64,000 nt of DNA, from the NCBI GenBank assembly GCA_018828125.1, contig JAHJWB010000003.1, positions 463,034-527,033 on the forward strand, given 5' to 3'. The translations under genes and the position numbers were made by a program. The notes beneath the pieces were generated by a model, which worked only from the letters and a program-made list of their open reading frames with translations, was not told the DNA's origin and ran no database searches. Source of the stretch: Gammaproteobacteria bacterium (GTDB taxonomy: Bacteria; Pseudomonadota; Gammaproteobacteria; Burkholderiales; Burkholderiaceae_C). This document shows, one piece after another, positions 1 to 64,000 of the stretch (position 1 is its first letter; every line of letters starts with the position of its first letter).

Positions 1-72
1 GGGCCGGGCAGGCACGAAGTGCTGGCGTGCTGGTCCCTCGAAGCGCGGCAGCAGTCCTTTGTTGATTGGTGA
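1..72 (+). CDS. possible C-terminal tail of an upstream gene (partial)
   Basis: Frame 1 is open from the first base to a TGA at 70-72 and gives a plausible 23-residue protein end finishing in QSFVDW. It is too short to recognise a family. It runs in the same direction as the next gene, about 106 bases away, and the stretch between shows no promoter or terminator I can defend. It could equally be chance. Confidence 0.3.
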   Translation, partial: GPGRHEVLACWSLEARQQSFVDW

Positions 73-178
73 GGCTGCGAAGCTGGCGACTACCCGCGCA
101 CCCTTGCACCAGGTCATCGTTCTGCGATAGCAGCAGCGGCTACCATCCACCGCTGCCGCACGATCTCATTCTTTCTCC

Positions 179-1249
179 ATGACAACTCCTCACGATTTCT
201 GGCCCAGTTGCGGTTTCCAAACACTGGAGCGCAATGTGCGTGGTTGGCTTGTGCCCACCGATGGATATCTGCGGTGGTTACTTGCCCGGCCTGAACTGGC
301 GTTGGTGCCGGAGTCCTGCGTTGCCGAGATCGCCTTGCACGAATCTCTGGCGTTGTCGCCAGCGCGGGTGGTTTTATCGGCCGAGCTGGCTGCGGTGCAG
401 GACGATGATGCCCGCGAAAACTACACCGTGTTCCTGCGGTTTCGCGATGGCCTACTGGCTGCGGGCACGTTGGAGGCGTACTACCTGCAGCTCATGCGCA
501 GTGGTGCGGTAAATGTGCCTGCCGTGTTCATCGATGCCGTAGTGCAGGCCCTGCTGCGCAACCTGCTGGACGACTGCAACGACGCCTTCGAAGCCCGTGC
601 GGCCGAGATGCTGTTTCGCCCCCAACGCATCACCTTGCAAGACGGGCAGATGCTGGCAGGCGACCGGGCAACACTGGACATGCTCAACGAAACAGCGGGC
701 CTGGGCGAGGTGGGGCGGCTGCTGCTGCAAAGCGGCGCACTGCAGCCCACGGCGCAGGTTCAGGTGCTTTCAGCCGACAACGCAGGCCGGTATTGGCAGG
801 CGAGTGATCGCCACCATTTTCTGCTCGACCTGACCCACGAGCTCACGCAGGACCTGAGCCATGGCTTGACCTTCAAGATGACCCGAGCCCGCTCGGGCCT
901 GAAGGCACTGGCCCGCGTGCTGGAGCGCTGGGTCGCCCACTTGCTGGGTGTGCAGGTGGTGATCGAGCCCGCGCACCAGATCACTGACAGTGCGTGGCGT
1001 TGGCATGTGGGGCTGGATGTGGAGTCCACCGCCATCCTCAACGATCTGTACGAGGACCGTGCGGTGGAGGCTGACCGCATGCAGCGCCTGGTCAGCCTTT
1101 TCACGCTGACCTTTGCCAACCCCGCCGAGATGCGTGCCGACGTGGCAGGCAAGCCGGTTTACCTGGGGTTGGCCACCGACGTGGGGGGGCTGGTGCGCAT
1201 CAAGCCGCAGAACCTGCTGCTCAACTTGCCGCTGGCATCCGTTTCTTGA
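179..1249 (+). CDS. DUF6352 family protein
   Basis: A 356-residue soluble protein with no signal peptide or membrane segment. It begins MTTPHDFWPSCGF and resembles a family of uncharacterised proteins found mainly in Burkholderiales, which I recall as DUF6352. That family name is from memory and not checked. I see no catalytic motif or cofactor-binding signature. The ATG at 179 is the first start in the frame, but the preceding bases hold no clear ribosome-binding site. It stands alone, convergent with putA, and a palindromic repeat copy follows its stop directly. The function is unknown. Confidence 0.75.
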   Translation: MTTPHDFWPSCGFQTLERNVRGWLVPTDGYLRWLLARPELALVPESCVAEIALHESLALSPARVVLSAELAAVQDDDARENYTVFLRFRDGLLAAGTLEAYYLQLMRSGAVNVPAVFIDAVVQALLRNLLDDCNDAFEARAAEMLFRPQRITLQDGQMLAGDRATLDMLNETAGLGEVGRLLLQSGALQPTAQVQVLSADNAGRYWQASDRHHFLLDLTHELTQDLSHGLTFKMTRARSGLKALARVLERWVAHLLGVQVVIEPAHQITDSAWRWHVGLDVESTAILNDLYEDRAVEADRMQRLVSLFTLTFANPAEMRADVAGKPVYLGLATDVGGLVRIKPQNLLLNLPLASVS

Positions 1250-1250
1250 T

Positions 1251-1315
1251 GCTATTGATTTAATAGCTTCTAGCGCTTTACCAATAAGCGCTAGAGGCCA
1301 ATTTCATTCAAATTT
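1251..1315 (+). repeat. palindromic repeat copy 1 (reference copy)
   Basis: This copy carries the features of the family: a GCTATTGATTTAATAGC-like left half, then TAGCGCTTTA and AATAAGCGCT forming an imperfect stem, then AGAGGCCAATTTCATT. It lies directly after the stop of the DUF6352 gene. In this annotation the plus orientation means the AGAGGCCA end is on the right. There is no T-tract after the stem, so it is not a standard terminator. Confidence 0.9.
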
Positions 1316-1398
1316 CTCAGGCGAAAACAGCCTTAGAGCGTGTTGATGACATTGCAGAGGCCGCGAATTGCCCACAAGTTCTTCGGGTGGGGCGGCAT

Positions 1399-4300
1399 TC
1401 ATCCAATCGTCATCAAGCTGGCGTTGCCCCCAGCGGCCGCTGTGTTCACGCTCAATGCGCGCTCGATCAGCAGGCGTTCCAGCGGGATGTCGATGGCGCC
1501 GGGCGGCAAAGCCGTTACCCCCACGATGGGTCCGGCGCGGCGGGCGAGGGTGGTGCACACGGTCTGCAACGATGTGGCGTCGCCATGGTGCAACACCGCG
1601 TCGAGCGCTACGGACGCGCTATCCAGCACGTTGTCGTGCAGTGCGACCTGGGCCTGCACCAGCGTAGGCAGCTTTGTGCGCAGACCCGCCTGGGCACTTG
1701 GCCACAGGGCCGTGCCACCGGCGGAGAGCACGGCGGCAGTTTGCGTCAGTAGGTCGTCTGCGCTTGGGGCCAGGCACAACACGCGGGCGCGCGGGGCCAG
1801 GGTGTAAACGTTCCGCTCGCCCGTGGGGCCGGGCAGGGTGCGGGCGGTGCCGCTTTGGGTTTGCTGTGCAAATTGCTGGCAGGTGCTGGCCAGTGATGCG
1901 TTGCCTTGGTTCTGCGCCCATTGCTGCAGGGTGGCGAGCGGTGCCAGCAGGCGCTCGCGCTGTGTGTCCTCCGGGGGCGTGGCACGGTCTGCCTCGGCAA
2001 ACGTACGTGCCAGCGCGTCAGCTGGGCGCTGCGACAGCAGGCGCAGCAGGTACAGCGGCCCACCGGCCTTGGGCCCCGTGCCCGACAGGCCTTCGCCACC
2101 AAAGGGCTGCACGCCCACCACGGCGCCGACCATGTTGCGGTTCACGTACACGTTGCCCGCGTGCGCGCGGTTCACCACGCGGGCGATGGTTTCGTCGATG
2201 CGGGTGTGCACGCCCTGGGTCAGTCCGTAGCCGGTGGCGTTGATCTGGTCAAGCAACTGGTCGAGACCGTTGCGCGCATAGCGCACCAGGTGCAGCACGG
2301 GGCCGAAGACTTCGCGCTGCAGCTCGCCGATGTGGTTCAGCTCGATCAGCGTGGGCGGCACAAAGGTGCCTTCACTGGGCGCAGCAGCCTGGTTCTGAAG
2401 GTGCTGCGGGTGCTGGAACACGCGATGGCCTTTCGCCTTGAAGTTCTCGATGTGTTGGGTGATGCCCGCTTGTGCTTCGGCATCGATGACGGGGCCCACG
2501 TCCACGCGCAGCTCAGCGGGGTTACCCACGCGCAGCTCGCCCATGGCGCCTTGCAGCATCTCGACCACACGGTCGGCAGCTTCTTCCTGCACGCACAGCA
2601 CGCGCAGGGCGGAGCAGCGCTGGCCTGCGCTGTCAAAGGCTGACGACACCGCATCGCCCACCACCTGTTCCACCAGCGCGGACGAGTCCACGATCATCGC
2701 GTTCTGCCCGCCCGTTTCGGCGATCAGCGGGATGGGGCGGCCTGCAGCATCCAGCCGCCCAGCCACGGTGCGCTGCAGGATGCGGGCGACTTCGGTGGAG
2801 CCGGTGAACATCACACCCATCACGCGGGCGTCGCCAATCAGGCGCGCGCCCACGGTTTCGCCCTGGCCGGGCAACAGCTGCACAGCAGCACGCGGTACAC
2901 CGGCCTGCCACAGCAGGCGCACGGCCTCGGCAGCGATCAGCGGGGTTTGCTCGGCGGGCTTGGCCAGCACGGGATTGCCTGCGGCCAGTGCGGCGGCCAC
3001 CTGGCCCATGAAGATGGCAAGCGGGAAGTTCCAGGGGCTGATGCAGGCCACGGGGCCAAGCGGGATGTGGGTGGCGTTGTCGAAGGTGCTCTGCACTTGG
3101 GCGGCGTAGTAGCGCAAAAAGTCCACGGCCTCGCGCACCTCGGCCACGGCGTTGCTGGCGCTCTTGCCCGCTTCGCGCATCAGCAGGCCCAGCAGGGGTT
3201 GCATGCGCTCTTCCAGCAGGTCGGCGGTGCGCAGCAGGGCGGCGGCGCGCTCGGCGGGCGGCGTGGCGGCCCAGGGAGCTGCGGCGGCCTGGGCGTGGGC
3301 CAGGGCCTGGTCTACGTCGGCGGTGGTGGCTTCTTGCACCTGGCCCACCACATCGTGGTGGTCGGCGGGGTTGCGCACGGGCTGGGGGAGGCCTGCGGGC
3401 GCGTCAGTGGCCAGCAGGGGCGATGCCGTCCAGGCGTGGCTTGCCGTGGCTTGCAGCGTGGTAGCCAGCTCTGTCAGCGTGTTTTCGTTCGACAAATCCA
3501 GCCCGCGTGAATTGCTGCGGTGGGCGCCGTACAGCGCTGTTGGCAGGGGGATGCGCGGGTGGGGCAGGCCGGCAGTGCCTTCGGTGGCGGCTTGCTGGTC
3601 CACCACCTGCACGGGGCTCTTCACCAGCTCATCCAGCACAATGGTTTCGTCGGCAATGCGGTTCACAAACGAGGTGTTGGCGCCGTTCTCCAGCAGGCGG
3701 CGCACCAGGTAAGCCAGCAGCGTCTCATGCGTGCCCACCGGAGCGTAGATGCGGCAGGGGCGCCCCAATTTACCGGCGGTGATGGCGCCCACCACCTGCT
3801 CATAGAGCGGCTCGCCCATGCCGTGCAGGCACTGGAACTCGTACTGCCCCGCGTAGTAGTTGCTGCCCGCCAGTTGATAGATGGTGGCCACCGTCTCGGC
3901 GTTGTGGGTGGCGAACTGGGGGTACACGGCCTCGGGCGCGGCCAACAGTTTGCGCGCGCAGGCGATGTACGAAATATCGGTGTGCACCTTGCGTGTGTAG
4001 ACGGGGTAGTCCTTCAGACCATCGACCTGCGCGCGCTTGATTTCGCTGTCCCAGTAGGCACCCTTGACCAGGCGCACCATCAGGCGGCGCTGCGTGCGGC
4101 GGGCCAGGTCCACCACGTAGTCGATGACGAAGGGGCAGCGCTTTTGGTAGGCCTGAATGACGAAGCCAATGCCGTTCCAGCCCGCCAGCGTGGGCTCGTG
4201 GCACAGGCGCTCCAGCAGGTGCAGTGAAAGCTCCAACCGGTCGGCTTCTTCGGCGTCGATGTTCAGGCCAATGTCGTATTGCTTGGCCAGTGCGGTGAGG

Positions 4301-5166
4301 CGCAACACCAGCGGGTACAGCTCGTCCATCACCCGGCCAAACTGGGCGCGGCTGTAGCGCGGGTGCAGGGCTGAGAGCTTGATGGAGATGCCCGGGCCTT
4401 CGTAGATGCCGCGCCCGGCAGAGGCTTTGCCGATGGCGTGGATGGCTTGCTCGTAAGAGGCGTAGTAGTGCTTGGCGTCTTCGCTGGTCAGCGCGGCCTC
4501 ACCCAGCATGTCGTACGAATAGCGGAAGCCCTCGGCCTCCATCGTGCGGGCGTTGCGCAGCGCTTCGTCGATGGTTTCGCCGGTCACAAACTGCTCGCCC
4601 ATCATGCGCATCGCCATGTCCACGCCTTTGCGGATCAGTGGCTCGCCGCCCTTGCCAATAATGCGGCCCAGTGAGTTGCCCAGGCTGCCTTCGCTGTGCG
4701 TGGCTACCAGCTTGCCGGTGATGAGCAGGCCCCAGGTGGCAGCGTTGACGAAGAGGGATGGGCTCTTGCCCAGATGGGCGTCCCACTGGCCGTGGCTGAT
4801 CTTGTCGCGGATGAGTGCATCGCGCGTGGCCTTGTCGGGAATGCGCAGCAACGCCTCGGCCAGGCACATCAGCGCCACACCTTCTTGCGACGACAGCGAG
4901 AACTCTTGCAGCAGGCCCTGCACGATACCCGCGCGCCCAGCACTGGCCTTGCGCTCGCGCAGCGCCTTGGCAACGCGCAGGGCCAGTTGTTCGGCCAAGG
5001 TGGCCTGGTCTGCAGGCAGGCGGGCCTGGGCCAGCAGCGGGGCCAGTGCCTCGGGCTCGGGGCGGCGGTAGGCGGCGGTGATGGCGGCGCGCAGCGGGTT
5101 GGAGAGCGGCGTACGGGGGGCAAAGTCAGCGAACGGAGCAGGGGGCAGGGCTAGTGGCTGCGTCAT
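1399..5166 (-). CDS. putA: bifunctional proline dehydrogenase / L-glutamate-gamma-semialdehyde dehydrogenase
   Basis: It oxidises proline to glutamate in two steps, with FAD in the PRODH domain and NAD in the aldehyde dehydrogenase domain. The 1255-residue product shows the PRODH barrel (RRLMVRLVKGAYWD and FATHNAET) in the first half. The ALDH domain follows, with the glutamate in AETGGQNAM and the catalytic cysteine in GQRCSALR. A C-terminal tail of about 200 residues then matches the extended PutA types. Unlike E. coli PutA there is no N-terminal ribbon-helix-helix domain, so it should not repress itself. The ATG at 5166 (MTQPLALPP) was chosen because the upstream extension to 5265 runs into the intergenic promoter region. 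The neighbouring divergent Lrp-type gene is the likely regulator. Confidence 0.96.
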   Translation of the reverse strand: MTQPLALPPAPFADFAPRTPLSNPLRAAITAAYRRPEPEALAPLLAQARLPADQATLAEQLALRVAKALRERKASAGRAGIVQGLLQEFSLSSQEGVALMCLAEALLRIPDKATRDALIRDKISHGQWDAHLGKSPSLFVNAATWGLLITGKLVATHSEGSLGNSLGRIIGKGGEPLIRKGVDMAMRMMGEQFVTGETIDEALRNARTMEAEGFRYSYDMLGEAALTSEDAKHYYASYEQAIHAIGKASAGRGIYEGPGISIKLSALHPRYSRAQFGRVMDELYPLVLRLTALAKQYDIGLNIDAEEADRLELSLHLLERLCHEPTLAGWNGIGFVIQAYQKRCPFVIDYVVDLARRTQRRLMVRLVKGAYWDSEIKRAQVDGLKDYPVYTRKVHTDISYIACARKLLAAPEAVYPQFATHNAETVATIYQLAGSNYYAGQYEFQCLHGMGEPLYEQVVGAITAGKLGRPCRIYAPVGTHETLLAYLVRRLLENGANTSFVNRIADETIVLDELVKSPVQVVDQQAATEGTAGLPHPRIPLPTALYGAHRSNSRGLDLSNENTLTELATTLQATASHAWTASPLLATDAPAGLPQPVRNPADHHDVVGQVQEATTADVDQALAHAQAAAAPWAATPPAERAAALLRTADLLEERMQPLLGLLMREAGKSASNAVAEVREAVDFLRYYAAQVQSTFDNATHIPLGPVACISPWNFPLAIFMGQVAAALAAGNPVLAKPAEQTPLIAAEAVRLLWQAGVPRAAVQLLPGQGETVGARLIGDARVMGVMFTGSTEVARILQRTVAGRLDAAGRPIPLIAETGGQNAMIVDSSALVEQVVGDAVSSAFDSAGQRCSALRVLCVQEEAADRVVEMLQGAMGELRVGNPAELRVDVGPVIDAEAQAGITQHIENFKAKGHRVFQHPQHLQNQAAAPSEGTFVPPTLIELNHIGELQREVFGPVLHLVRYARNGLDQLLDQINATGYGLTQGVHTRIDETIARVVNRAHAGNVYVNRNMVGAVVGVQPFGGEGLSGTGPKAGGPLYLLRLLSQRPADALARTFAEADRATPPEDTQRERLLAPLATLQQWAQNQGNASLASTCQQFAQQTQSGTARTLPGPTGERNVYTLAPRARVLCLAPSADDLLTQTAAVLSAGGTALWPSAQAGLRTKLPTLVQAQVALHDNVLDSASVALDAVLHHGDATSLQTVCTTLARRAGPIVGVTALPPGAIDIPLERLLIERALSVNTAAAGGNASLMTIG

Positions 5167-5292
5167 GGCGATGTCTTTCGGTGGATTTGTGGGCCAAGAA
5201 GGTGTTTGGCGTATTGATGGCAATGATCCGTGGACTGACGCTGAATAAATGTTCGAAAATTGCACGTCATGCCGAACTAATGACTATCTTGA
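5167..5292. promoter_or_regulatory. divergent putA / Lrp-type regulator control region
   Basis: These 126 bases separate the two divergent starts. They contain an inverted repeat, GTTCG at 5251-5255 and CGAAC at 5273-5277, with an AT-rich centre. That is a reasonable operator for an Lrp/AsnC dimer, which typically binds imperfect AT-rich palindromes. The assignment is inferred from position and symmetry only. Confidence 0.4.
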
Positions 5293-5766
5293 ATGCAAGC
5301 AGATCCAGATATCGACCGAATCGACCGCAAAATCCTGTCAATCCTGCAGGAAGACGGCCGCATTGCCAACCTCAAGCTGGCCGAGGCGGTGGCCCTGTCG
5401 CCCACGGCGGTCCTGGCACGGGTGCAGCGCCTTACCCGCGATGGCTTCATCCTGGGCTACGAGGCGCGGCTCAACCCCCTGAAGCTGGGCGCGGGCATGC
5501 TGGTGTTTGTAGAGGTGCTGCTCGACCGCACCACGCCCAATGTTTTTGACCAGTTCAAGGCTGCCGTGCAGGTGCACCCCGAGATCATGGAATGCCACAT
5601 GGTGGCGGGCGGTTTCGACTATCTGCTCAAGACGCGCTCTGCCGACATGAACGCCTACCGCCTGTTTGCGGGCAACGTACTGTGGCAACTGCCGGGCGTG
5701 CGGGAGACGCGAACCTATGCGGTGATGGAAGAGGTCAAGCACACCAACCACCTGCATCTGCGCTGA
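5293..5766 (+). CDS. Lrp/AsnC family regulator, probably of proline catabolism (PutR-like)
   Basis: A 157-residue protein with the typical layout of feast/famine regulators. The N-terminal helix-turn-helix (about residues 8-55, with DRIDRKILSILQEDGRI and AVLARVQRL) is followed by a ligand-binding RAM domain (about 70-150). It is divergent from putA, and that PutA has no DNA-binding domain. Lrp-type PutR proteins activate putA in alphaproteobacteria such as Agrobacterium, so regulation of putA in response to proline is the natural inference. The ATG at 5293 fits the family length, though the ribosome-binding site is weak. Confidence 0.88.
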   Translation: MQADPDIDRIDRKILSILQEDGRIANLKLAEAVALSPTAVLARVQRLTRDGFILGYEARLNPLKLGAGMLVFVEVLLDRTTPNVFDQFKAAVQVHPEIMECHMVAGGFDYLLKTRSADMNAYRLFAGNVLWQLPGVRETRTYAVMEEVKHTNHLHLR

Positions 5767-5879
5767 GCGCGGCGGCCGTGTGGACGCCACAAGTCGGCCT
5801 GAAAGCCACAGCCGCATTGGCTCGCGTGGCATAAGCCCGCATAATCGCCTGCAGATTCGTCAGATTGAGGAGAAGAACC

Positions 5880-6173
5880 ATGACCGCCTTCCCATACGCT
5901 GCTGCTGCCCTGGTGGCTGCCCTTTTCAGCCAGTCGGCTGCCGCCTCGTGCTACGTGGTGTACGGCCCCGACAAGGACATCATCTACCGCGCGCCCGAAC
6001 CTCCAGTGGACATGTCCCGCCAAATCCATGAGACCCTGCCCCTGGTGGCGCCGGGCTCCACGCTGGTGTTCTCACCTGACAACCATGGCTGCGATGTTGC
6101 CATCAACAGGCTACCACTCGCATCTGCGCAACGTGGCATGGTCGGACGCCCCGCCCGCGCGGACCGGGGCTGA
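5880..6173 (+). CDS. small exported protein of unknown function
   Basis: This 97-residue protein has a clear Sec signal peptide (hydrophobic stretch AAAALVAALF, likely cut after SAAA-S near residue 22). A short mature domain contains YVVYGPDKDIIYRAPEPPVD and at least two cysteines. The ATG at 5880 is preceded by GAGGAG at a good distance. Similar small periplasmic proteins are common in Comamonadaceae, but I know no function. It is followed closely by rlmD on the same strand. Confidence 0.65.
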   Translation: MTAFPYAAAALVAALFSQSAAASCYVVYGPDKDIIYRAPEPPVDMSRQIHETLPLVAPGSTLVFSPDNHGCDVAINRLPLASAQRGMVGRPARADRG

Positions 6174-6232
6174 TCCTTCGGATGCCGTCCAGCCCCGGGT
6201 CAATGCGGCCCCGGGCCTGAGACAATCGGGGG

Positions 6233-7702
6233 ATGAGCGAACCAAAAGAACTATCCCCCTCGTTTGAACCCTCCGCCCAGGACGCTTCCGATTTCCCCGA
6301 AGGCTGGCTGCAAGTCCAGTCGATGAACTTGGATGCCCAGGGCGTTGCCCGCAAGCCCGACGGCAAGGTCATCTTCATTGAAGGCGCGCTGCCGTTCGAA
6401 CTGGTCACCGCCAACACCCACCGCAAGAAGAACAACTGGGAACAGGCCAGCCTGACCGCCCTTCACCGCGAGTCGTCGCAACGCGTGCGCCCCGGCTGCC
6501 CGCACTTTGGCTTGCACGCCGGCGCGTGCGGGGGCTGCAAGATGCAGCACCTGCATGTCGGCGCCCAGGTAGCCGTCAAGCAGCGGGTGCTGGAAGACAA
6601 CCTCTGGCACCTCGGCAAGGTCAAGGCCCAGACCATGCTGCGCCCCATTGAAGGGCCCTCCTGGGGCTACCGCTATCGCGCACGGCTGTCGGTGCGCCAT
6701 GTGATCAAGAAGGGCCAGGTGCTGATCGGCTTTCATGAGCGCAAGAGCCGCTATGTGGCCGACATGCAGCAGTGCCCCGTGCTGCCCCCCCATGTAGACG
6801 CCATGCTGATGCCCCTGCGCGCGCTGATTGCCGGCATGGATGCGCGCGACACCTGCCCCCAGATCGAGCTGGCCTGCGGCGACAACGTGACTGCGCTCGT
6901 CCTGCGCCACCTGGAGCCGTTGAGCGCGGACGACATTGACCGGCTGCGCGCTTTTGCAGCCGAGCACCACGTGCAATGGTGGCTGCAGCCCAAGGGCCCT
7001 GACACCGTGAAGCTGCTGGACGAAGGTGGCGAGTTGTTGTCGTACGCGCTGCCGGACTTTGGCATCACCATGCCTTTCAAACCGACCGACTTCACCCAGG
7101 TGAACCCGCACATCAACCGCGTGCTGGTGTCCCGTGCGCTGCGCCTGCTGGATGTGCAGCCCAACGAACGCGTGATCGACTGGTTTTGTGGCCTGGGCAA
7201 TTTCACCTTGCCACTGGCCACCCAGGCGCGCGAGGTGCTCGGCATCGAGGGTAGTGAGGCCCTGGTGGCACGTTCACGCGAAAACTATGCATTGAATCAG
7301 GCCGTGGCGCCCGACCATAAAGCGCTGGCAGCTACTGATTTTGTAGCGAGAAACCTGTTTGAGATGACACCTGAAATGCTGGTGGCCGACGGATCTGCCG
7401 ACAAGTGGCTGGTCGACCCACCGCGTGAAGGTGCGTTTGCGCTGGCCAAGGCGCTGGCTGACATCGAACAGGCCCGCATCGGTGCCGAGGGGGCTGGGCC
7501 GTTGCCAGCTGGGGCCGAGGGGTGGACCCCGCCCAAGCGCATCGTTTATGTCAGCTGCAACCCCGCCACCCTGGCGCGTGACGCGGGGTTGCTGGTGCAC
7601 CTGGGGGGCTATCAGTGCACGGCGGCGGGCATGGTGAACATGTTCCCGCACACCGCCCATGTGGAGAGCATGGCGGTATTTGATCGGGTTTCATCGGGGT
7701 AA
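6233..7702 (+). CDS. rlmD: 23S rRNA (uracil-1939-C5)-methyltransferase
   Basis: This enzyme methylates U1939 of 23S rRNA using S-adenosylmethionine. The 489-residue product has a TRAM-like N-terminus, then the iron-sulfur cluster cysteines in the [15 protein letters not shown] region with a further Cys in QQCPVL. The SAM-binding motif is [14 protein letters not shown], the DPPREGA loop follows, and the catalytic cysteine is in [13 protein letters not shown]. An internal stretch at 7316-7350 is derived from the palindromic repeat and encodes residues around [13 protein letters not shown], between the SAM site and the DPPR loop. The frame is intact, so the enzyme is probably functional. Confidence 0.95.
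7316..7350 (-). repeat. palindromic repeat copy inside rlmD (truncated)
   Basis: CATAAAGCGCTGGCAGCTAC followed by TGATTTTGTAGCGA matches the reverse orientation of the repeat (ATAAGCGCTAGCAGCTATCA plus a trailing TGTAGCGA-type end). It lies in frame inside rlmD and encodes a small insertion after NYALNQ. The copy has lost its left arm. Confidence 0.7.
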
Positions 7703-7782
7703 AAAAGCGTGGAAGGGAAGGGCACCGGCGTGACGCTTAGCGGCCCTTCAGGGAGCTGGCCTCGGGAGCGGGCGATGCGACG

Positions 7783-8157
7783 CTAGCTGCGGTTGCGGCC
7801 CGACGCTGGCTCGCGCGTTTCGGTCTCAATTTCGGTGGACTTTTCAGCACGCTCGGGCTTCTCGGCTTTGCCCAGCACTGAGGGCGTGCCTTCGAGCTTG
7901 TTTTCGCGCATGTAGGCGTCCATGTCTTTCCAGCCTGCATACACGGAGGCCTTGGCGGCCTTGGGATTCAAGGTGTAGCAGTCTTCCAGCCCCCGCAGCG
8001 CATAGCGGCAGGCACCGCCGATGGCCTTGGCCTCTTCTTCACGCTGCGCCACGCGCGGGTCCGGGCCCATGCCCGGAATCTTGTCGCAAGCGGCCAGTAG
8101 CAGCACGCCCGAGACGGCCAAAATACGCAGCAAGGTGGATGGAGTTTTGCGAGACAT
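7783..8157 (-). CDS. small lipoprotein of unknown function
   Basis: A 124-residue protein with an N-terminal signal and a lipobox (LLLAAC, lipidated Cys near residue 24), so it is probably anchored in a membrane on the periplasmic side. The mature part has a short central domain (RYALRGLEDCYTLNPKA and YAGWKDMDAYMRENKL) and a charged, low-complexity tail rich in Glu and Lys. No family is recognised. It is convergent with rlmD and co-directional with the Bax-inhibitor gene upstream, but a terminator separates the two. Confidence 0.75.
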   Translation of the reverse strand: MSRKTPSTLLRILAVSGVLLLAACDKIPGMGPDPRVAQREEEAKAIGGACRYALRGLEDCYTLNPKAAKASVYAGWKDMDAYMRENKLEGTPSVLGKAEKPERAEKSTEIETETREPASGRNRS

Positions 8158-8217
8158 GTCCTTGCATTATCGGCACGCGGATCGTTCTATTGAGGCTTGA
8201 CCCTCTGGCGTGCCCAA

Positions 8218-8243
8218 GAAAAAGGCTCCCGAAGGAGCCTTTT
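8218..8243 (-). terminator. intrinsic terminator of the Bax-inhibitor-1 gene
   Basis: The stem AAAGGCTCC / GGAGCCTTT with a CGAA loop is followed, reading the minus strand, by CCTTTTTCTT. It lies about 30 bases after the stop of the 8272-8967 gene. Confidence 0.85.
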
Positions 8244-8271
8244 GACGGAGAACGGGGTGTTGTCGCTACGG

Positions 8272-8967
8272 TCAGTCGCGCTCACCCCCCATGATGCCCA
8301 GCAGGGCCAGCAGGCTCTGGAACACGTTGAAAATGTCCAGATACAGGGCCAGCGTGGCGCTGATGTAGTTGGTTTCGCCGCCGTCCAGAATCTGCTTCAG
8401 GTCGTACAGCATGTAGGCGCTGAAGATACCGATGGCAGCCACCGAGATCGCCATCATGCCGACCGAGGAGCCCACAAAAATGTTGATCACCGCGCCGACC
8501 ATGAGCACCATGGCGCCCACGAACAGCCACTTGCCCATGCCCGAGAGGTCACGCTTGATCACGCTGGCCAGGCTGGCCATCACGAAGAACACGCCGGCCG
8601 TGCCCGCAAAAGCCGTCATGATGAGGTCGGTGCCGTTCTTGAAGCCCAGCACCATGCCAATCATGCGCGACAGCATCAGGCCCATGAAGAACGTGAACGC
8701 CAGCAGCACCGGCACACCAGCGGCCGAGCGCTTGGTCTTTTCGATGGCATACATGAAGCCAAACGCGCCGCCGAGGAACACGATCAGGCCGATGCCGCCG
8801 GTCAGCGAGCGGGTGATGCCGGTGGCCACGCCGACCCAAGCGCCCAGAACGGTGGGAAGCATGCTCAGTGCGAGCAGCCAGTATGTATTGCGAAGCACCT
8901 TGTGGCGATCTTCCTGCGAGATGCCATAGCCCGCAGAGTGGCCCAGGGTGGTGACGTTGTCATTCAT
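8272..8967 (-). CDS. Bax inhibitor-1 / YccA family inner-membrane protein
   Basis: A 231-residue protein with seven hydrophobic segments typical of the BI-1/YccA/YbhL family (UPF0005), including ILYDLKQ-like YMLYDLKQILDGGETNYI near the C-terminus. Relatives in E. coli interact with the FtsH protease (YccA) or act as pH-sensitive cation leak channels in other bacteria. The role here is inferred only from the family. The ATG at 8967 (MNDNVTTLG) was chosen because GGAGAG lies just upstream. The longer frame to 9042 has no such site. Confidence 0.92.
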   Translation of the reverse strand: MNDNVTTLGHSAGYGISQEDRHKVLRNTYWLLALSMLPTVLGAWVGVATGITRSLTGGIGLIVFLGGAFGFMYAIEKTKRSAAGVPVLLAFTFFMGLMLSRMIGMVLGFKNGTDLIMTAFAGTAGVFFVMASLASVIKRDLSGMGKWLFVGAMVLMVGAVINIFVGSSVGMMAISVAAIGIFSAYMLYDLKQILDGGETNYISATLALYLDIFNVFQSLLALLGIMGGERD

Positions 8968-9207
8968 CTTGTGTCTCTCCTTGTTGGCCTGCACAGCGCA
9001 GACAGGACAAATTCTAGGTGGTGACGCTTTTGGGCTTTGCAATAACCGCGTGCGGTCACCTACTTTTGGTAAGGGTTCTTTCGCCCTGGGTGGGGGTGAA
9101 TGGCGGGTGAGATGTCGCTATGCTTGCCGACTGTCGTTTGGGGTGGCCTGTCGCCAACCCGGCACTTCTTCTTTCTACGTCTTCTCTCCCATCCTCTGGA
9201 TCGATCC

Positions 9208-9615
9208 ATGAAAACCAAACCCGAACTTGAATTGGCCGACGTCAAGGCAGTGGCCGCCGCAGCCGAAGCCGAGGCCCTGAAGAACAACTGGGCCGTGACC
9301 ATCGCCATCGTGGACGATGGCGGCCACTTGCTGTGGCTGCAGCGCCTGGATGGCGCGGCGGCGGTGTCGTCCCACATTGCCCCCTCCAAGGCCCGCACTG
9401 CCGCCATGGGGCGCCGTGAGAGCAAGGTGTATGAAGACGTTGTCAACGGCGGGCGCATGTCTTTCCTCAGCGCTCCAGGCATCGACGGCTTGCTCGAAGG
9501 CGGAGTGCCGATCATGAAAGACGGCCAGTGCCTGGGCGCCGTGGGCGTGAGCGGCGTCAAATCCACCGAAGACGCGCAAATTGCACGCGCCGGGATCGCC
9601 GCTCTGGGGCTGTGA
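9208..9615 (+). CDS. GlcG/HbpS-like heme- or cofactor-binding protein
   Basis: A 135-residue protein of the GlcG/HbpS (DUF336) family, recognised by AIVDDGGHLLWLQRLDGA, the PSKARTAA motif and GGVPIMKDGQCLGAVGVSG. Members bind heme (HbpS) or occur in glycolate and diol operons (GlcG, PduO C-terminal domain), and most are uncharacterised. The ATG at 9208 (MKTKPELELADV) gives the family length, while the extension to 9100 is non-homologous. It is monocistronic and followed by a repeat copy and a strong terminator. The specific ligand is unknown. Confidence 0.88.
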   Translation: MKTKPELELADVKAVAAAAEAEALKNNWAVTIAIVDDGGHLLWLQRLDGAAAVSSHIAPSKARTAAMGRRESKVYEDVVNGGRMSFLSAPGIDGLLEGGVPIMKDGQCLGAVGVSGVKSTEDAQIARAGIAALGL

Positions 9616-9635
9616 ACGAAGTGATATGGACAGAT

Positions 9636-9701
9636 TGCTATTGAACTGATAGCTTGTGGCGCTTACTCATCAAGCGCTAGAAGCCAAAATGGCTTGAATT
9701 T
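9636..9701 (+). repeat. palindromic repeat copy between the GlcG-like gene and its terminator
   Basis: GCTATTGAACTGATAGC, then GGCGCTTACTCATCAAGCGCT and AGAAGCCAAAATGG, match the family with several substitutions. It is transcribed with the preceding gene because the terminator lies just after it. Confidence 0.85.
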
Positions 9702-9712
9702 TCTGGCGCAAC

Positions 9713-9741
9713 AAAAAACCGGCTCAGTGGCCGGTTTTTTT
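9713..9741 (+). terminator. intrinsic terminator
   Basis: AAAAAACCGG, loop CTCAGTGG, CCGGTTTTTTT. A bidirectional stem with a T-run, downstream of the GlcG-like gene. Confidence 0.88.
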
Positions 9742-9777
9742 GTGCATCGATGAATTCAGTGCGCAGGTGCGTGAGTA

Positions 9778-9819
9778 GAAAAAAAGCCTGGCTACGCGGG
9801 CAAGCCCGTTGGCTGGCAA
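9778..9819 (-). terminator. possible terminator of hemP
   Basis: Reading the minus strand, a GC-rich imperfect hairpin (GGGC TT GCCC core flanked by GCC and GGC) is followed by seven T residues. It lies about 70 bases past the hemP stop. The stem is imperfect, so this is tentative. Closer to hemP there is also a perfect 14-base palindrome, ACTTGGATCCAAGT, at 9870-9883. Confidence 0.4.
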
Positions 9820-9890
9820 AAACGACCCTTTCGAGCTTGTAGCAAGCCCGGGAGTCGCCCCACGATGAAACTTGGATCCAAGTGCAATGA

Positions 9891-10112
9891 TTACTTGGTC
9901 AGGATGAGTTTGCCCAGCTTGGTGGCCTGCAGGCGGTACACGGAGCCGTTGTGGCTTATGGCGACCGCTTTTTGACCCTGAAGCAGGGCGCTGCTGTCCA
10001 CGGCGCCCGTTACGCCATCGGCCGGACGGGCTACGTCGCGGTCTGCATGCGAGACGGGCAAATCGGATGAAACGTTACGCAGGAGCGAGGCGGCGGTCAG
10101 TGTGGCTTGCAT
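9891..10112 (-). CDS. hemP: hemin uptake protein HemP
   Basis: A 73-residue protein whose C-terminus (AISHNGSVYRLQATKLGKLILTK region) has the HemP family signature of an Arg-Leu strand followed by GKLILTK. HemP proteins are small cytosolic proteins linked to heme and siderophore uptake. In Burkholderia a HemP is needed for Fur-controlled heme utilisation, where it affects expression of the heme receptor. The ATG at 10112 (MQATLTAASLL) has AGGA upstream. A good Fur box lies about 35 bases further upstream, so iron repression is expected. Confidence 0.85.
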   Translation of the reverse strand: MQATLTAASLLRNVSSDLPVSHADRDVARPADGVTGAVDSSALLQGQKAVAISHNGSVYRLQATKLGKLILTK

Positions 10113-10145
10113 AAAGAGTTTTCCTGTTGCGTTGCAGTGCGTTTT

Positions 10146-10169
10146 GCTAATGATAACGATTCGCAATTA
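10146..10169. promoter_or_regulatory. Fur box upstream of hemP
   Basis: CTAATGATAACGATTCGCAA is close to the Fur consensus (repeats of the NAT[A/T]AT type) and lies directly upstream of hemP. It is the strongest of three such sites in this iron region. The match was made by eye. Confidence 0.7.
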
Positions 10170-10309
10170 CTGGTCAAGCGATTTCAGTGTTTCTTTTTGT
10201 TCTTTTTTTGTGAGGGCGGTTTTTCCGCCCTCTGGGACTGAGGCAATGCGCTCCTGACGTCGACGGGACCGTAGCCGCCGTACCCACGAACCTCACCCCA
10301 AAACGTGAA

Positions 10310-10339
10310 CTGCCCGGCAGCAAGAGGCTGACCGGGCAG
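10310..10339 (-). terminator. probable terminator of the tonB-exbB-exbD operon
   Basis: CTGCCCGG / CCGGGCAG with a 14-base loop follows the exbD stop. In the minus direction the next bases are TTCACGTTTT, a poor but T-rich tract. Confidence 0.45.
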
Positions 10340-10364
10340 GGAACGGGGCAACCGATGCAAAAAA

Positions 10365-10775
10365 TTAGGGCGCCGGGTCGGTCACAAACCCAATCTTGCG
10401 CACCCCGGCGCGCTGCGCGGCGGCCATGGCCTGAGCTACGCGTTCGTAACGCACTTCCTTGTCGCCGCGGATGTGCAGGTCGGGCTGGGGTTCCTTGGCG
10501 GCTTCGGCCTGCAGGCGGGGCAGCAGCTCTTCGTCCGTCACTTGGGACTCGTTCCAGTAGTACTTACCGTCTGCCGCCACGGACAGCCGCACGGTTTCGG
10601 GTTTGATGTTCTCGGGCTGGTTGGTGGCGCGGGGCAGGTCCACGTTCACCGAGTGTTTCATCACCGGCACGGTGATGATGAAGATGATAAGCAGCACCAG
10701 CATGACATCCACCAGAGGCGTCATGTTGATCTCGTTCATCACCTCATCGGCATCGTCTTGGGTTCCAAAGGCCAT
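10365..10775 (-). CDS. exbD: TonB-system accessory protein ExbD
   Basis: A 136-residue protein with one N-terminal membrane helix (PLVDVMLVLLIIFIITVPV) carrying the Asp essential for proton use in ExbD/TolR proteins (in PLVDVML), and a periplasmic domain. With ExbB it forms the inner-membrane motor that energises TonB. The gene starts 3 bases after the exbB stop, so the two are translationally coupled. Ten further bases of context (NEINMTPLVDVM) match the family start exactly. Confidence 0.95.
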   Translation of the reverse strand: MAFGTQDDADEVMNEINMTPLVDVMLVLLIIFIITVPVMKHSVNVDLPRATNQPENIKPETVRLSVAADGKYYWNESQVTDEELLPRLQAEAAKEPQPDLHIRGDKEVRYERVAQAMAAAQRAGVRKIGFVTDPAP

Positions 10776-10778
10776 GGC

Positions 10779-11501
10779 TTAGCCGCCTTTCTTCATGGGC
10801 AGCACCTTGCCCGGCTCGCCCCCGCCGGCGTTGACGCGGGCACCGGTCACAAAGTAGGCGTGCAGGTCATGGGCAAAGCTGTTCAGGCCGCCCAGGATGG
10901 ACTTGTTGCCGCGCACCAGCGCGTTGTAGCCCAGCACTGCGGGGATGGCGACTGCCAGCCCCAGGGCCGTCATGATCAGTGCTTCGCCGATGGGGCCGGC
11001 CACCTTGTCGATGGTGGACTGGCCCGAGGTGCCAATGGCCAGCAGTGCATGGTAGATGCCCCACACCGTGCCGAACAGGCCGATGAATGGCGCGGTGGAG
11101 CCCACCGACGCCAGGATGGCCAAACCCGATTGCAGGCGTGCGGTGAACTCGTCAATGCAGTTGCGCAGGCAGCGCGTGACCCAGTCACTCACGTCCAGCG
11201 CGTCGTGCAGGTGGGCCTTGGTGTTGCGATGGTGGGCAGTGGCTTCGCGGCCTTCCAGTGCCAGGTGGCGGAAGGGGTTGGCCGGGTCGGCTCCCAGTTT
11301 GGTCAGGCCCGCGGCAAAGTCCTCGCTGTGCCAGAAGTCCTTGGCAGCGCGGGCGTGTTTTTTGAACTTGATGATGTCCAGCGCCTTGATGAGGATGACG
11401 ATCCACGAGGCCAGCGACATGGCCAGCAGCAGGATGGCGACGGCGCGGGTGACAAAGTCCCCCTGGATCCAGACGTTGGCGATGCCGAATTGCGATTCCA
11501 T
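10779..11501 (-). CDS. exbB: TonB-system proton channel ExbB
   Basis: A 240-residue MotA/TolQ/ExbB family protein. The first membrane helix is near residues 13-37 (TRAVAILLLAMSLASWIVILIKA). The conserved helix pair lies around GSTAPFIGLFGTVWGIYHALLAI and ALIMTALGLAVAIPAVLGYNAL. The ATG at 11501 (MESQFGIANVW) has GGGGAG upstream. The longer frame to 11660 is non-homologous. It is part of tonB-exbB-exbD, 38 bases after tonB. Confidence 0.95.
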   Translation of the reverse strand: MESQFGIANVWIQGDFVTRAVAILLLAMSLASWIVILIKALDIIKFKKHARAAKDFWHSEDFAAGLTKLGADPANPFRHLALEGREATAHHRNTKAHLHDALDVSDWVTRCLRNCIDEFTARLQSGLAILASVGSTAPFIGLFGTVWGIYHALLAIGTSGQSTIDKVAGPIGEALIMTALGLAVAIPAVLGYNALVRGNKSILGGLNSFAHDLHAYFVTGARVNAGGGEPGKVLPMKKGG

Positions 11502-11538
11502 AAAAAACTCCCCTAATGCAGTGATATGCGTGAATTGG

Positions 11539-12237
11539 TTATTCGAGAACAAAGTTGATGGGGACCAGGTTCCACATGGCTTCTGGCACGCCATTGCGTT
11601 TGCCGGGCACAAAGCGCCAGCGCATGACGGCTTCCTGGGCCTGGCGGTCCAGACGGTCAAAACCGCTGGATTTGTTGATCTCTACCTTTTGCGGCAGACC
11701 ATCGGTGCCGATCAGCACGCGCAGCACCACCTTGCCTTGCTCGCCCATGCGTTTGCTGATGGCGGGGTAGCTGGGCCTGGGGTTGTTCAGGTAGGCCGCG
11801 TCGCTGGACGGCAGGTCGATGCGCGGCGGTGCGGGCGGCGCTGGAGGTGCAGGAGGTGCGGGTGTCGGGGCTGGTGGCGCTACCGGGGCCTCCATGGGGG
11901 GCGCGGGCGGCTGGGGTGTGGTGATGCCAGTGGGGGCATTGGGGGCCGGTGTCGGGTGCGGGATGGCCACCGGCATGGGCGCAGGGCGCGGCGCGACCTT
12001 GGGGGCGGGCTTGGGTGGCGGTGGGGGCGCCGGGGGCGGCGGTGTGATCTTGGGGGGAGCAGGCGGGGCGATGAACTCGCTGAGCAACTCGGCCGGGACA
12101 ATGACCTCGGCAGCTTTGCGCACCAGGCCTGACTGCAAGGCCCAGATGCCTGCCACATGCAATGCCACCACAGAACCTACGATCACGGCATTGCGACTGA
12201 CGCCCCCGGGGGGCGCAAAACGATCAGGCTGAGACAT
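11539..12237 (-). CDS. tonB: energy transducer TonB
   Basis: A 232-residue protein with an N-terminal membrane anchor (about residues 16-36). A long Pro/Ala-rich periplasm-spanning region (about 55-140) precedes the C-terminal TonB domain, which contains NPRPSYPAISKRMGEQGKVVLRV and ends in a VPINFVLE strand. It carries energy from ExbBD to outer-membrane receptors such as the siderophore receptor encoded upstream. The ATG at 12237 is immediately preceded by a palindromic repeat copy, and I see no Shine-Dalgarno sequence between the repeat and the start. Initiation may therefore depend on translational coupling to the small ORF upstream. Confidence 0.93.
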   Translation of the reverse strand: MSQPDRFAPPGGVSRNAVIVGSVVALHVAGIWALQSGLVRKAAEVIVPAELLSEFIAPPAPPKITPPPPAPPPPPKPAPKVAPRPAPMPVAIPHPTPAPNAPTGITTPQPPAPPMEAPVAPPAPTPAPPAPPAPPAPPRIDLPSSDAAYLNNPRPSYPAISKRMGEQGKVVLRVLIGTDGLPQKVEINKSSGFDRLDRQAQEAVMRWRFVPGKRNGVPEAMWNLVPINFVLE

Positions 12238-12292
12238 AAAAATGATAGCTGCTAGCGCTTACGGAATAAGCGCTAGAGGCCAAAAAGACCTT
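12238..12292 (+). repeat. palindromic repeat copy directly upstream of tonB
   Basis: ATGATAGCTGCTAGCGCTTA and GGAATAAGCGCTAGAGGCC form one of the best-preserved copies. It fills the whole gap between the stop of the 24-codon ORF (12295) and the tonB start (12237), so it forms the tonB translation-initiation region. Confidence 0.92.
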
Positions 12293-12294
12293 AA

Positions 12295-12369
12295 TTATTT
12301 GCGAAAGATCCACCAGGCCGAGCCTGCGACCAGGATCAGGCTGCCTGCGAGTGTAGAGAGGAGGTCCAT
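12295..12369 (-). CDS. 24-residue single-helix membrane protein (small ORF)
   Basis: The ORF encodes a 24-residue peptide that starts MDLLSTLAGSLILVAGS and ends WWIFRK. It is one hydrophobic helix with a basic cytoplasmic end. GGAAAG lies 6 bases before the ATG. It overlaps the last 34 bases of bfd in another frame and sits between bfd and tonB in an iron-regulated cluster. It is too short for standard gene calling. The good ribosome-binding site and classic membrane-peptide composition argue for a real gene. The function is unknown, perhaps modulation of TonB-ExbBD. Confidence 0.55.
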   Translation of the reverse strand: MDLLSTLAGSLILVAGSAWWIFRK

Positions 12370-12608
12370 GACTTGCTTTCCAAAATGGAGTTGGCAAGCT
12401 GGATCGGCTGCGGTGCGGCCTCGTTGCGCAGGGCGGCGACCGGGTGCGATGCATTGCACTGCGCGACCACGTCGCGGGCGCAGCTTTCGCAGCACCCGCA
12501 TTGGGTGGCCACGCCCAGTTCAAACTGGATCTCGTCAAAGCTCATGCCGGCGCGGGCATGGCGTGCAATCTCACGGTCAGAAATCCGGCGGCAAACGCAG
12601 ACGATCAT
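12336..12608 (-). CDS. bfd: bacterioferritin-associated ferredoxin-like [2Fe-2S] protein
   Basis: A 90-residue protein with the BFD-type [2Fe-2S] domain. Its cysteines are in MIVCVCRRISDREI and QCGCCESCARDV, the expected CxC...CxxC spacing. Bfd mobilises iron from bacterioferritin, and such proteins are often Fur-controlled. The 30-residue C-terminal tail after the domain is not typical, and it overlaps the 24-codon ORF. No bfr gene is in this window. A Fur-box-like site lies about 45 bases upstream. Confidence 0.88.
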   Translation of the reverse strand: MIVCVCRRISDREIARHARAGMSFDEIQFELGVATQCGCCESCARDVVAQCNASHPVAALRNEAAPQPIQLANSILESKSWTSSLHSQAA

Positions 12609-12652
12609 GGCGGCAGGCAGTGTGGCTGGCTGTTGAAGGAATGAAGTGCATT

Positions 12653-12676
12653 ATAAATACGAATCTCTCGCATTTG
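12653..12676. promoter_or_regulatory. Fur-box-like site upstream of bfd
   Basis: AATACGAATCTCTCGCATT is an imperfect palindrome (AATACGA / TCGCATT) resembling betaproteobacterial Fur sites. It lies between the alpha-hydroxy-acid oxidase gene and bfd, so bfd-tonB-exbBD may have its own iron-regulated promoter. Confidence 0.5.
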
Positions 12677-12710
12677 CAATAAATCATTCCTGCCAGCAGG
12701 GAGAAAGGCG

Positions 12711-13850
12711 TCAAGAACGCTTGTCCTGCCCTGCGTCAAGATCCAGCAACGCGGGTGACGCATCGGCCAGAGTCGCGCAACCGGTAAGCGCCATGGCGAT
12801 CTCCAGTTCGTCGCGCAGCAGGCGCAGCACATGTGCCACACCGGCAGCGCCTGCATTGGCCAGGCCCCACACCACAGGCCGGCCCACCAGCACAGCCGAG
12901 GCGCCGAGCGCCATGGCCTTGAGCACATCGGTGCCACGGCGGATGCCGCCGTCGACCAGCACGGGCACTGCACCCGCCACCGCATCTGCCACCCGTGGCA
13001 GCACGCTGGCGGTGCTGGGGCTGGTGTCCAGCGTGCGGCCGCCGTGGTTCGAAATGATCAGTCCCGCCACCCCCAAAGACACTGCGTGCCGCGCGTCGGC
13101 CGGATGCAGCACGCCCTTGAGCAACACGGGCAACCGGGTGATGGACTGCAGCCAGGCGATGTCGTCCCAGGTCGGGGCATGCCGCAGTAGCCCATCAAAC
13201 AGGGCGCTCTGGCCGGGTTGCAAGTGCGGCGATGGCGGCGTTGGCAGGCCAACAAGGTTGACGGGCCCGATACCGGGCGGCAGCCTGAACCCGGCGCGCC
13301 GTTCGCGGTCGCGTACGCCGCTGGTGGGGGCGTCCACGGTCAGCACCAGGGCTTCGTAACCGGCAGACTCGGCGCGCTGCGCCAGTGTTTGAGTGAAACC
13401 GCGGTCGTGCTGCAGGTACAACTGAAACCACAAGGGGCCTCGCCCTGGGTCAGGCTTCACCGCCTCTGCCACCGCCTCCAGCGACACGCTGGCCTGGGTG
13501 CTTAGCACAATGCCTGCGCCCAAAGCAGCGGCGGCGTACGCCATGGCCAGTTCACCGTCCGGATGGGCCAGGCGCTGAAAAGCGACGGGTGCCAGCAAGA
13601 TGGGATGTGCCAGCGTGCGGCCCAGCAGGTCCACTCGGGTGTGGCCGCCTGATAGCGGCTGCAGCACGCGGGGCCACAGGGGCAGGGCGTCCCAGGCGCT
13701 GCGGTTGGCGCGCAAGGTGATCTCGTCGCCCGCGCCGCCACTGAAGTAGGCCCAGGCGTTGTCGTCCAGATGCTGGCGCGCCAACGCTTCATGGTCTGCC
13801 AACGTGGCGATGCCATGGGGAATCTGCTGCAACGTGGGGGTGTCGGACAT
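12711..13850 (-). CDS. FMN-dependent alpha-hydroxy-acid oxidase/dehydrogenase (LldD-like)
   Basis: A 379-residue protein of the L-lactate dehydrogenase / glycolate oxidase / mandelate dehydrogenase family. Diagnostic features are AYFSGGAGDE at the N-terminus, LWFQLYL, the FMN-binding Lys in LLKGVLHP, the catalytic His in ISNHGGRTLD and DGGIRRGTDVLKAMALGA. It converts an L-2-hydroxy acid to the 2-oxo acid, with unknown specificity. Its place between piuC and bfd on the same strand suggests iron-linked expression, perhaps handling a hydroxy-acid siderophore fragment (inference). A repeat copy sits directly upstream of its start. Confidence 0.9.
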   Translation of the reverse strand: MSDTPTLQQIPHGIATLADHEALARQHLDDNAWAYFSGGAGDEITLRANRSAWDALPLWPRVLQPLSGGHTRVDLLGRTLAHPILLAPVAFQRLAHPDGELAMAYAAAALGAGIVLSTQASVSLEAVAEAVKPDPGRGPLWFQLYLQHDRGFTQTLAQRAESAGYEALVLTVDAPTSGVRDRERRAGFRLPPGIGPVNLVGLPTPPSPHLQPGQSALFDGLLRHAPTWDDIAWLQSITRLPVLLKGVLHPADARHAVSLGVAGLIISNHGGRTLDTSPSTASVLPRVADAVAGAVPVLVDGGIRRGTDVLKAMALGASAVLVGRPVVWGLANAGAAGVAHVLRLLRDELEIAMALTGCATLADASPALLDLDAGQDKRS

Positions 13851-13856
13851 TGAATG

Positions 13857-13913
13857 CTAAATTGGCCTCTAGCGCTTATGGATATTGCGCTTGCAGCTAT
13901 CAAAAATGTAGTG
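13857..13913 (-). repeat. palindromic repeat copy upstream of the hydroxy-acid oxidase
   Basis: TTGGCCTCTAGCGCTTATGG, then ATTGCGCTTGCAGCTATCAA and AAATGTAGTGA: the reverse orientation of the family, ending 6 bases before the oxidase start codon. Confidence 0.9.
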
Positions 13914-13978
13914 ATGTGCGCAACACCAAGAGATGGAGGCGCCGCCTTCGGGTCTGCGGGGCCATTGCTTGCATCTCG

Positions 13979-14668
13979 TCAGGCGTCAGCCCACATCCGC
14001 AGAAGGTTATGGTACGTGCCCGTCAGGCCAACCACGGCGGCGTCATGTTCGCCCACCTGGCTGCGCAGTTTGAGCAGGTGCATGTCCATGTTCCACAGCA
14101 ACAGGCGCTGTTCGGTTGAGCGCACCATGCTTTCGATCCAGAAAAAACTGGCAATGCGTGCGCCGCTCGTCACGGGGGCTACCTGGTGCACGGTAGAACT
14201 GGGGTAAAGCACCAGATCGCCGGCTGGCAGCTTCACGTGGCGCTCGCTGTGCGCTTCCTGGATGCGCAGCTCGCCGCCCTCATATTCGTCGGGCTGGGCT
14301 AGAAACAAGGTGCAGGAGATATCGCTGCGCACCCATTGGTCGGGTGACTTGGATCTCAGCACGGCGCCATCGACATGAGCGCCGTAGAAGTTGCTGTCGC
14401 CGCTGTAGCGGTTGAACAGCGGGTTGAAAATCTTCTTGGGCAACGCCGCTGAAAAGAACAGCGGATCACGCTGGAGCGCGGTCAGCACCAGAGCGCGCAG
14501 TTGCTGTGATTGCGCGCTGTCTTGCGCGAGTTGTTCGTTGCGTTTTTGGGCCAGCGCCTGGCCCCCTGCGCTGCTGCGACCATCGATCCAGGGGGCGTCC
14601 GCGCCCAAAAGGGCGCGGGCGGCCTGGATTTCATCTTGCGTCAGAATATTTTTGAGGTGCAAGAACAT
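13979..14668 (-). CDS. piuC: PiuC-type Fe(II)/2-oxoglutarate dioxygenase (PKHD hydroxylase)
   Basis: A 229-residue prolyl-4-hydroxylase-like oxygenase. The iron triad is visible as His and Asp in GAHVDGA and the distal His in STVHQVAP, with the 2-oxoglutarate Arg in GARIASFFW. The gene begins 36 bases after the siderophore receptor stop, and this pairing is widespread (piuA-piuC in Pseudomonas). Its expression is iron-regulated in such systems, but the substrate is not established. The 229-residue length matches the family. Confidence 0.93.
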   Translation of the reverse strand: MFLHLKNILTQDEIQAARALLGADAPWIDGRSSAGGQALAQKRNEQLAQDSAQSQQLRALVLTALQRDPLFFSAALPKKIFNPLFNRYSGDSNFYGAHVDGAVLRSKSPDQWVRSDISCTLFLAQPDEYEGGELRIQEAHSERHVKLPAGDLVLYPSSTVHQVAPVTSGARIASFFWIESMVRSTEQRLLLWNMDMHLLKLRSQVGEHDAAVVGLTGTYHNLLRMWADA

Positions 14669-14704
14669 GGAGGTTGGCGGCAGGCAGGGTACGGGGCGTG
14701 TTGC

Positions 14705-16972
14705 TTAGAAGCGCGACTTGAGTGTGACCTGGACGGCACGACCTGCACCGGCGCCATAAAAGCCGCGGTACAGCGTGTCGGCGTAGAGCTTGTTCGTCAG
14801 GTTGGTGACGTTGAGCTTGACCGAGGTCTTGTCGTTGAAGCTGTATTCCACCATGGCATCTGCGGTGGCAAAACCACTGGATTCCATGGCACGGGAACCC
14901 TCGGGGTTCTGTGCTCCGCGGTAGGTCAGGCCTGCGCCTACGCGCACTTGTGGTGTCACCACGTACGTGCTCCAGATGCTGCCGCTGTGCTTGGGCGTCA
15001 GGCCAGGGCGGTCGCCCTGCACCTGCGCACCGCCACCGTTGGAGGCTAATACCACGGTGCTCCGGTCAATCTTGGCGCGCGGAATCCACGTGTGGTTCAT
15101 GAAAATTTCCCACTTCGGCGTGATGCGGCCCGCGAGGTTGAACTCCATGCCGGTCGCATGGCGCTTGCCGGACAGCAGGTAGCCAGGGTTGTCGGGGTCG
15201 GTGTTGCGCTCGTTGTACTTCTCGCTGTGGAACGCAGCCACGCCGAGCAGTGCACGGCGCTCAAACAACTCCCACTTGCCGCCGATTTCGATGTTGCGGC
15301 TTTTCTCGGGCGGTGTGTCTGCCAGCGAACCGGTGCCGGTTCCTACGTTTCCAAATTGATACGTGTCAGCCGACGTGTTGAACGACGATCCATACGACAC
15401 GTAGTAAGACGTCAATTCGTCTGGCTGGAACAAGGCGCCAACGCGCGGGCTCCACAAACCGTCGGATGTCTCGTCGCTCAGAGCTCCGGTGGCATTGCGG
15501 TAAGAAGCCTTGAATTTGTCGTAGCGCAGGCCGCCGACCAACTTGACGGTGGACGTCAGCGACATCGTGTCCTGCAGGTACAGGCCGATGTTCTGCGCCT
15601 TGAACGTGTTGTAGGCGACAGGAGCGCGCATGTCCGGTGCCCAGGCACCGTTGTTGGGGGTCCCGACCGTGGTGCCCAGACCATTGGTAGCGGAGGAGTT
15701 GCCGGCCGAATTGGCGTAGTTGGAGTTGCGGTTGGCGTCGTCGCGGTAGAAGTCGAATCCCGCAAGGACGTCGTGCTTTTTGCCACCCAGCGTGAACGAG
15801 TTGGTGTAGTCGCTCTGCACTTGCGTCATCGTGCTATCGCCGATGCGTCCCTTGGACGAACGCGTCAGCGGTGTGTTGGCGTTGATCTGGTCCAGTGCTG
15901 TGATGGGAGTGCCAAAACGGATCACGCTGGCCAGCAGGTCGCGCTCGTATTTGCCATGGCGCACACGTGTCTGCAACTCGCCACCATCGCCAAAGCGGTG
16001 AATGTGGCCCAGGGTCAGGTACTGCGACGAGGTGTTGAGGTGATCGCTGTTGAGGCCGTAGTAGTTCTTGGCGGGCAAGGTAGGCACGATCTTGCCGTTG
16101 TTGTTGATCCAGGGGCTGTTGTAGATGGGGCGGCCCTTGACGTCCAGGTAATAAAGGCCGATCGAGAACTCGTCGCGCGTGCCGATACCCCAGGTGAACG
16201 TGGGAGCGATGCCGCGTTTGTCTTGCGCTGCGCCGAAGTTGTCAGAGTTGTGCACCATGGCGTTCAAGCGCACGGCAGCGTTCTCGCCCGTCTTGATGTT
16301 GAAATCACCCGTGAGGCGGTGGAAACTACCGGTGCCCAAGGTGTAGGAGACTTCATGCTGGTCGATCAGCAGCGGAGCCTTGTTGACTTGGTTGACCACA
16401 CCGCCGGTCGAACCCTTGCCAAACAGCATGGAGGCCGAGCCTTTGAGCACTTCGACGCGGTCGAGATTGAACGTGTCGCGTTCGTACAGCGGCGCGTCTT
16501 TCATGCCGTCGGTGTAGATGTCGCCGGCCTGGCCGAGGGAGAACCCGCGCAGACGCACGTCTTCCTCACCGGTTTCGCCCGCCTGAAACGTAACGCCCGC
16601 CGTGGTGCGCAAGACTTCCCGGAAGTCGTCCTGGTTGCGGTCGTTCATCAGCTTCTCGCTGAAGATCGTGACCGACTGGGGGATGTCCTTGATGTCCTGC
16701 TTGCCCTTACCCACCGTGGTCTTCTTGATGAGAAGGCTGTCTTTGCCTTGAACTTCAGCTTCTTCTTTCACCGTCACGGTGGACAGCGTGGCCTCTGGGG
16801 TGGTCGTTTGGGCCCAGCTGCCAACCGACGCAGCCAGCATCAGCGCGCCCAGCGGCAACAGGGCTCTTTCGGAAGACAGGGCGCGCGCGGGGGCGGGCGT
16901 GACGATGAGGGAAGCAGGAGAATTGTTCGAGCGCAGCACGGAGCTGCGGCGCTGAGCGCGTGATTTTGCCAA
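14705..16972 (-). CDS. TonB-dependent siderophore receptor
   Basis: An outer-membrane receptor that imports a ferric siderophore using TonB energy. The 755-residue product has a signal peptide (LLPLGALMLAASVGSWAQ), a plug domain (KDIPQSVTIFSEKL, RLRGFSLGQAGDIYTDGM, RVEVLKGSASMLFGKGSTGGVVNQV) and a 22-strand barrel ending in VQVTLKSRF. The last residue is Phe, as the BAM machinery prefers. I chose the TTG at 16972 because GGAGG lies 5 bases upstream. The upstream ATGs near 17098-17131 fall in or beyond the Fur-like promoter site. It is first in line with piuC. The ferric ligand cannot be told, though it resembles catecholate/monomeric receptors such as PiuA and FhuE. Confidence 0.93.
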   Translation of the reverse strand: MAKSRAQRRSSVLRSNNSPASLIVTPAPARALSSERALLPLGALMLAASVGSWAQTTTPEATLSTVTVKEEAEVQGKDSLLIKKTTVGKGKQDIKDIPQSVTIFSEKLMNDRNQDDFREVLRTTAGVTFQAGETGEEDVRLRGFSLGQAGDIYTDGMKDAPLYERDTFNLDRVEVLKGSASMLFGKGSTGGVVNQVNKAPLLIDQHEVSYTLGTGSFHRLTGDFNIKTGENAAVRLNAMVHNSDNFGAAQDKRGIAPTFTWGIGTRDEFSIGLYYLDVKGRPIYNSPWINNNGKIVPTLPAKNYYGLNSDHLNTSSQYLTLGHIHRFGDGGELQTRVRHGKYERDLLASVIRFGTPITALDQINANTPLTRSSKGRIGDSTMTQVQSDYTNSFTLGGKKHDVLAGFDFYRDDANRNSNYANSAGNSSATNGLGTTVGTPNNGAWAPDMRAPVAYNTFKAQNIGLYLQDTMSLTSTVKLVGGLRYDKFKASYRNATGALSDETSDGLWSPRVGALFQPDELTSYYVSYGSSFNTSADTYQFGNVGTGTGSLADTPPEKSRNIEIGGKWELFERRALLGVAAFHSEKYNERNTDPDNPGYLLSGKRHATGMEFNLAGRITPKWEIFMNHTWIPRAKIDRSTVVLASNGGGAQVQGDRPGLTPKHSGSIWSTYVVTPQVRVGAGLTYRGAQNPEGSRAMESSGFATADAMVEYSFNDKTSVKLNVTNLTNKLYADTLYRGFYGAGAGRAVQVTLKSRF

Positions 16973-17085
16973 GATGGCCTCCGTCAATGGGTGTGTGCGA
17001 GTGGCGCGCAGATGCGCCAAGAGCGGGCGAGAGGCAGTGGCTGGATCAATTGGCTGTGCCCCATCGTGCAGCGTTATGTTACATC

Positions 17086-17112
17086 GAATGCGGGTCATTC
17101 TCATTTGTATTG
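17086..17112. promoter_or_regulatory. Fur-box-like site upstream of the siderophore receptor
   Basis: Reading the minus strand, AAATGAGAATGACCCGCATT resembles a Fur site (AATGAGAAT followed by a GCATT half). It lies about 115 bases before the TTG start, so repression by Fur with iron is expected. Confidence 0.55.
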
Positions 17113-17147
17113 ATGTTGCTGCACCACACATTGCGGGCAGTACAGGC

Positions 17148-17177
17148 GAAAAAAAACCGGCCAGAGCCGGTTTCTTT
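17148..17177 (-). terminator. intrinsic terminator of the SWIB gene
   Basis: AAACCGGC / GCCGGTTT stem followed on the minus strand by eight T residues, just after the stop of the SWIB-domain gene. Confidence 0.88.
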
Positions 17178-17205
17178 TCGCAGCAAGTGCAGAGCGTTGG
17201 GCGAC

Positions 17206-17538
17206 TTATTTGACGTGCTTGCCGATCAGGCCAGCCAGTTCAAACATCGACACCTGGGGTTTGCCGAACAGCTCCTTGAGCTTGGCGTCCGCGTTGATGT
17301 TGCGCTTGTTGGCGGCATCCTGCAGGTTGTTGGCCTTGATGTAGACCCACAGCTTGCTGATGATCTCCGTGCGCGGCAGCGGAGCCGAGCCCACCACGGC
17401 GGCCAGCGCGGGGCTGGGCGTGAGCGCCTTCATGAAGGCGGCGTTGGGGGTGCGCTTCTTGGCCGGTGCAGCAGCCTTGGTGGCGGGCGCCTTGGCTGCC
17501 GTTGCTGTCTTTGCCGGAGCTTTTTTTGCAGTTGCCAT
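17206..17538 (-). CDS. SWIB/MDM2-domain protein with Lys/Ala-rich N-terminus
   Basis: A 110-residue protein. Residues 1-40 are a low-complexity Ala/Lys/Pro tail of the histone-H1 type, and residues 45-110 form a SWIB domain (LPRTEIISKLWVYIKANNLQDAANKRNINADAKLKELFG). Bacterial SWIB proteins occur in chlamydiae, fused to topoisomerase I, and as free small proteins in many betaproteobacteria. They are suspected nucleoid-associated proteins. The ATG at 17538 has AAGGAA upstream. It has its own terminator. Confidence 0.9.
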   Translation of the reverse strand: MATAKKAPAKTATAAKAPATKAAAPAKKRTPNAAFMKALTPSPALAAVVGSAPLPRTEIISKLWVYIKANNLQDAANKRNINADAKLKELFGKPQVSMFELAGLIGKHVK

Positions 17539-17950
17539 GTTGGGTGTTCCTTGTTGGAAGTAGATTTTCTTCACCAGCGAAAACGAGGCTGTCTCTCTGG
17601 CAGGCCGATGCTACTGGTAAAAAAACGCGTTTCCAAGGGAGAAACGGCTTTTTTTGCCTCGATTTGTAGCTGTGGAGCCGCGCGGCCCGCCGCAAGTCCC
17701 CCATGAGCCGCGCCAGCCTTGACAAATCAAGTGCAGATGCGCTGCTTTTCGGGGGCTCTATAGGAGATTCCGCGACTTTTTGGCTGTGATCTGGCGTGCG
17801 AACCTTGTTTCCTTGCAGTTTTCCTGCAGCGCTGCGCAACAATCCGTGAAAGGGGGCCGTTGGTTGCCCGTGCAGGGGCATGCAGCGGCTCGCAGGCTTC
17901 TGTGCTTTTGTATTTCCTCCTCGTTTTCATTGTCTGAAAGGCCTTTTGCA
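17539..17950. other. 412-base gap upstream of the SWIB gene and rraA
   Basis: No credible gene is seen. The short minus-strand frames here (for example 17727-17951) lack ribosome-binding sites and family resemblance. CGTTTC / GAAACG followed by GGCTTTTTTT near 17620-17656 looks like a small plus-strand terminator without an obvious gene. The remainder must hold the two divergent promoters. Confidence 0.4.
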
Positions 17951-18463
17951 ATGACCTCCACGTCTTTTCCCGCGTTCAGCACCTGCGACTTTTGCGATAC
18001 CCACAAGGGCGATGTCAGCGGCGCGTTTCGCGTCCTGCCGCCGGTGTTTCAGTCGTTTGGTGGTGTGGCCAGCTTCGCCGGCCAGGTCAGCACGGTGAAG
18101 TGCTACGAGGACAACACCCTGGTAAAGGCGGCAGTGGATTCCCCAGGCGATGGCCGCGTGCTAGTGGTGGACGGTGGCGCATCCCTGCGCCGTGCGCTGG
18201 TGGGTGGCAATCTGGCCGCAGCCGCAGCGCGCAACGGGTGGGCTGGCATTGTGGTGGACGGATGCGTGCGCGACGTAGCGGAACTCAATGCCGCTGCTGT
18301 TGGGATCCGTGCCTTGGCGCTGATGCCGTTGCCGACCGAAAAGCGCAACGAGGGCCAGCGCGATGTGGCGGTCCAGCTCCAGGGCGTGTGGGTGCGCCCT
18401 GGGGATTGGCTGTACGCCGATGCAGACGGGATTGTGGTGAGTGCGCAGGCGCTGTCCACATAA
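17951..18463 (+). CDS. rraA: RraA family protein (RNase E inhibitor / 4-hydroxy-4-methyl-2-oxoglutarate aldolase)
   Basis: A 170-residue RraA-like protein starting MTSTSFPAFSTCDFCD. The fold signature is FGGVASFAGQVSTVKCYEDNTLVKAAV, then GRVLVVDGGASLRRALVGGNLA and GIVVDGCVRDVAEL. In E. coli RraA binds and inhibits RNase E. The GxxxxRD motif (GCVRD) is also what metal-dependent HMG/CHA aldolases of this fold use, so either or both roles are possible. The ATG at 17951 fits the family length. It stands alone between divergent and convergent neighbours. Confidence 0.92.
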   Translation: MTSTSFPAFSTCDFCDTHKGDVSGAFRVLPPVFQSFGGVASFAGQVSTVKCYEDNTLVKAAVDSPGDGRVLVVDGGASLRRALVGGNLAAAAARNGWAGIVVDGCVRDVAELNAAAVGIRALALMPLPTEKRNEGQRDVAVQLQGVWVRPGDWLYADADGIVVSAQALST

Positions 18464-18517
18464 ACGGGCGGGGCCCAAGTACCCTAACAAGGCCGTGGGC
18501 GGCCCTGGAATCCCGAG

Positions 18518-19474
18518 TCAGGCCGCCCGGTTCTTTCGGCCCACACGCATTGCAGCGCGTGAGGGCAGGGTGGCCAGCAACACGCTGGCCAGGGCAATGG
18601 CAAACGCCACCAGTTGCATGACAGTCAGAGATTCGCCCAGCAGCAGCACGCCTACCAACGCAGCGCTTACGGGCAACATGACTGAAAAGACCCCGCCCTG
18701 TGCCGCCGGGACAGCCTTGAGCCCCGTCATCCACAGCCAGACCGTCCACATGCAGGCTGCCAAGGCATAAAAAAGCAGCAGCATCCAGGTGCTCCCACCT
18801 ACCGCTGCAAAGTCAAAATCCAGCGCCAGGTAAAGCCCAAACGGTGTTGTCAGCGCAAAGCCCCACAGGTTGATCAGCGAGGTGATGCGTTTGGGCCCGA
18901 GGCTTCCGGTGAGCTTCTTGCCGATTACGGTATAGGCCGCTTCGCAGATCACGGCTCCTACCAGCAGCAACTGACCCAGCCATGCCATGTTTTGGGTGTT
19001 TTTGGCTCCTAGCGCTTGTCCAGCCTGCGCAATATGCTCTGGTTTTGATAGTGAGAACAAAGCCACTCCGCCCACAGCGCACACCACAGCAGCCCACGTG
19101 CGCGGGGACACACGTTCCCGTAGAAATGCCCAACCCATCAAGGCGACGGCGGCCGGGATCGAGGCCATGGTGACACCGGCTGAAACTGCATCGGTCAGGC
19201 TCACGCCATAGATCATGCAGATGGTGAACAGAAAGTTGCCCAGAAAAGATTCCAGAAACAGCAAGCGTTTGGTTTGCGGCGTGAGGGGTGGTTCGTCTAC
19301 CGGCTTTTTCAACCAGTGGAGCATAGCCAGCCCGCCAATGCCAAATCGCATCCACGCCAGCAGAAACACGGGCAGCACTGCCGCCAGCGGCTTGGAAAGG
19401 GCTACGTAACAACCCACAAGTGACATGCTGAGCGCCAGACACGCGTAGGCGAAGAGACGGTTCGGCGGTTTCAC
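18518..19474 (-). CDS. EamA/DMT-superfamily inner-membrane exporter
   Basis: A 318-residue protein with about ten hydrophobic segments in two EamA repeats, the drug/metabolite transporter layout (for example LLAWMRFGIGGLAMLHWL in the first and LMPVSAALVGVLLLGE-like VMLPVSAALVGVLLLGESLT in the second). The substrate is unknown. Relatives export amino acids or metabolites. The cytoplasmic loop after the first repeat (around SKPEHIAQAGQALGAKNTQ) is encoded by a repeat copy at 18998-19056, which lengthens the loop without a frameshift. Confidence 0.9.
   Translation of the reverse strand: MKPPNRLFAYACLALSMSLVGCYVALSKPLAAVLPVFLLAWMRFGIGGLAMLHWLKKPVDEPPLTPQTKRLLFLESFLGNFLFTICMIYGVSLTDAVSAGVTMASIPAAVALMGWAFLRERVSPRTWAAVVCAVGGVALFSLSKPEHIAQAGQALGAKNTQNMAWLGQLLLVGAVICEAAYTVIGKKLTGSLGPKRITSLINLWGFALTTPFGLYLALDFDFAAVGGSTWMLLLFYALAACMWTVWLWMTGLKAVPAAQGGVFSVMLPVSAALVGVLLLGESLTVMQLVAFAIALASVLLATLPSRAAMRVGRKNRAA
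18998..19056 (-). repeat. palindromic repeat copy inside the EamA gene (degenerate)
   Basis: TTTTTGGCTCCTAGCGCTTG, then TGCGCAATATGCTCTGG and TTTTGATAGTGAGAAC, follow the reverse orientation of the family (TTTTGGCCTCTAGCGCTTAT ... AAGCGC ... TATCAAAA). It encodes the inter-repeat loop of the transporter. Confidence 0.75.
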
Positions 19475-19510
19475 TAGACTGGGCGCTGGTCAACAAAAAG
19501 AGTGCGCATC

Positions 19511-19915
19511 ATGCCCGATGAATCCCAGCCCCCTCAGCCGCCGCGGTGTGTGTTTGTGTACGGCACATTGCGCCGGGGCTGCAGCAACGACATCACACGC
19601 CTGCAGCCTGCAGCGCGGTTTGTAGGGCTGGCGCAGGTCGCCGGCATTCTTTATCACTTAGGGCCTTATCCCGGCATGACTCTGGGCGGTGAACAGTGGG
19701 TGCAGGGGGAGGTGTATGCCATCGACCCGGCTCTGGAGACCGTTCTGGATGGCATCGAAGACCTGGGCGAGAACCCCACGGACGAATACGTCAAGCGAAA
19801 GGTGGTAGTGGATGTGCAAGGGCACCCTACGCTGTGTCTCGTGTACGAAATCAACCCTCGGTACGTGGCATCTGCAAAGCATATTGCGCATGGAGATTGG
19901 GTAAAGGCGGAATAA
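19511..19915 (+). CDS. gamma-glutamylcyclotransferase-like (AIG2/GGCT) protein
   Basis: A 134-residue protein of the GGCT fold, recognised by the N-terminal FVYGTLRRGCSN and YHLGPYPGMT, and by GEVYAIDPALETVLDGIED, which carries the acidic residues of the active site. Such enzymes cleave gamma-glutamyl groups to 5-oxoproline, but many bacterial members are untested. ATG 19511 is preferred over the GTG at 19502, and neither has a strong ribosome-binding site. It is divergent from the EamA gene with a short gap. Confidence 0.87.
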   Translation: MPDESQPPQPPRCVFVYGTLRRGCSNDITRLQPAARFVGLAQVAGILYHLGPYPGMTLGGEQWVQGEVYAIDPALETVLDGIEDLGENPTDEYVKRKVVVDVQGHPTLCLVYEINPRYVASAKHIAHGDWVKAE

Positions 19916-19944
19916 CAGGCGCGGGGCGTGATTTTTCTCACAAT

Positions 19945-20120
19945 ACAAAAACTGATTTTTGCATTGCGGAATGTCATAGATGTTGCATTGCGGCATTTTT
20001 TCTCGATATGAGAAATCAATTTCTATATTGAGAAATTGCATGGTTAAGTGCTTGTTTTGAAAGGAAAAAATTTATCTCTTCTATAAGACATAAGAGCTTG
20101 CGCAACTCTTATAGAAGACT
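19945..20120. promoter_or_regulatory. multi-operator region upstream of aceA
   Basis: This AT-rich 176-base stretch has three kinds of repeated signal. There are two direct copies of TTGCATTGCGG (19959-19969 and 19983-19993, 24 bases apart). Two inverted repeats follow, TTTCTC/GAGAAA at 19999-20015 and CAATTTCT/AGAAATTG at 20017-20038, about two helical turns apart. A longer inverted repeat has perfect 11-base arms, CTTCTATAAGA (20078-20088) and TCTTATAGAAG (20107-20117). It most likely controls isocitrate lyase in response to acetate. The binding proteins are unknown. Confidence 0.6.
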
Positions 20121-20186
20121 TAAAGTTGTCCCCAAGGGCCGCACACAGTAGCCCGCTGTTTTCAACCAACCTTCTGGAGTGACTTC

Positions 20187-21518
20187 ATGCCCCAATCCCT
20201 CAACGAACAACTGAGCCGCGAACAGCAAATTGCCGCCCTGGAAAAAGACTGGGCTACCAACCCCCGTTGGAAGGGTGTGAAGCGCGGCTACTCCGCTGCC
20301 GACGTGGTGCGTCTGCGCGGCTCGCTGCCCATCGAGCACACGCTGGCCAAGCGCGGCGCAGAAAAGCTGTGGGACAAGATCAACGGCGGCGCCAAGAAGG
20401 GCTACGTCAACGCGTTCGGCGCCATCTCTGCCGGCCAGGCCATGCAGCAAGCCAAGGCAGGCCTGGAAGCCGTGTACCTGTCGGGCTGGCAAGTCGCTGC
20501 TGATGGCAACACGTCCGAGACCATGTACCCCGACCAGTCGCTGTACGCCTACGACTCGGTGCCCACCATGGTCCGCCGCATCAACAACACCTTCAAGCGC
20601 GCTGATGAAATCCAGTGGGGCCGCGGCATCAACCCTGGCGACAAGGAATTCATCGATTACTTCCTGCCCATCGTGGCCGATGCAGAAGCCGGTTTCGGCG
20701 GCGTGCTGAACGCCTTCGAACTGATGAAGAACATGATCCAGTCGGGCGCTGCAGGCGTTCACTTTGAAGACCAACTGGCTGCCGTGAAGAAGTGCGGCCA
20801 CATGGGTGGCAAGGTGCTGGTGCCTACGCAAGAAGCCTGCGAAAAGCTGATTTCCGCTCGCTTCGCCGCTGACGTGATGGGCGTGTCTACCATCGTGCTC
20901 GCCCGTACCGATGCAGAAGCGGCCAACCTGATCACGTCCGACCACGATGCCAACGACAAGCCATTCTTGACCGGCGAGCGTACACAAGAAGGCTTCTACC
21001 GCGTCAAGAACGGCCTGGAGCAAGCTATCAGCCGTGGCGTCGCTTACGCTCCCTACGCTGACCTGGTGTGGTGCGAGACCGGCGTGCCAGATATCGGCTT
21101 CGCCCGTGAGTTCGCCCAAGCCGTGCACGCCGCCTGCCCCGGCAAGCTGCTGTCGTACAACTGCTCGCCATCGTTCAACTGGAAGAAGAACCTCAACGAC
21201 AGCCAGATCGCGTCCTTCCAGGAAGACCTGTCCGCACTGGGCTACAAGTACCAGTTCATCACGCTGGCTGGCATCCACATCAACTGGTTCAACACCTTCC
21301 AGTTCGCCCATGCATACGCCAACGGCGAAGGCATGAAGCACTACGTGAACATGGTGCAAGAGCCCGAATTTGAAGCACGGGACAAGGGCTACACCTTCGT
21401 GTCGCACCAGCAGGAAGTGGGCGCAGGCTACTTCGACGACGTGACCACGGTGATCCAAGGCGGTTCGTCTTCAGTGAAGGCCCTTACGGGTTCGACCGAA
21501 GAAGAGCAGTTCCACTGA
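20187..21518 (+). CDS. aceA: isocitrate lyase
   Basis: It splits isocitrate into glyoxylate and succinate, the first committed step of the glyoxylate shunt for growth on acetate or fatty acids. The 443-residue product contains the active-site loop [13 protein letters not shown] with its catalytic Cys (KKCGH). Other family signatures are [19 protein letters not shown] and [12 protein letters not shown]. The length is typical of the short proteobacterial class. It has its own regulatory region and a terminator. No malate synthase gene is in the window. Confidence 0.97.
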
Positions 21519-21567
21519 TCTGGCCGACGTTTGAGCCGCTTGGGTGTGGCGCAAAATCCACCTGACG

Positions 21568-21598
21568 AAAGCCCGGAGCTGTTGCTTCGGGCTTTTTT
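21568..21598 (+). terminator. intrinsic terminator of aceA
   Basis: AAAGCCCG / CGGGCTTT stem with a 12-base loop followed by a T-run, 50 bases past the aceA stop. Confidence 0.88.
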
Positions 21599-21661
21599 CT
21601 TGGCGGCAGGGTTAAAATGCGGGCAAATTCACTGCACAAGAGCGAGAAAGGCAATCTGGTT

Positions 21662-21703
21662 ATGACACCGCGAACTACCTCGGAGACGTTGACCGGCCGC
21701 TAA
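21662..21703 (+). CDS. threonine-rich thrS leader peptide
   Basis: ATG to TAA encodes MTPRTTSETLTGR, in which five of thirteen residues are Thr, read from four different codons (ACA, ACT, ACC, ACG, ACC). AGAAAGG lies about 11 bases upstream. It overlaps attenuator segment 1, and its stop is 8 bases before segment 2, the arrangement of classical amino-acid leader peptides. I know of no other function for it. Confidence 0.75.
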   Translation: MTPRTTSETLTGR

Positions 21704-21747
21704 GGCTGGATGTTCGCGCCTGCACGAGATTGCACACCTCTTCCAGA

Positions 21748-21780
21748 AAGCGCGGACCCGTTCCGCGCTTTTTTGTTTTT
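21748..21780 (+). terminator. attenuator terminator before thrS
   Basis: AAGCGCGG / CCGCGCTT stem with a 7-base loop followed by TTTTGTTTTT, 56 bases before the thrS start. No complete gene lies between this and the aceA terminator, so it can only act on the thrS leader transcript. Confidence 0.88.
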
Positions 21781-21835
21781 GGGCCTGGCGCGTGCCCGGT
21801 CCCCTTGCACTGATTGAAAAGAAAGAGTTACTCCC

Positions 21836-23755
21836 ATGATTCACATCACGCTCCCTGACGGTTCGCAGCGCGAGTTCCCAGGTCCTGTCACAGTGGCTGA
21901 GGTAGCCGCCTCTATTGGCGCTGGCCTGGCCAAGGCGGCACTGGCTGGCAAGATTGACGGCAAGGTGGTGGATACCAGCTACCAGATCACGGCAGACAGC
22001 CCGCTGTCCATCATTACCGCCAAAGACGCCGATGGGCTGGATGTGATTCGCCACTCCACGGCCCACTTGCTGGCGTATGCGGTCAAAGAACTCTTTCCAG
22101 AGGCGCAGGTCACGATTGGCCCTGTCATTGAAAACGGGTTTTTCTATGACTTTGCGTACAAGCGCCCCTTCACTCCTGAGGATCTTGTCGCCATTGAAAA
22201 GCGCATGTCCGAATTGGCTGCCAAGGATGAGCCCGTCGTACGCCGCGTACTGCCGCGTGACGACGCTGTGGCGCATTTCAAGGCGCAGGGTGAGCACTAC
22301 AAGGCCGAAATCATTGCGAGCATCCCGAGCAATGAGGACGTCAGCCTGTACCGCGAAGGCAATTTCGAAGACCTGTGCCGCGGCCCCCATGTGCCAAGCA
22401 CGGGTAAGCTCAAGTTTTTCAAGCTGATGAAGGTTGCAGGGGCTTACTGGCGGGGCGACCACCGTAATGAGATGCTGCAGCGCATTTACGGCACTGCCTG
22501 GACTTCCAAGGAAGAACTGCAGCAGTACCTCACCATGCTGGAAGAGGCCGAAAAACGTGACCACCGCAAGCTGGGTCGCGAGCTTGATCTTTTCCACATG
22601 GACGAACACTCGCCAGGTACCGTGTTCTGGCACCCCAAGGGCTGGGCGTTGTGGCAAGAGGTGGAGCAATACATGCGCCGCGTGTACCGCAACAATGGCT
22701 ACCAGGAGGTCAAGGGTCCGCAGATCCTGGACAAGAGTCTGTGGGAAAAGACCGGCCACTGGGACAAATACCGCGACAACATGTTCACCACCGAATCGGA
22801 AAAGCGCGAATACGCGCTCAAGCCGATGAACTGCCCCGGCCACATCCTGATCTACAAGCAAGGCATCAAGAGCTACCGCGATCTGCCCCTGCGCTACGGC
22901 GAGTTCGGCGCCTGCCACCGCAATGAGCCCACCGGTGGCCTGCACGGCATCATGCGCGTGCGCGGTTTCACGCAGGATGATGGGCACATCTTCTGTACCG
23001 AAGAGCAGGTGCTCGAAGAGTGCGCCAACTACACGGCGCTGGTGCAGAAGGTCTACAAGGATTTTGGTTTTACAGACATCATCTACAAGGTTGCCACGCG
23101 GCCTGAGGCGCGCATTGGCACGGATGAGTCGTGGGATCGCGCAGAGAAGGCGCTGATGGATGGCCTCCGCCATTCGGGCTGCGAGTTTGAGATTGCCGAA
23201 GGCGAGGGCGCGTTCTATGGTCCGAAGATCGAGTACACGCTCAAGGACGCCTTGGGTCGTCAGTGGCAGTGCGGGACGATGCAGATCGACCCCAATCTGC
23301 CTGAGCGCCTGGATGCGGAGTACGTCGCTGAAGACGGCAGTCGCAAGCGGCCCTTGATGCTGCACCGCGCTACGGTCGGCAGCATGGAACGCTTCATCGG
23401 TATGTTGATCGAGCACTATGCAGGTGCCTTCCCACTGTGGCTTGCACCAGTGCAGGTTGCGGTGCTCAACATCACCGATGCACAGGCCGATTACTGTCGC
23501 GAAATTGCAGCAAAACTGCAAAAAGCACTGCCGAATCAAGACCTTAGGGTGGCGGTCGATCTGCGCAATGAGAAGATTACGTATAAAATACGCGAGCATT
23601 CGTTGCAAAAGCTGCCGTACATCCTCGTCGCGGGCGACAAGGAAAAGGCCGCAGGAGCCGTCGCAGTGCGTGGCCGGGGCAATCGTGACCTCGGCGTGAT
23701 GTCCGTTGAAGCGTTTGCTGAACTGATCGCCCAAGACATCGCCACCAAAGCCTGA
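21836..23755 (+). CDS. thrS: threonyl-tRNA synthetase
   Basis: It charges tRNA-Thr. The 639-residue enzyme has an N-terminal TGS domain (1-60), the editing N2 domain with [11 protein letters not shown] and [13 protein letters not shown], and class II motifs. These include [19 protein letters not shown], motif 2 [30 protein letters not shown] and motif 3 [20 protein letters not shown]-terminal anticodon-binding domain follows ([14 protein letters not shown] onward). The ATG at 21836 starts [17 protein letters not shown] as in homologues. It heads the thrS-infC-rpmI-rplT-pheST group behind the attenuator. E. coli instead controls thrS translation through a tRNA-like operator. Confidence 0.98.
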
Positions 23756-23771
23756 TTTTTTGTTGAAAACT

Positions 23772-23822
23772 TGCTTTGGCGCTTGCCTGTTGTACGGTTG
23801 TAGCTACAAAGTTTGTAGTAAT
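23772..23822 (-). repeat. degenerate palindromic repeat copy between thrS and infC
   Basis: CTTTGGCGCTTGCCTG and TTGTAGCTACAAAGTTTGTAG match the reverse orientation only loosely. The AGCTA(C/T)CAAA and TGTAGTA parts are the best preserved. It ends about 20 bases before the infC start. Confidence 0.5.
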
Positions 23823-23842
23823 TTGATTGAAGGAAGATAGCC

Positions 23843-24445
23843 ATCGCTACTGAATTTCGTGATCGTCGCCACCGTGAAGAGCGCAAGCACCGCCTGAACC
23901 GTGAAATCATGGCCCCGGAAGTCCGTCTCTCGGGTCCTGACAATGAGCCTTTGGGCGTTGTCAGCTTGATGGAAGCCTTGCGCATGGCAGGCGAGTTGGA
24001 CGTGGATCTGGTGGAAATCGCTGCCACAGCGAACCCTCCAGTGTGCCGCTTGATGGACTACGGCAAGTTCAAGTACCAAGAGCAAAAGCGTGCTGCCGAA
24101 GCCAAGGCCAAGCAGACGGTCATCGAGATCAAGGAAGTCAAGTTCCGTCCCGGTACGGACGATGGTGACTACAACATCAAGATGCGCAATATCCGCCGCT
24201 TTCTGGCGGATGGCGACAAGTGCAAGATCACCCTGCGGTTCCGTGGCCGTGAAATCACGCACCAGGAATTGGGGCTGGCCCTGCTCAATCGCATTCGTGA
24301 TGAGTTGGGCGACACCATCCTCATCGAGCAGTTTCCCAAGCTGGAAGGCCGCCAGATGATCATGATGATTGCTCCCGGCCGCAAAAAACCAGCCGCCGCG
24401 AAGCCTGCTGCAGAAGGCGCTTCGTCGGCTGGCAGCGCTGCCTGA
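23843..24445 (+). CDS. infC: translation initiation factor IF-3 (ATC start codon)
   Basis: IF-3 binds the 30S subunit and rejects non-standard initiation codons. The 200-residue product begins (M)[20 protein letters not shown] and includes [37 protein letters not shown] and [14 protein letters not shown], covering both domains. The frame extends 22 codons upstream of the first ATG to ATC at 23843, preceded by GAAGGAAG 6 bases away. No ATG, GTG or TTG gives a complete N-terminus. A rare AUU/AUC start is the known basis of IF-3 autoregulation in other bacteria. The C-terminal [15 protein letters not shown] tail is an extension. Confidence 0.96.
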
Positions 24446-24625
24446 GATTGGGTAAATTGATTTGAGAATTTGATCGCTCTGCCTGCGAGGGTGGAGTGGT
24501 CAGAGGCGGTGCTCTGGCACTGTCGAACGAGGGGCGAAAGCTCCTCGATAAAAGTGGCTCGGGGCCAACAAGTTTGCAGATCGGTTTGCAAACGCCTCAC
24601 GAGCACAACGAAAAGGAGCATTCAC
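24446..24625 (+). promoter_or_regulatory. rpmI-rplT leader, possible L20-binding regulatory RNA
   Basis: This 180-base gap has no gene. It has a hairpin CGAGGGGC-GAAA-GCTCCTCG (24528-24547, GNRA tetraloop, one G-U pair) and a second stem GTTTGCA / TGCAAAC (24572-24593). In E. coli and Bacillus L20 represses this operon through leader RNA structure. Equivalent control here is inferred from position and structure only. Confidence 0.45.
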
Positions 24626-24829
24626 ATGCCCAAAATGAAGACCAAGAGCAGCGCGAAAAAACGTTTCCGCGTTCGTCCCGGTGGCACCGTCAAGCGCGGT
24701 CAAGCCTTCAAACGTCACATCTTGACCAAGAAGACCACCAAGAACAAGCGCCACCTGCGTGGTGCAGTCGCTGTGCACGAGACCAATATGGCCTCGATTT
24801 CACAGATGCTGCCCGGCATGGGCGTTTAA
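24626..24829 (+). CDS. rpmI: 50S ribosomal protein L35
   Basis: A 67-residue, strongly basic protein starting [16 protein letters not shown] and containing [18 protein letters not shown], diagnostic for L35. AAAGGAG precedes the start. It is followed 26 bases later by rplT, the usual pairing. Confidence 0.98.
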
Positions 24830-24855
24830 TTTACTGACGAACAAGGAGATTTAAT

Positions 24856-25215
24856 ATGCCTCGCGTCAAACGTGGTGTAACGGCCCGTGCCCGTCACAAG
24901 AAAGTTCTCGCCCTTGCAAAGGGTTTCCGTGGTCGCCGCGGTAATGTCTACCGTATCGCCAAACAGGCGGTAATGAAGGCTGGGCAATATGCCTACCGTG
25001 ACCGCCGCACCAAGAAGCGTGTGTTCCGCCAGTTGTGGATTGCCCGTATCAACGCCGCTGCCCGTGAACTGGGCCTGACCTACAGCCAGTTCGCCAATGG
25101 CCTGAAGAAGGCATCCATCGAGATCGACCGCAAGATGCTGGCCGACCTCGCAGTGCACGACAAGGCTGCCTTCGGCAGCATCGTGGAGCAAGTCAAGGCC
25201 AAGCTGGCTGCTTGA
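24856..25215 (+). CDS. rplT: 50S ribosomal protein L20
   Basis: A 119-residue protein starting [18 protein letters not shown] and containing [18 protein letters not shown], typical of L20. L20 is an early 23S rRNA assembly protein and, in other bacteria, the repressor of its own operon. AAGGAG precedes the start. Confidence 0.98.
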
Positions 25216-25228
25216 GTTCACGATGAGC

Positions 25229-25290
25229 GGCTATCTTCTGGATAGCTGCTTGCGCAATAACAGCAAGGGCTAGAGCTTGAAAAGGCACTA
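25229..25290 (+). repeat. degenerate palindromic repeat copy after rplT
   Basis: GGCTATCTTCTGGATAGCTG, CTTGCGCAATAACAGCAAG and GGCTAGAGCTTGAAAAGG keep the left half and the CTAGAG of the family, but the core stem has been replaced. Its right part forms the 5' arm of the terminator at 25264-25306. Confidence 0.55.
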
Positions 25291-25306
25291 GCCCTTGTTC
25301 ATTTTT
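25264..25306 (+). terminator. terminator between rplT and pheS
   Basis: CAAGGGCTAG (25264-25273) and CTAGCCCTTG (25288-25297) form a perfect 10-bp stem with a 14-base loop, followed by TTCATTTTT. It should end most thrS-infC-rpmI-rplT transcripts, so pheST expression needs readthrough or a promoter of its own. Confidence 0.82.
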
Positions 25307-25326
25307 CACGAGCGATAAAGAGTCGT

Positions 25327-26379
25327 ATGAACGAGTTGGATTCCCTGGTCGAGAGCGCGACGCAACTGTTTGCCCAAAGCGCCACCCCTGCTGATCTGGA
25401 AAACGCCAAAGCGCAGTTTCTGGGCAAGTCGGGCCGCGTGACTGAGCTTATGAAGGGCATGGCGCAGCTTTCCGTCGAGGAAAAAAAATCCCGTGGTGCA
25501 GCCATCAATGTCACCAAGCAAGCCATTGAGGCAGCTTTGACGGCCCGGCGCCAAGCCTTGGCCGACGCCGAGTTGCAGGTACAACTCAAGGCCGAAGCGC
25601 TGGACGTCAGCTTGCCGGGCCGCCAACGCGGGCAGGGCGGTTTGCACCCTGTGTCGCTCACGCTCGAACGCATCGAGGGCATCTTTGGCTCCATGGGTTT
25701 TGACGTGGCCCAGGGGCCCGAGATCGAGACCGACTGGTTCAACTTCACTGCACTGAACACGCCTGAGGACCACCCCGCGCGTTCCATGCACGACACGTTT
25801 TACGTCGAGGGCGGCACTGCCACCGCCCCCAATCTGCTGCGCACACACACCAGCCCGATGCAGATTCGCCATGCGGTGCAGCATGTCAAAAAGCACCGCG
25901 CTGCGTTGGATGCGGGCCAGCCTATGCCCGAGATTCGCGTGATTGCGCCAGGTCGCACCTACCGTGTGGACAGTGACGCGACGCACTCGCCCATGTTCCA
26001 TCAATGTGAAGGCCTGTGGATTGGCGAGAACGTGAGCTTCAAAGACCTGAAGGTTATCTTCACCGACTTCTGCCGCACGTTTTTCGAAAGCGACGACCTG
26101 GTGCTGCGCTTTCGCCCCAGCTTCTTCCCCTTCACGGAGCCCAGCGCCGAAATCGACATTCAGTTTCAGACGGGTCCGCTGGCGGGACGCTGGCTTGAAG
26201 TGGCTGGCTCCGGGCAGGTACATCCCAATGTGGTCCGCAACATGGGCCTCGACCCCGAAAAATACATCGGCTTTGCGTTTGGCATGGGGCCTGACCGCCT
26301 GACCATGCTGCGCTACGGCGTCAACGATCTGCGTTTGTTCTTTGATGGCGACATCCGCTTTTTGTCACAGTTTCAATAA
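25327..26379 (+). CDS. pheS: phenylalanyl-tRNA synthetase alpha subunit
   Basis: The catalytic subunit of the (alpha-beta)2 enzyme, 350 residues. It has an N-terminal coiled-coil tRNA-contact region (about 1-90), and class II core motifs [68 protein letters not shown] and [13 protein letters not shown]. It starts 20 bases after the terminator, with GAGCGATAAAGAGTC upstream as a weak ribosome-binding site. Confidence 0.98.
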
Positions 26380-26387
26380 CGCAAAAA

Positions 26388-26480
26388 AGTGAGCTGGTAG
26401 CGCTTTATCCCGTTGGGTTTCAGTTCGATTTGATATCGAAACCTTTTATTGACAAGCGCAGACAGCTATATTTTTAAGAG
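26388..26480. repeat. two facing half-copies of the palindromic repeat between pheS and pheT
   Basis: GAGCTGGTAGCGCTTTAT at the left and TTATTGACAAGCGCAGACAG at the right are the outer halves of one plus and one minus copy. Between them, GGTTTC and GAAACC flank TTCGAT and ATCGAA segments, another hairpin. The whole unit can fold on itself inside the pheS-pheT message. Confidence 0.65.
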
Positions 26481-26501
26481 CTAACGCCGAAGAATCTCCC
26501 T

Positions 26502-28949
26502 ATGCAATTCCCTGAGTCCTGGTTGCGCGAATTCTGCAATCCCCCGCTGACCACCCAAGAACTGGCCGACACGCTGACCATGGCGGGTCTGGAGGTTGAA
26601 GAACTGCGTCCCGTCGCTCCGCCGTTTACCCACATCGTTGTGGGCGAGATCAAGGAGGCGGTGCAACACCCTGACGCTGATCGCCTGCGCGTGTGCCAAG
26701 TGGACGTTGGGCAGGGTGCCTTGCTCAACATCGTGTGCGGTGCACCCAATGCCCGCGTGGGCATCAAAGTGCCGTGCGCCATGGTGGGCGCGGAGCTGCC
26801 GCCCGGTGACGACGGCAAGCCCTTCCTTATCAAGGTAGGCAAGCTGCGTGGCGTAGAAAGCCAGGGCATGCTGTGCTCGGCCCGCGAACTCAAATTGTCG
26901 GAAGACCACGGTGGTTTGCTGGAACTGGAAGCCTCTGCGCCCGTCGGCCAGGATATCCGTGCGCACCTGAACCTGGACGATACGCTGTTCACCCTGAAGC
27001 TCACGCCCAACTTGGCGCATTGCCTGAGTGTTTATGGCATTGCTCGCGAAGTGTCCGCACTCACTGGCACACCCTTGCAGCAGCCGTCGTTCCCCGCTGT
27101 CGCTGCACAACTGCCGGACAAGCTGGCCGTAAAGGTGAGCGCAACCGACCTGTGTGGCCGCTTCTCGGGTCGCATCGTGCGCAATGTGAACACGTGCGCT
27201 GCCACCCCTCAGTGGATGTTGGATCGTCTGGCCCGTTGCGGCCAGCGTGGAGTCTCACCGTTGGTGGACATCTCGAACTACGTGATGTTTGAGCTGGGTC
27301 GCCCATCGCATATTTTTGACCTGGACAAGATCCGCGGTGGTCTGGATGTGCGTTGGGGCAAGCCGGGCGAGCAACTTAAATTGCTCAATGGCACCACCGT
27401 GACGGTGGACGAGAAAGTGGGTGTGATCGCCGACGACGTCCAGGTGGAATCTTTGGCCGGGATCATGGGCGGCGATGCGACGGCCGTATCGGACGATACC
27501 AAGCACATCTACATCGAAGCCGCCTTCTGGTGGCCGAAGGCAGTGGCGGGTCGTTCGCGCCGCTTCAATTTCTCCACCGACGCGGGCCACCGTTTTGAAC
27601 GGGGCGTGGATCCAAGCCTGACGGTGGAGCACATCGAGCGCATCACGCAGCTTGTCATCGATATCTGCGGCACGCCCGACACCCTGTGTGGTCCGATGGA
27701 TGACCAAGTGGTCAGTCTGCCGGAGTCGAAGCCTGTCACGTTGCGTGTGGCGCGTGCAGCCAAGGTCATCGGCATGCCGCTCACGCAGGCGCAATGTCTG
27801 GATGCGCTTGAGCGCCTAGGACTGCCTGTGGTGCAGGGTGAGGGCACGCTCACCGTCACGCCGCCGGCCTACCGTTTCGACCTCACGATTGAAGAAGACC
27901 TGATCGAAGAAGTTGCGCGCATGGTGGGTTACAACAACCTGCCCACCACGCCACCCCTTGCGCCCATCACACCCAAGCTCGCGCTCGAAGCCACACGCAG
28001 CCCGTTTGCCGTGCGCCGTTCGCTGGCAGGACTGGGGTACCAGGAAACGATCAATTTCAGTTTTGTGGAAGAGCGGTGGGAGCACGAGTTGGCCGCGAAC
28101 GCGCAACCCATCAAGTTGCTCAACCCGATTGCAAGCCAGATGAGCGTCATGCGCTCGACACTGCTGGGGTCGTTGCTACAAGTTTTGAAGTTCAACCTCG
28201 ACCGCAAGGCAGAGCGCGTACGAGTATTCGAGCTGGGGCGTGTGTTCTTGCGCGACGCCAGTGTGAGCAACACCGACACCACGGTGGAAGGTTTTCACCA
28301 GCCCATGCGCGTGTCGGGTTTGGCCTACGGGCCGAACGATGCGCTGCAATGGGGCCGCAAAGAGCAGTCCATTGACTTCTTTGATGTGAAGGGCGACGTA
28401 GAGGCCCTGTTGGCGCCGTTGAACGCAACCTTTGAGCCAGCGACACATCCTGCCATGCACCCGGGGCGCTGCGCGCGCGTGTTGATGGACGGGCGAACCA
28501 TCGGTTTTGTGGGCGAGTTGCATCCACAGTGGCGCCAGTCCTGGGATTTGCCACAGGCTCCGGTGATGTTCGAACTCGAATTGGACGCAGTTTTGCAGCG
28601 GGTAGTGCCAGAGTTCAAATCTGTGGCCAAGCACCAAGCTGTTGAACGCGATCTGGCTGTGGTGGTGGCAGAGCGCATCACCCATGCCGAGATCATGGCG
28701 TCCGTGCATGCAGCGGTGCCAGGCACCATGTTGCGTGCAGCGGTGCTTTTCGATGTTTTCCGACCCAAGGCTTTGCGTGCGGGCGAGGTTGCGTCTTCCG
28801 GTGGCTTGGCGCAAGGCGAAAAGAGCTTGGCTGTGCGACTGACCCTGGGCAGCGACGGCGCGACGCTGACGGAGGCCGAAATTGATGCTGCGGTGCAAGC
28901 GGTGGTGGGGCAATTGGCACAGCGCACCGGCGCAAAGCTGCGTGTTTGA
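26502..28949 (+). CDS. pheT: phenylalanyl-tRNA synthetase beta subunit
   Basis: An 815-residue subunit with the EMAP-like tRNA-binding domain (about 39-150; [22 protein letters not shown]). It continues with the B3/B4 editing domain, a B5 domain, a catalytic-like core and the C-terminal ferredoxin-fold anticodon-binding domain (about 720-815; [12 protein letters not shown]-like [17 protein letters not shown]). The ATG at 26502 begins [15 protein letters not shown], the normal start. It overlaps the naive TTG start of ihfA by four bases, but the true ihfA start is further in. Confidence 0.98.
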
Positions 28950-28975
28950 AGACGATGTTCAAGGGGAGTGATGCC

Positions 28976-29302
28976 GTGATCGAATTTGCAGTTGAAAGCC
29001 TGGAGACTCCCGCGCTGACCAAGGCGTTGCTGGCCGACCTGTTGTTCGATCAGATCGGGTTGAACAAGCGCGAGTCCAAGGACATGATCGACGCATTTTT
29101 CGACCTCATTGCGCAAAGTCTGGTCGAAGGCAAGGACGTCAAATTGTCAGGCTTCGGGAATTTCCAGATTCGCACGAAAGCGCCTCGCCCTGGGCGCAAT
29201 CCGCGCACGGGCGAGGCCATTCCCATCAAGGCGCGGCGGGTGGTGACTTTTCATGCCAGCAGCAAGCTCAAGGAACAAATTCAGACCGCTGCCATAGTGT
29301 GA
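28976..29302 (+). CDS. ihfA: integration host factor alpha subunit (GTG start)
   Basis: A DNA-bending nucleoid protein, half of the IHF heterodimer. The 108-residue product has [66 protein letters not shown], with the Pro of the DNA-intercalating arm. GTG 28976 was chosen because AAGGGGAG lies 7 bases upstream. The ATG at 28955 and TTG at 28946 have no such site. Its place after pheT is conserved in proteobacteria. Confidence 0.95.
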
Positions 29303-29399
29303 TTTTGTGGCGATTTCGTGACCAAATGTGTTTGAGTGGCTGGCAGGTTTTGCACGACTGCAGTAACCTTATCGGCTTTCCCGTTTGAATCTGGATTTC

Positions 29400-29834
29400 A
29401 TGGGCAACACGCTTCCTTCCATTCCCGCCAAGCGCTACTTCACGATCGGTGAGGTTGCGGATTTGTGCGGTGTCAAGCCGCATGTGCTGCGCTATTGGGA
29501 GCAGGAATTTACGCAGTTGCGACCCATGAAGCGTCGCGGTAACCGGCGTTATTACCAGCACCACGAGGTGCTCATGATTCGCCGCATACGGGACCTTCTG
29601 TATGACCAGGGCTTCACCATCAGCGGGGCCCGCAACCGGCTCCAGGAACTTGTTCATTCGGCACGCGATGATGGAGCACCTGAAGACACCGACGAGTCAG
29701 CTGGATTTGAATTGCCAAGCGTGTTGCTGGATTCAGCACGCGACCTTTCTATTGATGCAACGAACTTTGCTCTGGACTCCAATGCTGTGCGCAAAGAATT
29801 ATTTGAAATTCGCGCGCTGCTTTCCCTGAACTGA
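29400..29834 (+). CDS. MerR-family transcriptional regulator
   Basis: A 144-residue protein with an N-terminal MerR winged helix-turn-helix (YFTIGEVADLCGVKPHVLRYWEQEF, RRYYQHHEVLMIRRIRDLLYDQGFTI). The C-terminal part is about 60 residues and has no cysteine metal site. This gene follows ihfA in many proteobacteria and is related to the YcgE/MlrA-like group, but its targets are unknown. ATG 29400 was chosen over the TTG at 29385. Confidence 0.93.
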   Translation: MGNTLPSIPAKRYFTIGEVADLCGVKPHVLRYWEQEFTQLRPMKRRGNRRYYQHHEVLMIRRIRDLLYDQGFTISGARNRLQELVHSARDDGAPEDTDESAGFELPSVLLDSARDLSIDATNFALDSNAVRKELFEIRALLSLN

Positions 29835-29865
29835 CGGTTATTTCTGCATATAATCTAAGTCTTGT

Positions 29866-29942
29866 CGGCGTGTAGCGCAGCCTGGTAGCGCACTTGCATG
29901 GGGTGCAAGGGGTCGCGAGTTCGAATCCCGCCACGCCGACCA
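29866..29942 (+). tRNA. tRNA-Pro (anticodon GGG)
   Basis: A 77-base cloverleaf. The acceptor stem is CGGCGTG / CACGCCG with a discriminator A and encoded CCA. The anticodon stem is CTTGC / GCAAG with loop ATGGGGT (anticodon at 29900-29902), and the T-arm contains GTTCGAATC. A terminator follows directly. Confidence 0.97.
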
Positions 29943-29953
29943 TTGACAGCAAA

Positions 29954-29984
29954 AGCCCAGAATCGCAAGGTTCTGGGCTTTTTT
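29954..29984 (+). terminator. terminator after tRNA-Pro
   Basis: AGCCCAGAA / TTCTGGGCT stem with an 8-base loop and six T residues. Confidence 0.92.
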
Positions 29985-30182
29985 GCTGTGCGCGAGAAAA
30001 GCTGCTGCGCCGTTGCCTTTGCGATGTTCATGAGTGCGCTACCCGGTGTGTCGGCGCATTTATCCGCCCAGCCGCTTAGGTATCGAATGGCAGCAAGCCT
30101 GCATGGCGCGCTTTCGCGATGGCGTGTGTCGCGCTCAGAAATTAACGACGACCCGTGCGTGGTCTCAAGAGGACGCTCAATC

Positions 30183-30482
30183 ATGATTGATGGACTGGTG
30201 GCCGGCAGGCTCTATGGCGATGCGGAGCAGCGTATCGACAAAGCGGGCAAGCCCTTTACTGTCGCCAAGGTTCGGGCCAACACGGCGGACGGCGAAACCT
30301 TATTCGTGAACGTGATTGCATTCGAAGCGAGCGTTTGTGCCGCGCTTCGCGCACTGCTTGACGGTGATTCGCTGGCGCTTACCGGCAGTATCACTCCGCG
30401 TGTCTGGACCGATAAACAGGGCGTTACCAAGCCTGCCTTGGACATGGTGGCGCAACGCATTCTTGCGGTGCAGGCAGAGTAG
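30183..30482 (+). CDS. single-stranded DNA-binding (OB-fold) protein, SSB/PriB-like
   Basis: A 99-residue protein that consists of one OB fold (MIDGLVAGRLYGDAEQR, GKPFTVAKVRANTADGETLFVNVIAFE, LTGSITPRVWTDKQG). It has no acidic tip like that of the main SSB, so it is a minor SSB-like protein, of the sort often carried by mobile elements in Comamonadaceae. The ATG at 30183 has AGAGGA upstream. There is no integrase or other phage gene nearby, although it follows a tRNA gene, a common integration site. Confidence 0.8.
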   Translation: MIDGLVAGRLYGDAEQRIDKAGKPFTVAKVRANTADGETLFVNVIAFEASVCAALRALLDGDSLALTGSITPRVWTDKQGVTKPALDMVAQRILAVQAE

Positions 30483-30579
30483 CGGTCTGGCTCTGGTGCC
30501 CCGGTATCAAACTGCTTGTACGAAGGAGGGTGCGGGCTTAACGGCTCGGAATCACTGGGGAGGCGATTCGTGTGCCGAT

Positions 30580-30783
30580 TCAATCCGGCTTTTTGGAAGC
30601 TGCTTCATCGCGCCCGAAACCCAGAGCCTTCAGTTCTTCGTCGCTGACATCCAATTCAGTCAACTCTGGTTGTCGTGCTTCGACGGTACGGCGCCGTTCA
30701 AAGTTGGTCGGAGGTCCTTTCTCATCCTGGCGGCGATCTCGGCCAGTTCGTCGGTCAACGGGCGCTCTGCGGTCTGCGGTCAT
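30580..30783 (-). CDS. small Arg-rich conserved-looking protein
   Basis: A 67-residue protein. Residues 1-33 are strongly basic with repeated DRR motifs (VDRRTGRDRRQDEKGPPT), and the C-terminal half is an acidic helix (ELTELDVSDEELKALGFG). The two-part composition and DRRxxxR pattern look coding rather than random, and I recall similar proteins in this family, but no function is known. No strong ribosome-binding site is visible before the ATG at 30783. It is the only candidate gene in the 30483-31049 stretch. Confidence 0.55.
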   Translation of the reverse strand: MTADRRAPVDRRTGRDRRQDEKGPPTNFERRRTVEARQPELTELDVSDEELKALGFGRDEAASKKPD

Positions 30784-31016
30784 GGGCTGATGTGCTTGAG
30801 TTCGACAATGTGGTGAGGCTACTGGGTGAGTTTCACTGCTTTGAAGCGCATGGAGCCATGCGAAAGTACATGCGAATCTTCAGTTTCAGTCTGCCTGAGT
30901 TGCCCGCGTTTGAATACGAATAAAAGACATCAATGCTCGGGATCACAACGTGTTTCATGGGCATGCTCCATGGTCTGACTACCATCGCGCCCCGGCGCTT
31001 GACCGATCAGTAAAAA

Positions 31017-31045
31017 AGCCCTGACTCTTGCGAATCAGGGCTTTT
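31017..31045 (-). terminator. terminator of tRNA-Thr
   Basis: AGCCCTGA / TCAGGGCT stem, with six T residues on the minus strand (AAAAAA at 31012-31017 on the plus strand). It lies just beyond the 3' end of the tRNA gene. Confidence 0.88.
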
Positions 31046-31049
31046 CATT

Positions 31050-31125
31050 TGGTGCCGGAGAGATGAATCGAACACCCGACCTTCTCATTACGAATGAGCT
31101 GCTCTACCGACTGAGCTACACCGGC
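31050..31125 (-). tRNA. tRNA-Thr (anticodon CGT)
   Basis: A 76-base tRNA on the minus strand starting GCCGGTGTAGCTCAGTCGG and ending in an encoded CCA. The anticodon loop is TTCGTAA with CGT (plus-strand 31090-31092). It reads ACG codons. Confidence 0.96.
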
Positions 31126-31136
31126 ATAGCCTTGGA

Positions 31137-32144
31137 TTATATCGTGGAATGGTAACTGGTCACTCGCTCGACCTCATTCTTTGAGCCGAGGATGACGCTC
31201 ACACGCTCGTGCAGTTGGGTGGGCTGGATGTCCATGATGCGTTGCTTGCCGTTGGTGGCGGCGCCTCCGGCCTGCTCCACCAGCCAGCCCATGGGGTTGG
31301 CTTCGTACATCAAGCGCAACTTGCCGGGTTTGTTGGGTTCGCGCTTGTCCCAGGGGTACATAAAGACGCCACCGCGGGTCAGGATGCGGTGTACGTCGGC
31401 CACCATGCTGGCAATCCAGCGCATGTTGAAGTCCTTGCCGCGCGGGCCTTCCTTGCCTTGGAGGCACTCGTCGATGTAGCGCTTCACGGGTTCGTCCCAG
31501 TGGCGCATGTTGCTCATGTTGATCGCGAATTCTTTCGTGTCTTCAGGGATACGAATGTTCTCTTCGGTCAGCACGAACGACCCCTGTTCGCGGTCGAGCG
31601 TGAACATGGCCACGCCGTCACCCACGGTGAGCACCAGCGTGGTCTGAGGGCCATAGATGCAGTAGCCAGCTGCCACTTGCTGCGTGCCGGGTTGCAGAAA
31701 GTCGCCTTCCTCCACACCACGATCGTCATCGGGCTTTTTGAGCACGCTGAAGATGGTGCCGATGCTCACGTTCACGTCGATGTTGGACGAACCATCGAGG
31801 GGGTCGAACAGCAGCAGGTATTCGCCTTGCGGATAGCGATTGGGCACCAGGTAGATGCCGTCCATTTCTTCCGACGCCATCGCCGCCAGATGACCGCCCC
31901 ATTCGTTGGCTTCGATCAGCACTTCGTTGGCGATGATGTCGAGTTTCTTCTGGATTTCGCCCTGCACGTTTTCGCTGGTCGCCGTGCCCAGCACACCGCC
32001 CAGCGCGCCTTTGTTCACGGCGTGGCTGATGCTTTTGCAGGCGCGGGCCACCACTTCCAGCAGCAGGCGCAGTTGGGATGGGATGAGGCCGTCTACCCTT
32101 TGCTGTTCAACAAGGTAACGGGTCAGGCTGATGCTTTTTGCCAT
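31137..32144 (-). CDS. fbp: fructose-1,6-bisphosphatase, class 1
   Basis: It hydrolyses fructose 1,6-bisphosphate in gluconeogenesis. The 335-residue product contains the metal-binding signature [21 protein letters not shown] and the substrate loop [11 protein letters not shown]. Also visible are [21 protein letters not shown] and the final [16 protein letters not shown]. The length is normal. It is followed by tRNA-Thr and preceded by pepN on the same strand, 23 bases away. Confidence 0.97.
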
Positions 32145-32167
32145 GTCAGTCTCTTCTTTTTCGTAGG

Positions 32168-34915
32168 TTATTCGGCGAGAGCGCGGGTGATTACCTCGCG
32201 CACATCGTTCGAGAGGTTTGGCTTGGCGGCCACACGTGCAATGGCTTCACGTGCAGAGGTGCGCCAAGGTTCGGCCAGCTTCTTCCAGCGGTCCAAAGCG
32301 CGTGCCAGGCGTGCAGCGACCTGGGGATTGATGGCGTCCAGCTCGATCACGCGGTCGCTCCAGAACACATAGCCTGCTGCATCCGATCGGTGGAACGCGC
32401 CGGGGTTGGTGCTGCAGTAGCTGAAGATCACACTGCGCGCGCGGTTGGGGTTCTTGAGGCTGAAGTCCGGGTGCTGCATGAGTTGGCGCACAGCGGGCAG
32501 CACGTTGCCGCCACGGTCCGGCGCGCCAGCCTGCAGCGCAAACCACTTGTCGATAACGAGGGGCTCGTCCTTGAACAGTGCGTGGAAGCGGGCGAGCGCG
32601 GGCGCCGCCAGATCGCTGCCGCTGGCCACGAGGGCCGTCAGGGCATTGAAGCGGTCGGTCATGTTGCTGGCCACCTTGAAGCGTTGATAGGCCTTGCCGG
32701 GCCAGACCCCATCGCCTGTCTTCTGGGCGGCAATGCATAGCATGTGCAGTGCCAGCCCGCTGAGCGCACGTCGGCCTGACGACACAGGGTCGGGGCTGTA
32801 GCCACCGGTGTCCTGGTTTTGGTCCCAGGTCCATTCCCAGTCGGCCTGCAGTGACTGTGCCAGTTCTTCGCGCATGGCTTCGCGCACAGCGTGAATGCGC
32901 TGGGGGTCCACGACGTCGAGTTGCTCGGCGATGTAGGTTTCGGAAGGCAGGGTGAGCACCAACTCTTTGTAGGCTGCATCCAGCGCAGGGTTGCGCAGCA
33001 CGGCGCGCATGGCGGCCACAAACTCTGCGGACAGAATTTGATGCTCAAAATGGCCGCTAGCGCTTGTCCCTTGAGCGCCATTGGCTATTGCATTGATAGC
33101 AGTGCGAAGTGCAAGGCGCTGCCCAGCCTCCCAGCGGTTGAACGCATCTGCGTCGTGCGCCAGCAGCGTGAGCAGTTGGGCGTCGGTGTACTCGATGTCC
33201 AGCACCACGGGGGCGCTGAAACCGCGCAGCACTGAAGGCACGGGCTCCGCGTCCAGGTTGGTGAAGGTCAGCGTCTGCGATGCCTCGGTGAGCACCACGA
33301 CGCGCGATGTGGCTTCCGTCGCCGCGTCTTCGCCTGCCAGGTGCAGAGGCAGGGCCGCTCCGGTGCTGGCGTTGACCAGGCCCAGCTCCACAGGGATGAC
33401 AAAGGGCAGTTTGTCGCTCTGGCCGGGCGTTGCTGCGCAGCTTTGCGACAACGTGAGGGCGTAGCAGCGGGTAGCGGCGTCGTAGCGGCCTGCAGCACGC
33501 ACGCGGGGGGTGCCCGCCTGGCTGTACCAGCGCTTGAATTGCGCGAGGTGCTGGGTGAGCGGGCTGACGGGGTTGGCATCGGCGATGGCTTGCACGAAGT
33601 CGTCGCAGGTCACGGCCTGGCCGTCGTGCCGCTCGAAGTACAGCTTCATGCCCTTGGCAAAGCCGTCACGGCCCACCAGGTTGTGCTGCATGCGCACCAC
33701 TTCGGCACCCTTTTCGTAGATGGTGACGGTGTAGAAGTTGTTGATCTCGACATAGCTGTCGGGCCGCACCGGGTGGGCCATGGGGCCCGCGTCTTCTGGG
33801 AACTGCGCGGTGCGCAGCACGCGCACGTCTTCGATGCGCTTGACGGCGCGGGCCGATGGGCTGCCCGCCAGATCCTGGCTGAACTCTTGGTCGCGGAACA
33901 CCGTGAGGCCTTCTTTCAGGCTCAGCTGGAACCAGTCGCGGCAGGTCACGCGGTTGCCCGTCCAGTTATGGAAATACTCGTGACCGACGACGCTTTCGAT
34001 GTTGGCGAAGTCGGTGTCGGTGGCGGTGGACTCGCTGGCCAGAACGTACTTCGTGTTGAAGATGTTCAGCCCCTTGTTCTCCATGGCGCCCATGTTGAAG
34101 TCGCTGGTGGCGACGATCATGAAGCGCTCCAGGTCCAGAGGCAGGCCGAAGCGGGCTTCGTCCCAGGCCACGCTGTACATCAGCGAGTTCATGGCGTGTT
34201 CGGTCTTGCCCAGATCGCCGGGGCGCACGTAGACCTGCAGCAGGTGGTCGGCGCCCGAGCGGCTCTTGATCTTCTGCTCGCGCGCCACCAGCTTGCCCGC
34301 CACCAGGGCGAACAGGTAGCAGGGCTTCTTGTGCGGGTCCACCCACTTGGCAAAGTGGCGGCCGTCTTCCAGGTCGCCGCTGTCCACCAGATTGCCGTTG
34401 GACAGCAGAACCGGGTATTGGACCTTGTCGGCGCGCAGCGTGACGGTGTAGCTCGCCATCACATCGGGGCGGTCCAAAAAGTAGGTGATCCGCCGGAAGC
34501 CTTCGGCCTCGCACTGCGTGAAGAAGGTGCCCTGGCTCACGTACAGGCCCATGAGCTGCGTGTTCTTGGCAGGGCAGCAGGTGGTGAAGATTTCGAGCGC
34601 AAAGGGCTCGGCGCCCTCCGGCAGGTTCTCCAGCACCAGGCGCGCGCCTTCCATCTTGAACGAGGTGCCCTGGCCGTTGACCAGCACGCGCGCCAGGTTC
34701 AGGTCATCGCCATCGAGCTTGAGCGGCTGCGCAGCCACATCGGGGTTGCGGCGCAGCGTCATGCGGTTGAGCACGCGGGTCTTGTTGGGGTCCAGGTCGA
34801 AGGTCAACTCGACGCTGTCGATCCAGTAGGCGGGGGCGGTGTAGTCCTCGCGGCGGATGGCGGCGGCTGGGCCGGCGCTGTCTCCGCTTCCGTCTGCGTT
34901 ATGCAGTTGCAACAT
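32168..34915 (-). CDS. pepN: aminopeptidase N (M1 family)
   Basis: A zinc aminopeptidase. The M1 motifs are clear: the exopeptidase signature [11 protein letters not shown], the zinc site [19 protein letters not shown] and its downstream Glu. The conserved Tyr lies in [16 protein letters not shown]. The product is 915 residues from the ATG at 34915 (MLQLHNADG), which has GGAGAG upstream, and this start overlaps the preceding gene by 17 bases, suggesting coupling. A repeat copy at 33041-33106 is built into the C-terminal helical domain and encodes residues near [20 protein letters not shown]. The frame stays open, so activity is likely kept. Confidence 0.96.
33041..33106 (-). repeat. palindromic repeat copy inside pepN
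   Basis: TGATGCTCAAAATGGCCGCT, then AGCGCTTGTCCCTTGAGCGC and TGGCTATTGCATTGATAGCA, follow the reverse orientation over nearly its full length, including the TATTGCATTGATAGC half seen in copy 1 as its complement. It is read in frame as part of PepN. Confidence 0.85.
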
Positions 34916-35579
34916 GGATGCTCTCCAGAAAGTCGGTATTGATGAGTTCGGTGTAGTCCCGCACCGCAACCATCACATGGGGCCCGGCCAGTTGCTCGGG
35001 CGTGTGGGTGCTGCAGATGGCGACGGCACGCATACCTGCGCGGCGGGCGGCCTCGATGCCGAAAGGCGCGTCTTCAAAAACGATGCAGTGCTCGGGCGCT
35101 GCAGCAATGCGGCGCGCAGCTTCAAGAAAGATGGCGGGTTGCGGTTTGCCGGGCAAACCTTCGTCTCCGCGCACGATCGCCTGCGGGGCAGGTTCCAGGC
35201 CGAGGTGGCCCAGCGCAAATTCCACGTTGCCGATGTCGCCTGCTGTGCCCACGGCCACCTTCAGCCCGCGCCCACGCACCTGCGCCGCAAACCTGCGAAA
35301 GCCCGCCACCTCGGCAAAGCGGGGGGCAAAGAGCTCGCGGTAGATGGTTTCCTTCTCGTGCGTGAGGGCGTCGGCCTCATCCTGCGAAACGGCGCGGCCC
35401 AGCAGTTCGACGATGCATTCGTTGCCGTTGCGGCCTGTGGTGCGCACCATCAGATCGGGCACATCGATGTCCATGCCCCGGCGGCGCGCAAACTCGACCC
35501 ACGCCTGGGCGTGCCAGGGCATGGAGTCGATCATGGTGCCGTCCATGTCGAAGATGATGGCGTCGGTGCGCGTCTGCAT
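34899..35579 (-). CDS. HAD-superfamily phosphatase, beta-phosphoglucomutase-like
   Basis: A 226-residue HAD hydrolase with the nucleophile motif IIFDMDGTMIDS, motif II VAVGTAGD, the Lys of GLPGKPQPAIFLEAA and motif IV IVFEDAPFGIEAARRAGM. The alpha-helical cap domain (about 18-90) places it with beta-phosphoglucomutases and phosphoglycolate phosphatases. The actual phosphoester substrate is unknown. It starts 3 bases after prfB and its end overlaps the pepN start. Confidence 0.9.
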   Translation of the reverse strand: MQTRTDAIIFDMDGTMIDSMPWHAQAWVEFARRRGMDIDVPDLMVRTTGRNGNECIVELLGRAVSQDEADALTHEKETIYRELFAPRFAEVAGFRRFAAQVRGRGLKVAVGTAGDIGNVEFALGHLGLEPAPQAIVRGDEGLPGKPQPAIFLEAARRIAAAPEHCIVFEDAPFGIEAARRAGMRAVAICSTHTPEQLAGPHVMVAVRDYTELINTDFLESIHVATA

Positions 35580-35582
35580 CCT

Positions 35583-36687
35583 TTAGACGCCTTGCTTCAA
35601 AGAGGCTTCGATGAAAGCGTCCAGATCGCCGTCCAGCACCTTCTGGGTGGCCGAGATTTCGACGTTGGTGCGCAGGTCCTTGATGCGGCTGTTGTCCAGC
35701 ACATAGCTGCGAATCTGGTGGCCCCAGCCCACGTCGGTCTTGGTGTCTTCCAGCTTCTGGGCTTCTTCCTGGCGCTTGCGCATCTCGAAGTCATACAGCT
35801 TGGAGCGCAGGCGCTGCCACGCGATGTCGCGGTTGCCATGTTGGCTGCGGCCGTCCTGGCACTGCACCACGATGCCGGTCGGGATGTGCGTCAGGCGCAC
35901 GGCCGAGTCGGTCTTGTTGATGTGCTGGCCGCCTGCGCCGGAAGCGCGGTAGGTGTCGGTGCGCACGTCCGCCGGGTTGATGTTGATCTCGATGGAGTCG
36001 TCGATCTCCGGATAGACAAACAGCGACGCAAACGAAGTGTGGCGGCCGCCAGACGAGTCGAACGGGCTCTTGCGCACCAGGCGGTGCACCCCGGTTTCGG
36101 TGCGCAGAAGGCCATAGGCGTACTCGCCTTCCACCTTGATCGTGGCGCTCTTGAGTCCAGCCACGTCGCCCGGGGTTTCTTCTTCGACCGTGGTCTTGAA
36201 GCCCTTGCGCTCGGCGTACTTGAGGTACTGGCGCAGCAGCATGCTGGCCCAGTCGCAGGCCTCGGTGCCCCCGGCACCCGCCTGGATGTCGATGAAGCAG
36301 TTGAGTGGGTCGGCCTCCATGCGGAACATGCGGCGGAATTCAAGCTGCTCGATCTCGGGCTTGAGCTTGGCGGTTTCGGCCTCGATGACCATCAGGCCTG
36401 CTTCGTCGCCTTCTTCCTTGCTCATGTCATAGAGCTCGGTGTTGTCGGCCAGCTCGCGCGTGAGTTTTTCCAGCGTCAATACGACGCCGTCCAGCGACTT
36501 CTTTTCTTTGCCCAGCTCCTGGGCTTTCTTCGGATCGTTCCAGACCGAAGGGTCTTCCAGCGACGCGTTTACCGTGCGCAGGCGTTCGAATTTGGCATCG
36601 AAGTCAAAGATACCTCCGTAACTCTTGCGTTCGCATGGTCAGGTCGGAGAGGGTGTTGCCAATGAGGTTGATACGTTCTGCGTCCAT
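35583..36687 (-). CDS. prfB: peptide chain release factor 2 with programmed +1 frameshift
   Basis: RF2 ends translation at UGA and UAA. The 27-codon first frame starts at 36687 ([18 protein letters not shown]) and stops at an in-frame TGA at 36604-36606. Shifting +1 there joins the second frame ([12 protein letters not shown] onward) to 35583, for about 367 residues in total. The stop-recognition tripeptide SPF is in [11 protein letters not shown], and the catalytic GGQ is in [15 protein letters not shown]. The frameshift makes RF2 limit its own synthesis. A gene model starting at 36479 would miss the N-terminal domain. Confidence 0.97.
36603..36622 (-). promoter_or_regulatory. prfB programmed frameshift site
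   Basis: On the minus strand, CGGAGGTATCTTTGAC has the Shine-Dalgarno-like GGAGG three bases before the slippery CTT, then the TGA stop followed by C. This is the classic RF2 autoregulation signal. Confidence 0.95.
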
Positions 36688-36825
36688 GATTCTTGTCCTG
36701 GGTGTTCTGTGGAATAACCGGCAATTTTCTCATGGGATGGGTCGGAGCCCCATCAATGCCCCCTGGCGGGGCTGATGCCGCGTTTGAGGTGTTCTCAAAC
36801 GCGAATATTTTGCAGATGAAATTTC

Positions 36826-36889
36826 AAAAATAATAGCAGCTAACGCTTTATGGATAAGCGCTAGAGGCCAATTTCATTCAAATTTCGTC
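36826..36889 (+). repeat. palindromic repeat copy upstream of prfB
   Basis: AATAATAGCAGCTAACGCTT, then TATGGATAAGCGCTAGAGG and CCAATTTCATTCAAATTTC, nearly identical at its right end to copy 1. A separate hairpin, GCGTTTGAG / CTCAAACGC, lies at 36780-36802. Confidence 0.92.
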
Positions 36890-36919
36890 CGTGTGTCGCT
36901 CAATGCCCTTCCAAGGCAG

Positions 36920-37828
36920 TCATGCTTCGTTCAGAAACTGCTCGATCAGCTGAGCCACCTGTTCGGGCTGGTCATGGTGCAGCATGTGGCCCGCGTCGTG
37001 CACCACGGCGGTACGGCAGGTGCGCACATGGGTCAGGCGCTGGTGGTACTCGTCCAGCGTGTACTTACCGCTCCACCATTGGCTCAGGCTGTCGCCGCTG
37101 GCTTCGACGGCCAGCACCGGGGCGGTGATGCGCTCGTAGATGGCCAGGGCTTCATCAGCGCGAAAGAGCTGCGCGCTGGTGATCTTGTGAGCGGGATCCC
37201 CCAGGATCTCCCACAGCCCCTGCGCGTTGGGCCGCGCCCAGTGCTGTGCCAACCATTGGGCCTTGTCTTCTGACAGGCGCGGATTGGTTTTCATGAGCCG
37301 ACGGGCCACGCCGTCGGCACTGTCGTAGGTCTTCAGGGCCTTGTCGCCCTGGTGCAACTGCTTGATCTCGTCGATCCACTGTGCGTAGCGCTTGGGTGCC
37401 TGTGCCGGCCGCGTGGCGGGCAGGCCAAATCCTTCCAGGTTGACGAGCTTGCGAACGCGCTCGGGCCGAACGCCCGCGTACATCATGGCCACGTTGCCGC
37501 CCATGCTGTGGCCCACCAGATCGATGGCCTGGCCGGGGGCGTAATGGTCGAGCAGCAAATCCAGATCGGCCAAGTAGTCGGCAAAAAAATAGTGGTCGGC
37601 CTGCGCGCTTGACGTGAGCCCGAAACCACGCCAGTCGGGCGCGATGATGCGCCGCTCTTGCTGCAGCGCATCGACCGTGAACTGGTACGAGGCACTTACA
37701 TCCATCCACCCATGTACCAGCACTAGCGGGGGCAGGTCGCTCTGCTCGGGCCCCCAGTGGCGCACGTGGTAGTTCAGATGGCGCAGCGCAAGGTTGCTGC
37801 TGCGGGAGGATTTGCGGGGTGCGTACAT
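36920..37828 (-). CDS. alpha/beta-fold hydrolase
   Basis: A serine hydrolase of about 302 residues. The oxyanion motif is LVHGWMDVSASY, the nucleophile elbow is DLVGHSMGGNVAMMYAG (Ser in GHSMGG), and the late His is in VHDAGHMLHHDQPEQV. The acid residue is probably in AVEASGDSL. The family covers esterases, haloalkane-like and C-C bond hydrolases, so no substrate can be given. ATG 37828 (MYAPRKSSRSS) is preferred. A GTG at 37879 would add 17 residues, and neither has a clear ribosome-binding site. Confidence 0.88.
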   Translation of the reverse strand: MYAPRKSSRSSNLALRHLNYHVRHWGPEQSDLPPLVLVHGWMDVSASYQFTVDALQQERRIIAPDWRGFGLTSSAQADHYFFADYLADLDLLLDHYAPGQAIDLVGHSMGGNVAMMYAGVRPERVRKLVNLEGFGLPATRPAQAPKRYAQWIDEIKQLHQGDKALKTYDSADGVARRLMKTNPRLSEDKAQWLAQHWARPNAQGLWEILGDPAHKITSAQLFRADEALAIYERITAPVLAVEASGDSLSQWWSGKYTLDEYHQRLTHVRTCRTAVVHDAGHMLHHDQPEQVAQLIEQFLNEA

Positions 37829-38161
37829 GAGAAATTGCGGGCGTGGGAAGTGGGGGGCAAGAAGGCGCGCCTGCGTCACCCAGCATCAGCGGGGTGGGGC
37901 GACATCGCGTGTGGTTGCCATGTTACTTCTGCAGGTGGCGTGCTGCGCGGGCGGCCTGTCGCACAGGTGGCTGGCGCGATGCCCCGGCGGCGAACGCCGC
38001 GTGCACTTGTACTGGGGACGGCCGCACGCCCGGCAGGGCCGTATCTGCACCGCCTGTGTCTGCGTTGGGAACAAGCGCTGCAGGGCTGCCTGGTCGCGGT
38101 GCCGTGCTGTCCGATGCGCCCCTGGCTGATGCCTTTGTGGTGCAGCTGGGACGCGCTGGAT
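37829..38161. other. 333-base gap between the hydrolase and the AraC regulator
   Basis: Several overlapping frames are open on both strands here because of the high GC content. None has a ribosome-binding site, a recognisable domain or a natural amino-acid composition (they are rich in Arg, Cys and Trp). I see no credible gene and no clear terminator. Confidence 0.5.
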
Positions 38162-39202
38162 TCAGTGCGCGCGGTCCTGGCGGCGCGTGTCCGACGGGGT
38201 CTCGCCAAAACGCTTGCGGTAGCCCTCGGAAAAGTGCCCCAGGTGAAAGAATCCGTAGCGCGCTGCGATGTCCGAGACCTGGGGGGCGCGCTCGGCCGCA
38301 GAGGGCTGCAGCAGAGCGGCACGCGCGGCATCGAGCCGCAGATCGCGCAGGAAGGCCATGGGGCTCTTGCCTGTGCACTGTGCAAAGGTCTGTTGTAGCG
38401 ACCGGGCGCTAATGCCCACATGTGCGCACACCTCGGCCAGGGTGATGGGCAGCTCCAGCCGGCTGTGCATGAACTCCTGCGCGCGCTTGACCACGCGCGG
38501 CAGCACCACGGGTGCGCTGCCAGGCATGGCAGTGCCGGCCGCCAGGGCCTGTGAATAGTTGTGCTGCGTGGATAGCAGCACGCTGGTGAGCAGGTGGCTC
38601 TCGGCCTGCTCAGCCAGTACCGGGTGCCCCAGCAGGAAGGCGTTGGTCTCCACCGCCGAGCGCAGGTAGGCAATGAAGCTGGCCATGCCCATGAGCGCAG
38701 GCTGGGCCAGGTCCACCCCCAGGTCGAACACCAGCGGCTGCTGCACCGGTGCCTGCAGCAGGGCCGACAGGCGGGTGTGCAAGGCCGCGCGGTCGATCTT
38801 GACGATGAACTGCGGGCTGTCTTCGTGCCAGCGCATGGACAACTGCTCGGTGGGCGAGGGCAGCGAGGCCATAAGCGCATGCGACTCCACCGCCTGGCCG
38901 CCGCAGCGCACCGTGGCGCCACCGCGCAGCGGTATCTGCAGCAGGTAGAAGCCGCCCAGGTGGCCCGGCTCGATGCGCACGGCCGGGCCGTATTGCACGT
39001 AGTTCAGGCTGGCATCGCGGTGCAGGGGCACGCTGTGGTGGCAGGCATCGAGTTGCGCGCCCCGGTGCAGGGTGGCCAGCTCGTGCGGACAGAAAACGCG
39101 GCCCACGAGCTCGCGCGCCTCGTCCAGGTCGTGGCTGTCGAACAGGCGAAAACGCTCCAGCGGTAGCGGGTGCGCGGTGCTGCTCTGCGGGGCGGTGTGC
39201 AT
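38162..39202 (-). CDS. AraC-family transcriptional regulator
   Basis: A protein of about 346 residues. The N-terminal cupin-like AraC-binding domain covers about 20-190 (SVPLHRDASLNYVQYGPAVRIE, YLLQIPLRGGATV). The C-terminal double helix-turn-helix covers about 235-340 (PITLAEVCAHVGISARSLQQTFAQCTGKSPMAFLRDLRL and ALQ-type GFFHLGHFSEGYRKRFGETPS). Regulators of this AraC_binding_2 type control aromatic and ketone degradation genes. It is divergent from the SDR-monooxygenase-hydrolase operon, its likely target. ATG 39202 was chosen over a TTG at 39235. Confidence 0.92.
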   Translation of the reverse strand: MHTAPQSSTAHPLPLERFRLFDSHDLDEARELVGRVFCPHELATLHRGAQLDACHHSVPLHRDASLNYVQYGPAVRIEPGHLGGFYLLQIPLRGGATVRCGGQAVESHALMASLPSPTEQLSMRWHEDSPQFIVKIDRAALHTRLSALLQAPVQQPLVFDLGVDLAQPALMGMASFIAYLRSAVETNAFLLGHPVLAEQAESHLLTSVLLSTQHNYSQALAAGTAMPGSAPVVLPRVVKRAQEFMHSRLELPITLAEVCAHVGISARSLQQTFAQCTGKSPMAFLRDLRLDAARAALLQPSAAERAPQVSDIAARYGFFHLGHFSEGYRKRFGETPSDTRRQDRAH

Positions 39203-39449
39203 GCGGATCGGCTGGTGGTGTGGGTTCTTGGGCAAGCACGAACCACGCTATCGCAAGGGCACGAAAACATGCGTTTGCGGGATACGCCCTGCGCTTTCGG
39301 GATGCGGATGCGCGGTCTGCCTTTCTATTCTTGTGCAGGCCCCGGGTGCTGCGCAAGAGCGTTAGCACCCGGGTACACGGGGCGGATGTGACGGCGTGTT
39401 ACCGCTGCTGCACTGCAACATGTTTCGGACAACACAGGAGTCAGTCAGC

Positions 39450-40250
39450 ATGGTCCAGGGATTCGACAGCATGCGCGGCAAGAGCGCGATCGTGACCGGG
39501 GGCGCCACCCTCATCGGCGCCGGGGTGGTGCGTGCCCTGCACCAGGCTGGGGTGCGGGTGGTGGTGGCCGACATCAACGCCGAGGCCGGGCAGGCGCTGG
39601 CGGAAGAATTGGGCGAGGGGGTGCTGTTCAGCCGTACCGACATCACCGACGACGCCCAGGTGGCCACCTGCGTGGCCCTGGCTGCGGAGCGCCACGGCGG
39701 GGTGAACTACCTGGTGAACCTGGCCTGCTCCTACCTGGACGACGGCATCGCCTCGCCGCGCGAGGACTGGCTGACTTCGCTCAACGTCAACCTGGTCAGC
39801 GCGGTGATGGTGCTCAAGGCCGTGCGCCCGCACTTCCAGCAGGCGGGGGGCGGGGCGGTGGTCAACTTCACCAGCATCTCTTCGGGCGTGGCCCAGACCG
39901 GGCGCTGGCTGTATCCGGTGGGTAAGGCGGCCATGGTGCAACTCACGCGCAGCATGGCCATGGACTTGGCGGGCGAGGGCGTGCGCGTGAACAGCGTCTC
40001 GCCTGGTTGGACCTGGTCGGCCATCATGGACCAGCTCACCGGTGGTGACCGCGCCAAGACCGACCGCGTGGCCGCACCCTTCCACCTGCTGCGCCGCGTG
40101 GGCGACCCGGCCGAGGTGGCAAACGTGGTCCTCTTCCTGTGCTCGGACATGGCCAGCTTCGTGACCGGTGCCGACTATGCGTGCGACGGCGGCTACTCGG
40201 CCATGGGGCCCGAGTCGCATGAGCCTGCCATTCCCAAACTCATGTCCTGA
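39450..40250 (+). CDS. short-chain dehydrogenase/reductase (SDR)
   Basis: A 266-residue NAD(P)-dependent oxidoreductase. The cofactor motif is TGGATLIGAG, the Asp in VVVADINAEAG suggests NAD preference, and the catalytic Ser is in NFTSISSG with YPVGK as the YxxxK motif. The C-terminal NVVLFLCSDMASFVTGADYACDGGYSAMG is typical of classical SDRs. It probably oxidises an alcohol to a ketone as the first step of the operon (inference). ATG 39450 has AGGAG upstream. It is followed 12 bases later by the monooxygenase gene. Confidence 0.92.
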   Translation: MVQGFDSMRGKSAIVTGGATLIGAGVVRALHQAGVRVVVADINAEAGQALAEELGEGVLFSRTDITDDAQVATCVALAAERHGGVNYLVNLACSYLDDGIASPREDWLTSLNVNLVSAVMVLKAVRPHFQQAGGGAVVNFTSISSGVAQTGRWLYPVGKAAMVQLTRSMAMDLAGEGVRVNSVSPGWTWSAIMDQLTGGDRAKTDRVAAPFHLLRRVGDPAEVANVVLFLCSDMASFVTGADYACDGGYSAMGPESHEPAIPKLMS

Positions 40251-40262
40251 AGGAGCGCCACC

Positions 40263-41807
40263 ATGACCAGAACCGTAAGCATCATCGGTGCCGGCTTTGC
40301 CGGCCTTTCCACCGCCAAGGTGCTGCGCGCCTTTGGCTTTGAGGTGACGGTGTTCGAAAAGGAGCCCGACGTGGGCGGCGTCTGGGCCGCCGCGCGCCGC
40401 TACCCGGGCCTGACCACGCAGAACCCGCGCACCACCTATGCGCTGTCGGATTTTCCGATGCCGGCCAGCTACCCCGAGTGGCCTTCGGGCCAGCAGGTGC
40501 AGGCCTACCTGCACTCGTATGCCGAGCACTTCGGCCTGCTGCCATTCCTGCGCATGTCCACCACGGTGGAAAGCGCGGTGCTCGATGAAGAGGCCGGTGT
40601 GTGGACCGTGAAGGCGCGCCGCGCAGCGACCGCCCAGGGCGGCGCCATGCCGGCCGAGGTGCACCGCTTCGACTACCTGGTGGTGTGCAACGGCATCTTC
40701 AGCGAGCCGGCCGTGCCGCACTACCCCGGTGTGGATGAATTCGTGGCTGCGGGCGGGCGGGTGTGCCATACCAGCCAGTTCAACGATGCGGGCGAGGCGC
40801 ACGGCAAGCATGTGCTGGTGGTGGGCTACGGCAAATCGTCGTGCGACGTGGCGAATGCGATTGCGGCGGACAGCGCCAGCACCACGGTGCTCGCGCGCCA
40901 ACTGATCTGGAAGATCCCCAAGAAGTTCATGAACGTGCTGAACTTCAAGTTCCTGCTGCTCACGCGCATGGGCGAGGCGCTGTTCAAGTACATCGAGCCC
41001 AAGGGCTTCGAGAAATTCCTGCACGGCCCGGGCCTGCCGGTGCGCAACTCCATGCTGGGCAGCGTGGAATCGGTGGTCACGCGTCAGCTGAAGCTGCGCG
41101 AGATCGGACTGCACCCCGGCACTCCGCTTGAAACCATCGCCCGCAGCACCGTGAGCCTTGTGACCGATGGTTTCTACGAAAAGGTGGCCGCAGGCGAACT
41201 GGGCGTGCGAAAGGGCGTCAGCATCCGCAGCCTGCAGCCGGGCCAGGCCGTACTGAGCAACGGCGAGACGGTGCCCGCCGACCTCGTGATCTGCGGCACG
41301 GGCTGGCACCAGCAGGTGCCGTTCTTCGACAACAGTGTGCTGCAGCGCGTGACCGATGCGCGCGGCAATTTCCGGCTGTACCGCTCCATCCTGCCGGTGG
41401 GCATGCCGCGCCTGGCGTTCAACGGCTACAACTCCTCGTTCTTCAGCCAGCTCAACTGCGAGATCGGTGCGCTGTGGCTGGCCAACCACCTGCGCGGCGG
41501 GCTGCAGCTGCCCGCGCAGGACACGATGAACGCGCAGATCGACCGGCGCCTGGCCTGGATGGAGGAGCGCACCGATGGCAAACACTCTAAGGGCACCAAC
41601 ATCATCCCGTTCTCGGTGCACAACATCGACGAGCTGCTGCAGGACATGGGGCTGCCCCTGGGCGTGCTCACCCGCTTCAAGCAGTGGCTGGGGCCGGTGG
41701 ACCCGTCGGACTATGCTGTGGTCACGCGCCAGTTGCTGGCGCGGCATGCGGGCGCACCCTCCACGGCAGGCGCCCCCCAGGCAACCCCCGGTGCTGCTGC
41801 CTCCTGA
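40263..41807 (+). CDS. flavin-containing monooxygenase (class B, FMO/BVMO-like)
   Basis: A 514-residue class B flavoprotein. The FAD Rossmann motif GAGFAGLSTAKVLRAFG is at residues 8-24, the second nucleotide motif VVGYGKSSCDVANAIA is near 185, and the class fingerprint region reads GGRVCHTSQFND. This is closer to the FMO pattern (GxxxHxxxF) than to the Baeyer-Villiger FxGxxxHxxxW, but with departures at the first Phe. It could oxygenate a heteroatom or a ketone. The lactonase-type hydrolase gene downstream favours ketone-to-ester chemistry. AAGGAG precedes the ATG. Confidence 0.9.
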   Translation: MTRTVSIIGAGFAGLSTAKVLRAFGFEVTVFEKEPDVGGVWAAARRYPGLTTQNPRTTYALSDFPMPASYPEWPSGQQVQAYLHSYAEHFGLLPFLRMSTTVESAVLDEEAGVWTVKARRAATAQGGAMPAEVHRFDYLVVCNGIFSEPAVPHYPGVDEFVAAGGRVCHTSQFNDAGEAHGKHVLVVGYGKSSCDVANAIAADSASTTVLARQLIWKIPKKFMNVLNFKFLLLTRMGEALFKYIEPKGFEKFLHGPGLPVRNSMLGSVESVVTRQLKLREIGLHPGTPLETIARSTVSLVTDGFYEKVAAGELGVRKGVSIRSLQPGQAVLSNGETVPADLVICGTGWHQQVPFFDNSVLQRVTDARGNFRLYRSILPVGMPRLAFNGYNSSFFSQLNCEIGALWLANHLRGGLQLPAQDTMNAQIDRRLAWMEERTDGKHSKGTNIIPFSVHNIDELLQDMGLPLGVLTRFKQWLGPVDPSDYAVVTRQLLARHAGAPSTAGAPQATPGAAAS

Positions 41808-41846
41808 ACCTCTCACGCAAATCCACCACCCATAAGGATCCCCACC

Positions 41847-43067
41847 ATGCCAGGACAATGGACCACGCTCGATGCCGCAGACGGCAGCGGCAGCTTTCGC
41901 GCCTACCTTGCCACGCCCGCCAGCGGTAGCGGCCCGGGGTTGGTGCTCGCGCAGGAGATCTTCGGCGTCAACGCCACCATGCGCGATGTGGCCGACTACT
42001 ACGCAGAGGAGGGCTATGTGGTGCTGGTGCCCGACCTGTTCTGGCGCCAGGAGCCGGCGGTGGAGCTGGACGCCGCCCGCGACATGCCGCGCGCCTTCGG
42101 GCTCTACCAGGGCTTTGACGAGGCCAAGGGCGTTGACGATCTGCAAACGGCCATCACTGCCCTGCGGGCCAGGCCCGAGGTGGCCGTGCACGGCGGTCGG
42201 GTCGGTGTGCTGGGATTTTGCCTGGGCGGCAAGCTGGCCTACTTGTCGGCCTGCCGCACCGATGCCGACGTGGCGGTGGGCTACTACGGCGTGGGCATCG
42301 AGGCCGCACTGGCCGAGGCTTCGGACATTCAGTGCCGCCTGGTGCTGCACATCGCCGAGCTCGACGGCTTTTGCCCGCCGCCCGCGCGCGAGGCCATCGT
42401 GCAGGCCCTGTCGGGCCGCGAGAACGTGGAGATGTACGTCTACCCCGGCACCGACCATGCGTTTGCCCGCATGGGTGGGGACCACTTCCACAAGCCTTCG
42501 GCCCTGATGGCGCACCAGCGCAGCGTGGCTGCCTTGCGACGCGCAATGGGGCCACACTACGACCTGTCGGCGCTGTGGGACAAGCACTGCGAATACGAGT
42601 TCGCCACGCGCGACGTGGACGCCACCATGTCCACCATGGTGGCCGAGCCCTATGTGAACCACATTCCCACCATGACGGGCGGCGTGGGTTACCGCCACCT
42701 GCACGACTTCTACACGCGCCACTTCGTCAACAGCAACCCGCCCGATACCAGCCTCACGCCGATCTCGCGCACCGTGGGGGCCACGCAGGTGGTCGACGAA
42801 ATGCTGTTTAGTTTCACCCACACCACCGAGATCCCGTGGATGCTGCCCGACGTGGCGCCCACCGGCCGGCGCGTGGAGGTACCGCTGCTGGCGGTGGTGA
42901 AGTTCCGCGGCGACAAGCTGTTTCACGAGCACATTTACTGGGACCAGGCCAGCGTGCTGGTGCAGGTGGGCTTGCTTGACCCCAAAGGCCTGCCCGTGGC
43001 GGGGGTGGAGACTGCGCGCAAGCTGCTCGACGAGACGCTGCCCTCGAATGGATTGATGGAGCGCTGA
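41847..43067 (+). CDS. dienelactone hydrolase fused to a SnoaL-like domain
   Basis: A 406-residue two-domain protein. Residues 1-235 are a dienelactone hydrolase with Cys125 in GFCLGGK, Glu37 in AQEIFG, Asp173 in ELDGFC and His204 in GTDHAF, the complete Cys-Asp-His set. Residues about 245-400 resemble the NTF2/SnoaL fold (FATRDVDATMSTMVAEPYVNHIPT, LHDFYTRHFV, VDEMLFSFTHTTEIPWMLP). The first domain should open a lactone or enol ester, and the second may bind or isomerise a ring compound. It is third in the operon after the SDR and monooxygenase genes. Confidence 0.88.
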   Translation: MPGQWTTLDAADGSGSFRAYLATPASGSGPGLVLAQEIFGVNATMRDVADYYAEEGYVVLVPDLFWRQEPAVELDAARDMPRAFGLYQGFDEAKGVDDLQTAITALRARPEVAVHGGRVGVLGFCLGGKLAYLSACRTDADVAVGYYGVGIEAALAEASDIQCRLVLHIAELDGFCPPPAREAIVQALSGRENVEMYVYPGTDHAFARMGGDHFHKPSALMAHQRSVAALRRAMGPHYDLSALWDKHCEYEFATRDVDATMSTMVAEPYVNHIPTMTGGVGYRHLHDFYTRHFVNSNPPDTSLTPISRTVGATQVVDEMLFSFTHTTEIPWMLPDVAPTGRRVEVPLLAVVKFRGDKLFHEHIYWDQASVLVQVGLLDPKGLPVAGVETARKLLDETLPSNGLMER

Positions 43068-43200
43068 GCGCGAGAGGTCTCGATGTTCTAGGTGATAACC
43101 CGACAGGCCGTGTGACTGATATGCCGCATCAGAAACAATGATTGGCCGCCGCTGCTGCGCGCGCCTACATTGGGGCCACTAGAACATCAAGGAGACATCC

Positions 43201-44520
43201 ATGCAGCGCATTCTTTGTGCGGGGGCCCTGGCCGCCGGTCTGTTCGTGCAGGGCGCCCAGGCGGGCACCGTGACCGTACTTACCTCCTTCCCCAAGGAAC
43301 TCACCACGGCCTACCAGAAGGCCTTCGAGGCCAGGAACCCGGGGATCAAGGTCGAGATCCTGAACAAGAACACCACGGCGGCGATCGCCTACGTGCGTGA
43401 GCTGCCCGAAGGCCAGCGGCCCGACATCATGTGGGCGTCGGCCCCCGACGCCTTCGAGGTGCTGGCGCGCAACAAGCTGCTGCAGGCCGCGCCGGACACG
43501 AAGAACCCCGCCGCGCCCGCCAAGATTGGCAACTACCCGCTCAACGACCCGCAGGGCCTGTACTACGGCCAGGCGCTGGCGGGTTACGGCATCATGTGGA
43601 ACACCCGCTACCTGCAGGCCAACAAGCTGCCCGCACCCAAGGAGTGGGCCGACCTCACGCGCCCTGAATACTTCGGCCACGTGGCGATCTCCTCGCCCTC
43701 GCGCTCGGGCACCACGCAGCTCACGGTGGAGACGATTTTGCAGGGCGAGGGCTGGGACAAGGGCTGGTCGCAGCTGTTGGCCATGATGGGCAATGCCGCC
43801 GCCGTGACCGACCGCAGCTTTGCCGTGCCCGATGGCGTGAACAACGGCCAGTACGGCATCGGCATCGTGATCGACTTTTTCGGCCTGGCGGGCAAGTACT
43901 CGGGCTTTCCGGTGGATTTTGTTTACCCGGCCATGACGGCGGTGGTGCCCGCCAACATCGCGCTGATTGCGGGCGGCAAGAACACCGAAGAGGCCAAGAA
44001 GTTCATGGCCTTCAGCATGTCGACCGAGGGGCAGCAACTGCTGTTCGATCCCAAGATCAGCCGCCTGCCCATCCTGCCCTACAGCAGCTTGAAGGCGCCC
44101 CCGGGCTACCCCGTGCCGCAAGACGTGGCCAAGCGGGCCAAGGTGCAGTTTGATGCCGTGTTGTCGGAAAGCCGCTACCAGGTGGTGACCAGCCTGTTCG
44201 ACCAGATGGTGACGTTCCGCCTCAAAGAGCTGCAGGGCGCCACCAAGGCCATTCAAGACGCCGAAAAGGCGCTCAAGGCCAAACCCAATGCCAAGGGCAG
44301 TGAACTGGTCCGCCAGGCACGTGACGTGGCGTACGCCCCGCTGGTGGGCGAGAGCAATGTGAAGAACGAAGAGTTTCTGGAGCTGTTCCGCAAGAACCGC
44401 CGCGACGTAGCGGTGTCCAAGCAGCTCACGGGCCTGGAGCAGTTGTGGGCCACCAAGTCACGCGAGAACTATGAGCGTGCGCGCAGCCTGGCCGAGCAGG
44501 CCAAAGGCATGGCCAAGTAA
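43201..44520 (+). CDS. ABC transporter substrate-binding protein (Fe3+/phosphonate-type family)
   Basis: A 439-residue periplasmic binding protein with a signal peptide (ILCAGALAAGLFVQGAQA, cut near residue 22). The mature fold is of the type 2 (FbpA / AEP-binding) family: VTVLTSFPKELTTAYQKAFEARNPGIKVE, IMWASAPDAFEVLA, YYGQALAGYGIMWNTRYL. It is longer than usual because of a roughly 90-residue helical C-terminal extension (from about 345). The genes for the permease and ATPase follow directly. The ligand may be the substrate or product of the upstream oxidative enzymes. AAGGAG precedes the ATG. Confidence 0.9.
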   Translation: MQRILCAGALAAGLFVQGAQAGTVTVLTSFPKELTTAYQKAFEARNPGIKVEILNKNTTAAIAYVRELPEGQRPDIMWASAPDAFEVLARNKLLQAAPDTKNPAAPAKIGNYPLNDPQGLYYGQALAGYGIMWNTRYLQANKLPAPKEWADLTRPEYFGHVAISSPSRSGTTQLTVETILQGEGWDKGWSQLLAMMGNAAAVTDRSFAVPDGVNNGQYGIGIVIDFFGLAGKYSGFPVDFVYPAMTAVVPANIALIAGGKNTEEAKKFMAFSMSTEGQQLLFDPKISRLPILPYSSLKAPPGYPVPQDVAKRAKVQFDAVLSESRYQVVTSLFDQMVTFRLKELQGATKAIQDAEKALKAKPNAKGSELVRQARDVAYAPLVGESNVKNEEFLELFRKNRRDVAVSKQLTGLEQLWATKSRENYERARSLAEQAKGMAK

Positions 44521-44602
44521 CCGCACGTCCTGCATCACGCCACCCCACCCACCTGGCGCACGCGCGCCCAAGGCGCTCCGCAAGGGCGCCGGGAACCCCA
44601 CT

Positions 44603-46348
44603 ATGTCCGCTGTTTATTCTGAGCCCGGCGCCACCGGGCCTGGCGCGGCCCGCCCGCGCCTGTTGCATGCCCTCACGGGCTTGGGGCCCTGGCTCGCCTT
44701 TGGAGTGATCCTGGCCTTCTTGGCGATCTTCCTGTTGATCCCGGTCGGCCTTGTGGTGTACACCGCGTTCATCAATGAAACCGGCGGGCTCACGATGGGG
44801 CACTTCGGCAACTTCTTCGCGCAGGATGTGTTTCGCGAGTCGTTCTTCAATAGCCTGATCGTGTCGCTGGCCAGCGTTTTTTTTGCGAGTTTGATCGCAG
44901 TGCCGCTGGCCTACCTCACGGTGCGCTTTGAGTTTCGCGGCGCTTTGTTGATCCAGACGCTGGGGGTGCTGCCGCTGATCATGCCGCCCTTCGTCGGGGC
45001 GGTGGCGCTGCAGCTGATCTTTGGGCGCAATGGTTCGATCAACCTGCTGCTCAACGAGTATTTTGGCTTTACCGTGCCCATCATGGACGGGCTGGTGGGC
45101 GTGACCTTCGTCGAGAGCATTCACTACTTTCCGTTCATTTTGCTGAACCTGGTGGCGTCCATGCGCAACATCGACGGGGCCATGGAGGAGTCGGCCCTGA
45201 ACCTGGGGGCGCGGGGCTGGCGTTTGTTCCGCCGCGTGATCTTCCCGTTGGCCATGCCGGGCTACCTGGCGGGCGCGGCGCTGGTGTTCGTCAAGGTGTT
45301 CGACGACCTGGGCACGCCGCTGGTGATGGGTGTGACCAATATGCTGGCGCCACAGGCCTACCTGCGCATCACGTCGGTGGGCATCGACGACCCGCTGGGC
45401 TATGTGATCAGCGTGATCATGATCGCGTTCTCGATCCTGGCGCTGTGGATGGCGGCGCGCGTGATGAAGGGCAAGGACTACGCCACGCTGCAAAAAGGCG
45501 GCAGCTCGCTGCAGCGCCGGTGCCTGTCGGCGTGGGAGTCGGTGTTGGCCTACGGATGGATCGGGCTCATCTTGTTGGTCACACTGGCGCCGCACATCGG
45601 CATTCTGCTGATGTCGTTCTCCAAGGTATGGAGCTTCTCGGTGCTGCCCGACTCGTACACGCTGGAGCACTACGCCACGGTGTTCACCGACTCCAAGCAG
45701 ATGGTCGGCAACACGCTGCTGTATTGCTTCATCGCGGCCGGGCTGGATGTGGTGATCGGCACCTCCATCGCCTACCTCATCCTGCGCACGCAACTGCCAG
45801 CGCGCCGCTGGCTCGACTACCTGGCTTCGGCCGCGCTGGCCATCCCGGGGCTGGTGCTGGCGATTGGCTACCTGCGCATGTTCAAGGGGGTGAACCTGCC
45901 GTTCACCGACACGCCGGTGGTCACCACCTGGGTGCTGATCATGCTGGCCTATGCGGTGCGGCGCCTGCCGTACGCGCTGCGCTCGTGCATGGCGGCGCTG
46001 CAGCAGGTGCACGTGTCGCTGGAAGAGGTGGCGCAGAGCCTGGGCGCATCGCGCCTGTCCACCATCCGCCGCATCATGGTGCCGCTGATGATGGGCGGCA
46101 TCCTGGCGGGCTTCGTTACCAGCTTCATTACGGCAGCGGTGGAGCTGTCGGCCACGATCTTGCTCGCGTCGGCGCAAAGCCAGGCGCCCATGAGCTACGG
46201 CATCTACCTGTACATGCAAAGCATCTCGGGCCGTGGCCCGGGCGCGGCCCTGGGCGTGCTGGCCGTGGTGGTGGTGGGCTTGGGCACGTATTTCTCGCAC
46301 CGCTTCGTGGAGCGCTCGCGCACCACGGTGCAGGCCAAACAGGGGTGA
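44603..46348 (+). CDS. ABC transporter permease, two fused modules
   Basis: A 581-residue inner-membrane protein with two binding-protein-dependent permease modules, about six helices each. Their EAA loops are EESALNLGARGWRLFRRVIFPLAMPG and EEVAQSLGASRLSTIRRIMVPLMMGG. The fused layout is that of the FbpB/ThiP and 2-aminoethylphosphonate importers. ATG 44603 (MSAVYSEPG) was chosen, because the upstream part of the frame is unrelated and overlaps the binding-protein gene. Confidence 0.93.
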   Translation: MSAVYSEPGATGPGAARPRLLHALTGLGPWLAFGVILAFLAIFLLIPVGLVVYTAFINETGGLTMGHFGNFFAQDVFRESFFNSLIVSLASVFFASLIAVPLAYLTVRFEFRGALLIQTLGVLPLIMPPFVGAVALQLIFGRNGSINLLLNEYFGFTVPIMDGLVGVTFVESIHYFPFILLNLVASMRNIDGAMEESALNLGARGWRLFRRVIFPLAMPGYLAGAALVFVKVFDDLGTPLVMGVTNMLAPQAYLRITSVGIDDPLGYVISVIMIAFSILALWMAARVMKGKDYATLQKGGSSLQRRCLSAWESVLAYGWIGLILLVTLAPHIGILLMSFSKVWSFSVLPDSYTLEHYATVFTDSKQMVGNTLLYCFIAAGLDVVIGTSIAYLILRTQLPARRWLDYLASAALAIPGLVLAIGYLRMFKGVNLPFTDTPVVTTWVLIMLAYAVRRLPYALRSCMAALQQVHVSLEEVAQSLGASRLSTIRRIMVPLMMGGILAGFVTSFITAAVELSATILLASAQSQAPMSYGIYLYMQSISGRGPGAALGVLAVVVVGLGTYFSHRFVERSRTTVQAKQG

Positions 46349-46355
46349 ATATTCC

Positions 46356-47447
46356 ATGCATCTGAACAAAGTCTCTCTCGAAGCCCGGCACATCAGCCTG
46401 AGCTATGGCGCTACCTCCGTGCTGCGCGACGTGAACCTGCGCATCGAACCCGGTGAGTTCTTCGCGTTGCTGGGGCCATCCGGCTCGGGCAAGTCGACCC
46501 TGCTGCGCCTGATTGCGGGCTTCAACCAGCACCAGCGCGGCGAGCTGCTGGTGGACGGGCAGGACATCACCGGCACGCCGCCGCATGCGCGCAACGTGGG
46601 CATGGTGTTTCAGAACTACGCGCTGTGGCCGCACATGACCGTGTGGGACAACGTGGCCTTTGGCCTGGTGGAGCGGCGCGAGACGCGCGACGCCATCAAA
46701 CGCAAGGTGGGTGCGGTGCTGGATCTGGTGGGCCTGGGTGACTACGCGCAGCGCCGGCCCGGGCAGCTCTCGGGTGGGCAGCAGCAGCGTGTGGCGCTCG
46801 CGCGCACGGTGGTGATCGAGCCCAAGCTTCTGTTGCTGGACGAACCCCTGTCCAACTTGGACAAGCAGTTGCGCGTGCAGATGCGCGAGGAACTCAAGAA
46901 CCTGCAGCGAAAGCTCGGGCTGACCACCATCTTCGTCACGCACGACCAGGAGGAGGCGATGACCACCGCCGACCGCATGGCCGTGCTGGACAAGGGCATC
47001 CTGCAGCAGGTGGGGGCGGCAACGGGGCTCTATGATTTTCCCATCAACCGCTTCGTGGCGGGCTTCGTGGGCACGGCCAACCTGTTGGAGGGGCAGGTGG
47101 TGTCGGTCGGGGGCGAGACGTTGGTGTTCCGCGTGGAGGGCCTGGGCAATCTCACGCTGCCCCGTCCGGCTGATCCGCCCGCCGTGGGCGCGGCAGCCCT
47201 GGCCTTTCGCCCGCACCAGGTGAGCATCCGCGTGCGCGACGAGCAGGTCGATGCCTCGCGCCTGTGGCTCAACGGGCTGGTGGAGAGTGCCGAGTTTTTG
47301 GGCGAGTTCTCGCGCTACCGTGTGCGGGTGGGCGAGGTGGCCATGGTCACCGACCAGCCGCATTACGCCGGTCTGGCCATGTTCGCGCCGGGCTCCGAGG
47401 TGCGTCTGGGCATTGAGCCCTCGCAGGTCCGCTTTCTGGATCGCTGA
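46356..47447 (+). CDS. ABC transporter ATP-binding protein (CysA/PotA/FbpC type)
   Basis: A 363-residue ATPase with Walker A GPSGSGKST, Q-loop VFQNYALWPHM, signature LSGGQQQRVALAR, Walker B LLLLDEPLSNLD, H-loop FVTHDQEEA and a C-terminal TOBE domain (about 285-360) that can sense ligand. The ATG at 46356 lies 7 bases after the permease stop. It completes the importer begun at 43201. Confidence 0.95.
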   Translation: MHLNKVSLEARHISLSYGATSVLRDVNLRIEPGEFFALLGPSGSGKSTLLRLIAGFNQHQRGELLVDGQDITGTPPHARNVGMVFQNYALWPHMTVWDNVAFGLVERRETRDAIKRKVGAVLDLVGLGDYAQRRPGQLSGGQQQRVALARTVVIEPKLLLLDEPLSNLDKQLRVQMREELKNLQRKLGLTTIFVTHDQEEAMTTADRMAVLDKGILQQVGAATGLYDFPINRFVAGFVGTANLLEGQVVSVGGETLVFRVEGLGNLTLPRPADPPAVGAAALAFRPHQVSIRVRDEQVDASRLWLNGLVESAEFLGEFSRYRVRVGEVAMVTDQPHYAGLAMFAPGSEVRLGIEPSQVRFLDR

Positions 47448-47521
47448 GTGCAGTGCGCCGCGCCACAATGCAGCCCGATGCCTGAACCTTTCTTCTGCTA
47501 CTTCTCCGTGGCCTGACCGGC

Positions 47522-48406
47522 ATGGAGATCTACCAACTGCGTGCTTTCGTCACGGCGGCCAAGCTCGGCCATGTGACGCGCACGGCCGAAGCCCTGCACC
47601 TGACCCAGCCCGCCATCACTGCGCAGATCAAGGCGCTGGAGGAAGAGCTGGGAGTGGCATTGTTCGACCGACGCCCCGGCCGCATCAGCCTCACAAAAGC
47701 GGGCGAGGCCTTGCTGCCCGAGGCCGAGAACGTGCTGACCGCTGCAGGCCACCTGCTGGGCAAGGCGCGCGACCTGCAGGGCGAGGTCACGGGTTCGCTC
47801 ACCCTGGGCACAGTGGCCGACCCCGACACCTTGCGCCTGGGGTCACTTTTGGGGGCCTTGGTGCGAGCGTTGCCGCTGCTGGAGATCCGCACGCGCAACG
47901 GCCCGGCGGAGGAACTGCGCGAACAGGTGGCGGCTGGCCTGCTGCAGGGCGCCTTCTACATCGGCCCCAACATCCCGCGCGAAGTGGTGGGGCTGGCGCT
48001 GCAGACCATCCACTACCGCATTGCGGGCCCGGCCAGCCAGGCACCGCAGGTGCTGCATGCAGGCTGGCGCGACATTGCCGCCATGCCCTGGATCGGCGCG
48101 CCGCCGCTGCACCATGTGCAGACGCTGATGCGTGACATGTTTGCGCGCCAGGGGCTCACGCCGCACCAGGTGATCGAATCCGACGAGGTCTCGCTGCCGC
48201 AAAGCCTGGTGCGCGCGGGCGTGGGCCTGTCGCTGCTGCGCGAGGACGTAGCGCTGCCCGCGAGCGAGCGCGGCGAGGTGGTGATCTGGCCGCACGCCCG
48301 CGTGGGGGCGCTGCTCAGCTTCATCTACCCACGCGCTGCCGAGCACGACCCGGCCATCGTGGCTACGCTGCAACTGTTGCGCTCGGTGTGGTGCTTGTCT
48401 GCGTGA
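47522..48406 (+). CDS. LysR-family transcriptional regulator
   Basis: A 294-residue regulator with an N-terminal winged helix (MEIYQLRAFVTAAKLGHVTRTAEALHLTQPAITAQIKALEEELGVALF region, residues 1-60) and a ligand-binding domain with the usual two subdomains. It is co-directional with the ABC genes, 74 bases after the ATPase, so it may be made with them and act on the same regulon. The inducer is unknown. Confidence 0.92.
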   Translation: MEIYQLRAFVTAAKLGHVTRTAEALHLTQPAITAQIKALEEELGVALFDRRPGRISLTKAGEALLPEAENVLTAAGHLLGKARDLQGEVTGSLTLGTVADPDTLRLGSLLGALVRALPLLEIRTRNGPAEELREQVAAGLLQGAFYIGPNIPREVVGLALQTIHYRIAGPASQAPQVLHAGWRDIAAMPWIGAPPLHHVQTLMRDMFARQGLTPHQVIESDEVSLPQSLVRAGVGLSLLREDVALPASERGEVVIWPHARVGALLSFIYPRAAEHDPAIVATLQLLRSVWCLSA

Positions 48407-48408
48407 AT

Positions 48409-48472
48409 TGCTATGTTTAACATAGCTGCTAGAGCTTATGGAATAAGCGCTATAGCCTTTTTTGACCATATT
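48409..48472 (+). repeat. palindromic repeat copy after the LysR gene
   Basis: GCTATGTTTAACATAGCTGC, then TAGAGCTTATGGAATAAGCG and CTATAGCCTTTTTTGACC. The left half forms its own perfect hairpin (GCTATGTT / AACATAGC). It begins 2 bases after the stop codon. Confidence 0.9.
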
Positions 48473-48576
48473 TTTATCCAGAATCACTCGCCAGCGACAT
48501 GGCTGCGCTGGCCGGGCGCCTGCACAAAAATCCTCACGCCCGTAAACTTGCCCGCTTCTCAAAGGAGCCCGCCTGC

Positions 48577-49638
48577 ATGAACAAGATTCCCCTCGGTCAA
48601 AGCGACCTGCATGTCACCCCCATTTGCCTGGGCACGATGACTTTTGGCGAACAGGTCAATGAAGCCGACTCGCATGCCATCCTGAGCCGTTCGCTGGAGC
48701 GCGGGGTGAATTTCATCGACACGGCAGAGATGTACGCCGTGCCTGCCAAGGCCGAAACCTTTGGCGCCACCGAAACCATCATCGGCAACTGGTTTGCCAA
48801 AAATCCCGGCGCGCGTGAAAAGCTGGTGGTGGCCACCAAGGTGGCAGGCCCATCGCGCGGCATGCCCTGGGTGCGCGAAGGCAAGGGCATGACCCCAGCA
48901 GACATCGTGGCCTCGTGCGAGGCCAGCCTGCGCCGCCTGCAGACAGACGTGATCGATCTCTACCAAATCCACTGGCCAGAGCGCCATGTGCCCGCCTTTG
49001 GCGCCCTGTATTACGACCCCGCCAAAGAGACGTCCGAGACACCCATCCATGCCCAGCTCGAAGCGCTTGCCGGGCTAGTGAAGGCAGGCAAGGTGCGCCA
49101 CGTCGGTCTGTCCAACGAGACGCCCTATGGTGTGCACGAGTTTGTGCGTCTAGCCGAGCAGCATGGCCTGCCGCGTGTAGCGACAGTGCAGAACCCCTAT
49201 TGCCTGATCAACCGCACCTGGGAAAACGCGCTGGACGAAACCTGCCACCGCCTGAATGTGTCGTTGCTGGCCTATTCGCCACTGGGTTTTGGCCTGCTGA
49301 CGGGTAAATACGATGACAGCGGCATCACCGGCCCCACGGCCCCGCAGGGTGCGCGCATCTCGTCGTATGAATCGGTGCGCAAGCAGCGCTGGGGCCGCCC
49401 TGAGTCGCTGGAGGCTGCACGTCGCTATAACACCCTGGCCCGCGACCACGGCATGACCCCCACGCAGCTGGCGCTGGCGTTTTGCTACACCAAGTGGCAA
49501 GTGGCCAGCACCATCATCGGTGTGACGTCCGTGGGGCAATTGGACGAAGACCTGAACGCCTGGGGCACTAAGTTGTCGCCCGAGTTGCTCAAGGCTATCG
49601 ACGCCATTCGCTGGGAACTGCGCGACCCGGCACTTTGA
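48577..49638 (+). CDS. tas: NADP(H)-dependent aldo-keto reductase, Tas-like
   Basis: A 353-residue AKR-barrel protein closely resembling E. coli Tas. It contains CLGTMTFGEQVNEADSHAIL, the catalytic Asp and Tyr in FIDTAEMYAVP, VVATKVAGPSRG with the Lys, IHWPERHVPAFG, VGLSNETPYGV and VQNPYCLINRTWE. It reduces carbonyls, and the physiological substrate is unknown. ATG 48577 has AAAGGAG upstream. The longer frame from 48499 is not conserved. It is monocistronic with a strong terminator. Confidence 0.93.
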   Translation: MNKIPLGQSDLHVTPICLGTMTFGEQVNEADSHAILSRSLERGVNFIDTAEMYAVPAKAETFGATETIIGNWFAKNPGAREKLVVATKVAGPSRGMPWVREGKGMTPADIVASCEASLRRLQTDVIDLYQIHWPERHVPAFGALYYDPAKETSETPIHAQLEALAGLVKAGKVRHVGLSNETPYGVHEFVRLAEQHGLPRVATVQNPYCLINRTWENALDETCHRLNVSLLAYSPLGFGLLTGKYDDSGITGPTAPQGARISSYESVRKQRWGRPESLEAARRYNTLARDHGMTPTQLALAFCYTKWQVASTIIGVTSVGQLDEDLNAWGTKLSPELLKAIDAIRWELRDPAL

Positions 49639-49653
49639 GATCAGTGGATCGAT

Positions 49654-49684
49654 CAAAAAAAGGGGCTGAAAAGCCCCTTTTTTT
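49654..49684 (+). terminator. bidirectional terminator between tas and the M20 peptidase gene
   Basis: AAAAAAAGGGGCT, GAA loop, AAGCCCCTTTTTTT: an almost perfect stem with T-runs on both strands, serving the convergent genes. Confidence 0.93.
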
Positions 49685-49708
49685 ATAGGTGCGAGCAAAG
49701 GCGTTTGC

Positions 49709-51142
49709 CTATGCCGCGGCAGCGAGGCGGCCTTCCTTCCAAGGTGTGCCCTGCGCCTCACCCAGGTCCCAGAACAATCCAGCCATCACGGCCAGACCTT
49801 CGCGCGCGACGGAGCCGAGCAGGTGCTCATTGGGCGCGTGTTGCGCACAGGCGGGGTACGAGTGGGGCACCCATAGCGTGGGCAGTCCCAACTGGTCCGC
49901 AAAGATGTCGTTGGGCAAAGAACCGGCGAGATTGGGCAGCAATGTAGCTGCCTGCCCAGCGCTGGCCTCTAGCGACGCCAGCGCCCAGTCCACCCAGGGG
50001 TTGTGCAGGTCAAGCCGCGTGGCGCCGCACACCATGCCCAGGGTGATGGCCACGTCCGCGAAGCCATGTGCGTCCAGGTGTTCGCGCACGATAGCTTCCA
50101 CGTTGTGCCAGTCGGTGCCCACCACAAAGCGCAATTGGCAATGCGCAACCGCTTGAGAGGGGATGGCATTGATCGGCCGCTGCGCATTGCCTGCGCCCAA
50201 TGCCAATACCTCCAGCGTGTTCCAGCCCACCAGTTGCTCCGCAGGCGTAAGGCCGGGTTCGCCCCAGCCGGGTGTCAGCGCGGGGTCATCGGTACCGGTG
50301 CCAATCACCACGTCTTGCAGGGCGGCGCGCAGCTTGGAGGGCACAGTCGGAGGCAGCAGACCCTTGACCAGAATGCGGCCCTTGGGGTCGACCAGTGTGG
50401 CGAGGGCGTGCGTGAGCACCGTGGCGGGGTTGGCCAGCACGCCGCCCCAGTTGCCTGAGTGGTAGGCCTTGTCGCGACTGCGCACCGTGAGTGAGAAGTT
50501 GATGGCGCCCCGCGAGCCGAGAAAGAGCGTGGGGCGTGCAGAGTTCACCCGCGGGCCGTCGCTTGCCACAAAGAGTTCGGCTTTGAGCGCGTCGCGATGC
50601 TGTTCGCAAAAGGCGGCCAGGCCGGGTGAGCCCGCTTCTTCGCCCATTTCCATCAGCAATGTCACGTTGTAACCAAGACGGCCCTGGCGGGCCTCCAGGG
50701 TGTGCGCCAGCGCAGCCAGGCTGATGGTGTGTTGGCCTTTATTGTCGGCCGTGCCGCGGCCGTACCAGCGGTCGTCTTCGATCGTCAACTCCCAGGGCGA
50801 AAGCCCTTCGCGCCAGGCGCTGTCCTGGCCATTAACCACATCGCCATGGCCGTAGGTCAGCACGGTGGGCAGGGCGGGGTCTTCCACCCGCCGGGCCAGC
50901 AGCAGCGGGCCCCCCGGTGGGTCGGGGTTGTCCACCACCTGGCAATCGAAACCCAGTGGCTTCAGCCACGGCACCACCTCGTCGGTGAGGTAGGTGCGCA
51001 ATGCGGGCACAACTTGGCCGGTGTCGCTCTCGGTGCGCCAGGCGACGCGGCGGCGCAGATCGGCGGCAAAGCGGCCGTCGTCAAAATAGCGGCGCACGTC
51101 GTCGATGAGTTGCGGGCGGGATTGGGTCTTGGTCAGGGTCAT
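49709..51142 (-). CDS. M20-family metallopeptidase
   Basis: A 477-residue di-zinc hydrolase. The metal ligands are His in LTYGHGDVV, Asp in GRGTADNKGQH, the catalytic/ligand Glu pair in MEMGEEAGSPG, and a late His in the SYPACAQHAPNEH region. A dimerisation domain covers about 195-320. M20 enzymes cleave dipeptides or N-acyl amino acids, and the substrate here is unknown. It begins 6 bases after the gene for a Bug-type solute receptor, with GGAG upstream, so the two act together, perhaps on a peptide or acylated amino acid. Confidence 0.92.
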   Translation of the reverse strand: MTLTKTQSRPQLIDDVRRYFDDGRFAADLRRRVAWRTESDTGQVVPALRTYLTDEVVPWLKPLGFDCQVVDNPDPPGGPLLLARRVEDPALPTVLTYGHGDVVNGQDSAWREGLSPWELTIEDDRWYGRGTADNKGQHTISLAALAHTLEARQGRLGYNVTLLMEMGEEAGSPGLAAFCEQHRDALKAELFVASDGPRVNSARPTLFLGSRGAINFSLTVRSRDKAYHSGNWGGVLANPATVLTHALATLVDPKGRILVKGLLPPTVPSKLRAALQDVVIGTGTDDPALTPGWGEPGLTPAEQLVGWNTLEVLALGAGNAQRPINAIPSQAVAHCQLRFVVGTDWHNVEAIVREHLDAHGFADVAITLGMVCGATRLDLHNPWVDWALASLEASAGQAATLLPNLAGSLPNDIFADQLGLPTLWVPHSYPACAQHAPNEHLLGSVAREGLAVMAGLFWDLGEAQGTPWKEGRLAAAA

Positions 51143-51148
51143 TGGGGG

Positions 51149-52147
51149 TCACTCCACAACAATCTGTGCGCGGTGGGCGAGTGCCCGGTAGCGGCCGATT
51201 TCATCGTCCATTACGGCGCGCGTGGCCACTGGGCCGAGGTGCACAGGCTCCATGCCTTGTGCGCGCACTTGTTCCTGCATGCCGGGATCGCGGGTGATGG
51301 CCTCGACTTCCGCCACCAACTTGCGAATCACTTCGGGCGGCGTTTTTGCGGGGGCGGCAATGGCGTACCACGCGTCAAAGACTGCGTCGGGCAGCTTGAG
51401 TTCTTCCACCGTGGGTACACCAGGCAGCATGCTGGAGCGCGACTTGCCCGCAATGGCCAGGGCGCGCAGTTTGCCTGCGCGAATCTGCGGGGCTGCGGCG
51501 GCTACGGTGTCGATACCCAGTTGAATTTCGCCGCCAATCAACGCCATCAACGACTGGCTGCTGCCGCGGTACGGGACATCCTGCAATTTGATACCCGCAG
51601 CCTGCTCCAGCAATGCCCCGGCCAGATGCGGGCCAGACCCAGATCCGAACGTGGCGTAGTGGATGGTTTTGGGCGCAGCCTTGGCGGCGGCTATCAGGCC
51701 GTGCAGGTCCTTGTAGGGAGCGGTCGCGCTGACCACCATTACCAACGGAGCGCGCGCTACCGTCGCGACAGGAACGAGGTCTTTGGCCAGGTCGTAAGGC
51801 AGTTTGCTGCGCAACGCAGGATTGACGGTGTAGCTGCTGGAGCCTGATACAAGCAGGGTATAGCCGTCGGGCTCCGCGCGCACCACGGCTTCTGTGCCAA
51901 TGATCGTGGAGGCGCCGGGCTTGTTATCGACCACTACCGGCTTGTCCAAACGCGCCGAGAGTTTCTGACCCAATGCGCGGGCCACAGTGTCGGTGCCACC
52001 GCCGGGCGGGAAGGGCACGACGAGACGTACCGTGCGCTGGGGCCATGCACCGGTAGGCGCCGCTGTCTGCGCGTGGGAGAGGCTGGCCGCGCTGGCAAGT
52101 GTGGCCAGGGCAACGGACAGCAAAGAGGCTCGAACAAGGCTTGTCAT
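51149..52147 (-). CDS. Bug-family tripartite-tricarboxylate-type solute receptor
   Basis: A 332-residue periplasmic receptor with a signal peptide ([18 protein letters not shown]). Bug/TctC signatures include [46 protein letters not shown] and the [15 protein letters not shown] region. Bug proteins are greatly expanded in Burkholderiales. Many have no dedicated transporter nearby, as here, since no TctA/TctB genes are seen. ATG 52147 (MTSLVRAS) has GGAG upstream. It is divergent from a LysR gene, its probable regulator. Confidence 0.93.
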
Positions 52148-52286
52148 GCGGACTCCAGAAGTTGAGGCCTGCGGTGATAGGTGCGTCGCAAAGATGGCGC
52201 CATGGTCACACACAGCCATAGGTGAATTGGAGCCCTAAAACATGCAAGATGGAAGCCGGTTTACCATTGCTTTGAAGAGAGATTTA

Positions 52287-52301
52287 GCAATTGCCCATTG
52301 C
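52287..52301. promoter_or_regulatory. LysR-type operator candidate
   Basis: GCAAT-TGCCC-ATTGC is a perfect 5-base palindrome with a 5-base spacer, in the gap between the divergent Bug and LysR genes. The size fits a LysR-type binding box, and the adjacent LysR protein is the inferred binder. Confidence 0.5.
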
Positions 52302-52322
52302 CTTTTTGTTTATGGTTGAAAT

Positions 52323-53282
52323 ATGAATGTTTCGCTGCTCAGCCTGCCCCTGCGTTACTTTTTGGAAGTGGCACGTACGGGCTCCGTCAACCAGGCGGCG
52401 CAACGTCTGCACGTGGCTGCATCGGCCGTCAGCCGCCAGTTGGGCAAACTGGAGGACAGTCTGGGTGTGGTGCTGTTTGAACGCCAGGCCCGTGGCATGG
52501 CTCTGACCGAAGCGGGCGCCCGGTTGATGGCCCACGCCAGTGCACACGATGCGCAGGCGCTGGAATTGGTAGAGCAACTGCACGGCCTCTCGGCGCAGGA
52601 GGCTTTGCGTGTGCGTGTGGCCTGTACCGAGGGTTTCGCCGCCAGCTTCATGCCGCTGGTGATGTCCAGCTTTCGGCAGGTGGCCCCCCAGGTGCGGCTG
52701 CAGTTGCAGGTGGCTTTGCCGCAGGAGGTGTCGGCCCTGGTGGCTCGTGGTGAGGTCGATCTGGCGCTGAAGTACAGCGTGGCGCCAGAGAAAGGCTTGC
52801 AGGTGCTGCATTCCGCCATTGCACCGATCTACGCCATCATGCCCGCCAACCACCCGCTGGCCCGCCAGCGCAGCGTGCGTGTGGCCGATGTGGTGCGCTA
52901 CCCGTTGCTGATTGGCGCCAGCGGTATCACAGGGCGGCAGTTGTTCGACCTGAGCTGTGCCGTGCAGGGCCTGCGCTATGTGCCCGCGGTGGAAAGCAAT
53001 TTTTCTTCGGCTTTGCTACCCCTGTTAAGCGGGCAGGACGTGGTGTTGGCCAGCTACCTGACGGCCGCGCGGTGGGTCGAGGCGGGCCTGCTGGCGGCGC
53101 GACCTTTTGACGAGGTTCAACTGCAGCAACGCAGGCTTCAGGTGCTGGCAGTGGAAGGGCGGGAACCTTCGGTGTTGGTTCAGCAGTTCACGCAGGCGCT
53201 GGTGTCCGCCATTGAGCAATATGGCAAGCGCAAGGTGGGGCGGCGCAAAGCAGCCAGCGGCCCCGCGGCTGTCGTGCTTTGA
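52323..53282 (+). CDS. LysR-family transcriptional regulator
   Basis: A 319-residue regulator with an N-terminal winged helix (LRYFLEVARTGSVNQAAQRLHVAASAVSRQLGKLEDSLGVVLF region, about 8-65). The substrate-binding domain follows, and a basic C-terminal tail (GKRKVGRRKAA) ends the protein. It is divergent from the Bug receptor/M20 peptidase operon and presumably controls it. Confidence 0.92.
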   Translation: MNVSLLSLPLRYFLEVARTGSVNQAAQRLHVAASAVSRQLGKLEDSLGVVLFERQARGMALTEAGARLMAHASAHDAQALELVEQLHGLSAQEALRVRVACTEGFAASFMPLVMSSFRQVAPQVRLQLQVALPQEVSALVARGEVDLALKYSVAPEKGLQVLHSAIAPIYAIMPANHPLARQRSVRVADVVRYPLLIGASGITGRQLFDLSCAVQGLRYVPAVESNFSSALLPLLSGQDVVLASYLTAARWVEAGLLAARPFDEVQLQQRRLQVLAVEGREPSVLVQQFTQALVSAIEQYGKRKVGRRKAASGPAAVVL

Positions 53283-53367
53283 ATTTTGGGCGGGCCCACC
53301 TTTTCGTGCGTGCCAAGGGAAGGGCGCTCACAAATGGATACCATTCGCTCCCTACCCAGATCACACC

Positions 53368-53859
53368 ATGGCCAAGAAAGAACACGTCTCCGAGACCCAA
53401 GCCACCCAGTTGCTCAAGGCCCACAAGGTCGCGTTCACCGAGCATCCCTATGAATACCTGGAGCATGGCGGTGCCATGCATAGCGCCGAGGTGCTGGGGC
53501 TGGATCCGTTTACCGTGGTCAAGACCTTGGTCATGCAGGACCAGGACGCCAAGCCTTTGCTTGTGCTGATGCATGGCAATCGCAAGGTCTCCACCAAGAA
53601 CCTGGCCCGCCAGATTGGCGCCAAATCAGTGGAGCCCTGTACCCCGGAGGTGGCCAACCGGCACAGCGGCTATCTGGTGGGCGGTACCTCGCCTTTTGGC
53701 ACGCGGCGCAGCATGCCTGTGTACATCGAAGCCAGCATTCTCGAGCTGAGGCGCATCGCCATCAATGGGGGGCGCCGGGGCTTTTTGGTGCAGCTGGATC
53801 CGCAGGTGTGTGTGCAGTTGCTGGGTGCCAAACCGGTGCACTGTGCACTGGCAGAATAG
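53368..53859 (+). CDS. ybaK: YbaK/EbsC-type aminoacyl-tRNA deacylase
   Basis: A 163-residue trans-editing protein that hydrolyses mischarged Cys-tRNA(Pro) or related species. It has EHPYEYLEHGGAMHSAEVLGLDPFTVVKTLVMQ, including the catalytic Lys in VVKTLV, then KKVSTKNLARQ-type NRKVSTKNLARQIGAK, and GYLVGGTSPFGTRRSMPVY. The ATG at 53368 (MAKKEHVSETQ) gives the normal length. Upstream in the frame is unrelated sequence. plsY follows 48 bases later. Confidence 0.92.
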   Translation: MAKKEHVSETQATQLLKAHKVAFTEHPYEYLEHGGAMHSAEVLGLDPFTVVKTLVMQDQDAKPLLVLMHGNRKVSTKNLARQIGAKSVEPCTPEVANRHSGYLVGGTSPFGTRRSMPVYIEASILELRRIAINGGRRGFLVQLDPQVCVQLLGAKPVHCALAE

Positions 53860-53907
53860 GCCGCCGCGAAAGACAGTCCGCTGTCCCCCTGATTTTGAGG
53901 AGTTGCT

Positions 53908-54576
53908 TTGACCGCCGTGTATCCCATCCTGGCCACCGTGGCCGCCTATTTGCTGGGCTCGTTGTCGTTTGCTGTGATCGTGACGCGTGTCATGGGTCTG
54001 ACCGATCCACGCACCTATGGCAGCAAAAACCCGGGGGCCACCAATGTGCTGCGATCCGGCAACAAGGCTGCCGCCATCGTGACGCTGCTGCTGGATGCCA
54101 TGAAAGGCTGGCTGCCGGTGGCGATGGTGATGTGGTTTGGAGAGCCTTATGGCCTCAACGATGGCACCGTGGCGATGGTTGGGCTGGCTGCGTTTTTGGG
54201 GCACCTGTGGCCGGTGTTCTTCCGCTTTGAAGGCGGCAAAGGCGTGGCAACGGCCCTGGGGGTGCTGCTGGGCATCAGCCTGTGGCTCGGGTTGGCCACC
54301 GCTGCCACGTGGCTGATCATTGCATTTTTCTTCCGGTATTCGTCACTGGCATCGCTGGCGGCTGCCGCGTTTGCGCCCGTGTACTACCTGTTGGTAGATG
54401 GTGTGGTGTGGTACGCCGAGGGCACGATTGCGGCCGCTATCGTCATGATGGCGCTGCTGCTGGCCTGGCGCCATAAAGAGAATATCCAGCGGCTTATCGA
54501 AGGCAAGGAGTCACGCCTGGGCAGCAAGAAAGTGAAGGCGGGCGCAGAAGCCGCAAGCGCCAAAACGCCGAAGTGA
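53908..54576 (+). CDS. plsY: glycerol-3-phosphate acyltransferase PlsY (TTG start)
   Basis: An inner-membrane acyltransferase that uses acyl-phosphate to acylate glycerol-3-phosphate, the first step of phospholipid synthesis. The 222-residue product has five hydrophobic segments and the three PlsY motifs GSLSFAVIVTRVMGLTDPRTYGSKNPGATNVLRSG, GHLWPVFFRFEGGKGVATALG and AWRHKENIQRLIEGKE. The TTG at 53908 has GAGGAG upstream. The last 25 residues are a Lys/Ala-rich tail beyond the family core. Confidence 0.95.
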   Translation: MTAVYPILATVAAYLLGSLSFAVIVTRVMGLTDPRTYGSKNPGATNVLRSGNKAAAIVTLLLDAMKGWLPVAMVMWFGEPYGLNDGTVAMVGLAAFLGHLWPVFFRFEGGKGVATALGVLLGISLWLGLATAATWLIIAFFFRYSSLASLAAAAFAPVYYLLVDGVVWYAEGTIAAAIVMMALLLAWRHKENIQRLIEGKESRLGSKKVKAGAEAASAKTPK

Positions 54577-54593
54577 TCTGAGGATGCTCGGGC

Positions 54594-55613
54594 TCAGAGC
54601 GAGCCTGGCCCAGTCGTCACGCCGCGCACCCCGACGCTGTGCTGGGCTGCGTACAAGCCCAGGCGCATCATGGTGCGGTGATTGAGCTCCAGGCTTACCG
54701 AAGCGCGAGCCAGCGCGGACTGGATACGGGGCTTTCCACTGGCCGTTTGGTACAGGTTGGGCTGGGCGCGGTGGGTGCCCGTGCTGTCCAGCAGGCTGGC
54801 TACCAGCGGGTGGTTGGCCTTGTCGCTGCGACGCAAAACAATGGCGGTTTCGCCGTTGTCCAGCTTTACAAAGGTGCCCGGCGGACAAAGGCCGATAGAG
54901 CGCACCAGCGTGTAGCTCACTTCGTCGCGCTGGTCGATCTCCTGCCCCACGATGGCGCGGACTGAATCCGTGGCGCTGCGCCCCACGCGGGACTTGCGCG
55001 GACTGATCATGGCGGCGTAGCGGTCGATGGTGCCCAGGATACGCGTCAGGCGGTCCTCGGGGTCCTGGTCGGCCAGTGGCACCCGGTCAGAAACGTTGGC
55101 GTGGTGTTGTCCCACCACGTCCAACCACAGCGCATCGGTGATGAACAAACGTTCCAGCAACACGAGGCTGTCCTCGGGGTGACTTCGGATGGCTTCTTGC
55201 TGGGCGGCGTTGGGACGCTCCCGTTGTTCGGCCAGTTCATCCTGCAGGCGCGTCATGCCGATGTTCATCGTCAGCGCCGCGCGAACGAGGCTGTCCCGCT
55301 CGCGCTGGGGCAGTTTCAACTCGATTGCCATGATGTGGCACAAGGTACCGCACACCAGCGCGTGCGAGGCGCTGTAGCCCACCGTGGAGGTGGATGCAAG
55401 CTGAAACATCAGGTACAGCGCTGCATCGATGTCATGTGCGACCAAGTCTTGCAGCCAACCGTCGAACTGCCGCACCTTGGCTGAAAAGTCCTGCACCTGC
55501 AGGGGACGGGACAGCAAAACCGACAACGCCGACTCCAGATCAGCCCAGAGGCTGAGCAGGTCTTCATACTCGCCTTCGGTTCGGTGGTTGGCGGAATGGA
55601 GGTGGGCAGACAT
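54594..55613 (-). CDS. degenerate HD-GYP-domain protein lacking the catalytic HD pair
   Basis: A 339-residue cytosolic protein. Residues about 75-205 align with HD-GYP cyclic-di-GMP phosphodiesterases: H84 in SASHALVCG, H145 in RSHPEDSLVLLERL, H170-H171 in VVGQHH, and D197 in TIDRYAAMISPRKSR. The central LHDIG motif reads LTMNIGM (M116, N117), so the metal-binding His-Asp pair is gone, and the GYP loop is also absent. It is therefore probably not an active phosphodiesterase. It could bind c-di-GMP or a partner. The C-terminal 100 residues look like a small beta-rich domain. It is co-directional with the aspartic protease and yajQ genes. Confidence 0.85.
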   Translation of the reverse strand: MSAHLHSANHRTEGEYEDLLSLWADLESALSVLLSRPLQVQDFSAKVRQFDGWLQDLVAHDIDAALYLMFQLASTSTVGYSASHALVCGTLCHIMAIELKLPQRERDSLVRAALTMNIGMTRLQDELAEQRERPNAAQQEAIRSHPEDSLVLLERLFITDALWLDVVGQHHANVSDRVPLADQDPEDRLTRILGTIDRYAAMISPRKSRVGRSATDSVRAIVGQEIDQRDEVSYTLVRSIGLCPPGTFVKLDNGETAIVLRRSDKANHPLVASLLDSTGTHRAQPNLYQTASGKPRIQSALARASVSLELNHRTMMRLGLYAAQHSVGVRGVTTGPGSL

Positions 55614-55634
55614 GGCGGCTTTTTCTTACGGCTG

Positions 55635-56300
55635 TCAGTTGCGCTTTTCCAGCACCATCTGGTCGTTGATGCGGGTCATCTGAAACTGCCTCAAAAAGCT
55701 GGTGCCCAACAACACATAGGGCATGGGCTGGGGCGTGATGATGGCCTCGACCCCCAGCACCTCCACATCGCCCAGCCGCACCGAGTCGAGCTTGATACGC
55801 CAGCCTTGTGCCACACCGTTGGCGGTGTTCATGCGCACAGGCTCTGCGCCCTGGTAGTTCAACCCCATGCGGTCGGCATCTGCGCGTCCAATGGCGATGG
55901 TCGACGCACCCGTGTCCACCATGTACTGCATCACGCGCCCATTGATGGTGCCGCTGTTCACAAAATGCCCTCTGCTGTCAGCCATCAGGATGACGCGCTT
56001 GCCGCTGCCGCCACGGGCGCCCACGCTCACCGGAGCTTCCCCCAGCCGCAACGTTCGTCGCGCACCGTTGACCTCGATCGTGACTTCTTCTTTGCTGAGG
56101 GCAATCACCTTGACGCCTTGGTACTCGTCCCCAGCCCCCACCGCCTTGGGCGGGTTGGCATCCACCACCAGCAAGGCCTTGCTGCCCAGCATGCCCGCGA
56201 GCGCCACCGCCTGCGCGTTGGCAGCATGCGGCGCCAGCCAAAGCGCGCACAAAGCCAGCAGCGAAGGGTTCAGCCAGCGAGGTCTGTGGAAACTTTTCAT
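55635..56300 (-). CDS. periplasmic retropepsin-like aspartic protease
   Basis: A 221-residue exported protein with a signal peptide (LLALCALWLAPHAANAQA). A linker domain follows, and then a retroviral-type aspartic protease domain at about 115-215: NGRVMQYMVDTGASTIAIGRADADRMGL, with the DTG catalytic triad, and VLLGTSFLRQFQMTRINDQMVL. It matches the bacterial clan AA TIGR02281 type, whose substrates are unknown. The gene lies 24 bases after yajQ on the same strand and 21 bases before the HD-GYP-like gene. Confidence 0.9.
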   Translation of the reverse strand: MKSFHRPRWLNPSLLALCALWLAPHAANAQAVALAGMLGSKALLVVDANPPKAVGAGDEYQGVKVIALSKEEVTIEVNGARRTLRLGEAPVSVGARGGSGKRVILMADSRGHFVNSGTINGRVMQYMVDTGASTIAIGRADADRMGLNYQGAEPVRMNTANGVAQGWRIKLDSVRLGDVEVLGVEAIITPQPMPYVLLGTSFLRQFQMTRINDQMVLEKRN

Positions 56301-56324
56301 GGCCGGATGGAGCCTGTGCGACGC

Positions 56325-56810
56325 TTAATCCCGGAAATTGTCAAACGACAGGGGCACGTCGGTCACATCCTTGCGGACCAGCGCCATGGCTGCCTGCAGA
56401 TCGTCACGCTTGGCGCCGGTAATGCGCACCTTGTCTTCTTGAATGGCGGCTTGCACCTTGAGCTTGCTTTCCTTCATGAGCTTCTGGATCTTCTTGGCTA
56501 GCTCGCTTTCGATGCCGCTGCGCACCTTGATGACTTGTTTGACCTTGTCACCGCCCATCTTCTGCACATCGCCCATGTCCAGAAAACGCACGTCGACGTT
56601 GCGTTTGGTGAGCTTGTTGCGCAGCACGTCTTCAATCTGGGTAAGTTGAAACTCGGCATCGCCCACCATGGTGATTTCCTTGTCCTTGATTTCAATGCTG
56701 GCAGACGTGCCTTTGAAATCAAAGCGGGTGGTGATTTCCTTGACGGTGTTTTCCACCGCATTTTTTACTTCAACCAGGTTGGCTTCACAGACAGTGTCAA
56801 AAGATGGCAT
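56325..56810 (-). CDS. yajQ: YajQ family nucleotide-binding protein
   Basis: A 161-residue UPF0234 protein with two ferredoxin-like domains, starting [22 protein letters not shown] and ending [10 protein letters not shown]. In Xanthomonas a YajQ family member binds cyclic-di-GMP and acts with a transcription factor, so adjacency to an inactive HD-GYP gene is notable. ATG 56810 was chosen because GAGG lies upstream and the extension to 56936 runs through the murB promoter. Confidence 0.95.
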
Positions 56811-56886
56811 TGGAGGACTCTCAATCTCAGGGAAACAGGGGGTGGTTAGCAGGCCGCCCACAGGGGTGGATGCGACAATCGGACCA

Positions 56887-57960
56887 ATGGTAGTCGAGAA
56901 AAACGCCCCTTTACAGCCCTGGAACACCTTTGGCATCGCAGCGCGCGCCCAAACCCTGGTCCGCGTGCGGTCCGTGTCCGATTTGCTGACCGTGCTGGCC
57001 GACGCTCAGCTGGCCCAAGCTCCGAAGTTTGTGCTTGGCGGTGGCAGCAACATCATCCTGACGGGTGATGTGAAGCCCGTGGTGCTCAAAATGGAGATCA
57101 AGGGCTTACGCCTGGTCGAAGAAACCGCCAAGGCGTGGATCGTGGAGGCGGGGGCTGGCGAGGTTTGGAACGACTGCGTGGCCTGGACGCTGGCCCAAGG
57201 CTTCCCGGGGCTTGAGAATCTGGCACTGATCCCCGGCACGGTGGGTGCTTCGCCCGTCCAGAACATCGGCGCGTACGGCGTCGAGCTACAAGACCGCTTT
57301 GAAACACTGGATGCACTCGATCTGCTCACCGGCCAGACGTTTACGCTCGACGCGGCGCAATGTGGCTTTGGGTATCGGGATTCGGTGTTCAAGCATGCAC
57401 CGGCTGGCGGCCAGGAGGTGGGGGATCTGCCCCGCGGCATGGGGTTGGCGGGCAGGGCGGTGATCACGCACGTGCGCTTTCGGCTGCCCAAGCCCTGGAA
57501 GCCTGTGCTCGGCTACCTCGACCTGGAGCGCCGCCGTGTGGAGGCGGGCGTGGAAAACCCCAGTGCCCAACAAATCTACGACTGGATTTGCGACATCCGC
57601 CGCGCCAAGTTGCCCGACCCTGCGGTGGTGGGCAATGCCGGCAGCTTCTTCAAGAACCCCACGGTGTCGCCCGACCAGTGCGCGGACATCATCGCGCGGG
57701 AGCCCAAGATCGTGCACTACCCCATGCCCGACGGCAGCATCAAGCTGGCTGCAGGCTGGTTGATCGATGCCTGCGGCTGGAAGGGGAAATCCATCGGCAA
57801 GGCTGGGGTGTACGAAAAGCAGGCGCTGGTGCTGGTCAATCGGGGGCATGGCGCTGATAGCGTCACGGGCGGCGAGGTGATGACGCTTGCCAAGGCCATT
57901 CAGACCAGCGTGTATGAACGCTTTGGCATACGGCTGGAGCCCGAGCCCGTGGTGGTCTGA
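56887..57960 (+). CDS. murB: UDP-N-acetylenolpyruvoylglucosamine reductase
   Basis: A FAD enzyme that makes UDP-MurNAc for peptidoglycan. The 357-residue product starts [21 protein letters not shown], with the FAD motif [12 protein letters not shown]. It continues with [24 protein letters not shown], the catalytic Ser in [11 protein letters not shown] and [13 protein letters not shown], which is the E. coli-type (class I) MurB layout. It is divergent from yajQ with a 76-base gap. Confidence 0.97.
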
Positions 57961-58012
57961 CGGTCAGATCGACACGCAGGGGTGTCTGCAGTCGCCCCCG
58001 CCGACGAACTCT

Positions 58013-60391
58013 TCACCGTCCGCTTGCAAGATGGGACTCGTGTCGTTCTTGCACGGACGCAAGGTCTGTCAAGCCCATTCTCTGGCACAGCGCATGGGCC
58101 ATAGACCACGCTTCCAGCAGCTCGATGCGGGTGCGCGTGGCGGACGCCTCGTCCGGTGCGACACCGTTCTTTTCAAGCTGCAGGGCGATGGACGCCAGCT
58201 TGTGAAAGCCCAGGTTGGCCGCCGCGCCCTTGAAGGCATGGGCTGGCGCCCGAAGGTCTGTGGGCGTGCTGTCGATGGCGCCGAGCAGGCTATCCAGCGC
58301 ACCCGATTCATCCTGAAAGAAACTGTGCAGCAGTGATCGATAACCGTGTGCGGACACACCGATACACACGTCACCAATCATGGCCATGTCCAGATGCGCG
58401 GCCACGTCACCCGGGCGAAAGCGTTTGCGGACTGGGCGTGCAGGCGCGGCGCGCGGCTCGTCCTGCTCTCGCGTCACCTGCGGGTCCGGATTCGCCAGAC
58501 TCTGGCTGGCCCGCCCGGCTTCCGCCGGGGCGCCGCGCAAACCAAAGAGTCCGGTGAGTGTTTCCTGCAGCACCGCCACGTTCACAGGCTTGGTGATGAA
58601 CCCGTTCATGCCGCATTCCGAAGCCTTTTGGCGAGTTTCCTCAAAAACATCTGCTGTGAGCGCAATGATCGGCAACTGGTCGCTGCGGTATAACTTTCGC
58701 AGAGTGCAGGTTGCTTCGAAGCCGTCCATCGTCGGCATGTGCAGGTCCATCAATACCAGGTCCGGCTTCATCCGCTGGACGGCGGCACAGGCCTGCGCAC
58801 CGTCGGGGGCAAATTGCACAACGTGACCCATGTCTTCCAGCAGGCCGCCCATGTATTTGCGGTTGACGACATGGTCATCTGCGATCAGCACGGTGAGCCC
58901 TTGAACCCCTTCCGGGCGCATCGCCGATGGGAGGCTGGGCGCGGCGTTGGCGGGGGCTGTGTTTGGTGGCGCTGGTGGCGCTGCCAGTGCCAGCGGTAGT
59001 GCGACGGTGAACGTACTTCCAACGCCAGGGGTGCTCGCTACCGATATGTCTCCACCCATGCGCCGGGCAAGGTTGCGCGAGATCTCCAGCCCCAGGCCTG
59101 TACCCCCGAACCGGCGGGAGGTGCTTTCGTCCCCCTGCGTGAACCGTTTGAACAGCTTGGCCTGGACCTCGGCGTCCATGCCAATCCCCTCATCACGCAC
59201 TTCGAGACGCAGCGGAAAGGTGTCGGCGCCTTGAGCCTGCGTAGCTGCGCCATCGCGCGACAGGGAGAGCGTGATCTTGCCGCTCTCGCTGAACTTGATC
59301 GCGTTGGTCACCAGGTTCAGCACGATCTGTTTGAGCCGGGTGCCGTCTGCATGGATCCACTGGGGCAGGTCTGCGGCCATGTCAGCTTGCAGGTAGAGCC
59401 CCTTTTGTTGCGCAACGGGCTGCATCAGCTGTTCAACGCTGGCCAACATGGCGTGAAAATCCATGGGCAGCGGGTGGATGCCCATCTTGCCGGTTTCCAT
59501 GGCCGACACATCCAGGATGTCGTTGAGCAGGGACAGTAGATGGTCGGCAGACCCGCGCGCCGTGTTGACGTACTCCTGTTGCACACCGCTGAGGGTGGTG
59601 CGTTCGAGAAGATTGAGCATGCCAAGCACCCCGTTGAACGGCGTGCGCAATTCGTGGCTCATGTTGGCAAGAAACTGGCTTTTTCCGCGGTTGGCGGCTT
59701 CGGCGGCCAGATTGGCCTCTTGCAGGCTGTGTGTCAGTTGCTGCATCGCAAGCTTTTCCTGCTCCAGCCTCCGTTGGCGCCATGCCAATGCGGCCGCCGC
59801 AGTCAGCAGCATCACCAATTGCGCAAGGATGAGCGCCATGATCTGGCGGCTTTGCGCGAGCATGGTGGACTCCTGTTGCTCCAGCAGTTCCGCGGTCCGG
59901 CGTGTGGCCACCATCGTCAGCTCCTGCACGTCGGCTCCTAACGCGTTGAACCTTTGCAACAGATCCTGAAGCTGAGAACGTGTGGGTACCGCCGGCGCAA
60001 GCATCGCGCTGTCGACCTGTGCAATCAGTGCTTCCAGCTGCGGCATGGTCCGTTGGTATTCGGTGCGCTCTTGCAGCGCCGAGGAGCTGGGCGTGTCGTG
60101 CAGCAACTGAAAGCGGCTGGCAAACACGTCACTGCGCAAACGCAGCGTGTCGAGATCCAATGGTCCCTGGCTGTGTGCATTCACGTCGATGACGTGTCGA
60201 AGCCGTAGAAACTCCCTTTCCAACTGAAAACTGAGGGCCGTGATGGAGTCGCTGCGCAGATCTGCGCTTTTGCGGATGGCCTGCTGTTGTGTGAACTGCA
60301 ACACCAGCAACACCGCCATGGCGCCCGCCATGACGGTGGTGCCCAAGGCAAGCCACAGGAGGTAGCGTTGGGAGCCGCGGGTGTCTTTCAT
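58013..60391 (-). CDS. hybrid sensor histidine kinase with receiver and HPt domains
   Basis: A 792-residue phosphorelay kinase. Two membrane helices (about 11-33 and 183-204) enclose a helical periplasmic sensor of about 150 residues. A HisKA domain follows with H246 in [12 protein letters not shown], then an ATPase domain ([32 protein letters not shown]). A receiver domain (about 520-640, [15 protein letters not shown], Asp in [14 protein letters not shown]) and a C-terminal HPt domain (about 690-785, His in [11 protein letters not shown]) complete the relay. No DNA-binding partner is in the window. It starts 9 bases after the gene for a periplasmic molybdopterin-fold protein, its likely sensing partner. 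Confidence 0.93.
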
Positions 60392-60400
60392 TGTTGGTGG

Positions 60401-60916
60401 TCAGTCAATAGCCAGAGACTTGAGCTGCCATGCCGAACGGCCGTAATACTTGGAAGTCTTCAGCTCGGGCACCGAGTCAAACGGATAAATGATGAACAGC
60501 GGCCCCTTGGTGCGCACCGAGATGGGCTGGTCGTTGATGCGGTGTGCAACGATCACGTCAAACTGCCGCGCGTCCTCGACAGGAATACTGGTCTTGTAAT
60601 CGTTCAGTGCGAGAGCCGTCACTGTGGTGCCCATCGCTCGTGCGGCCGCCAGCACGTCCCGAAGCAGGGGGCCGGTGAACTTGGTGGGCTGCTTGTCCCA
60701 GGGGGTATTGGTGACGAAGGTCTTTTGCGGCAGGGCCTCCAACATGGCCAAGTCAAAAACAGCAGCGCCCGACTGGTTTTTTGCACCCACATTCCCGGAA
60801 ATCGTCAGGATCGGCGCGCCCGAGGGTGGGTCTAGCGCCCACACGGGTGACAGCATGCACAGAGAGGCGACGAGCATCAGCGCGCGTCGGGTGATGAGGT
60901 GGATAGCGTGTGACAT
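60401..60916 (-). CDS. periplasmic oxidoreductase molybdopterin-binding-fold protein
   Basis: A 171-residue exported protein with a signal peptide (ALMLVASLCMLSPVWA). The domain resembles the sulfite-oxidase molybdopterin-binding fold (FDLAMLEALPQKTFVTNTPWDKQPTKFTGPLLRDVL, ALNDYKTSIPVED, GPLFIIYPFDSVPELKTSKYYGRSAWQLKSL). It lacks the Cys that ligates molybdenum in sulfite oxidases (no Cys in the mature domain), so it is probably a binding or sensing protein rather than an enzyme. It is co-transcribed with the kinase. The homology call is by eye. Confidence 0.78.
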   Translation of the reverse strand: MSHAIHLITRRALMLVASLCMLSPVWALDPPSGAPILTISGNVGAKNQSGAAVFDLAMLEALPQKTFVTNTPWDKQPTKFTGPLLRDVLAAARAMGTTVTALALNDYKTSIPVEDARQFDVIVAHRINDQPISVRTKGPLFIIYPFDSVPELKTSKYYGRSAWQLKSLAID

Positions 60917-60933
60917 GGATGGCCTTGCTAGTT

Positions 60934-60976
60934 GATTTAAATGATAAATTTTACCTCAAAATGATTTAAATGATAA
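60934..60976. promoter_or_regulatory. paired 14-base direct repeat upstream of the kinase operon
   Basis: GATTTAAATGATAA occurs at 60934-60947 and again at 60963-60976, 29 bases apart, in the promoter region of the molybdopterin-fold gene and kinase. Exact duplication in a high-GC genome suggests a tandem operator. The binder is unknown. Part of the second copy also resembles a weak Fur half-site. Confidence 0.6.
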
Positions 60977-61037
60977 TTCTTTTAAAGTCGGATGGTCAAT
61001 TCCGTACGTTTGGAAACCTTTGACGCAACGAGCAGAC

Positions 61038-61066
61038 GAAAAAAAGCCACCGTCTTCGGTGGCTTT
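61038..61066 (-). terminator. terminator of argG
   Basis: AAAGCCACC / GGTGGCTTT stem with a 6-base loop and seven T residues on the minus strand, lying past the repeat copy at the end of argG. Confidence 0.92.
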
Positions 61067-61073
61067 GCTCTTC

Positions 61074-61132
61074 TATTGATAGCTGTTGGCGCTTTATATA
61101 TAAGCGCCAGGGCCAATTTATACCAATATTCT
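61074..61132 (+). repeat. palindromic repeat copy between argG and its terminator
   Basis: TATTGATAGCTGTTGGCGCT, then TTATATATAAGCGCCAGGGC and CAATTTATACC. Both arms carry matching changes (GGCGCTT / AAGCGCC), so the stem is conserved although the sequence has drifted. Confidence 0.9.
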
Positions 61133-61140
61133 AGTTGCCA

Positions 61141-62551
<1,411 letters not shown>

Positions 62552-62562
62552 GGCGGTCAATC

Positions 62563-62880
62563 TCAACCGAAATGGCAGATGTAGTGATAGGCCTCGGTCA
62601 CGCGGATGTCGAACTTGGAGTTGCCAGGCACGCTGAACTTGTCGCCCGCCGAAGACTTCACCCAGGCGTCGGTGCCGTCCAGCTTGTATTCGCAGGAGCC
62701 TGCCACGCATTCCATGATTTCGGTTGCGCCGGTGTTGAAGGTAAGGGTTGCGGGCAAGACCACGCCCACAGACTTTTTCGTGCCATCGGCAAAGGTGATG
62801 CCGTGGCTCACGCACTTGCCGTCAAAGTACACGTTGGCCTGGGTCGTGACGGACACGCCGTCGATTTTTTCGGTGGTCAT
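62563..62880 (-). CDS. ppnP: pyrimidine/purine nucleoside phosphorylase
   Basis: A 105-residue cupin of the PpnP (YaiE, UPF0345) family that splits nucleosides with phosphate. It contains ANVYFDGKCVSHGITFADGTKKSVGVVLP, the TLTFNTGATEIMECVAGSCEYKL strand pair and SVPGNSKFDIRVTEAYHYICHFG. ATG 62880 (MTTEKIDGVSV) gives the family length, and the frame to 63036 is a non-coding extension. Confidence 0.95.
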   Translation of the reverse strand: MTTEKIDGVSVTTQANVYFDGKCVSHGITFADGTKKSVGVVLPATLTFNTGATEIMECVAGSCEYKLDGTDAWVKSSAGDKFSVPGNSKFDIRVTEAYHYICHFG

Positions 62881-62983
62881 GGGTGCGCAGCTAGGGTTAG
62901 AGGAAACCCGAGATTTTAGGGCAGGGGCTCCGACGTTCTTGCAGGTCGATCTGCCACCGGCCTCCAATGGGCGGTTTGGCTCC

Positions 62984-63008
62984 AAAAAAAGAGCCCCGAA
63001 GGGCTCTT
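62984..63008 (-). terminator. terminator of the glycine-zipper gene
   Basis: AAGAGCCC / GGGCTCTT stem with a CGAA loop and seven T residues on the minus strand. Confidence 0.9.
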
Positions 63009-63065
63009 GGTTTGTGGAAAGCGATCTGGCGATCACCTGACCAGCAGATCTTCAGATGGGGGCAT

Positions 63066-63719
63066 TTAGCGCCAGTAAGGGTTGCGGTGGTGCGGGTAGG
63101 GGCGGCCACCGCCATACCCGTACTCGATCACCGTCACGGGCGGTGATACATAGGTCGGTTGCTGGTAGATGGGCTGAGGCGGGTAGGTGGACGTGACCAC
63201 GCCAGGCTGGCTGTAGACGCCCTGTGACGCATACGGGTCGGGCTGCGTGGAATAGGTTTGCCCCGAAGGCTGCACACTGACCGGGATCCAGCGACCGGGG
63301 TCGTACTGGGTGCGGGTGGTGTACTGCCGCCCTGCGTATTCGTAAACCACGTCATAGCCGACGGTGCGGTTTTCATAATACGTCTCGGTCGTGCAGCGCT
63401 GCACATTCTGGTATTGCGGCTGGCCACCTTCGATCTGGTTGCCAATCACGGCGCCACCGATGAGGCCAATGGCCGTGGCGGCAGCGCGGCCGCTTCCCTT
63501 CCCAACGGCATTGCCGGCAGCGCCGCCGGCAATGGCTCCCATCACCGCGCCAGCGCCGCTGGTGCGATTGCCGCTGTACACGGTTTCATTGCCACACACT
63601 TGCTGGGGCGTGCCCACCTGCTGGACGACGGGCGTCGCCGACAGGACGCGGCCTTGTTCTTGGGCGCTCGCCAATGTGGCGACAGCAGCGATGGCAGAGA
63701 AAATGACGATCTTTTTCAT
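63066..63719 (-). CDS. glycine-zipper 2TM-domain envelope protein
   Basis: A 217-residue exported protein with a short signal peptide (IVIFSAIAAVATLASA). A glycine-zipper 2TM domain (about 55-97; GAVMGAIAGGAAGNAVGKGSGRAAATAIGLIGGAVIGNQIEGG) anchors or packs in the outer membrane. It ends in a Tyr/Pro/Gln-rich low-complexity tail. The group includes SlyB/RcsF-like and 17-kDa antigen proteins, but this one has no lipobox. Function in envelope integrity is inferred. GGAG precedes the ATG at 63719. Confidence 0.9.
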   Translation of the reverse strand: MKKIVIFSAIAAVATLASAQEQGRVLSATPVVQQVGTPQQVCGNETVYSGNRTSGAGAVMGAIAGGAAGNAVGKGSGRAAATAIGLIGGAVIGNQIEGGQPQYQNVQRCTTETYYENRTVGYDVVYEYAGRQYTTRTQYDPGRWIPVSVQPSGQTYSTQPDPYASQGVYSQPGVVTSTYPPQPIYQQPTYVSPPVTVIEYGYGGGRPYPHHRNPYWR

Positions 63720-63855
63720 GGAGAAACTCCTTTGCGGGTCGGTACATAACGCACCAGACTGTCGAAAAGTTTAGGCCTGCCACGTCAATTGCGGGCCCTC
63801 GAGCCGTAAATCTGCGTAAAGATTTGTGCGGTTTCTCCGGTCTTGGTGATGGATT

Positions 63856-64000
63856 TCAGGCTTGCCGCAATGAATCCAGCCAGATTTGCCATTGTTCGGG
63901 CGCAAATCCCACTGAAATGGTGGTCCGGCCCCCATGCGTCCATTCCACCACCGGGCGTTTCACTACGCTGGGTTGGGCTTGCATCAGTGCACTGGCGCTG
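63856..64000 (-). CDS. ArsC/Spx/YffB-family protein (3' end only)
   Basis: The last 47 codons of a minus-strand gene cut by the window edge. The residues PSVVKRPVVEW, a basic-Arg-Pro motif near the C-terminus, and the final QWQIWLDSL tail match the thioredoxin-fold arsenate-reductase-like (ArsC/YffB/Spx) family, in which the conserved Arg follows IKRP. The catalytic Cys region is outside the window, so it cannot be told whether this is an arsenate reductase or a YffB-like protein. Confidence 0.75.
   Translation of the reverse strand, partial: SASALMQAQPSVVKRPVVEWTHGGRTTISVGFAPEQWQIWLDSLRQA

Follow-up and report, generated by a model that had tools for sequence, protein, structure and literature searches.

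In the window, i.e., the whole stretch of 64,000 nucleotides that was analyzed, aceA (positions 20187-21518; product named isocitrate lyase by NCBIfam) and thrS (21836..23755, plus strand) are separated by a gap of 317 bases. The thrS gene, which is the putative target of the control described here, was recognized from its ORF and by NCBIfam. It encodes a threonyl-tRNA synthetase (ThrRS) of 639 amino acids, which scored 722.5 bits against the NCBIfam equivalog TIGR00418 (cut-off 383.65). Among the named loci listed, the closest ThrS was that of Acidovorax facilis (L176), with 98% identity over the aligned part, which makes Acidovorax or a neighbouring genus the probable origin of the window. 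The infC gene (window 23843-24445; NCBIfam infC) has an apparent AUC start, the unusual start type of infC, and the list of ORFs gives it only an internal ATG, at 23909. A tRNA-Thr gene with anticodon CGT is found at 31050-31125 on the minus strand of the same window.

Leader ORF and pairing segments upstream of thrS

Direct reading of the aceA-thrS gap revealed a leader ORF and four segments, all on the plus strand. The sequence TAAAAT at 21613..21618 is a possible -10 element of a leader promoter, and boxes resembling it were seen by eye in many upstream regions among those listed. It is a weak candidate, since a promoter scan found none. The conserved block AAGAGCGAGAAAGGC (21638..21652) precedes the start codon and probably serves the leader ORF as its ribosome-binding region; when 53 chosen leaders were aligned, its GAAAGGC columns were conserved at 90% or more, and the box was unrecognizable in the leaders of families f35 and f47. 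The leader ORF itself, MTPRTTSETLTGR, spans 21662..21703 (ATG at 21662, stop codon TAA at 21701-21703) and has 13 codons, with Thr at codons 2, 5, 6, 9 and 11 (21665, 21674, 21677, 21686 and 21692), so that the 13-codon ORF with five Thr codons described in an earlier note on this DNA was read again directly.

Segment 1, CGCGAAC (21669..21675), lies within codons 3-5 of the leader ORF and is a 7-bp complement of segment 2, GTTCGCGC (21712..21719), which by complementarity can be the partner of either segment 1 or segment 3. Between segments 1 and 2, an inner hairpin, CCGGCC-GCTAA-GGCTGG (21693..21709), is predicted, with a loop that contains the stop codon of the leader; this hairpin differs among relatives. 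Segment 3, GCGCGGAC (21750..21757), has an 8-bp pairing with segment 2 and is also the 5' arm of a putative intrinsic terminator, whose 3' arm is segment 4, TTCCGCGC (21761..21768). The terminator scan placed the 3:4 hairpin at 21745-21773, and a T run, TTTTTTGTTTT, was read directly after segment 4 (21769..21779). Thus, all four segments (21669-21675, 21712-21719, 21750-21757 and 21761-21768) were recovered where they had originally been placed, and their mutually exclusive 1:2, 2:3 and 3:4 pairings were found as contiguous helices of 7 bp (1:2) and 8 bp including one G.U (2:3) and as the terminator hairpin. By eye, a further stem followed by a T run, GCCCGGAGC-TGTT-GCTTCGGGC, was observed at 21571-21600, at the end of aceA, in a place where the terminator scan listed none; if this stem ends aceA transcription, the thrS leader would have its own promoter.

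Distribution and conserved core of the leader

ThrS was found in 297 of the 299 genomes of the window's family by a family search. We analyzed the upstream DNA of 110 ThrS genomes, window included, a non-random sample drawn from the upper score list with few skipped, and found the leader in 89 of the 110 by a relaxed rule. A first count had given 81/110, including the false member L055, whose match falls outside the leader. Among 399 sampled genomes of the order, the exact leader pattern was present in 32, and a sequence-only model gave 54 matches at E up to 0.01. The motif was carried by 47 of the 399 genomes, which belong to 8 of the 51 sampled families (f1, f3, f8, f10, f32, f35, f39 and f47); the 47/54 count leaves out G403 and G556 and takes the f39 genomes G607 and G683 without a thrS check. 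Five fetched model matches in f22, f23 and f49 did not have the motif by the leader rule and were dropped, and the other 43 of the 51 sampled families gave no accepted match with this model, which scores sequence only and could miss leaders that differ in sequence. At class level, 229 genomes gave strong matches in just three, all from the family to which the window belongs, besides five weak ones, and the window's own genome contained one match to the leader sequence model.

A scan of named genomes returned at least 119 stretches with the leader pattern, including those of Comamonas, Acidovorax, Variovorax, Massilia, Janthinobacterium, Cupriavidus and Roseateles; at the species level, Acidovorax facilis and Variovorax paradoxus are among the carriers of the leader. 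We listed 149 loci, comprising matches from the order sample and the named genomes, the window's own locus (L115) and some family-sample genomes. The thrS gene directly followed the motif in 147 of them, and the other two end too early to tell. One listed locus, L147, comes from a metagenome bin labelled Alphaproteobacteria and has a thrS leader of the beta-proteobacterial type; the label is probably wrong.

The conserved core of the leader is GTTATGACACCGCGAACT, which is 18 nt in length and encodes MTPRT, often extended to MTPRTT. In the 219 distinct leaders that remained from 236, codon 2 was ACA in 217, codon 4 was CGA in 210 and codon 5 was ACT in 196, and our search rules had left the third positions of these three codons free. 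By comparison, 138 invariant four-fold codons of thrS had an average third-base identity of 73% across 30 genomes, and no more than 6 of them reached 95%. In six window genes, ACA and ACT made up 9% and 6% of Thr codons and CGA made up 4% of Arg codons; the control codons are therefore rare. Codon 6 behaved differently from this nearly fixed core, being Thr in 67 of the 89 family leaders but encoded as ACA (31), ACC (20), ACG (14) or ACT (2). This use of all four Thr synonyms points to the amino acid as what counts at codon 6. Codon 6 was never Thr in 15 leaders fetched from f3, f35, f39 and f47, which leaves codons 2 and 5 as the common minimum, and several leaders of f35, f39 and f47 had only two Thr codons. 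The expectation of the earlier note that the Thr codons would be conserved in relatives was thus borne out at codons 2 and 5, and often at 6, but not for the later Thr codons of the window peptide.

The attenuator model gives no account of the GTT before the start codon or of the Pro and Arg codons, all of which are invariant. Both at third positions and ahead of the start, the core GTTATGACACCGCGAACT was near-fixed in GC-rich as well as AT-rich families, while the sequence that it pairs with changed. This pattern raises the possibility, which we hold to be rather doubtful, that the core does not serve as control codons alone but is also either an RNA-level element or an early MTPRT stalling site, in which case a second signal might join tRNA sensing. 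If it is an RNA-level element, it might act for ThrRS, for a ribosome at initiation or for a folded region at the start.

The leader rule failed for 21 of the 110 family members. By eye, decayed leader remnants were visible in at least three of these (L023, L027 and L049), and a terminator-like hairpin, GC-rich and with a T-rich tail, was present in 18 of the 21 (in L089, the hairpin scored is an upstream one) versus 17 of 420 shuffles. Relatives that keep the terminator in the absence of the Thr codons or segments 1 and 2, which the earlier note had named as evidence against its reading, therefore exist; we read them as losses. Five genera (g52, g87, g92, g99 and g106) hold both states, with and without the leader, which suggests that the leaderless members arose by repeated loss. 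In nine leaderless thrS upstream regions (L065, L073, L082, L083, L085, L087, L097, L100 and L101), a GCGCGG-type hairpin with a T-rich tail has been kept and lies 18-31 nt after a -10-like box. It is possibly a remnant brake or a 5' stem of the mRNA.

Covariation and predicted switching of the leader RNA

A terminator was called in 233 of 234 leaders. Segment 2 varied in sequence and place among these leaders, and yet its position relative to the leader stop codon was constrained. The best dual-pairing stretch overlapped the stop in 101 of the 233, lay no more than 12 nt after it in 110 or no more than 12 nt before it in 15, and was elsewhere in 7, such that segment 2 was over the stop or within 12 nt of it in 226. 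In 84 of the 233 leaders, the joint pairing of a single 11-nt stretch with segment 1 and with the terminator arm plus its loop was better than in any of 40 shuffles (~6 expected), and in 127 it ranked second of 40 or better. When segment 2 was picked by segment 1 alone in 203 distinct leaders, its pairing with the leader's own terminator arm scored -13.52, versus -12.37 ± 0.15 for permuted arms, and 0 of 200 permutations were as good; because the leaders are related by descent, such counts are non-independent and the permutation figures overstate independence. The same permuted-arm test gave no 2:3 covariation signal for 12 distinct leaders of f3, f35, f39 and f47. In Oxalobacteraceae, use of the terminator 5' arm without its loop gave a weak 2:3 signal, and inclusion of the loop recovered pairings such as CUAGUCG:CGGCUAG.

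The contiguous 2:3 pairing was GUUCGCGC:GCGCGGAC in the window, GGCCGCGC:GCGCGGUC in L098, GACCGCG:CGCGGUC in L163, CAGCCGCGC:GCGCGGCUG in L255, GUAGUCGCGC:GCGCGGCUAC in L105, CGGUUCGCGC:GCGCGGACCG in L062 and GCUAGUCGCG:UGCGGCUAGU in L296. The 1:2 pairing was short in several leaders, e.g. 4-5 contiguous pairs in L090, L113 and L134. For a count of individual pairs, 70 of the 233 leaders without a GCGG or YYGC anchor and 15 duplicates were removed, leaving 148. The first pair beyond the GCGG core was formed in 93 of these versus 58.6 ± 5.1 expected, and it occurred as A-U, C-G, U-G and U-A; the second pair showed a mild excess (106 versus 100.4), and the third and fourth showed little. The first two pairs formed in 199/296 cases with the proper partner, in contrast to 42/148, 112/296 and 79/296 when the partner was shifted by -1, +1 and +2, respectively. 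The comparison of thrS leaders for compensatory changes that had been proposed as a check thus showed that 2:3 covaries and that segment 2 is complementary to both of its partners.

RNAalifold analysis of 24 leaders returned only a start-codon hairpin, a small stop-codon hairpin and the terminator. This set was picked by a stop-codon motif (25 leaders, minus L241, which had no called terminator) and includes L154, a leader of another type. We also considered whether the terminator loop mimics a tRNA anticodon and dropped this idea because the terminator loops vary among leaders. Immediately downstream of the leader stop, L126, L127, L134, L210 and further leaders of the Oxalobacteraceae type have CUUUUUCGUC-like stretches that are able to pair with the AAGAGCGAGAAAGGC box. 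This box-to-post-stop pairing beat shuffles (rank within 5%) in 20 of 47 clade-d leaders, and it may hide the ribosome-binding site of the leader.

We also folded the transcript up to segment 3 while a ribosome-sized stretch was held open. In the window, the probability of 1:2 pairing without a ribosome was 0.85, and that of 2:3 pairing was 0.11; the latter rose to 0.72-0.73 with a ribosome on codon 2, 5 or 6 and was 0.19 with a ribosome at the stop. The claim that the codon positions fit ribosome stalling on Thr therefore agrees with the predicted fold of the window, which switches under the mask. A full switch with a ribosome on any of codons 2, 5 and 6 was predicted for 88 of 233 leaders, versus 19 of 233 when the middle was shuffled (one shuffle per leader), and on codon 6 alone for 48 versus 14; by the strict measure, 145 of the 233 leaders did not switch. 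For the 42 Oxalobacteraceae-type leaders, the any-codon switch was predicted in 18 versus 3 shuffled and the codon-6 switch in only 4 versus 3, and a looser codon-6-minus-stop measure was no better than shuffles (5 versus 9). When folded under the mask, the Cupriavidus leader L113, which is identical to that of the named Cupriavidus necator L165 (dropped as a duplicate), gave no 2:3 pairing, and L112 (family f32) gave it only when a ribosome occupied the start codon. For the full leader, nearly every state tested contained the terminator at equilibrium. Hence, the switch must be kinetic, the antiterminator winning in time, as in known attenuators.

Proposed mechanism, alternatives and known systems

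By computation, we observed a leader ORF, its conservation, mutually exclusive helices, covariation and a predicted switch, and this locus has those defining features of leader-peptide attenuators that sequence can test. The conserved Thr codons, the synonyms at codon 6, the dual complementarity of segment 2, the 2:3 covariation and the folding switch all support the Thr-peptide attenuator proposed in the earlier note. We conclude, with a probability of roughly 0.84, that a ribosome-mediated transcription attenuator controls thrS according to the supply of charged tRNA-Thr. RNA polymerase would start just upstream, from a putative promoter, and a ribosome would presumably begin to translate the leader ORF. 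Under a shortage of Thr-tRNA, this ribosome would pause on one of the rare Thr codons (2, 5 or 6) and mask segment 1, whereupon the emerging segment 3 would pair with segment 2, the 3:4 hairpin would come too late and thrS would be transcribed. When Thr-tRNA is ample, the ribosome would reach the stop beside segment 2 and either cover this segment or let 1:2 reform, so that segment 3 would pair with segment 4 and transcription would end before thrS. If the leader were not translated, 1:2 would form and transcription would also end. Besides its promoter and the translation of its ORF, this model thus predicts that ribosomes stall, that transcription terminates in the cell and that the leader responds to threonine.

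Several other explanations were weighed against this attenuator. The terminator might be a fixed brake or a 5' stabilizing hairpin of the thrS mRNA to which the leader ORF adds little, as the hairpins kept by 18 of the 21 leaderless members, nine of them near a -10-like box, could be taken to indicate; we consider this unlikely because it leaves the conserved Thr codons and the 1:2 and 2:3 pairings unaccounted for. It is similarly improbable, if slightly more so, that the short ORF is incidental and that ThrRS binds an autoregulatory operator and blocks thrS translation, as in E. coli. Conservation of the core GTTATGACACCGCGAACT at third positions and before the start, beyond what the peptide needs, does resemble that of a protein-binding RNA. 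However, the distance between the terminator and thrS had a median of 46.5 nt and did not exceed 28 nt in roughly one quarter of 218 leaders, so that an operator would find little space next to the ribosome-binding site of thrS, and both the synonymous change at codon 6 and the tie of segment 2 to the stop and the terminator point to translation and termination.

Another type of tRNA-sensing leader, i.e., a T-box or a member of the Rfam Thr operon leader family, would share the amino acid and the logic, but it is very improbable: apart from two tRNAs, the window had no Rfam match at the gathering threshold, and cmscan of the window at this threshold gave no match to the T-box (RF00230) or to Thr_leader (RF00506). 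A chance ORF ahead of an ordinary terminator is equally remote. Terminator-like sites are common in shuffles, with a mean of 0.9 per shuffle of the region in the same scan, so that the 3:4 hairpin alone proves little. On the other hand, an ORF of 8-30 codons with at least five Thr codons arose in only 2 of 1000 dinucleotide shuffles of the 317-base gap, and the RNA of 21640-21780 folded at -53.1 kcal/mol versus -40.5 ± 3.6 for shuffles (z -3.5; 0 of 200 as good). A stronger control than these shuffle tests is that relatives have kept the leader ahead of thrS, and the presence of the motif before thrS in 147 of the 149 loci listed already refutes coincidence.

Control of thrS is by translational self-repression in E. 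coli and by a T-box in Gram-positives. If the attenuator reading is true, this gene would have a third mode of control, a peptide attenuator shared by several families of beta-proteobacteria. It would also make sense of the short ORFs that precede thrS in Acidovorax, Comamonas, Variovorax, Massilia, Cupriavidus and others and would constitute a natural, testable sensor of threonyl-tRNA charging that bears a conserved sequence tag. Furthermore, the absence of the leader beside a kept terminator in some relatives opens the gain and loss of attenuation to study. The suggestion of a third route thus stands for thrS but does not extend to synthetase genes at large, as peptide-dependent attenuation of aminoacyl-tRNA synthetase genes is already known (pheST) or predicted (cysS, leuS and trpS). 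We found no earlier report of a thrS leader peptide among the open-access articles searched, and the peptide string MTPRTT was absent from these articles.

The E. coli thrS operator, which is bound by the ThrRS protein and acts on translation, resembles the window leader in controlling thrS and differs in that the window has a peptide and a terminator. The Thr_leader family (RF00506), the thr operon attenuator, shares the logic of a Thr-sensing leader peptide and controls threonine biosynthesis. The pheST attenuator of E. coli has the pheM leader peptide and lies inside the thrS-infC-rplT-pheST cluster; inspection by eye of the rplT-pheS gap of the window revealed no Phe-rich ORF. Like the window leader, the pheST attenuator precedes an aminoacyl-tRNA synthetase gene and combines a short cognate-rich leader ORF with exclusive helices and a terminator, but pheST senses Phe, whereas the window leader would sense Thr. 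Published sources name ThrRS self-regulation (PMC2965389), give the Rfam accession RF00506 of Thr_leader (PMC3766115) and name pheST as a classical attenuator (PMC1262725). The last source also predicts classical attenuators of the synthetase genes leuS and trpS of Streptomyces, which differ from the thrS leader in their amino acids, their phylum and the small number of genomes (PMC1262725). Finally, uORFC-8-2 before cysS of Rhodobacterales is a predicted ribosome-mediated attenuator that resembles the thrS leader in belonging to a synthetase gene within one bacterial order and in having two conserved cognate codons and a first stem that holds these codons, followed by a terminator (PMC8632094). 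It differs in responding to Cys, in its occurrence in alpha-proteobacteria and in its tandem codons, which are usually codons 14 and 15 (PMC8632094), while the thrS leader has its Thr codons at positions 2, 5 and often 6, within a nearly fixed nucleotide core.
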